25,569 nucleotides of DNA, from positions 1 to 25,569 of the IMG/VR virus record IMGVR_UViG_3300029286_000230; one strand, written 5' to 3'. The notes under the pieces are model-generated. The model saw nothing but the letters and a program-made list of their open reading frames with translations. It did no database searches and was not told the DNA's origin. This document shows, one piece after another, positions 1-25,569 of this stretch. How positions within the stretch are numbered: position 1 is the first letter of the stretch; each line of letters opens with the position of its first letter. The translations under genes were made by a program, and so were the position numbers. Source of the DNA: a virus.

Positions 1-277
1 TTTGCCAGCGTTTAATGACAATGCCGCCGCAATTACAGGTGGATTATTTGTTGGTTCGCTTTATCGTCTTAACACTAATCCAGATGTTGTATGCGTTGTA
101 GGCGATGGAACAGGTTCACCGATTAGTATGGATGGTACTGTTATTGAGGATTTGCCAGCGTTTAATGACAATGCCGCCGCAATTACAGGTGGATTATTTG
201 TTGGTTCGCTTTATCGTCTTAACACTAATCCAGATGTTGTATGCGTTGTAGGCGATGGAACAGGTTCACCGATTAGT
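1..277 (+). repeat. Tandem 150-bp in-frame repeat, two visible copies
   Basis: Bases 1-127 and 151-277 are identical base for base and are separated by 23 bases, giving a 150-base (50-codon) period in frame with the tail gene. The sequences diverge right after base 277 (ATG versus CTG). The first copy begins exactly at the first base of the window, so more copies may lie outside or be collapsed. Confidence 0.9.
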
Positions 278-799
278 CTGGGTGGTGCTACTGGCGATCC
301 TTATGGTGCTACTGCTACTGACGTAAAGATGAACGGCGTACAGGCAGTTGGCTCTATCAGCGAGATAGCAAGAATAGACCACGTTCACCCTATTGATACG
401 TCTAGGGCATCGTATACTACAAATACGTTTACGCCCGTTCTTAACTTTGGTGGTGCTACTACTGGCATTACATACACTACACAAACAGGGCAATACACAA
501 GTATAGGCAATATGACGTTCTGTACGATTTCAATACTGCTTTCAAACAAAGGAAGTGCAACTGGTACGGCTACAATTACCGGATTGCCCGTTGCCGCCGT
601 TATTGCCACTTCCTTGCACATGGGCGATATTGCTAACATTGGACTACCTACAAACGGCATAGACTTTGCTTGTACTGTTGATTCACAGACGTTGCGATTA
701 AGAGTTACTAGAAGCGCAACAACTCCGCTGGACTTGACAGATGCAGGGTTTGCAAACAACTCTAGGATAAGACTGACATTTGCTTATCATACTGCATAA
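2..799 (+). CDS. Phage tail/appendage protein, 3' part (5' end outside window)
   Basis: The reading frame is open from the first base, so the true start lies upstream. The TTG at position 2 is a Leu inside the repeat, not a believable start. The visible 265 residues begin with two copies of a 50-residue unit (LPAFNDNAAAITGGLFVGSL followed by YR and a short beta-rich stretch). This resembles the 'DNAAAxxGGLxxGxLYR' motif common in phage tail and fibre proteins. A Gly/Thr-rich beta-type region follows, ending in FAYHTA, which looks like a fibre or baseplate C-terminal domain. It is the first gene of the late block seen here, with a promoter and the next virion gene right behind. The role as host-contact or virion decoration protein is inferred from composition; no enzymatic motif is seen. 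Confidence 0.6.
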   Translation: MPAFNDNAAAITGGLFVGSLYRLNTNPDVVCVVGDGTGSPISMDGTVIEDLPAFNDNAAAITGGLFVGSLYRLNTNPDVVCVVGDGTGSPISLGGATGDPYGATATDVKMNGVQAVGSISEIARIDHVHPIDTSRASYTTNTFTPVLNFGGATTGITYTTQTGQYTSIGNMTFCTISILLSNKGSATGTATITGLPVAAVIATSLHMGDIANIGLPTNGIDFACTVDSQTLRLRVTRSATTPLDLTDAGFANNSRIRLTFAYHTA

Positions 800-810
800 T
801 TAGCGTAACA

Positions 811-819
811 TGATATAAT
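811..819 (+). promoter_or_regulatory. Extended -10 promoter before the 530-aa virion gene
   Basis: TGATATAAT at 811-819 is an extended -10 element (TGn plus a perfect TATAAT) in the 42-base gap between two late genes. No good -35 hexamer lies 16-18 bases upstream, as expected for extended -10 promoters. Confidence 0.5.
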
Positions 820-841
820 AAACAATATAAGGCGGTGCAAA

Positions 842-2434
842 ATGGCTGAAACGAAAGTAACAAGTGGTCAGTTGGCAAACGATGATATGAGTAAGGCGCA
901 GTTGCCTGTTGAAACAACTCCTGCACCTGTTGCTCCAAGCGCAACTCCCGTAACTCAACCGGCAGAAGCACCGGAGGTTACTGCTCAAAAGATACAGAAC
1001 GCTAGTGCAATAAACGAACAGCGTATACAGACTGATGCCATTCAACAGCAACAGCTTTCCACCGTAAAAGACAACTTTACAGGCGAGGTTGCTCAAACAG
1101 GCGGTGCTACTGTTCAAGCCGCACAAGCGGAAACGGTGGCAAAAGCAGCGATTTCAAGTACTCCTGGTGTTACATCTGCGTCTGCCTCTCTTGGTGTTGC
1201 ACCGAAAGAGGAAACAGTTGCACCGGCACAGACAATCGGTACTGCGCCTAAACAGACTGCGCCAAAGGCAGGAGAAACAACGACTACTGCGCCGGCAAAG
1301 ACAGACGAGGAAGTTAAGCAGACTGCCATTGACAAGAGCAAAACTGCCATAACCGGCAATAAAACTTCGGACGAATTGTTTGCAGACTTGCAGAATATGA
1401 AGTTCACCTACGATTCTTCTACCGATGCAGAGTATCGTCAAGAAGCAAGCAGACTAGAGAACGATGTAGCGCAAATGATGGTTGGGCGTGGTATGCTATA
1501 CTCGTCTGTTGCTCAATCAGCGTTGCAGTCAAGGCTTATCGCTTCACAGATTAACTTCCGCAAACAGGCTTACGACAACTGGTTGCAGGAACGTTCCTTC
1601 ATGTTCAATATCGTTCAGTATCAAGCTGGCAGAGAAGATGCAGCTTTCCAGAAGGACATGAGCATCAAACAGTACAATGCAGGGCGAGAAGATGCAGCTT
1701 TCAGCAAAAAAATGTCGCTGGCTAATTACGCTTTAGCTAAAGACCAGCAAGCGTTCAGTCAGTCTATGCAACGTCAGCAGTTGTCTTTGCAGAAGGCATC
1801 AGCTTCTTATCAGCGCAAGGCAAACGAACTAGCAACAGCATCTGCCGCTAACCGAAAGGATTTAGCAACTAGAATTTCTGTATATTCGAATGATTCAGGA
1901 GAATATACAAGAATGAAAGAAAAATGGGAAAAAAATGGTGTAGCTACTCCTGATGTTGCCGCATACTTTGGTGTCAGTTCAACTTCGTATGGTGGGCAAT
2001 ATGGACATACAGTTGGCGCCGTGTATAGTTCATCTGGAAATATTATTGCAAGGAAAAAAGATGAAATAGAATCATACGCCAAGCAGATTTATAACGATGC
2101 CGTAAAACAAAAAGAAGATGACATGGCTATGGGCTATATAAATCGCTGGATTGCGGAAGGCGAACAGGAAACAGTTCAAGTAAATATCTATGATCCTAAT
2201 CTGAATAATCTTGGTACTAGTGCACAGCAGAAAGTATATTCTCAAGAAAGAACTTACTTTGATTCCATGTATCAAGACGTAGATAATGCCAGTCAATCTA
2301 AAATAGCCGCTAAAAAAGCGTATAACGAAGCCGTTGCAAAAGTTGACCAACTAAGCAGACTGGATAGATTGGGGCCATATTTGACACAAAGACTGATTGC
2401 AGAACTCGCAGATGCCGCTGGAATAAAGGGGTAA
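842..2434 (+). CDS. Ala/Gln-rich virion protein, likely internal or neck protein
   Basis: This is a 530-residue protein starting at ATG 842 behind the RBS-like AAGGCGG. The first ~180 residues are low-complexity Ala/Thr/Pro/Gln sequence. Residues ~185-350 are predicted helical and contain an 18-residue repeat (YxAGREDAAFxKxMSxxx, two clear copies and a degenerate third from about residue 260). The C-terminal part is also helix-rich. It lies 4 bases before a 1643-residue protein, a pairing typical of internal virion or DNA-ejection proteins in podovirus-like phages. No enzyme motif is visible. The virion assignment rests on position, size and helical composition; a tail chaperone or scaffold is an alternative. 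Confidence 0.5.
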   Translation: MAETKVTSGQLANDDMSKAQLPVETTPAPVAPSATPVTQPAEAPEVTAQKIQNASAINEQRIQTDAIQQQQLSTVKDNFTGEVAQTGGATVQAAQAETVAKAAISSTPGVTSASASLGVAPKEETVAPAQTIGTAPKQTAPKAGETTTTAPAKTDEEVKQTAIDKSKTAITGNKTSDELFADLQNMKFTYDSSTDAEYRQEASRLENDVAQMMVGRGMLYSSVAQSALQSRLIASQINFRKQAYDNWLQERSFMFNIVQYQAGREDAAFQKDMSIKQYNAGREDAAFSKKMSLANYALAKDQQAFSQSMQRQQLSLQKASASYQRKANELATASAANRKDLATRISVYSNDSGEYTRMKEKWEKNGVATPDVAAYFGVSSTSYGGQYGHTVGAVYSSSGNIIARKKDEIESYAKQIYNDAVKQKEDDMAMGYINRWIAEGEQETVQVNIYDPNLNNLGTSAQQKVYSQERTYFDSMYQDVDNASQSKIAAKKAYNEAVAKVDQLSRLDRLGPYLTQRLIAELADAAGIKG

Positions 2435-2438
2435 CGTA

Positions 2439-5400
2439 ATGGCTTACAAGTCTAAGTATTACATAGCGAAGGCATACACTCCTGCGCCTGATTACACGCA
2501 GTCTTACGATCTTATGGAAAAGATAGACACAGCATTGGGCGGAAATACAGGGCTTACATCTGGCTTTGAGGACTTTGACCTTACCACAAATATGTTGCCT
2601 AGCGAAGCAGATGCCTTTACTAAACAGAGATTAGCACGTTTGGCAAGCAACAAGACGGACTTTGAACAGGCGCAAGCAGATAAGATACCGACGTTGGGAG
2701 AAACAGTAGGTTCAACCGTGCTTGGAGCAGGAAAAGCTATTGGCGGTGCATTTGCTCAAGGAGTAGTCAATCTAGCTGGTAAAACAGCAGGTATGGTAGA
2801 ACGTCAAGCAACTGCTACTGTTGTCGATCCTAATAAAGGATTCTTTCAAAATATAGGCGATCAATTTGAACAGGCTAAAACATTTACCGAAAAGACACGA
2901 GCAGTCGGAAAAACAATGAGTATGCTTATTAACGTACTCAATCCGAAGTTTGCTGGAACTGGTGGTGAAGGTGGTCTAAAAGGCTTTTCCAGAGAAGGTG
3001 GTTCAGACATAGAAGCTGGATTAAAGCCAGTAGAGCAAGCTATTCAGTCTTTTGCTAACGTAGAAGGACAATCATTGCCTGTTCAAATTCTTGCTGGCGT
3101 TACAGGTTCGTTACCCACTTCGCTTGCTACGAAAGTTCCTGTTGTTGGCTGGTTCTTAATGGGCAACCAATCATTTAGAAATAGCATTGAACAAACTAGG
3201 GCACAAATGCTTGCTAGCGGAAAAGCCATAGACGAAAACACAATGTATCTCAAGGCACTTGGCGATACGGCTATTGAAGTTGGAACTGAAATGATGTTCC
3301 CAATGTTTAAGAAAGTAGGAGGAACTAAAACTGTTGGTTCGCTTGCTAATGCTAGTCGTGGTTTGTACGATGTTGCCAAAAGTGCAATACTAAAGAAACT
3401 AGGCAAAGAAGTAGCAACTGAAACAGTCGAAACGTTGGGCAAAACCATTATCAAACAAGCCGCAGAGGAAGGCTTTGAGGAATTTGTAGGTGCTTTCCTG
3501 TCTGGATTTCTTGCTAAGCAAACTACAATGACGGATACACCTCAATGGGGTGTTGGCGAGGACGAAGGACTAATTACTGTTGTCGGTGTTCTTAAAGCAG
3601 TTGCAAGCGGTTCGTTAAGCGGTGGTTTTGCTACTTACTTTCAGAATAGAAATGCTTTCAAGAATACGAAGAAAGCACTTGAAGAAGTTAATACTCAAAC
3701 AGTAGAAGAAGCATCAGAAGATGATTCTGTTAAAGATGTATTCAATGCAGTCAATATTGATATGCAAAATACAGACAATCAAGAAGCAGTTGCAGAGCAT
3801 TTAATAGACGTTATCGAAGAACCCGCTCAAGAAGCATATGCACAGTCAGAAGATACAACTCCAATTGAAGAACCTGTTGCTACTACCGAAGCCACAATTC
3901 CTTCTAACGCCCCTAGCGTGACCGTAGACGAGTTGCAGAGTCAAACACAGGAAAGTACACCAGAAACACAGCGAGCGGTTGTAGAGCCTTCTAGGTCGGT
4001 TGCCATGACCGAGGAAGAATATCTATCTTCAAAGAATCTCGGCAGACAAGGAATCGGAGAACCGGCTCTTGCGAAAAACATTGGCAAAGGAATTGCTAGA
4101 GAACAACTCATTGAACGTCAACGTGTAAAAGATGAACAGTATACGCAAGCCCGAGAAGTTGCCAGACAAGAATATCAGCAATTAGTTCAAGATGGAAAGA
4201 TAACTGTTCCTACTAAAATCGAACAGCGCATTAAAACTGCTCAAGGCAATCCAGAGAATCAGGCAGTACAATCCGCTCGTAGATTGCTTACTAAGCAAGG
4301 CATCTCTTGGGAACAGCCCACTATTGCACAAACTGCGCCTGTTGCAGAGCAAGTCACCGAGCAAGCACCGGCTAAACAGCCGAAAAAAGTATATACTACA
4401 GAACAGCTAAACACAGCAAAAAATAAGTTACTGAAAAGATTGCAAAATCCATTAAATGATTCTGATAAAGTTGACATACAGAATCAGATTGCAAAAATAG
4501 ATAAGGTTATTGCAAAACAAGAAAAATCAAGACTTGTCGCTGAATCTCAAAAGCAAGATACAAGTGGTGTTCAAGGCGTAGTTTCTTCTGCTTTTGTTAG
4601 TGGAATTAAAACTGACACAACTAACATACCAGAATGGAAGAAAACCATATCCAAAGAAACGGAACAATCGATTGATAGGGCATCTAAGCCCAATGCGGAT
4701 CAGTCGTTGCTTACTATGTTCCGGGAAAAACTTGCCAAGTTACACGAGAATGTAACACTTGGTTCTGTGCCAGTTGATGTTTCTAAGGGCGATATTAGAA
4801 AACTATTCAGAGAAGCCCGAGCGGCAAGCCAGTATGCGAAAGGACAAGCAGAAAACATTATATCCAAATCTTATAATAAAGCAGGAAAAGACAAGTATGA
4901 TCTTTTACGTCATGCGATTATCTATCTTGATATATCAGAAGATTTACAAGCAGGACTATATAATTCTGATTCTTCCATGATGTTTAACATTAACTCGCCA
5001 CAAGAAGCGTTGAAAACCATTGTGGAAATTAAAGCAGAACTTGCTAAACCGGAAAATGAATTAGTTCGTGAAGCATTAGATACAAGACGTAGTTTAATGG
5101 ACGAAGTTCGTGATGAAGTTATTACAGAAGGTGCAAAAGCTGGAATAGACCTAAAACACATTAAGTCTAAAGCAAATTATATGTACCATGCCGTTACTGA
5201 ATTTAGGGACGAGTTTAATGCGGCACTAAAAGCAAGAGGAACTAGGCGTGGTGTTGGTCGTGTGGAATACATGGCTCGTGTTGGTAGTGCGAAGGATTAT
5301 ATTTCAGACCCTATGATGGCTGATTATCTTGTTTTACAAAAAATGCACAAGGATCTTGCAAGATTGCGTCTATATAATGAAATTAAGACAGAAGATATTA

Positions 5401-7370
5401 GTAAGACAATGCCATATACGGAAGAGAAGGATTGGTCAATAAAACCAGGATATTCCGAACTTGATCCTAGTATGTTAGGAATTGTTGAGTTTGATAAATT
5501 TAGCAAGCAACAGGCTAAGTCAGTTGTGATGGCTAATCTAGAATCAAGAGGTATTGATCCTCATTCTGATGTTGGTAAACGTACTTTAGCGAAAATTATG
5601 ACCAAGTACAACAACCATGTAATGATCGTTCCTACACAAATTGTAGATGCAGTTGTAAATGAGTTCGCCAATAAAGAAACAAATTCTGGTAAAATGTTCA
5701 AGAATCTTATGAACGTATGGAAATACATGAAAATTAAGATGCCTAATGCTGTATGGAAGTACAACACTAGAAACTTATTTGGTGACCTTGATCCAGTTGT
5801 GTCTGCTAAACCAAATGCCTTGTTTAGAATACCTAGAGCGTTGAAAGAACTATATGGATTCTTTTATAAGGGCGGAGTGCTTACTAATGATCTGCAAGAT
5901 TATATTAAGCGTGGTGGTGTTACCACAGGACAGACACCACAAGAATTAAAGACATTCAACACATCAAAACTTATCAAAGTTTACGATCAATCGACAAAGA
6001 CTTCTGATGTTGCTAAAAAAGCAATCAGAAAGATATGGAGTGCGCTTACGTTGGAAACGGCTACTCAATACCGTGAACAGGTCATGCGGTATGCTACATA
6101 TCTTGCGTATAAATCGGAATTGTCTAAGAATGATACAGGACTACCCAAGTATTACGCTGCATCAATACCAGCTGAAATACAAGGGCTTAAAGACATAAAA
6201 GATCGTGCGTACAAGTTGTCAAATGATCTAGTTGGTGCTTATGATGATGTCTCTATAGCTGGACAATGGGCGTCTGATCATCTTATGCCTTTCTTTAGAT
6301 TCAAGGAAATCAATGTAAAGCGTAATTATCGTATGATTAAAAACGCATTTTATACTGATGGAGTTACGATTAAAAATACAGAACAGCAAGCAAGAAATAA
6401 ACTGGGCAATATTGCTAGGGCAAGTACATTTACAGTGTTTAGATTAACAAAACTATTATTGGGAACCGCCGCATTTTACGGCGCACTTGCCTTAGGTAAT
6501 GGACTACTTGCTGGTGATGATGAAGAAGAATTACCAGAAGATGTTAAGAATAGTCCACATATAACAATACCAAGATGGGTTACTGGTAGTAACAAGGTCT
6601 ACTACATTGACAGGCTTGGTTCTTTTGCTGAATTTATGAATATGTTTGGAATTGATTATTCTATGGGATCTGATTTGAACGATATCTCAACAGGGCGTAT
6701 GCAACTGTCAGATAAAATCAAAGAAATGGTGTCCGCACCTATTGGTGATGCTTTTAATAGTTCATGGCCTATCGCAAAAATTGCATTTGAATTAGTAACT
6801 GGAAAAACATATTTTCCAGATCCTAAGAATCCTGCAACCATTCGTGATACTTGGGAATATATCTTTGGACAAGTAGGGTTTAAGGATGAGTACAAAGCTA
6901 TTGCTGGCAAACCGATAGATCAAGGAAACTATTTAATGCAGAAAAGGGATATTCTGTTTAACAGTGTTATGCCGGGCGATGCTGCATTTTACGATGTGTA
7001 TGACATGGTTGACGAATACTACAAAAGCATTGGCGAATCAAACACCTTTATGAATTACATGGACAAGAACACTGACAAGTACAAAAAGTCACAAGCAGTT
7101 TATTATTACAAGTCTGCATTAAAACTTGGCGACACTCAAGCCGCTGCAAAGTATCTCGCTGAATACGTTCTTTACGGAGGTACGCAGAAAACACTGAAAG
7201 ATTCTATGGCATATCTTGATCCGACAAACGCATTAAGTGCTAAGAAAAAAGCTGCTTTCTTGGAATGGATTACGCCAGAAGAAAAAACCACATACGATGA
7301 AGCTATGAAATATTATAAGGAGTTATCAGAGTTAAGTTCAGGTATTGCATTTCCTACTAAAGCGAAATAG
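2439..7370 (+). CDS. Giant 1643-aa virion / DNA-ejection-type protein
   Basis: This is the largest gene of the window, four bases after the preceding stop. Hydrophobic Gly/Ala-rich segments occur near residues 85-115 and 205-235. A helix with an EEGFEEFVGAFLSGF-type motif (~345-360), seen in large structural or polyvalent phage proteins, follows. A Glu/Gln/Pro-rich linker spans ~420-640. Long helical domains follow, then a hydrophobic stretch around 1330-1355 (LLLGTAAFYGALALGNGLLA) that could cross a membrane. The end (PRWVTGSNKVYYIDRLGSF onward) resembles the large polyvalent-protein-associated (LPD38-like) C-terminal regions, from memory. I infer a virion protein delivered with or threading the DNA, analogous in position to T7 internal proteins. 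No lytic transglycosylase motif was recognised. It stops with TAG. Confidence 0.55.
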   Translation: MAYKSKYYIAKAYTPAPDYTQSYDLMEKIDTALGGNTGLTSGFEDFDLTTNMLPSEADAFTKQRLARLASNKTDFEQAQADKIPTLGETVGSTVLGAGKAIGGAFAQGVVNLAGKTAGMVERQATATVVDPNKGFFQNIGDQFEQAKTFTEKTRAVGKTMSMLINVLNPKFAGTGGEGGLKGFSREGGSDIEAGLKPVEQAIQSFANVEGQSLPVQILAGVTGSLPTSLATKVPVVGWFLMGNQSFRNSIEQTRAQMLASGKAIDENTMYLKALGDTAIEVGTEMMFPMFKKVGGTKTVGSLANASRGLYDVAKSAILKKLGKEVATETVETLGKTIIKQAAEEGFEEFVGAFLSGFLAKQTTMTDTPQWGVGEDEGLITVVGVLKAVASGSLSGGFATYFQNRNAFKNTKKALEEVNTQTVEEASEDDSVKDVFNAVNIDMQNTDNQEAVAEHLIDVIEEPAQEAYAQSEDTTPIEEPVATTEATIPSNAPSVTVDELQSQTQESTPETQRAVVEPSRSVAMTEEEYLSSKNLGRQGIGEPALAKNIGKGIAREQLIERQRVKDEQYTQAREVARQEYQQLVQDGKITVPTKIEQRIKTAQGNPENQAVQSARRLLTKQGISWEQPTIAQTAPVAEQVTEQAPAKQPKKVYTTEQLNTAKNKLLKRLQNPLNDSDKVDIQNQIAKIDKVIAKQEKSRLVAESQKQDTSGVQGVVSSAFVSGIKTDTTNIPEWKKTISKETEQSIDRASKPNADQSLLTMFREKLAKLHENVTLGSVPVDVSKGDIRKLFREARAASQYAKGQAENIISKSYNKAGKDKYDLLRHAIIYLDISEDLQAGLYNSDSSMMFNINSPQEALKTIVEIKAELAKPENELVREALDTRRSLMDEVRDEVITEGAKAGIDLKHIKSKANYMYHAVTEFRDEFNAALKARGTRRGVGRVEYMARVGSAKDYISDPMMADYLVLQKMHKDLARLRLYNEIKTEDISKTMPYTEEKDWSIKPGYSELDPSMLGIVEFDKFSKQQAKSVVMANLESRGIDPHSDVGKRTLAKIMTKYNNHVMIVPTQIVDAVVNEFANKETNSGKMFKNLMNVWKYMKIKMPNAVWKYNTRNLFGDLDPVVSAKPNALFRIPRALKELYGFFYKGGVLTNDLQDYIKRGGVTTGQTPQELKTFNTSKLIKVYDQSTKTSDVAKKAIRKIWSALTLETATQYREQVMRYATYLAYKSELSKNDTGLPKYYAASIPAEIQGLKDIKDRAYKLSNDLVGAYDDVSIAGQWASDHLMPFFRFKEINVKRNYRMIKNAFYTDGVTIKNTEQQARNKLGNIARASTFTVFRLTKLLLGTAAFYGALALGNGLLAGDDEEELPEDVKNSPHITIPRWVTGSNKVYYIDRLGSFAEFMNMFGIDYSMGSDLNDISTGRMQLSDKIKEMVSAPIGDAFNSSWPIAKIAFELVTGKTYFPDPKNPATIRDTWEYIFGQVGFKDEYKAIAGKPIDQGNYLMQKRDILFNSVMPGDAAFYDVYDMVDEYYKSIGESNTFMNYMDKNTDKYKKSQAVYYYKSALKLGDTQAAAKYLAEYVLYGGTQKTLKDSMAYLDPTNALSAKKKAAFLEWITPEEKTTYDEAMKYYKELSELSSGIAFPTKAK

Positions 7371-7382
7371 ATTTGCGTTGTA

Positions 7383-7391
7383 TGGTATGAT
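7383..7391 (+). promoter_or_regulatory. Extended -10 promoter before the lysis block
   Basis: TGGTATGAT at 7383-7391 is an extended -10 (TATGAT, 5 of 6 consensus) in the only real gap between the giant virion gene and the next small membrane-protein gene. No convincing -35 is present. Confidence 0.45.
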
Positions 7392-7423
7392 TATAAGTGA
7401 CAGCATAAACAGGGGGACGCATT

Positions 7424-7774
7424 ATGTTTGAACTACCATCGTGGGCATTAGCGCTGATTTTATCAGCATTGGGATTGGTATTGGCACTATTGGGTTATCT
7501 TTATACAAAGCAACGTGACATAGTTTCTAAAGCAAGAGAAGATGGCGCATTAATGGCTGAAATGAAGTATATAGGACGTACTATAGACGGCATGAATAGT
7601 ACTATGTGCAGTAAATTCGGTGAAACTGACGGGCGTATAAAATCTCTTGAGATTGAATCAACTAAGCGTGTAGAGCGTCTTATTCCATTGGAAATGCAGA
7701 CACACGCTTACGGAAAGAAATTGGATAATCACGAAGAACGTATTACCCATTTGGAAAGCAAGGACGGACAATAA
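7424..7774 (+). CDS. Membrane-anchored coiled-coil protein, possible spanin-like lysis protein
   Basis: This 116-residue protein starts at ATG 7424 after an AGGGGGAC RBS. Residues 5-27 (LPSWALALILSALGLVLALL and on) form one N-terminal transmembrane helix with the basic residues after it. The rest is charged and helical, ending in a coiled-coil-like tail (KKLDNHEERITHLESKDG). It sits just before tiny basic proteins, a holin and an endolysin. The arrangement of N-terminal anchor plus periplasmic-type coiled coil resembles inner-membrane spanins, and XhlA-like or other phage membrane proteins are alternatives. No lipoprotein partner was found nearby, so the spanin reading is weak. Confidence 0.45.
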   Translation: MFELPSWALALILSALGLVLALLGYLYTKQRDIVSKAREDGALMAEMKYIGRTIDGMNSTMCSKFGETDGRIKSLEIESTKRVERLIPLEMQTHAYGKKLDNHEERITHLESKDGQ

Positions 7775-7792
7775 AAAGAAAGGAAAGTAATT

Positions 7793-7831
7793 ATGCCGTG
7801 TAAGAAGAAAGGCAAGAAAAAGGGTAAGTAG
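7793..7831 (+). CDS. 12-residue Lys/Gly-rich microprotein
   Basis: ATG 7793 opens a 12-codon frame, MPCKKKGKKKGK, ending in TAG. It has an AAAGGAAAG RBS seven bases upstream, and the next start (ATG 7833) follows the stop by one base. Eight of its twelve residues are lysine. Placement between two genes with tight spacing favours a translated microprotein, possibly nucleic-acid binding or a charge-neutralising virion peptide, but size alone cannot prove it. Confidence 0.45.
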   Translation: MPCKKKGKKKGK

Positions 7832-7832
7832 T

Positions 7833-7988
7833 ATGCCGTATAAATCCGATTCTCAAAGACGCTTTTTCCACTCTGCCGGTGCTAATAAGGCTGGCATAAC
7901 CGCTAAAGAAGTCAAAGATTTTGACAAGAAAAGCAAGGGCAAGAAACTTCCCGAGAAGGCAAAGAAAAAGAAAGCTGGTAAAAAGTAA
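7833..7988 (+). CDS. Small basic phage protein (51 aa)
   Basis: This 51-residue protein runs from ATG 7833 to TAA 7986-7988 and overlaps the next start (TAATG). It begins MPYKSDSQRRFFHSAGANKA and continues with GITAKEVKDFDKKSKGKKLP and a Lys-rich tail. The pattern 'QRRFFHS..A.KAGIT.K.V..FD..SKGKKLPE' is one I recognise as recurring in small uncharacterised phage proteins near structural genes. Function is unknown; the charge suggests contact with DNA or acidic virion proteins. It follows the 12-residue Lys-rich peptide and precedes another basic protein, so three basic products are made in a row. Confidence 0.75.
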   Translation: MPYKSDSQRRFFHSAGANKAGITAKEVKDFDKKSKGKKLPEKAKKKKAGKK

Positions 7989-8350
7989 TGGCGATGAAGA
8001 AAAAGGCGATGGCATTAAGTGCAAATAAGAAGGCGTTAGTTGGTGCTAGTTCTGGTACAATTCCACAGGACGCATTATACAAGAAATTCCAGTCGAATAA
8101 AAACGCTTTAGCAGGTGCTAGTGGAGTTAAACGTGATACGTCCCAGTTGAAGAAAAAAGTTCAAGGGTTAAGCAAAACTCCAGTCACTAGTGGTGGAATG
8201 GGTTACTCGCCCGCTCCTAATCCTACAATTAAAAGCGACTTGAAGTTGCCTGCGTCTAATGCTAAAGCGGTAGTTCCTGTTCGAAAATCTATTATAGAAA
8301 ACATGAAGTCACTTAAAAGGACTACTAAGCAAGCTAAGAGATTGAAATAA
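7988..8350 (+). CDS. Basic hypothetical protein (120 aa)
   Basis: The ATG at 7988 overlaps the upstream TAA, with a second ATG at 7994 as an alternative start. The 120-residue product is very rich in Lys, Ala and Ser, contains a twice-used 'NKxALxGAS' motif (residues ~14-24 and ~37-46), and ends in a basic tail (KRTTKQAKRLK). No fold is recognised and it looks largely disordered. It lies between the tiny basic proteins and the holin and is probably co-translated with the former. A virion-associated nucleic-acid-binding role is possible but unproven. Confidence 0.6.
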   Translation: MAMKKKAMALSANKKALVGASSGTIPQDALYKKFQSNKNALAGASGVKRDTSQLKKKVQGLSKTPVTSGGMGYSPAPNPTIKSDLKLPASNAKAVVPVRKSIIENMKSLKRTTKQAKRLK

Positions 8351-8370
8351 TATACCAGAAGTGGTATAGT
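8342..8370 (+). promoter_or_regulatory. Strong sigma70-type promoter for holin/endolysin, overlapped by inverted repeat
   Basis: TTGAAA (8342-8347), a 17-base spacer and TATAGT (8365-8370) with a TG two bases before it make a consensus-like extended promoter. A perfect inverted repeat TATACCA-GAAG-TGGTATA (8351-8368) spans spacer and -10 and could be an operator. The lysis genes start 33 bases further on. Confidence 0.6.
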
Positions 8371-8402
8371 AGTGTCATATTAAATTCTATGGAGGTACTT
8401 TC

Positions 8403-8588
8403 ATGGGTACACAGCCACGGTGGAAATCACCAGTAGCTATCAGCGCACTTGCGGCCTTGCTGTTCTTTGTTGTCAAGACTTGGATTGGCTTTGAAATTCC
8501 TGGTTGGGATCAGTTCATTACTTTGCTGATTGCCGCTGGACTTGCTTTCGGAATCTTTAATAACCCTACTGACAAAACAGGGTTTTAA
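8403..8588 (+). CDS. Holin, phiLC3-like small two-helix type
   Basis: This 61-residue protein has a strong GGAGGTACTTTC RBS before ATG 8403. Two hydrophobic helices (about residues 12-30 and 39-53) are followed by the ending GIFNNPTDKTGF. Short basic N-terminus, two transmembrane helices and an NNPTDKTG-type tail fit the phage_holin_1 (phiLC3) family, whose members form lesions in the cytoplasmic membrane and release or activate the endolysin. The endolysin gene starts two bases after the stop, completing a classic holin-lysin cassette behind its own promoter. Confidence 0.85.
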   Translation: MGTQPRWKSPVAISALAALLFFVVKTWIGFEIPGWDQFITLLIAAGLAFGIFNNPTDKTGF

Positions 8589-8590
8589 GC

Positions 8591-9526
8591 ATGGTGATTG
8601 TTTTTGGTGCAGGACACGTTCTAGGAACTAAGTCCTACATGGGATACACCGAAGATACCGCCATGCTTGATCTTGCACAGCGCAAGGCAGAGTACGCAAA
8701 GTTGTACGGACAAGAAACAAGTGTCATGTACGTTACTGAAATTGCATCGTATCAAGGCATAGAAGATTTTATCCGTAACGCTAAAGCAGAACTGTGTAGT
8801 CTGGAACATTCCAACGCAGACGATTCGATCAACGAAGAACCTAACGAGCCTAACAGGGTAGTTGTGTATCGTACTGTATTGAACGAAGGCGATGGTTGTT
8901 GCAAGGATATTGGCATTGCTTGTGCTGAAATACTGCAAACTATTCTAGCACCTATACAGCATCGTACCAACTCAAAGGGCGAGGATTACTTTGGTGCTAT
9001 TAAAAGGGCGATGAACGGCGGTTGCTATGACGCTTGGCTTATAGAACATGGCTTTCATACAAACTCTGCTTGTCGTGCCAAGTTGTCTGATCCTGAAATT
9101 AGACAACTTCTTGCTGAAAAAGAAGTCGATGCTATGGCTAAGTATTATGGTTGGACTAAAGCAGAACCGGAGGACGATGTAATGTTATACAAAGGTTGCC
9201 CAAGCGGTGAGCCTGTCATGGATTGGCAGAACTCGTTGCTTGAAGCAGGATTCAAGATGATTAACAACGGTAAGGAGTACCCTGCTGATGGTTCATTCGG
9301 AACTGCTACTGTTAATGGTACAAACGATTTCAAGGCATCTGTAGGACTTCCTAAAGACGGAAAAGTAGATTCTCTTACTTACGGATTGATGCTTAGAAAC
9401 CATCGCACTAGGATTGACACGTCAGAGAAGTCACTAGCAGAAGAACAGGCAAAAGTTGCTTCTCTAATTGTTGCTAACGATGCTTTGGAAAAGAAAATAG
9501 ACGAAGCACTAGCGATACTCTCTTAG
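8591..9526 (+). CDS. Endolysin: N-acetylmuramoyl-L-alanine amidase with C-terminal wall-binding domain
   Basis: This 311-residue enzyme cleaves the bond between MurNAc and L-Ala in peptidoglycan. The N-terminal domain (residues 1-180) carries Amidase_3 signatures: GAGH with H9, E21, H73 in SLEHSNAD as likely zinc ligands, and the catalytic Glu of LIEHGFHTN (E152). Residues ~205-275 (WQNSLLEAGFKM through DSLTYGLML) look like a PG_binding_1 domain, and a helical tail follows. There is no signal peptide, consistent with release through the adjacent holin. Start ATG 8591 follows the holin stop directly. The gene ends in TAG, with a terminator 22 bases on. Confidence 0.88.
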   Translation: MVIVFGAGHVLGTKSYMGYTEDTAMLDLAQRKAEYAKLYGQETSVMYVTEIASYQGIEDFIRNAKAELCSLEHSNADDSINEEPNEPNRVVVYRTVLNEGDGCCKDIGIACAEILQTILAPIQHRTNSKGEDYFGAIKRAMNGGCYDAWLIEHGFHTNSACRAKLSDPEIRQLLAEKEVDAMAKYYGWTKAEPEDDVMLYKGCPSGEPVMDWQNSLLEAGFKMINNGKEYPADGSFGTATVNGTNDFKASVGLPKDGKVDSLTYGLMLRNHRTRIDTSEKSLAEEQAKVASLIVANDALEKKIDEALAILS

Positions 9527-9547
9527 CATTTACTGCTACACAGAGCA

Positions 9548-9574
9548 AAAGAGCGGATATTCTCCGCTCTTTTT
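9548..9574. terminator. Hairpin terminator between convergent late and early modules
   Basis: AAAGAGCGGA (9548-9557) and TCCGCTCTTT (9563-9572) pair perfectly around a 5-base loop, followed by T's on the plus strand. The leftward strand also has a short T-run (CTCTTTTG), so it may stop transcription from both sides. Confidence 0.85.
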
Positions 9575-9594
9575 ATTATCGTAAATTCCGGTTG

Positions 9595-9900
9595 TTATTT
9601 ATTGGAATTTCCGTAAAGCTTTTCCATAGTCATAGAATCGTTATTCCCGTTAATGATAAATGGCTTTCGTGTTTCGTTGATCTGATTAATTAGAATATTA
9701 GTCAGTCTTTCATATCGATCAATGATGTCAAGAGTGTTGTCATGTGGCGGTATTGATGGTTCATCGTATTCGTTACTTAATATTAATCTAACTTTTCGTT
9801 CTACTCCGCCAATCATAACACTTGAATATAATGGTTGATATTTGTTGATGAGACCTGAAAACATCTCCATGATTCTTTCTATTTGTTTTTCCTTATTCAT
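9595..9900 (-). CDS. Hypothetical protein, last gene of the leftward module (101 aa)
   Basis: I choose ATG at 9900 because GGGAGG lies 7 bases upstream and the start overlaps the previous stop in an ATGA; the frame extends further upstream but without such a signal. The 101-residue product begins MNKEKQIERIMEMFSGLINK and is helical and charged, with no cysteine motif. Function is not recognised. It is the terminal gene of the leftward cluster, facing the shared terminator. Confidence 0.65.
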   Translation of the reverse strand: MNKEKQIERIMEMFSGLINKYQPLYSSVMIGGVERKVRLILSNEYDEPSIPPHDNTLDIIDRYERLTNILINQINETRKPFIINGNNDSMTMEKLYGNSNK

Positions 9901-10085
9901 TTTAGTTCCTCCCTGAATACTTTCGCTGCTTGCGTGAGTACATACGTTGTGCTTACTCTGTCGCACGACTTTCCTAGTTCGTAAGGGCAGTTCTCGCAAC
10001 CGATTCCGTCAAGACTATGGCAAATCTTCTCTTGATTATCCCACTCCACAATCAGTTTCATAGCCTTGAGAAGTCTGTCAGTCAT
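9897..10085 (-). CDS. Small Cys-containing phage protein (62 aa)
   Basis: ATG at 10085 overlaps the stop of the upstream gene (ATGA), and its own stop overlaps the next start, so the gene is translationally coupled on both sides. The 62-residue product has a cluster 'CHSLDGIGCENCPYELGKSC' around residues 25-44, four cysteines that could bind one zinc. Function unknown. An upstream ATG at 10097 is possible but breaks the overlap pattern. Confidence 0.65.
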   Translation of the reverse strand: MTDRLLKAMKLIVEWDNQEKICHSLDGIGCENCPYELGKSCDRVSTTYVLTQAAKVFREELK

Positions 10086-10423
10086 GATCTGTCCCACTTT
10101 CCTTGTAGAATATCAATAATTGAGTTAATATCTTCCTTCTCATAAATCATGAATAGTTGTTTATCTTCATAGAATCCATCATTATGAACTGCTATTTCCA
10201 GTGGAACGGACATAGCGTTATTTTTTTCCATGTCTAGTAACACTTGCGGATATGAACCAACACTGTCAAAAGAAGCATACCACCAATCGTTATTCCAATC
10301 AAACTTGTCTAATCCATCGTCTGTGTATTTTACGCATATGTCACTTAATATACATCGTTCATATTTAGCGTATACAGTTCCAGCAGGAAGTTTTAGAAAC
10401 TCCTTTAATTCTACCATTTTCAT
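10082..10423 (-). CDS. Conserved-looking hypothetical protein (113 aa)
   Basis: ATG 10423 overlaps the RusA-like gene's stop (ATGA) behind a GGGAG RBS. The product starts MKMVELKEFLKLPAGTVYAK and is rich in Asp, Tyr and Trp (DKFDWNNDWWYASFD), with no cysteine cluster and no membrane segment. I recall similar 'LKEFLKLPxGTVYxKY' openings in phage hypothetical proteins of unknown role. It sits between a resolvase and small Cys-rich genes. Confidence 0.7.
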   Translation of the reverse strand: MKMVELKEFLKLPAGTVYAKYERCILSDICVKYTDDGLDKFDWNNDWWYASFDSVGSYPQVLLDMEKNNAMSVPLEIAVHNDGFYEDKQLFMIYEKEDINSIIDILQGKWDRS

Positions 10424-11052
10424 CGCTTAATCTCCCTTATGATTACCTCTGTTCGGTAGTTTTCTGTTGCTGGCACTATCCTGCTACCGTCCATGCTTAC
10501 AACGTTATGTGCTGATACATCTGATAATACACCTAATTCGTATAAACAGTCAATAGTTCCTGCGCATAAATCTGCTAAAGCTATCGGATTCTTTTTTGGC
10601 TTTATGTAAAATGTGCATTTAACGGAAATGAAATTATTTACAGGAAGTTTAACGGCCTTCTGTACCCACAGCGAATTAAGTCTGTTTCGTGCATAAGATA
10701 TCCACTTTGAATATACATCGCTTCTGCTTATCAAGTACCGTCCTGTTTCCGTTACCTTGATTTTACGTCCGTCCTCTTTGCATTTTGGATCGCCAGGAAT
10801 TACCATACTTGCAATTACTTTACCTTCTCCTTCCTTAGGCTTGAACTGTTCATCGAAATACTTAGTCATCGCATCGGCTATGAACCTCGCCCAAGGGTAA
10901 GGAATATCCGTTGTGATACGCCTTCCCTTGCACGTTGTTACTGCATTGATACGCCTTGTTTTTGGCGGTATGTTTCCGTCCGTAACTACTAGCGTTTCTG
11001 CCTTAACCGGAAATAGCTGGCTGTTTATGTCGATGTTGCTTTCGTAAGACAT
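10420..11052 (-). CDS. rusA: RusA-like Holliday junction resolvase (210 aa)
   Basis: The C-terminal ~120 residues match the RusA endonuclease pattern: a VIPGDPKCKEDGRK segment (84-97), WISYARNRL (117-125), a FYIKPKK strand (148-154) and ADLCAGTIDCLYELGVLSD (160-178), with D161, D168 and D178 as candidate acidic residues. RusA dimers cut four-way junctions. The usual DxDN reads here as ALADL, so one acid may be missing or shifted. The ~80-residue N-terminal extension is longer than the ~120-residue family norm. Start ATG 11052 has a CAGGAG RBS, and the upstream DUF4406-like gene ends two bases before it. A second, RuvC-type resolvase lies at 13708-14166. Confidence 0.72.
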   Translation of the reverse strand: MSYESNIDINSQLFPVKAETLVVTDGNIPPKTRRINAVTTCKGRRITTDIPYPWARFIADAMTKYFDEQFKPKEGEGKVIASMVIPGDPKCKEDGRKIKVTETGRYLISRSDVYSKWISYARNRLNSLWVQKAVKLPVNNFISVKCTFYIKPKKNPIALADLCAGTIDCLYELGVLSDVSAHNVVSMDGSRIVPATENYRTEVIIREIKR

Positions 11053-11054
11053 TG

Positions 11055-11336
11055 TTACTCCTGATACAATATGCGCTTGCCGTTGTTCTGTGCATAGTCC
11101 ATTTCAAGCTGTGAGCCTCTGCTGTCTGACCAGCCTGTAAGGAAGTACACGGCATCGCAACAGTCTATGATTGCATAGCATATGTGCATATACTCGTCAT
11201 GCTCAAAGCCTAGGGGAAGTATTGCAGGGCTAACCGCAATATGCCCTTGCTTTATAATATCCTGTTCCGCTTCGTAAAAAGCAAGTCTGTTGTAATTGTG
11301 CTTTCCTGATATTGCACCGCTGATAAATACTTTCAT
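11055..11336 (-). CDS. DUF4406 / nucleoside 2-deoxyribosyltransferase-like protein (93 aa)
   Basis: ATG 11336 is chosen because AAGGAG lies upstream and it overlaps the preceding gene's stop as ATGA. The 93-residue protein begins MKVFISGAISGKHNY, has 'ICYAIIDCCDAVYFLTGWSDSRGSQLEMDYAQ' in the middle (residues ~56-87; DAVYFLTGW then SxGxxxE) and ends in a short strand. This is the usual DUF4406 arrangement, a Rossmann-like relative of nucleoside deoxyribosyltransferases, often seen in phage replication modules and presumed to act on nucleotides. Actual activity is unproven. Confidence 0.8.
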   Translation of the reverse strand: MKVFISGAISGKHNYNRLAFYEAEQDIIKQGHIAVSPAILPLGFEHDEYMHICYAIIDCCDAVYFLTGWSDSRGSQLEMDYAQNNGKRILYQE

Positions 11337-11503
11337 GCTTGTATCTCCTTGATGTAGTTTATGAACCATTTGATGTATCGCAATAACTCTGGCCTTTCCT
11401 TACTTTGAAAGAAGAAGTCTATTTCTTTGTCTGTGATTTCAGTTATCTCTGCTGTTTGAAATTTGCCTTCGTGTTCTACCCTTATGTATATTCCTGTTTT
11501 CAT
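11333..11503 (-). CDS. Small hypothetical protein (56 aa)
   Basis: This gene was found from its RBS (TGGAGAA before ATG 11503) and ATGA overlaps at both ends. The 56-residue product begins MKTGIYIRVEHEGKFQTAEI and ends FINYIKEIQA, with a beta-type start and a helical end. There are no cysteines and no family is recognised. Exact four-base overlaps with both neighbours make it very likely to be translated. Confidence 0.7.
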   Translation of the reverse strand: MKTGIYIRVEHEGKFQTAEITEITDKEIDFFFQSKERPELLRYIKWFINYIKEIQA

Positions 11504-11724
11504 GCTTTATTCTCCATTTCCCTGTTCCAACCTATTCTTAGTTGCGTTTGCGTTTTGTATTTCTTACTTGCACATCCGCATTTCAAACAGACGTAGTAGT
11601 AATTCATAAAACCACCATTGTATACAGTACACAATTCCCTTCTCATACCACCACATTTACACGGCAATAACTTTTCACGCTTGGGTTTTTCTTCAATTGT
11701 TTTCAGTGGACATTCTTCTGGTTT
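11500..11724 (-). pseudogene. Lar-like zinc-ribbon half, cut off from its start by an amber codon
   Basis: This 74-codon frame directly follows the TAG at 11725-11727 in the same frame and ends in an ATGA overlap with the next gene. It contains KPEECPLK, then LLPCKCGGMRRELCTVYNG and YVCLKCGCAS ending GWNRE, the CxCGG...CxxCG...WNR pattern of Lar-type restriction-alleviation zinc proteins. No good start codon with an RBS exists just after the TAG; the internal ATGs at 11646 and 11607 fall inside the motif. It is probably the second half of a 121-residue protein, made only by readthrough or lost. Lar proteins relieve host type I restriction; the role here is inferred from motif only. Confidence 0.6.
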
Positions 11725-11865
11725 CTATATCGGACAAATATCGTCAAGCCAATGTCCTGTTAATCTGCAACTCCACGGCGTGTCTGTTTCCGAATTGGGA
11801 TAACCAGCAAACGGACAATCTTCGCAGAACATAATAGGTTTATCCCATTTAAATTGATAAATCAT
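11725..11865 (-). CDS. N-terminal half of an amber-split Cys-rich protein (46 aa)
   Basis: ATG 11865 overlaps the upstream stop (GCATGATTT). The 46 codons (MIYQFKWDKPIMFCEDCPFA to LDDICPI) end at TAG 11725-11727. The frame then continues without another stop for 74 codons with KPEECPLK, which completes the 'CxxCPF...C...CPL' pattern usual for small phage zinc proteins. A CAG-to-TAG change would explain the break. The short product could still bind metal through C14, C17, C33 and C44. It is coupled to its upstream neighbour. Confidence 0.55.
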   Translation of the reverse strand: MIYQFKWDKPIMFCEDCPFAGYPNSETDTPWSCRLTGHWLDDICPI

Positions 11866-12014
11866 GCTTCACCCCATCGCTTTCCTGTAAGCAGTCTGTA
11901 TCTCAACTTATCTAGCCAATTCATCTTCTCGTCATGGTGCATGGCATGGAACATCTTAATGTATATCGGATACGGAAACTCACGAAGAAATAGAATTAGA
12001 TATTCCTTAATCAC
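11862..12014 (-). CDS. Small hypothetical protein with GTG start (50 aa)
   Basis: GAGGAG lies ~9 bases before a GTG at 12014, which overlaps the end of the DUF3310 gene by eight bases; the stop overlaps the next start (ATGA). The 50-residue product opens IKEYLILFLREFPYPIYIKM and ends basic (LLTGKRWGEA). Longer starts upstream in frame lack an RBS. Function is not recognised. The amphipathic or hydrophobic N-terminus could associate with a membrane. Confidence 0.55.
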   Translation of the reverse strand: MIKEYLILFLREFPYPIYIKMFHAMHHDEKMNWLDKLRYRLLTGKRWGEA

Positions 12015-12381
12015 TGTTCTCACTCTCCTCAAGAAATTGCTTGTACTTCCTTGCCTTTGCGTAATCCTGGTCAGAGTTGCCCTTGTACGGCGCACGTTCC
12101 CTGTACTTAAGTATGTTGCCCTTGCAGTAGCCTTGAAATTCCTCTTTTGTTAGCATCGTTCGGATTATGTCAATCGTTTCAATACCGCCTTGCATATAAT
12201 GCGAAGGGCTGTTGATTGCGTCCGTTTCCGTAGCGCATGGAATAACCGGCGTTTCGGTGTCGATTGGTTTGGGTTGCCAGTTACTGTGTGCTTGTTTATC
12301 GCTTCCGCATTCTCTGCATTCTTCTGAATCTATTTGAAGTTTTTCAAACTTGCACGTATCGCACGATTTGTATATGCTCAT
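12007..12381 (-). CDS. DUF3310 protein with N-terminal zinc ribbon (124 aa)
   Basis: Start ATG 12381 follows AAGGAGG at ideal distance. Residues 7-26 hold CDTC...CRECG, a zinc-ribbon-like pair. The C-terminal half carries the DUF3310 signature: NSPSHYMQGGIETIDII, then GYCKGNILKYRERAPYKGN and DYAKARKYKQFL. DUF3310 is common in phage nucleotide-kinase-like or hypothetical proteins near replication genes, and its reaction is not established. Its start is overlapped by the end of the frame-shifted upstream gene once that frame is repaired. Confidence 0.82.
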   Translation of the reverse strand: MSIYKSCDTCKFEKLQIDSEECRECGSDKQAHSNWQPKPIDTETPVIPCATETDAINSPSHYMQGGIETIDIIRTMLTKEEFQGYCKGNILKYRERAPYKGNSDQDYAKARKYKQFLEESENSD

Positions 12382-12736
12382 GTGTCCTCCTTCGGCTGCT
12401 TTAGCCAAGTCATGATCGTGTCGATGCAATCTACGAAATAGTAATCCTTGCAGAACTGTCTGATGCCAAGCACCGCACACAATCCGCACCACTTTCATCA
12501 TAAAAATGCTGACCACAAGCAAGCACTCTGGCATAGCCTGTATCATCAGGATCGTCAATTACAGTGTCAGTATCTCCGCCAACGTCTTTTTTCAGTAAAT
12601 GCGCCGATAAGTCAATGTATCTTTCATCCCAAGTCCGATTGACGCATAATGCCCTTGCCTTGTTACGACTTTCTGTAAATACAAAAAAGCTGTGTTCATC
12701 CAGATAATCGACACGGTATAGGTTAATCGTCAACAT
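12378..12736 (-). pseudogene. Frameshifted Cys-rich phage protein (119 aa when repaired)
   Basis: From ATG 12736 (AGGAG upstream) the frame runs to a premature TAG at 12431-12433 (101 residues), losing sense after CGQHFYDESGADCVRCL. Shifting one base at the CC pair 12465-12466 (as if TTGGGC had become TTGGC) restores GIRQFCKDYYFVDCIDTI and MTWLKQPKEDT. The repaired stop then overlaps the next start in the ATGA pattern used throughout this cluster. The intact product would have paired CxxC-type cysteines around residues 75-103. Function unknown. Either a real one-base deletion or a sequence error. Confidence 0.7.
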
Positions 12737-12908
12737 CTTCTTGCTCCTGCTTGTCTAGCCAATACTCAAGTTTTAGATAAACCTCAAAGATGTAGGCGTT
12801 CTGTTTAGCGATATCGCCCTGCCGTTTCAACTGGATCGCATTTTGCACCAGCCGAATAATTTGCGTCAGGATAAGTGCGGTGGTAATGATTGTGAGATAT
12901 GTTGTCAT
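12723..12908 (-). CDS. Small single-pass membrane protein (61 aa)
   Basis: The start ATG 12908 sits behind a strong AGGAGGAATT. Residues 2-22 (TTYLTIITTALILTQIIRLV) form a membrane helix, and the rest is charged and helical, ending QEQEDVDD. It overlaps the following gene by 14 bases. Function unknown. Small membrane proteins in early phage modules often act on host processes or exclusion, but nothing here indicates which. Confidence 0.68.
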   Translation of the reverse strand: MTTYLTIITTALILTQIIRLVQNAIQLKRQGDIAKQNAYIFEVYLKLEYWLDKQEQEDVDD

Positions 12909-12957
12909 AATTCCTCCTGCACCCCATAGGGTACGATTTCATCTGTTTTGTGTTGGT

Positions 12958-13302
12958 TTATACAATGTCGGAAGCGTCTGGACTGTTTAGCAGTTCTATC
13001 ATCGCTTTGATTGCATCTTCGTGATAATGAAAACGTCCTGCATCGTTGACATATGTAATGACCGAAATATCATCGGGATAATCTTGTCGTTCCTCACAGA
13101 CTGTTCGTAAATCAGCTAATGACTCAACCGTCATCTCCGCCATGATCCGCTCGTAGCGTGTTTGCGGCTGTTTCTTTTTGTGAGAGCGTATGTATAACGG
13201 GCAGTCATCGCCATACTTTGCATACAATCTACACTGTTTGTCTTCGCCATTCCAAAAGCCTTCAAGATTTGAATTGTTTCTGCACGTTTCGCACTCGCTC
13301 AT
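12958..13302 (-). CDS. Cys-rich hypothetical protein (114 aa)
   Basis: ATGA overlap with the upstream HTH gene fixes the start at 13302. Residues 4-35 contain CETCRN...CRLYAKYGDDCPLY, four cysteines arranged as a small zinc-binding knuckle. The middle is basic (HKKKQPQTRYERIMAEM), and the remainder is acidic and helical. This N-terminal zinc knuckle plus RYERIMAEMTVE-type helix recurs in small phage proteins of unknown role. Confidence 0.7.
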   Translation of the reverse strand: MSECETCRNNSNLEGFWNGEDKQCRLYAKYGDDCPLYIRSHKKKQPQTRYERIMAEMTVESLADLRTVCEERQDYPDDISVITYVNDAGRFHYHEDAIKAMIELLNSPDASDIV

Positions 13303-13619
13303 TTCTTCACCCTATCCCTTCTGCTAAAATCCCAACCTTGCTTTCGCCATCTGCTAATCATCTTGTACGCTACTTCTTCGCAACTGAATCCGTATGTGTC
13401 TGTAATCTTTGTTATGCTCATTCTGGCGTTCCAGTCGTGCATAATCATCGGTATGTTGTGCTTTGTCTGATGACCTGGAGGTTGAATTATGATGTTGTTC
13501 TCTCGCAAAACCTTGTTTATTGTTCCCCTGCTAAATCCTGTTAGTGTTGATACTTTCTTCTGCGACTTGAGTATCTTGTACTGATCTATTATAAGTTGGT
13601 GTTGTATTAGGTTAAGCAC
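13299..13619 (-). CDS. Helix-turn-helix DNA-binding protein (106 aa)
   Basis: GTG 13619 is preceded by AGGAGGGATAAC. Residues ~20-40 (KKVSTLTGFSRGTINKVLRE) look like a recognition HTH. A second HTH-like segment, SITKITDTYGFSCEEVAYKM, sits around residues 68-87, and the tail is basic (RRDRVKK). Two DNA-binding segments suggest a transcriptional regulator or a small DNA-processing factor. It is first in its sub-cluster, and directly upstream lies a duplicated ~95-base element, so it could be controlled by, or act on, that element. Confidence 0.65.
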   Translation of the reverse strand: MLNLIQHQLIIDQYKILKSQKKVSTLTGFSRGTINKVLRENNIIIQPPGHQTKHNIPMIMHDWNARMSITKITDTYGFSCEEVAYKMISRWRKQGWDFSRRDRVKK

Positions 13620-13627
13620 GTTATCCC

Positions 13628-13726
13628 TCCTAGCGTGACTTGTAGCGCATTGTGGCTTTGGTAGTATACTTTACTGTTATTGCGGTTGAAATGCGTTGTA
13701 GGGCGTCCTAGGGGCTTGTAGGGGCA
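13628..13726. repeat. Duplicated intergenic element, copy B
   Basis: This copy holds CTAGCGTGAC at 13630-13639, a similar middle (CGCATT, GGTAG, TACTTT) and AGGGGCTTGTAGGGGC at 13710-13725, in the same order and orientation as copy A at 24591-24668. The right block overlaps the last codons of the RuvC-like gene. The leftward strand has TATACT as a possible -10, but the -35 is poor. Confidence 0.6.
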
Positions 13727-14166
13727 TTGTACTCGTCTGTCCACGTAACAGCTACGGAAAATGCTGCCATGATATCAGCTTTGAACTCCTTGCAATACTC
13801 TGCGCCGAACCGCTCTATCAACGCCTTCCTGATTGCGCTGTCGTTTGCTTCTTTTCCGCTTGCTTTGCCGAGTATGTGCTTCTTTACTTGTCGGCGTAAA
13901 ACGAGGTCTAGTTCTACTCCGCTATCGTCATATACTATCTGCTGAATCCTGCCGATTTGCAAACACGTATCGAACACTTCTTGCCCTACTGGTCTGCCGT
14001 AAGATGCTACCATTTCACAGCAAATTACATCGTAGTATTCTTCCCGAACTATTCTTCGCATTTCCGCATTGTCTACCTTGCCGAAAGATACGACTTTCCA
14101 GTTCGATGTTTCCAATGCGATGTATCCTGATTGCGAAGTTCCTGGATCAATGGCTAGTAAAATCAT
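13708..14166 (-). CDS. RuvC-like Holliday junction resolvase (152 aa)
   Basis: The N-terminus MILLAIDPGTSQSGY has the RuvC/RNase H-fold strand with catalytic D7 of IDPGT. E51 in VICCEMVASYG, D109 in EANDSAIRK and D131 in KADIMAAFSVAV complete the acidic set expected for RuvC-type nucleases. It should resolve or debranch recombination or replication junctions before packaging. The start overlaps the upstream stop as ATGA behind a GGGAGG RBS. Its length of 152 is close to the phage and bacterial RuvC norm (150-175). The final codons lie inside the duplicated G-rich element. Confidence 0.82.
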   Translation of the reverse strand: MILLAIDPGTSQSGYIALETSNWKVVSFGKVDNAEMRRIVREEYYDVICCEMVASYGRPVGQEVFDTCLQIGRIQQIVYDDSGVELDLVLRRQVKKHILGKASGKEANDSAIRKALIERFGAEYCKEFKADIMAAFSVAVTWTDEYNAPTSP

Positions 14167-14345
14167 GCTTTTTCCTCCCGAATCTCTGCAAGCCGATGTT
14201 CTATCTCGATTTTTTCATCCCAAAGACAATCACGAATTGCTGTGTACTTCGCACTTGCCGCCGATGCCTCCCTGTTTGACCTCTCAATTTTCCCCATAAT
14301 GTTGGCAAGTCTGTCAGCTAGATACGATTCTTCAAGTCTTTTCAT
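14163..14345 (-). CDS. Small coiled-coil protein (60 aa)
   Basis: Two starts are possible. ATG 14345 has AAGGAG 12 bases upstream and is preferred; ATG 14366 adds seven residues but has no RBS and overlaps the preceding gene. The product (MKRLEESYLADRLANIMGKI onward) is almost entirely charged helix with heptad-like spacing, suggesting a short coiled coil. Its stop overlaps the RuvC-like start (ATGA), so the two are probably co-translated. Function unknown. Confidence 0.6.
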   Translation of the reverse strand: MKRLEESYLADRLANIMGKIERSNREASAASAKYTAIRDCLWDEKIEIEHRLAEIREEKA

Positions 14346-14352
14346 TTCTTTG

Positions 14353-14688
14353 TTATTCTCCTTCATTTGGCAATTCCGGCCTTGTCATAACATGTGTTAT
14401 TCCACCTACTATATTCGCATCAACATCATACCAACTACCATCTTTGATCGTACCTTGTCTGATATAGTTATCTTTTCCATATCCATCATCAAACTCGGTA
14501 AGAAATAGAACTTGAGCGTTTTTGCTGAAATCCCATTCTCTGACTGGAATCCAACGGTTATTTATTGATTTGCGTAAGGCAGATACCGAAAGATCAATGA
14601 CTTCATCTGCCGCACCAGACAAGTAAGGACTATTTTGCTCTTGAATCTTTAGCAGTTCTTCAATGGCTGTTTGCTCTTTCATTCTCAT
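14353..14688 (-). CDS. DUF551-like protein (111 aa)
   Basis: ATG 14688 overlaps the helicase stop (ATGA) behind AAGGAG; a second ATG six bases on is an alternative. The N-terminal half is helical. From about residue 45 it reads NRWIPVREWDFSKNAQVLFL and ends with GITHVMTRPELPNE, the frame of DUF551 domains (WIPVsExLP... to THWMPLPEPP). DUF551 is widespread in phage early regions without a known function. The downstream coiled-coil gene overlaps its end. Confidence 0.72.
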   Translation of the reverse strand: MRMKEQTAIEELLKIQEQNSPYLSGAADEVIDLSVSALRKSINNRWIPVREWDFSKNAQVLFLTEFDDGYGKDNYIRQGTIKDGSWYDVDANIVGGITHVMTRPELPNEGE

Positions 14689-15809
14689 AACTCTCCTTCC
14701 CAACCGTATCTCTCAATTACTGTTCCGCTTATTGGTATAAACCGTTTGCTTGCTATATCAAAGTTGAATCCTAGCTTTGCCAATGCACCGTAGTTCCTGT
14801 TTTTGCTGATTGTAACTAGGCTGTCAAAATCCTCCCTCTTTCGCTCGTCTGGTGTAAGCCTGTGAATTGTGAACACGTTGCTTGCCCTGTTGGTAATGTC
14901 CGATAGTCCAGCTACATTGTCGTTGTCATCACCTGTATCTCCCTTCTTTGGATGAGCTAACAGTATTACGTGTGCGTGTTCCTGATGTGCAAAGTCTACT
15001 AATTCCCCTGCAAAGTTCGATTGTTGCCTGAAATAATCACGTTCTCCGTCTTTAGTATATTTCGCCGTCATCAGATTGTCAACAAAAAATACGTTACAAC
15101 CGTAATATTTTTTTGCTGTTAAGAACCGTTCAAGTATGCTGTTCCTTTCGCTGGCTCTCTTAATCGAGTTATCGTACAAAATAAGCCTGTCCTTAAGCCA
15201 ACTCTTGATGCGCTGTTCGATGAAAGCATCTACCGTGTACCTGTCTGCACCAAACGGATCTATGTACTTGTTCATGTACGCACTACCAGCAGCTTGAGAT
15301 ACCGTCCAACTTTGAAACATTCCTGCGTTCAGTTCCCCTGAATAAAAGCAAACCCTTCCTCCTGCATTGATTACGTTGAGTGCGAACTGTCCTGCGATTG
15401 TCGACTTGCCCTCGCCGCGCTTGCCTGATATGATAGTCAGTTCCGTTTCGTACAATCCGCTTAATTTCTGGTCTATCAAACTAAATCCGCTTGCTATGCT
15501 TGCACCACGCTTTGGCGGTATGTACGTTCCTACGTTGATTAATCCTTCTGGCGCACCAGGCTGTTGCAGTTCGGCTATCCTGTCCATCAAGAACAAATCG
15601 TCTTTAAGTATTTCCTTTAGGTTCTGCGTATCTCCTGCCTTGTTGCAGGAAGTGCATCGCCATTGTCCTGTCAGTCCTTGAAAGTGAAAGCTGTATTCCT
15701 CGTTGCACAACGGACATTCCTTGAGTATATACCTGTCCTCAATCCAGCCGCCTGTGCCGAACAGTGAATATTGGCTTTCGGTTTCTTGCTTATTCGATTG
15801 GAATGTCAT
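14685..15809 (-). CDS. DnaB-type replicative helicase with N-terminal zinc ribbon (374 aa)
   Basis: Start ATG 15809 is chosen for its GGGGAG RBS. C32/C35 and C52/C55 form a primase-like zinc ribbon. After a linker, a RecA-fold helicase domain follows: Walker A SGKRGEGKST (128-137), the SGE glutamate (E159), Walker B VFFVDNL (240-246), and the sensor-like VILLAHPKK (281-289). A TOPRIM domain is absent, so this is a T7 gp4-like architecture lacking the primase core. The hexameric ring would unwind DNA at the phage fork. It overlaps the DUF4373-like gene upstream by 20 bases, suggesting coupled synthesis of helicase and its likely loader or initiator. Confidence 0.85.
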   Translation of the reverse strand: MTFQSNKQETESQYSLFGTGGWIEDRYILKECPLCNEEYSFHFQGLTGQWRCTSCNKAGDTQNLKEILKDDLFLMDRIAELQQPGAPEGLINVGTYIPPKRGASIASGFSLIDQKLSGLYETELTIISGKRGEGKSTIAGQFALNVINAGGRVCFYSGELNAGMFQSWTVSQAAGSAYMNKYIDPFGADRYTVDAFIEQRIKSWLKDRLILYDNSIKRASERNSILERFLTAKKYYGCNVFFVDNLMTAKYTKDGERDYFRQQSNFAGELVDFAHQEHAHVILLAHPKKGDTGDDNDNVAGLSDITNRASNVFTIHRLTPDERKREDFDSLVTISKNRNYGALAKLGFNFDIASKRFIPISGTVIERYGWEGEL

Positions 15810-16551
15810 CCAGCAAACTCCCCTTCTTGGCAAATGCGTTTAAGGGCATCTGCTCGTTCTTCTTTTCCCAAACTAGTATAGTTGCGTAATGTGACTTGTA
15901 GTGATCGCCCTTGCTTGCTATGTACTGATCCAGCTTGGTAATTCTATCTTCTGCACCTCTCTTTCCAAACCGTTCAACTAGCTTGTCATATTCATCTTGT
16001 GTTAATTTTACTTTGGAAAATTCACCGTGTATATTCTTTTCTTCTCTTATACTTTCCTTTGGTTTTATTTCCTTTACTTTACTTTGTGAGTTATTGTTGT
16101 CTATTTTTGAGTTATTGCATACATTAACCGTTTTCCCAATAGTTTTGATAAGGCAGTTCTTGTTTGATTCTGGAATATCTATTATCCAATAATCCAGTTC
16201 AATTGTAATTTCACTCCTCCTTTTTGTTGCTTCAATAAATCTTTTTTGTATTCCTGTTGATGTTAATATCTTATTGCCATTGTACTGTGATTCGTTAAAT
16301 ATTCCCCACTTGACACATTCGGATACAACATCAGTAATTAGGTTTATGTCTGCATTTACTCTGTTCTTGTATAGCAATAACTCTCTTTCCGTTAGTTTAG
16401 TGTAGTAACCGTTATCATAAATAATTTGCAGAAGTTTAACCCAAATTCCAAATCCAACAAGACCAAACTTAGCTTCAATTAATTTAACTTTGTCATCGCA
16501 ATTAACGTCTAGTGAAAAATAATCAAGTCCCTGCTTGAATGGTCTTGTCAT
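15790..16551 (-). CDS. DUF4373 / DnaD-like replication protein (253 aa)
   Basis: ATG 16551 follows GAAAGGAGAACACCAA. The N-terminal ~90 residues (MTRPFKQGLDYFSLDVNCDD and FGLVGFGIWVKLLQIIYDNG) match the winged-helix Lin1244/Lin1753-like N-domain (DUF4373) of phage replication proteins. An Asn/Lys-rich linker follows (~140-175), then a C-terminal helical segment (KLTQDEYDKLVERFGKRG to YATILVWEKKN) like those of phage replisome organisers. Sitting directly before the helicase, it probably binds origin DNA and loads the helicase. That role is inferred from position. Confidence 0.75.
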   Translation of the reverse strand: MTRPFKQGLDYFSLDVNCDDKVKLIEAKFGLVGFGIWVKLLQIIYDNGYYTKLTERELLLYKNRVNADINLITDVVSECVKWGIFNESQYNGNKILTSTGIQKRFIEATKRRSEITIELDYWIIDIPESNKNCLIKTIGKTVNVCNNSKIDNNNSQSKVKEIKPKESIREEKNIHGEFSKVKLTQDEYDKLVERFGKRGAEDRITKLDQYIASKGDHYKSHYATILVWEKKNEQMPLNAFAKKGSLLDDIPIE

Positions 16552-16566
16552 TTGGTGTTCTCCTTT

Positions 16567-16722
16567 CTATGCACCCATCTTTTTAATGCGCTCAAGTTCC
16601 TCGTCCGTAATTAACCATCTCTTACCAACTTTTACTGCGTTGATCCTCTTGGCTTTAATCAGCAACAAAACACCTCGATAGCTAAGTTTCAAATATTCAG
16701 CAACCTGTTCAATAGTATTCAC
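16567..16722 (-). CDS. Excisionase-type HTH DNA-binding protein (51 aa)
   Basis: GTG 16722 has a near-perfect AAGGAGGTGA RBS. The 51-residue product MNTIEQVAEYLKLSYRGVLL continues to VGKRWLITDEELERI, the compact winged-helix 'HTH_17' pattern of excisionase-like and MerR-type small proteins. A TATAAT-bearing promoter candidate lies just upstream, so it starts a transcription sub-unit that also includes the DUF4373-like gene and helicase. No integrase was seen, so a regulatory rather than excision role is likelier. It ends with TAG. Confidence 0.75.
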   Translation of the reverse strand: MNTIEQVAEYLKLSYRGVLLLIKAKRINAVKVGKRWLITDEELERIKKMGA

Positions 16723-16742
16723 AACAATCACCTCCTTACTCT

Positions 16743-16771
16743 ATTATAACATACGTGTCAAGTGGTGTAAC
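16743..16771 (-). promoter_or_regulatory. Internal leftward promoter candidate before HTH/replication genes
   Basis: On the minus strand GTTACA (16766-16771), a 17-base spacer and a perfect TATAAT (16743-16748) lie in the 52-base gap after the SSB gene. A TTGACA also occurs in the spacer but is too close to pair with this -10. Confidence 0.45.
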
Positions 16772-16774
16772 TAA

Positions 16775-17119
16775 TCAAATATCCCACGGCAAATCCGTAC
16801 TTGTATCTCTCGGCTTCTTCTTCGGTTCTTCTGCTTTTGGCTGCTCGTTGTTCCAATGTCCGATCTCTGCATCTGCCGTGAATCCCAAGTAAACCTTTTC
16901 GTTGTACTCCCTTGCTGTGAAGTCACGGATATTAGTCAATACAACTACGTCATCGTCTTTAATGTCTAAATCTTCCCAAACAGTGACTTCGTAGTATTGA
17001 TACTTATGTTTTACACCGTTGTCAACCTTGTCTGATATGGAAAAGCTAGTAATGTTCTTGTCTTTTGCTACTCTGTGCTTGACCTTCCTTGCAGTAAATT
17101 TGAATCCGTTTCTAATCAT
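16775..17119 (-). CDS. ssb: Single-stranded DNA-binding protein-like (114 aa)
   Basis: Start ATG 17119 sits seven bases after GGAGGAAG and overlaps the preceding stop. The beta-rich body (KYQYYEVTVWEDLDIKDDDV then VVLTNIRDFTAREYNEKVYL) and the acidic C-terminus TSTDLPWDI, the typical SSB interaction tip, support an SSB of OB-fold type, shorter than bacterial SSB (~170). It would coat ssDNA and recruit replication or annealing partners. It lies between the Bet annealase and helicase sub-clusters, as expected for recombination-dependent replication. Confidence 0.65.
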   Translation of the reverse strand: MIRNGFKFTARKVKHRVAKDKNITSFSISDKVDNGVKHKYQYYEVTVWEDLDIKDDDVVVLTNIRDFTAREYNEKVYLGFTADAEIGHWNNEQPKAEEPKKKPRDTSTDLPWDI

Positions 17120-17354
17120 TTTCTTCCTCCAATACATACTCGCTGTGTTCTATCAGCTTCTTGATTCCTTCTGCCTGAATGTGATTCTCTCCGAACCAGG
17201 TCTTTATGGTTAGTACATCACCTCTCCTATACTCGCCAAATGCCCTAATAGGCTTAACAATACGTATCTGTTTGCCTTCCAGCACTACCATTGACAACCT
17301 CGCTTGCTTCTGATATTGTATAGATGTGGCTTTCGCATGGCTGGTTTCATTCAC
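17112..17354 (-). CDS. Small hypothetical protein (80 aa)
   Basis: ATG 17354 lies directly behind GGGAGGAGGTGA. An internal ATG at 17291 is an alternative but lacks an RBS. The central part (LEGKQIRIVKPIRAFGEYRR, GDVLTIKTWFGENHIQAEG) looks like a small beta barrel or SH3-like fold. The end is acidic (LEEEND) and overlaps the SSB start by eight bases, suggesting coupled translation with SSB. No family is recognised. Confidence 0.62.
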   Translation of the reverse strand: MNETSHAKATSIQYQKQARLSMVVLEGKQIRIVKPIRAFGEYRRGDVLTIKTWFGENHIQAEGIKKLIEHSEYVLEEEND

Positions 17355-17371
17355 CTCCTCCCTTCCGCATT

Positions 17372-17400
17372 AAGGCACTCGGTTCTCCTACGAGTGCCTT
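17372..17400. terminator. Perfect 10-bp hairpin between Bet and the SSB-adjacent gene
   Basis: AAGGCACTCG (17372-17381) and CGAGTGCCTT (17391-17400) pair fully around nine bases. The leftward strand lacks a clear T-run after the stem (CCTTAATG), so it may be a partial terminator, an attenuator or an mRNA-processing or protecting stem within the leftward operon. Confidence 0.5.
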
Positions 17401-17418
17401 TTGCGTTGTCTGGATTAG

Positions 17419-18357
17419 TTACTTCATTTCAATCTGACCGTCAAATGGATTGTCCTTCAATTCGCTCATGAAGCTGTTGTCCAGCAAAGCAACCGCACGT
17501 TCTGCAACTCTGGCAATAGCATCGTCATCGTGTAGCGTAAGGTTCTGCCATGCAGACAGTTTAATCTGACCGATAACCTTTGTCTTTTTTTCGCCAGTAG
17601 GTAGCGTCAAAGTGAAGTTACTGGAGAGAAAATCAGCATCTGACAGGTCTAATAGGTCCAGCATCGGATTAGACGGCTCTGGCGTGACCGTGGTGACGTT
17701 TGATGCAATATGTACTGGTGTTATGTCTGCCACTACCTCGGATACGTCCACAGGGCTTGCAGGAAGGTTCTTCTCGTCAATGCCCATTTCCTCCGGCTCA
17801 TACATTCCGGCTAAATCCTCTGGAAACGCTTCACGTAACGCTTGGCACAATGCAACCTTCCGAATCATGGTCGATGGCTTATTTTTCCAGTTGCTTTTAG
17901 GCTTGCCATCTTCACCCTTCAAGCAGTATTCGTCAAAAGATACTTCGTGCATGATTGATTGACTGCCAGCAGCGGTTACTTTAACTACCTTGCACCAACC
18001 ACCGACAAGTTCTTCTCTAGGCAACAGCATAGAACCGGCTCGTCTGTCAATCTTCGCTTCACGATTGATTACCGTGATTCCTGCTTCGTGTCCACCGTAG
18101 GTTGTGTTGGATAATGCTTTCTTGAGTATTGCGTCTTTGCCAACTACCATTGTGGCCGGTTGACTGCCGTACTTGATTAGATACGCTTCACGCAAAAACG
18201 GATTAAGCCCTCTGTATTTGCACAGTTCCTGAAACAGAACTATCTCCTGATCCGTCAGATTGTTTGCGCTACCAGCTACCAGATATTTCTTCACAGTATC
18301 CGCTGTAAGCATTACCTCTTGTCCACCGCTTGTGTATTTTACAATTTCGTTGCTCAT
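17419..18357 (-). CDS. bet: Bet single-strand annealing recombinase (312 aa)
   Basis: This is a Red-beta/Bet-type annealase that pairs complementary single strands in recombination. Residues ~20-190 carry the family core: LTDQEIVLFQELCKYRGLNP, FLREAYLIKYG, MVVGKDAILKKA, GGWCKVVKV and the closing MIRKVALCQALREAFPED. The C-terminal ~110 residues are variable and partly acidic, as in the family. Start ATG 18357 overlaps the RNA-ligase stop (ATGA). A Gam-like gene is two genes upstream and an SSB two genes downstream. No exonuclease partner lies in this window. Confidence 0.88.
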   Translation of the reverse strand: MSNEIVKYTSGGQEVMLTADTVKKYLVAGSANNLTDQEIVLFQELCKYRGLNPFLREAYLIKYGSQPATMVVGKDAILKKALSNTTYGGHEAGITVINREAKIDRRAGSMLLPREELVGGWCKVVKVTAAGSQSIMHEVSFDEYCLKGEDGKPKSNWKNKPSTMIRKVALCQALREAFPEDLAGMYEPEEMGIDEKNLPASPVDVSEVVADITPVHIASNVTTVTPEPSNPMLDLLDLSDADFLSSNFTLTLPTGEKKTKVIGQIKLSAWQNLTLHDDDAIARVAERAVALLDNSFMSELKDNPFDGQIEMK

Positions 18358-18908
18358 TTTAGTTCTCCTTTAATTATTGATTTTGGTGCTTCATCATTTT
18401 CTATTGTTGCCTTAAAATACAAATTTCCAGCCACATGATAAACAACAATTCCCTCTGGACGCATAAACCCTTCGACAGCTATGCTCCCATATGTTTTTAG
18501 AAATTGCAAACACTCATTTATTTTTTGAGTAGAGAATAATCCTTGATATAATATTGGAACAACACCACAACAACCTGGTCTAATTGAATCGTCCGTCCAA
18601 ATAGATGTATTAAATAGCGCAAATCTTTTTTCTTTCAAACCATAAGAACGCTGTATTTTTCGTCCATACCATTCACCAAAATGATGACCCTTTCCAAGTT
18701 TCATTAGTTCTTCTTTGTGTTCATGCGCCCATGTAGAAAATCCCATGTTATCATCTGTTGGTGTAATCCATCTTGTTCTACTACCAGTAAAAAAATCTCC
18801 TTTATCTGTAATGTAAATTTGTGCGTTTGTACCATCAATCTTTTCCGTAACAACACACTCACGATTTAATCTTGGTATTTTACCAAATGGCGTAAACTCA
18901 AAATTCAT
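18354..18908 (-). CDS. RNA ligase-family nucleotidyltransferase (184 aa)
   Basis: All core ligase motifs are visible: motif I EKIDGTN with adenylated K23, motif III FGEWYG (77-82), IIIa FALFN (96-100), motif IV EGIVVY (152-157) and motif V YFKATIE with K166. This matches the RNA_ligase family (Rnl2-type) rather than NAD-dependent DNA ligase. At 184 residues it is a bare catalytic domain without a C-terminal module. It would seal nicks in RNA or nucleic acid, perhaps repairing tRNA cut by host defences, though joining of DNA ends cannot be excluded. It sits between Gam-like and Bet genes. Confidence 0.85.
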   Translation of the reverse strand: MNFEFTPFGKIPRLNRECVVTEKIDGTNAQIYITDKGDFFTGSRTRWITPTDDNMGFSTWAHEHKEELMKLGKGHHFGEWYGRKIQRSYGLKEKRFALFNTSIWTDDSIRPGCCGVVPILYQGLFSTQKINECLQFLKTYGSIAVEGFMRPEGIVVYHVAGNLYFKATIENDEAPKSIIKGELK

Positions 18909-18917
18909 TCTTCTACC

Positions 18918-19466
18918 TCACTCCGTCAATTTGAAATCAATCTTGTCCATCGTTTCTGTTACCGACACACCATCGACTACTACACCGTCCTCGCCCATAA
19001 TTGCGCTACCTCCTGCAAACGCAAGTTTTTCTTTGAGTTCTGCCCACTTGACACCTTCAACTTCCCTTGTCTTGATAAATTCGTTGTATCCGTTGTCTTT
19101 AAGCCATGCAACCAGGTCTGATTCCGTGTAGTCGATCTTAGTCTTGCCGTAGGTCAATGTTATTGTTCCTGATGGCAACTTGTAAACCAGCTTTGTCTTG
19201 AGTTCTTTCTTGTTCTCCCTTCCTGAAAAAAAGTCTTTCAGCCTGTAATAATAATAATCCGTGTCACGCTTCATGCGATCCGTGTAAGCGTCAATTTTGG
19301 TTTGATAGCGGTCTATCTGTTCTTGGCATACCGCAATCAACCGCTTATAGTCTGCTTCTATGTCCCTAATGTGATTGATAGCCCTTTCAGCCATCAAATC
19401 GTCTTTGATTACTTCTGCCTGTTCGTCCTCAAATTCTTCTTCCATGCGCTCGAAATCGTCAAGCAT
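18918..19466 (-). CDS. Gam-like host-nuclease inhibitor / Gp157-like protein (182 aa)
   Basis: ATG 19466 has an ACGGAGG RBS and overlaps the upstream stop. The first ~95 residues are an acidic then coiled-coil region (MLDDFERMEEEFEDEQAEVI, EQIDRYQTKIDAY). The C-terminal part has KLVYKLPSGTITLTYGKTKI, a VAWLKDNGYNEFIK helix and an ending DGVSVTETMDKIDFKL, the layout of Mu Gam-like and Gp157 families. Such proteins shield linear DNA ends from host RecBCD/AddAB-type nucleases. Linkage to Bet supports this. Choosing between the two related families by eye is uncertain. Confidence 0.72.
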   Translation of the reverse strand: MLDDFERMEEEFEDEQAEVIKDDLMAERAINHIRDIEADYKRLIAVCQEQIDRYQTKIDAYTDRMKRDTDYYYYRLKDFFSGRENKKELKTKLVYKLPSGTITLTYGKTKIDYTESDLVAWLKDNGYNEFIKTREVEGVKWAELKEKLAFAGGSAIMGEDGVVVDGVSVTETMDKIDFKLTE

Positions 19467-19758
19467 CGTCTACCTCCGTTCTAGGCGTAGCAACACACAA
19501 GTATGCATCAGACCAATCGAAAAGCTGTCCGCAGTTCTGGCAATAGTCGTATGCGCTGTAGCCCATGTACTTGTTGCAGGCTGGGCAATATCCGATAACA
19601 TTTTGCATAGGCGTTCCGTCTTTGTTCGTTCCCCTGAAAAGTTGATACGGTTTCTTGGCAATATCCCTGTCAGTCACTTTCCATTCTCCTTCCACTTCCC
19701 TTAGATAGTTGCTTTCGTGAATCTGCAATACTCTCGCATCATCGTTTCTGTATTCCAT
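19459..19758 (-). CDS. Zinc-ribbon hypothetical protein (99 aa)
   Basis: ATG 19758 follows CTAGGAGGGAGCACA. A longer in-frame start at 19791 lacks this. The C-terminal half contains CPACNKYMGYSAYDYCQNCG, a CxxC...CxxC zinc ribbon around residues 58-77. The N-terminal half (RDIAKKPYQLFRGTNKDG) is polar. The end overlaps the Gam-like start. Function unknown. Confidence 0.7.
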   Translation of the reverse strand: MEYRNDDARVLQIHESNYLREVEGEWKVTDRDIAKKPYQLFRGTNKDGTPMQNVIGYCPACNKYMGYSAYDYCQNCGQLFDWSDAYLCVATPRTEVDDA

Positions 19759-19790
19759 TGTGCTCCCTCCTAGTACATTAGATACTATCA

Positions 19791-20018
19791 CTAGTCATCT
19801 GCTATTTCAAGCCTTTTTACTCGGATTTTACCTCCCGTTTTCAGTTTGTTGTCAATGATAACTGATCCTGCTGGGATTAGGTAGATGTCACCCACTGCGA
19901 TGACACCTACCAACCGTCCATCTTGGATTGCTCTGTAGATGGGCTGTGCGTTTCTGAATCCGCATCGCTGTCTGAATTGGTCTACTGTGAAGTACGATCC
20001 ACCAGGAATGCGAATCAT
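19791..20018 (-). CDS. Small MerR/HTH-like protein (75 aa)
   Basis: ATG 20018 overlaps the preceding stop as ATGA. The product (MIRIPGGSYFTVDQFRQRCG, then AQPIYRAIQDGRLVGVIAVG, DIYLIPAGSVI) resembles the compact helix-wing fold of HTH_17/MerR-type proteins, where a short helix pair is followed by a 'GRLxGxxxGxxxxIP' wing. It may be a small DNA-binding regulator. The Cys and the basic tail (KIRVKRLEIADD) add little. Confidence 0.6.
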   Translation of the reverse strand: MIRIPGGSYFTVDQFRQRCGFRNAQPIYRAIQDGRLVGVIAVGDIYLIPAGSVIIDNKLKTGGKIRVKRLEIADD

Positions 20019-20422
20019 TTGTAATCACTCCACAACTTTTTCTGAATCCATAAAATAAAATGCGCCAGAGAAAATCCAGTTACAATGCTTAAAAACAACA
20101 TTTCCTTTTTCAGATAAAACATCAAGGTTAAAATTCCAACAACGACTAACCACATTAGAGTTGCCTGTACCCAATCGCCAACCTTGATTGACGGTTCAGC
20201 TGCTTTCTCAACCGGCTTTTCAACCTTCTCAAGCAGATCGACATACACATGAGTATCGCCAATCTTTATGCAGAAATCAGGCCGGCAGATGGCATCAATG
20301 GTCAGTTCCTTTCCGTTCAGTTTGCCAACCGATTGTTTACGATAGTATTCCAATAATTTGAATGTACGTTCCTTGTAAAACTCTTTTTTCAGTCTGACTT
20401 TATCGCCTACGTTAAATTCCAT
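20015..20422 (-). CDS. Two-helix membrane protein with N-terminal beta domain (135 aa)
   Basis: ATG 20422 follows AAGGAGATTTGAA. The N-terminal ~68 residues (EFNVGDKVRLKKEFYKERTF to IGDTHVYVDLLEKV) look like a small SH3/KOW-type barrel. A charged linker follows, then two hydrophobic helices at ~87-103 and ~106-124 (LMWLVVVGILTLMFYL; FLSIVTGFSLAHFILWI) and a basic tail. A cytoplasmic domain tethered to the membrane is a likely layout. No known family; possibilities include superinfection exclusion or host take-over proteins. Confidence 0.62.
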   Translation of the reverse strand: MEFNVGDKVRLKKEFYKERTFKLLEYYRKQSVGKLNGKELTIDAICRPDFCIKIGDTHVYVDLLEKVEKPVEKAAEPSIKVGDWVQATLMWLVVVGILTLMFYLKKEMLFLSIVTGFSLAHFILWIQKKLWSDYK

Positions 20423-20423
20423 T

Positions 20424-20621
20424 TCAAATCTCCTTCATTAATTTGTATAATGCGTTTTTCTTCTGTTCTGTAGTCATTAGTTGATTATTAATTGCGTTTT
20501 CTGTTAATGACCTTACCAAGATATCAATGGCGGTTTCGGATAAATTAGGATACTTGCGCTTGAATCGCTCGATCAATTCCAGTTCTATTTCCTCAATCTC
20601 CTTTCGTAAATCATATTTCAT
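20424..20621 (-). CDS. Small helical protein (65 aa)
   Basis: The start ATG 20621 has AGGAGG 10 bases upstream. The 65-residue charged helical product begins MKYDLRKEIEEIELELIERF. It is the first gene after the divergent promoter region at 20641-20744, so it would be transcribed from the leftward promoter there. Function unknown. Confidence 0.65.
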   Translation of the reverse strand: MKYDLRKEIEEIELELIERFKRKYPNLSETAIDILVRSLTENAINNQLMTTEQKKNALYKLMKEI

Positions 20622-20640
20622 GCCTGCTTACCTCCTTTCT

Positions 20641-20688
20641 TGTAAATGAATTTACATTTATACTAATACAGCATCAGCCGATTGTCAA
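20641..20688 (-). promoter_or_regulatory. Leftward promoter with palindromic operator-like site
   Basis: On the minus strand TTGACA (20683-20688), a 17-base spacer and TAGTAT (20660-20665) lead toward the gene starting at 20621. Immediately downstream is a perfect palindrome TGTAAAT-GA-ATTTACA (20641-20656), well placed to be a repressor site covering the transcription start. Confidence 0.6.
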
Positions 20689-20711
20689 CACTTTTATAAC
20701 CAATTTTGCGA

Positions 20712-20744
20712 CTATTTGTAAATAGATGTTTTTGATGGTATAAT
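20712..20744 (+). promoter_or_regulatory. Rightward promoter of the terminase-like HTH gene, with palindrome over -35
   Basis: TTGTAA (20716-20721), 17 bases, TATAAT (20739-20744) with TG at 20736-20737 form an extended, strong promoter. CTATTT-GT-AAATAG (20712-20725) is a perfect palindrome overlapping the -35 and shares the TGTAAAT core with the operator-like site on the leftward side. Confidence 0.65.
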
Positions 20745-20766
20745 TTAGTCGAAAGCTGGTGAATTA

Positions 20767-21291
20767 ATGTCTAAGAAATACAGCAAGGATAAGTCGGAAA
20801 TGCCTATAGCAGTAGATAAATCAGTCTATGACGTAGCAATTGACTATGCACTAATAGATTATATAGCATCAAAGCATATGCTTACCAGGTGGCACGAGGA
20901 AAATGACGGATTAAAAAAATCACATAGCATTTCGCTACTTTCAGAAGGCTGGACTAATGCGGAAATAGCTAAGGGGCTTGGAATAACTCGTTCAACTATG
21001 GAAATTTGGTCTGAATCTGACGAGTTATACAAGAAATGCCTGGAATTTGTGCATCAGATCAAAGTTAAAGACACAGAGCAAATGGCTTGGAAAATTGCTC
21101 TTGATAATCCTAATGCAACTAATGAAAGAGCGATGGTGATTAAGGCTGAAATTCCTAAATACAGAGAAAATGCTATCGCTCCTGGTGCAAATGTAACTAT
21201 GTTAAGAATTAGCCTGAATGGGAATGACCTTGACGTTTCTGCCAATTTCAAACCCATTCAAACAGCTTTACCAGATGCAGACGATGATTAA
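20767..21291 (+). CDS. Terminase small subunit-like / HTH DNA-binding protein (174 aa)
   Basis: This is the only plus-strand gene inside the leftward cluster. Residues ~62-88 (GWTNAEIAKGLGITRSTMEI WSES) form a homeodomain-like HTH of the type in phage small terminase subunits. It is followed by helices (QMAWKIALDNPNATNERAM) and an EIPKYRENAIAPG segment, also common in small terminases, then a strand and an acidic tail (ALPDADDD). If a terminase subunit it would recognise the packaging site. Its isolation and private, palindrome-flanked promoter equally suit a regulator. The RBS is weak (GGTGAATTA). It converges on the next gene with three bases between the stop codons. Confidence 0.6.
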   Translation: MSKKYSKDKSEMPIAVDKSVYDVAIDYALIDYIASKHMLTRWHEENDGLKKSHSISLLSEGWTNAEIAKGLGITRSTMEIWSESDELYKKCLEFVHQIKVKDTEQMAWKIALDNPNATNERAMVIKAEIPKYRENAIAPGANVTMLRISLNGNDLDVSANFKPIQTALPDADDD

Positions 21292-21294
21292 AGG

Positions 21295-21660
21295 TTAATC
21301 CCATTTTGTTTTGCAGTATTCACATTTATTGCTAGTTAATGGCGCGCCACAGTTATTACAATTTGATCTTTTAATTTTAGGTTTTTTATCCCATGTTCCC
21401 CATTCGAATAAAGGATTAAATGTACTTGTAACTAGGGATTTAGAATCATACAGCCATTTAAGTCCTTCTGGATCGTCATAAGAGTATTCCCAAGAAACAA
21501 CAGTATCCTTCAAATTAAGAAATTCCCAATCGCAAATTCTAACACGATAACCAATAGAAACAAGATAATCAATTCTTGACTGATCTAAAACGCCAAATAA
21601 CCATACATTAGGCTTTTTTCTCCATTTTCTGATTTTAATTCTAAAGTTTATCCACAACAT
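21295..21660 (-). CDS. Hypothetical protein with C-terminal zinc ribbon (121 aa)
   Basis: ATG 21660 has a GAGGAAT RBS. The N-terminus is basic (NFRIKIRKWRKKPNVWLFG), the middle contains aromatic-rich sequence, and the C-terminus CNNCGAPLTSNKCEYC (about residues 101-116) is a clear zinc ribbon. No family is recognised. It is convergent with the terminase-like gene, with no terminator visible between them. Confidence 0.68.
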   Translation of the reverse strand: MLWINFRIKIRKWRKKPNVWLFGVLDQSRIDYLVSIGYRVRICDWEFLNLKDTVVSWEYSYDDPEGLKWLYDSKSLVTSTFNPLFEWGTWDKKPKIKRSNCNNCGAPLTSNKCEYCKTKWD

Positions 21661-21688
21661 TTTATTATTCCTCGCATTAAATCAACGA

Positions 21689-21862
21689 TTAAAGATAGCT
21701 GTCAAAACACGGCTGAATACTGTATATTTCAATAAAACTCCTTCCAACTCCGAACTGATCCGATAATATGGCTCTGATTTCATTGTATCTATCAGTATCC
21801 AAAGTGATTTCTCCTTCAAATGATGTACTATGGCATTGTACTATGTATTTGATGATCCACAT
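21689..21862 (-). CDS. Small hypothetical protein (57 aa)
   Basis: CAGGAGGGTTTAAT precedes ATG 21862. The 57-residue product begins MWIIKYIVQCHSTSFEGEIT and ends IYSIQPCFDSYL. No family or motif is recognised. The gene lies one base from the preceding small gene's stop, in a row of short, well-signalled genes. Confidence 0.65.
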   Translation of the reverse strand: MWIIKYIVQCHSTSFEGEITLDTDRYNEIRAILSDQFGVGRSFIEIYSIQPCFDSYL

Positions 21863-21863
21863 A

Positions 21864-21971
21864 TTAAACCCTCCTGATATTGACTGTTTTAAGCCTGAAT
21901 GTCGGCCGGCTGTGCCTGATTATCCTGATCCAAATGCTGCCGATTGTAAAAGCTTTTCGACTGTTTTTCAT
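21864..21971 (-). CDS. Small basic peptide (35 aa)
   Basis: ATG 21971 follows GGGAGG and begins one base after the upstream stop. The peptide MKNSRKAFTIGSIWIRIIRH continues SRPTFRLKTVNIRRV, strongly basic with hydrophobic stretches. It could be membrane- or nucleic-acid-interacting. Support is from RBS and spacing only. Confidence 0.4.
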   Translation of the reverse strand: MKNSRKAFTIGSIWIRIIRHSRPTFRLKTVNIRRV

Positions 21972-21972
21972 T

Positions 21973-22071
21973 TCATTTACCTCCCATTAATGCGACTGCA
22001 ATCAATACGATAATTACCAGCGCCAGCGTAGAAACGATGCCAAGAATGTAACAGAGCAGCATTGATTTCAT
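21973..22071 (-). CDS. Single-pass membrane microprotein (32 aa)
   Basis: AAGGAG lies eight bases before ATG 22071. The 32-residue product is mostly one transmembrane helix (MLLCYILGIVSTLALVIIVL followed by IAVALMGGK). It follows the upstream stop by one base. Function unknown. Confidence 0.55.
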   Translation of the reverse strand: MKSMLLCYILGIVSTLALVIIVLIAVALMGGK

Positions 22072-22072
22072 A

Positions 22073-22276
22073 TTAATAACTCCTTACATCAATAACCCTA
22101 TTCAGAGCATTAGACCATGCAATCATAGAAACAGGATTTTCATTGTCTGAATTGACCATGCCCATATTATCGGTATATTCGACTTCATAACCATCACGAA
22201 TAAGTAGTTCGACCATGTATTCTGCGTCCTCGTTTTTGGCGTCATAACCTAACATTTCAGCATTAATTTTATACAT
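22073..22276 (-). CDS. Small hypothetical protein (67 aa)
   Basis: The RBS GAGAGGAGATAAATAAA precedes ATG 22276. The acidic 67-residue product (MYKINAEMLGYDAKNEDAEY, MVELLIRDGYEVEYTDN...) looks like a compact alpha/beta protein. No family is recognised. Confidence 0.65.
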   Translation of the reverse strand: MYKINAEMLGYDAKNEDAEYMVELLIRDGYEVEYTDNMGMVNSDNENPVSMIAWSNALNRVIDVRSY

Positions 22277-22281
22277 TTTAT

Positions 22282-22368
22282 TTATCTCCTCTCGATTGAT
22301 GCTTGATAGTATAGATCCGGAGTACAGCTATGAATATCTTGCAAGCGGTTGATAATCCATGTTTTCAT
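22282..22368 (-). CDS. Microprotein (28 aa), coupled to zinc-ribbon peptide
   Basis: ATG 22368 overlaps the upstream stop (ATGA) with GGAGGTCAAGAA before it. The product MKTWIINRLQDIHSCTPDLY plus eight residues has no recognised motif. RBS and overlap are the evidence. Confidence 0.45.
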   Translation of the reverse strand: MKTWIINRLQDIHSCTPDLYYQASIERR

Positions 22369-22469
22369 TTCTTGACCTCCTGAATCTGCGTAAATCCGCA
22401 TCCTGGGCATTTGCATTCAGGCTTTACAATAGTCTGGCAATAAGGGCAGAATTGAGCAGGTCTGTACAT
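22365..22469 (-). CDS. Zinc-ribbon microprotein (34 aa)
   Basis: AAAAAGGAGGTAACACA precedes ATG 22469, a very strong RBS. The peptide MYRPAQFCPYCQTIVKPECK ends CPGCGFTQIQEVKK, with CPYC and CPGCG forming a complete minimal zinc ribbon. Its stop overlaps the next start. Function unknown, probably protein or nucleic-acid binding. Confidence 0.7.
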   Translation of the reverse strand: MYRPAQFCPYCQTIVKPECKCPGCGFTQIQEVKK

Positions 22470-22484
22470 TGTGTTACCTCCTTT

Positions 22485-22658
22485 TTATTTTGCCCAACTA
22501 GGCGGCACGTTTCTTGCTTTATGGGTACAGTGTACGCAAGGATTAAAAACACAGTTTTCGTTGTTTCTGACCTTCTCGTGATCTGAGCAACGGCCGCATT
22601 TGTCCTTAAATTGGCAGTCATGACATTTGCAATTAACACAATCATAGATAGCTTTCAT
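22485..22658 (-). CDS. Cysteine-rich small protein (57 aa)
   Basis: ATG 22658 follows AGGAGGTCAAAAAA. The product has ten cysteines in 57 residues (MKAIYDCVNCKCHDCQFKDK, CGRCSDH, NCVFNPCVHC) and ends in VPPSWAK, suggesting two zinc sites. It is the first gene after the structured 22660-22811 gap. No family is recognised. Confidence 0.7.
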   Translation of the reverse strand: MKAIYDCVNCKCHDCQFKDKCGRCSDHEKVRNNENCVFNPCVHCTHKARNVPPSWAK

Positions 22659-22659
22659 T

Positions 22660-22811
22660 TTTTTGACCTCCTGATTTTATTAGGCTGTATGGCCCTGGTA
22701 GTATGTTATTGCATTACTTATGTTGTGATCTATTTCTAGCGACGCAGCCGGATGCTGATAACATACTTGGGATGCTAGTTTTTACGGAACTAGCCCATAA
22801 ACCGGATTAGA
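22660..22811 (-). ncRNA. Structured untranslated region, possible leader RNA
   Basis: This 152-base gap has no supported gene. It holds a perfect hairpin GCTAGTT-(7)-AACTAGC (22774-22794) extended by GG/CC across a bulge. It also holds a long-range perfect inverted repeat GTATGTTAT (22701-22709) / ATAACATAC (22758-22766) enclosing 48 bases with a GC-rich core. This could be a folded 5' leader of the downstream Cys-rich genes, an independent small RNA, or the 3' end of the previous transcript. No known riboswitch or tRNA pattern was recognised. Confidence 0.35.
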
Positions 22812-23054
22812 TTAGAAATGATTTACAATGAACACAACACCTTCATCCACATTATAATATTTCAAATCATTCAGGTCAGGACGCAAGGCTTTAATCATGT
22901 CCACTGTGGTTTGCTTGTACTGCTGTCCATAACCGTATTCCTTATTGATCTGACAAATAATATTACCATTCATATCAAGCAACTGAACATCATGATAAGT
23001 ATTTCCGTTGCGATCCTGTTCCCGTATTCTGACATTAGCGATGTAGCTTTTCAT
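22812..23054 (-). CDS. Small hypothetical protein (80 aa)
   Basis: I choose ATG 23054 because GAAGGAG lies just upstream. The frame extends to 23219 but through the repeat array, with no RBS. The product (MKSYIANVRIREQDRNGNTY, HDVQLLDMNGNIICQINKEYGYG..., ending GVVFIVNHF) looks beta-rich with a helix in the middle. No family is recognised. It follows the sliding-clamp-like gene across the 11-base repeat region. Confidence 0.65.
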   Translation of the reverse strand: MKSYIANVRIREQDRNGNTYHDVQLLDMNGNIICQINKEYGYGQQYKQTTVDMIKALRPDLNDLKYYNVDEGVVFIVNHF

Positions 23055-23112
23055 AATAAATCTCCTTCTGGCAATTGGCTTGCCTTGCCTATGATTCCAT
23101 TGTAATCTGTAT

Positions 23113-23164
23113 TTGTGAACGTAGTATGTATGGATTGTGAACAGTTTGTGAACAGTTTGTGAAT
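23113..23164. repeat. TTGTGAAC direct repeats phased at 11 bp
   Basis: TTGTGAAC starts at 23113, 23135 and 23146, with TTGTGAAT at 23157; all offsets are multiples of 11 bases. The last three are adjacent copies of an 11-base unit (TTGTGAACAGT). The array lies between two leftward genes, touching the stop codon of the clamp-like gene. Confidence 0.8.
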
Positions 23165-23703
23165 TAGAATTTACGACAAGGACAAACAAGCTGAAAAGAA
23201 TCCTCATGTTTATCAGCAATCAAGCAAGGGCCTGTTTTATTGAACTTGATTAAAACTGTTTCTTTGCCGTATTGTTTTAATGCGGATGATAGCTTATCTG
23301 CTGAAAAATAGACTTCAAATTGATTATCCTTTTCTTCAGGCTTGATCTTGTCCAAATTAATAAATGTGCAATCCATTACTTTAATTGTAAATGAAGTCTG
23401 TTCAACCTGGTCAGTTATAATAACATTTTTGCCCGATACTTCAATGGTGCTATTGCCGTATTTATTCGACTTGATTCTAGGCAATACCAGCAAGGCATTG
23501 ATGCTTTCATCTGAATTGTCGTTCTGGACAATGCCTATTGTTTTCCTGGCGCAAGTATAGCCATCAACAGCCTCGATAACTAATCTGCCGTATTGAATAA
23601 AAATATGGTTGTTTTGAAGAACTGGCCTTGAATTGTCACCTGATAAAGCATTAGAAACAAACTTAATAGCATCTGATAATTCACTCGTTTTAACTGCTAA
23701 CAT
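23164..23703 (-). CDS. Short sliding-clamp (DnaN)-like protein (179 aa)
   Basis: The N-terminus (VKTSELSDAIKFVSNALSGD, then RPVLQNNHIFIQYGRLVIEA, VDGYTCARKTI) follows the DnaN opening pattern of helix, 'PVLxxxxI', then 'ATDGxR'-like VDGYTC. The C-terminus (FSADKLSSALKQYGKETVLI, GPCLIADK, FQLVCPCRKF) follows the DnaN ending where a strand leads to 'P-L-I' and 'MPvR'. At 179 residues it is about half the bacterial clamp (~370) and shorter than T4 gp45 (228), so it may form a higher-order ring or be a clamp-derived decoy. RBS AAGGAA before ATG 23703. Confidence 0.55.
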   Translation of the reverse strand: MLAVKTSELSDAIKFVSNALSGDNSRPVLQNNHIFIQYGRLVIEAVDGYTCARKTIGIVQNDNSDESINALLVLPRIKSNKYGNSTIEVSGKNVIITDQVEQTSFTIKVMDCTFINLDKIKPEEKDNQFEVYFSADKLSSALKQYGKETVLIKFNKTGPCLIADKHEDSFQLVCPCRKF

Positions 23704-23812
23704 TGTCGTTCCTTCTTTCTGCTACTTTAGTAGCTGTATGTTTATGGTCTGTGCGCTGTGCTATGTGGTCAAGTGAACTCATTACATAATATCCAATATT
23801 ACTTGATATGGT
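23704..23812. promoter_or_regulatory. Gap with 14-bp palindrome before the clamp-like gene
   Basis: This 109-base gap contains GCTACT-TT-AGTAGC (23721-23734), a perfect palindrome just upstream of the clamp-like gene's RBS. No convincing -35/-10 pair was found. It could be an operator or a small mRNA stem. Confidence 0.3.
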
Positions 23813-24052
23813 TTAGATAATTATCAGGTTATGCTTCATTTCGTAAAGTTCCTGAAGCGCTTGTGCATCTCTAGTACCGTTCATTTGCATTGTCTGATAG
23901 TTAATCAACCAGGCAACTTGATTTATGGTGACTATCTTTTGTTCATAAGCGCATCCCATTGTAGCAATTGCCGCTTGCGTTGATTCATCTGTAGTCAATT
24001 CATCATGTCTGTCTGCAATCTGTAAAGCTGTAGAGAATTCTTTCCTAGTCAT
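23813..24052 (-). CDS. Small hypothetical protein, first gene of the leftward module (79 aa)
   Basis: ATG 24052 has a GAAGGGCAAGGAC RBS and lies 35 bases downstream of the -10 of the strong leftward promoter at 24087-24115. The helical product (MTRKEFSTALQIADRHDELT, TDESTQAAIATMGCAYEQK...) shows no known motif. As the promoter-proximal early gene it may act soon after infection, but its role is unknown. Confidence 0.62.
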   Translation of the reverse strand: MTRKEFSTALQIADRHDELTTDESTQAAIATMGCAYEQKIVTINQVAWLINYQTMQMNGTRDAQALQELYEMKHNLIII

Positions 24053-24086
24053 GTCCTTGCCCTTCTTTCGTTTGGTCTATGGCGTC

Positions 24087-24115
24087 ATTGTATCGTGCAT
24101 ATTTATGCAAGTCAA
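24087..24115 (-). promoter_or_regulatory. Main leftward early promoter with palindromic spacer
   Basis: On the minus strand TTGACT (24110-24115), a 17-base spacer and TACAAT (24087-24092) match sigma70 5/6 and 5/6. The spacer contains the perfect palindrome TGCATA-TT-TATGCA (24096-24109), an obvious place for a repressor to bind. Confidence 0.7.
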
Positions 24116-24207
24116 TAGCTTTTCTTGTTTGTTCACAGAATGTTCATAATCTTATATTGCTGTGTTTCCTGGAAGGACAATTCGGGCAAAGTGTCCGTCA
24201 GTGGTGG

Positions 24208-24381
24208 ACAGTGTTGCAGATGCGAATAAGGCCATATGCTGTGTACGTGATCTGGCTTGATCTGGCAGGGCATGGCAGGCCGGCAGTCAGTAGGATAGCA
24301 GGCAAGGCATGTCATACGAGTACGCTTGTACAGTGTTGCATGATACGCTTGTACAGTGTTAGCACGTAGCTGTACAGTGTT
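24208..24381. repeat. Iteron-like direct repeats (ACAGTGTT family)
   Basis: TACGCTTGTACAGTGTT occurs at 24321-24337 and again at 24344-24360 (23-base period). A third partial copy TGTACAGTGTT is at 24371-24381 and an ACAGTGTT core at 24208-24215. TGATCTGGC is also repeated at 24248 and 24258. Confidence 0.75.
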
Positions 24382-24590
24382 GGGCAACAGATGCGATCAG
24401 ATGCATGATGCATGGCTAGGCATGACTGTGTAGCATAGGGCGCTGTTATTGCGTGCTTATTTGTATCGCGCGCGTTCATTCAGTGGGCAGGGGCAGGGGG
24501 CTACGTCGGCATGGGGGGACGGGGTCTCTGTATAGAGTATTACCCACAAACAAATTCTGGCTCTGAAAAAGTGCTTTTCGTTGAAGGCAC

Positions 24591-24668
24591 CTAGCGTGAC
24601 TGTGGACGCATTTCGATGGCAGGTAGGGTACTTTTATTACTAAATAGTAGCAAGGGGCTTGTAGGGGC
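24591..24668. repeat. Duplicated intergenic element, copy A
   Basis: CTAGCGTGAC (24591-24600), a middle with CGCATTT, GGTAGGGTACTTTTATTA, and AGGGGCTTGTAGGGGC (24653-24668) match copy B at 13630-13725 in order and orientation, with 18 fewer bases between the blocks. Confidence 0.6.
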
Positions 24669-24935
24669 TTGTAGAGGGCTTAGAATTGATGCTAGGGCAT
24701 GGGAGCAGGTTGTGCGTACGCATTGAGCATATAATGCAGATGGAAATGCATAATGCAAGAGAGTTGTAACCAAGAGATGTAAAAACAAAGGGCGAGTGCA
24801 TAAGTCAAGTTTGGGAAGTAATTTAAGGCAAGAGCGAAGCGAGAAGGTTGTTCACTTGGGAAAGAAGGGGGAAGCACCGCTAAGTGAGTGTAACGAACAA
24901 GTGGAGTAAGGGGTTAAATGTTCTCTTTGGAATTA

Positions 24936-25022
24936 GGGTGGAAGGGGGACTATAGGGGGTAGGGGGATAAAAGGGATTGTAAGGGAAAGAAGGGGGAAGG
25001 GGGGAAAAGGGGGCAGGAGGGG
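24936..25022 (+). other. Array of ten G-tracts with quadruplex potential
   Basis: On the plus strand runs of three to six G's start at 24936, 24944, 24955, 24962, 24973, 24983, 24992, 24999, 25009 and 25019. The set 24992-25022 (G5, G6, G5, G4 with 2-5 base loops) and the set 24936-24966 each satisfy a G-quadruplex pattern. The stretch is almost pure purine and lies 37 bases before the rightward promoter. Confidence 0.85.
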
Positions 25023-25058
25023 AAAGACCTTTCTCTTGTTGTTTAAAGTCCCCAATAT

Positions 25059-25087
25059 TTGACAATTTGAGGGACAAGTGCTAGGGT
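25059..25087 (+). promoter_or_regulatory. Rightward promoter before the HTH gene
   Basis: A perfect TTGACA (25059-25064), 17-base spacer and TAGGGT (25082-25087) with TG at 25079-25080 form a plausible extended promoter 26 bases before ATG 25113. The -10 matches consensus at only three positions. Confidence 0.55.
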
Positions 25088-25112
25088 ATAGAAAACGGCA
25101 GGAGGATTTCAA

Positions 25113-25569
25113 ATGCAAGAGTGGCAAGACAGAAGTTTGGAACTGCACAGGCAAGGGCTGACGTACAACGAGATAGCAGGGGTTTTGGAGAGGGAGTTTG
25201 GCGAGGGGTTCACACACGGCAGGGTTAGAGGGTTTATACGCAGGAACAGGGGCGAAACTGTTGTAGACGATTCTAGAGGCATTACAGACGATTCTGGATA
25301 CAAGGAAACAGTCAAGGTCAACGCAGACGGAAGTGTTTACAGGGATTGCCTAATCGAGATCATGGAAGATGTTCCCATCACTCCTGACAGCATCTTGTCC
25401 GCACACGGACTACAACCTGGATTATGGCAAGTTGTTTCATATACCAATAACCGTTGGCACAGTCAGAGCAAACTGCAAGAGCATATTGTGCAGTATCAAA
25501 GCAAGTTAAGTGCTAAACCTATTGCTAGTAAAGTTACTTTTGACATGATAGACGAATGCTTCTCTAGTC
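25113..25569 (+). CDS. HTH-containing phage protein, 5' part (3' end outside window)
   Basis: GGAGG at 25101-25105 precedes ATG 25113, and 152 codons remain open to the window end. Residues 1-46 (MQEWQDRSLELHRQGLTYNE, IAGVLEREFGEGFTHGRVRG) form a helix-turn-helix. An acidic linker with a repeated DDSxG follows. Then comes ITPDSILSAHGLQPGLWQVV and NNRWHSQ, a segment I recall in phage proteins that carry a C-terminal calcineurin-like phosphoesterase; that part would lie beyond the window. It begins the rightward transcription unit, so it may be an early regulator or DNA-processing enzyme. Confidence 0.6.
   Translation, partial: MQEWQDRSLELHRQGLTYNEIAGVLEREFGEGFTHGRVRGFIRRNRGETVVDDSRGITDDSGYKETVKVNADGSVYRDCLIEIMEDVPITPDSILSAHGLQPGLWQVVSYTNNRWHSQSKLQEHIVQYQSKLSAKPIASKVTFDMIDECFSS

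Follow-up and report, generated by a model that had tools for sequence, protein, structure and literature searches.

Phage regions that control early and late genes are usually recognized by their motifs. In Ceduovirus (lactococcal phage c2), the replication origin is located in the intergenic gap between the early and late genes, which is partly transcribed but non-coding (PMC7150918). In phage SPP1, the small terminase binds DNA at pac that overlaps the late promoters and the first late gene (PMC6316719), and for mitochondrial CSBII, where G-runs are dense on one strand of a non-coding control region, priming by a hybrid quadruplex is established (PMC6317783). The locus analysed here lies in a DNA stretch of 25,569 bases (hereafter, the window) that constitutes a single viral record. 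As in Ceduovirus, a non-coding gap separates divergent early and late blocks, with promoters on both sides, and the sequence varies between groups while the place and, apparently, the role persist. However, an intergenic query matched no Ceduovirus record, and the phage c2 gap is AT-rich, with the G/C bias on the other strand. As in the case of SPP1 pac/PL1-PL2, putative control DNA is found at the start of the late genes, with a G-rich tract ending 37 bp before the probable -35 box, and the large terminase resembles PBSX/SPP1-type proteins; unlike SPP1 pac, the tract does not overlap the small-terminase-like gene (20767-21291). The dense one-strand G-runs resemble those of CSBII, but there is no homology, the quadruplex of the window is predicted only, and there is no sign of transcription through the tract.

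The leftward genes occupy the stretch between 24052 and about 9600; among their products are a beta-clamp-like protein, a RecT-like protein, an RNA ligase, a replication initiator and a DnaB-like helicase; the rightward late block starts at 25113. The same phage is continued by contig IMGVR_UViG_3300029286_000330 (G001), the end of which overlaps the first 127 bases of the window exactly, and the two together amount to a genome of about 44 kb. The start of G001 matches the last gene of the window at 97%, with a 63-base in-frame deletion (21 residues; window ~25374-25436; L002:1-160), a variant that suggests strain variation or a contig-end artefact. G001 encodes a PBSX/SPP1-type large terminase and an SU10-like portal protein; the latter has no match among annotated phages and, hence, the lineage appears to be uncultured. 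The features of the region between the two blocks are listed in Table 1. The promoters, called with a simple sigma-70 score against shuffled sequences, represent consensus matches only; the score of the late one (11.5) is just below the 95% shuffle level (11.8). Nevertheless, the arrangement of the genes in divergent directions, with a probable promoter for the early block on one flank and one for the late block on the other, supports the assignment of a control region. The GC skew of the region is 0.36, rising to 0.54 in its last 400 nt.

Table 1. Features of the early/late intergenic region and its borders (window coordinates).
Feature	Coordinates	Strand	Basis
Non-coding region between divergent early (-) and late (+) genes, 1.06 kb	24053..25112		ORF map
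Probable early promoter, TTGACT-17-TACAAT	24087..24115	-	Best - strand score, 12.4 versus shuffle 95% level of 11.4
Probable early operator, TTATGAACATTCTGTGAACAA	24129..24150	-	41-bp match to the corresponding position of L020, E=0.001
Three iteron-like direct repeats (CTTGTACAGTGTT), period ~23 bp, TGTACA core	24316..24382	+	Repeat search
Second G-run cluster, five runs	24485..24524	+	Run count, ViennaRNA
Motif TGTAT-TATTACCCACAAA, DnaA-box-like, common to the window and L020	24529..24550	+	Intergenic comparison
C-poor tract with ten G-runs, core of the control element proposed here	24936..25022	+	Run counts, composition controls, ViennaRNA
Probable late promoter, TTGACA-17-TAGGGT, TGC before second box	25059..25087	+	Best + strand match of region
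First late gene, HTH + metallophosphoesterase-like, cut by window end	25113..25569	+	AGGAGG ahead of ATG

The initial annotation described the tract as ten G-runs at intervals of 7-11 bases, just upstream of a promoter. Direct counting confirmed exactly ten runs of at least three G on the + strand (lengths 3, 5, 5, 5, 3, 3, 5, 6, 5 and 4), starting 7-11 nt apart and separated by loops of 2-7 nt, and the probable late promoter is indeed the next element downstream. The tract is not purine-only, as had been stated: purines account for 77 of the 87 bases (89%), accompanied by 8 T and 2 C, and the longest unbroken purine stretch is 33 nt (24981-25013). All 87 bases satisfy the canonical quadruplex rule (at least four G3+ runs, loops of 1-7 nt), and ViennaRNA, with quadruplexes allowed, lowered the predicted energy of the + strand as RNA from -1.3 to -43.9 kcal/mol, in agreement with the strong quadruplex potential originally proposed. 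The cluster is also as unusual as had been suspected. It is the strongest in the window and has no comparable counterpart elsewhere in it (maxima per 87 nt across the window, 10 G-runs on the + strand and 3 on the - strand), and none of 200 Markov copies of the whole window exceeded 6 runs per 87 nt. Ten runs were reached in 2 of 5000 copies with the composition of the intergenic region and in 27 of 5000 with that of its even G-richer right half; thus, the clustering is genuine, although partly due to the general G-richness of the right half. The second G-cluster that had been pointed out (Table 1) is real, and the G4Hunter-positive stretches of the window mostly lie in, or adjoin, the non-coding region; for orientation only, the G4Hunter average in Firmicutes phages is 0.32 hits/kb (PMC8036883). 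A coding function of the tract was rejected, given that two of the three + frames contain stops and the other frames are G/R/K/E-rich or P-rich shadows without start context. Rfam and tRNA scans of the window returned no matches.

The G-runs had been assigned to the non-template strand, a designation that is meaningful only if an upstream promoter reads through the tract; the probable late promoter starts downstream of it. Among the effects originally envisaged, one on early transcription appears to fit the position of the tract less well than a late-promoter, origin or packaging site, because the early promoter is ~0.8 kb away.

To place the tract in a broader context, we collected relatives via the portal protein, which yielded sixteen viral loci. 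Six contigs (the window, L018, L020, L024, L025 and L026) have a non-coding stretch before the first late gene, and leftward early genes are visible across the gap in all of these except L018, which is cut, and L026, which was mapped only in part. In all six, the 150 nt with the highest G-over-C skew of the locus, on either strand, either span the start of the first late gene or lie no more than 550 nt ahead of it; this test was devised after the layout had been seen, and L025 and L026 are related, so that the six contigs are not independent. In L019, L022, L023 and L027, the terminase directly adjoins other genes, with no gap between, and the skew maximum does not occupy this position. The late strand of the six regions carries 10-30 G3+ runs per kb and 0-9 C3+ runs per kb, compared with a locus mean of 5-9 runs per kb per strand, and late-sense G-runs outnumber C-runs in each contig. 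Conservation of the G-runs, an expectation of the initial annotation, therefore holds for their excess on the same strand in all six contigs but not for fixed positions, and for the tract of the window, which no close relative covers, it refers to composition bias rather than exact letters.

Neutral evolution of low-complexity DNA, through slippage or strand-biased mutation, could leave a similar imprint, and short imperfect repeats are present within the window tract at 24990-25025. This explanation is disfavoured and, in our estimate, extremely improbable, considering that the G-rich bias recurs at the same place in six contigs and that one pair of tracts is extremely conserved (see below). 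Furthermore, fourfold-degenerate sites of the late genes do not share the bias (GC skew of -0.10 to +0.25; tract halves, +0.47 to +0.75), so mutational skew was rejected as its cause.

Divergent promoter pairs were also detected with the sigma-70 score in L020, L025 and L026, the late one being weak in L025; the early promoter of L024 scored weakly. The tract precedes the late promoter in four contigs (the window, L018, L025 and L026), an arrangement suggestive of a function as DNA. The skew maximum of L020 (6413-6562) lies for the most part downstream of its best late-promoter match (6406-6433) and would be a transcribed leader, and in L024, the skewed tract straddles the promoter; on the strength of these two contigs, roles at the RNA level are conceivable as well. 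DNA searches against annotated phages with the region and with the L025 tract yielded nothing useful, two contig scans with portal alignments found no relatives, and a plasmid search produced one weak match only (22.5%). L003 was rejected as a relative because its match was due to chance, and among the metallophosphoesterase relatives L007-L014, the parts examined contained no syntenic late region, and no G4 pattern was seen immediately upstream.

The strongest case for function comes from L025 and L026. The shared genes of the two contigs are 73% identical (27% of the bases differ), but a 67-bp purine tract is 97% identical; this tract, AAGAGAAGAGATATAGAGATAAGATAGGGGTGCAGGGGGAAGAGAAGAGGAGAAG, lies between the divergent -35 boxes and is unchanged over 55 bases, and the promoter beside it is not conserved. 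When divergence at 73% identity was simulated in 2000 trials, the longest perfect run had a median of 22 and a maximum of 50, and the next longest identical run actually observed in the pair is 30. The 55-bp identity thus exceeds anything simulated, which is strong evidence that the tract is a functional DNA element, and its placement between the two -35 boxes implies that it is transcribed by neither promoter. An exact-pattern scan found the tract in these two contigs only.

The same pair bears on an explanation that invokes RNA, namely, that the C-rich, G-poor complement serves, in leftward transcripts, as a Rho loading site halting antisense transcription from the late side. Consistent with this, C and pyrimidine-C steps abound in the minus-strand sequence of the window, L025 and L026 tracts. 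We nevertheless hold this to be very unlikely, given that Rho sites require no exact sequence, yet 55 bp are unchanged in L025/L026, and that the sigma-70 score revealed no evident strong leftward promoter downstream of the tract.

ViennaRNA predicted no quadruplex in the L025, L026, L018, L020 or L024 regions. Judging from this comparison, the conserved property is a C-poor, purine/G-rich late-sense strand, of which the quadruplex potential is the extreme version in the window phage. Because the best-conserved tract, that of L025/L026, comes without a predicted quadruplex, the G4 is not established as the selected property. A lineage-wide polypurine, C-depleted switch element in which the quadruplex or R-loop potential of the late strand itself controls the early-to-late change or primes replication appears distinctly unlikely.

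Selection probably maintains the G-rich tract as a DNA control element at the border of the early and late genes. From its position, strand bias, recurrence in relatives and strong sequence conservation in one pair, we infer a role at the DNA level, a protein reader and control of late transcription. Specifically, the reading that we prefer, with about even confidence, is that the tract forms the late-promoter-proximal half of a cis-acting control region dividing the early from the late genes of this lineage and is kept C-poor as a duplex-level recognition element for the switch. Selection would hold the late-sense strand purine/G-rich and C-poor; the duplex would be a recognition or structural element for a phage protein, such as a late regulator or the small terminase, and, when read by this protein, may help to set the early-to-late switch. 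In the window phage, the G-runs are dense enough that one or two quadruplexes might form when the duplex opens, an added rather than shared property. The most likely function of the tract is thus recognition in late transcription, and it may serve as an origin or packaging site as well. The common signature is strand composition, G-rich and C-poor, recurring without sequence except in one near-frozen pair. If functional, it would make it simple to find switch regions, origins or packaging sites in phages that have not been cultured, and would allow a natural test of a regulatory role of quadruplex-prone DNA in phage development.

The remainder of the intergenic region carries motifs of its own. 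The counterpart of the early promoter in L020 is an equivalent best - strand match (score 14.1), and the operator match between the window and L020 takes in the -35 box. The TGTGAACA/TATGAACA motif is repeated near early promoters with a spacing of ~11 bp (window 23135-23163 and 24129-24150, L020:5834-5855, L018:48-75) and is a probable early-gene operator. Comparison of the window and L020 intergenic regions identified a 14-bp exact match at the TGTAT-TATTACCCACAAA motif, a pattern that, among 14 records, is found only in those of the window and L020. The ~23-bp iterons have no exact copies elsewhere in the window.

These iterons and the DnaA-box-like motif shared with L020, together with an initiator gene that lacks strong iterons, are compatible with the tract being part of an origin, in which replication would be primed by an R-loop that transcription through the G-rich strand leaves behind and that a hybrid quadruplex may hold in place. 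The Ceduovirus origin, in the same kind of gap with its transcribed non-coding part, and the hybrid quadruplex of CSBII provide precedents for the location and the priming, respectively. However, there is no good rightward promoter upstream of the tract (best scores, 10.1 with 15-nt spacing and 8.0), the L025/L026 tract lies outside both flanking transcripts, no AT-rich unwinding element is found beside the iterons of the window, and the phage c2 gap shows no comparable late-strand G skew. We regard this reading as doubtful.

Packaging is the other activity for which the position would be suitable, with the tract as a pac-like initiation site that is bound by the small terminase and adjoins the late genes, as SPP1 pac does. 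The first late gene is a small-terminase homologue in L024 and encodes the large terminase in L018 and L025, and the exact 127-bp overlap between the ends of the window and G001, with the late gene at the other ends, is as expected for a circular or redundant map. Nonetheless, we consider such a site unlikely in view of the distance of the small-terminase-like gene of the window from the tract. In the window and in L020, the contig continues through this locus without a break, evidence against a fixed non-redundant end (cos) but compatible with headful pac. Switch, origin and packaging roles could also coexist, which is conceivable because SPP1 pac overlaps its late promoters.

Several other features were noted along the way. 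In phage c2, a G-rich tract adjoins the cos end (L042:22124-22158). In the window, the small-terminase-like gene (+ strand) is embedded in the early block and separated from the large terminase gene, which is not the case in L020 and L024. Positions 1-286 of the window, at the contig start that overlaps G001, contain a tandem 150-bp repeat (98% match) within a late gene. The 1643-aa protein encoded at 2439-7370 belongs to no PHROG or Pfam family and has only weak matches, to Lactobacillus phage proteins. An HTH-like protein is encoded at 13299-13619. Finally, a Hint/intein-like insertion splits the large terminase gene at L002:1804-4290, and a different frame there harbours a nested HNH-like ORF (3489-4016).
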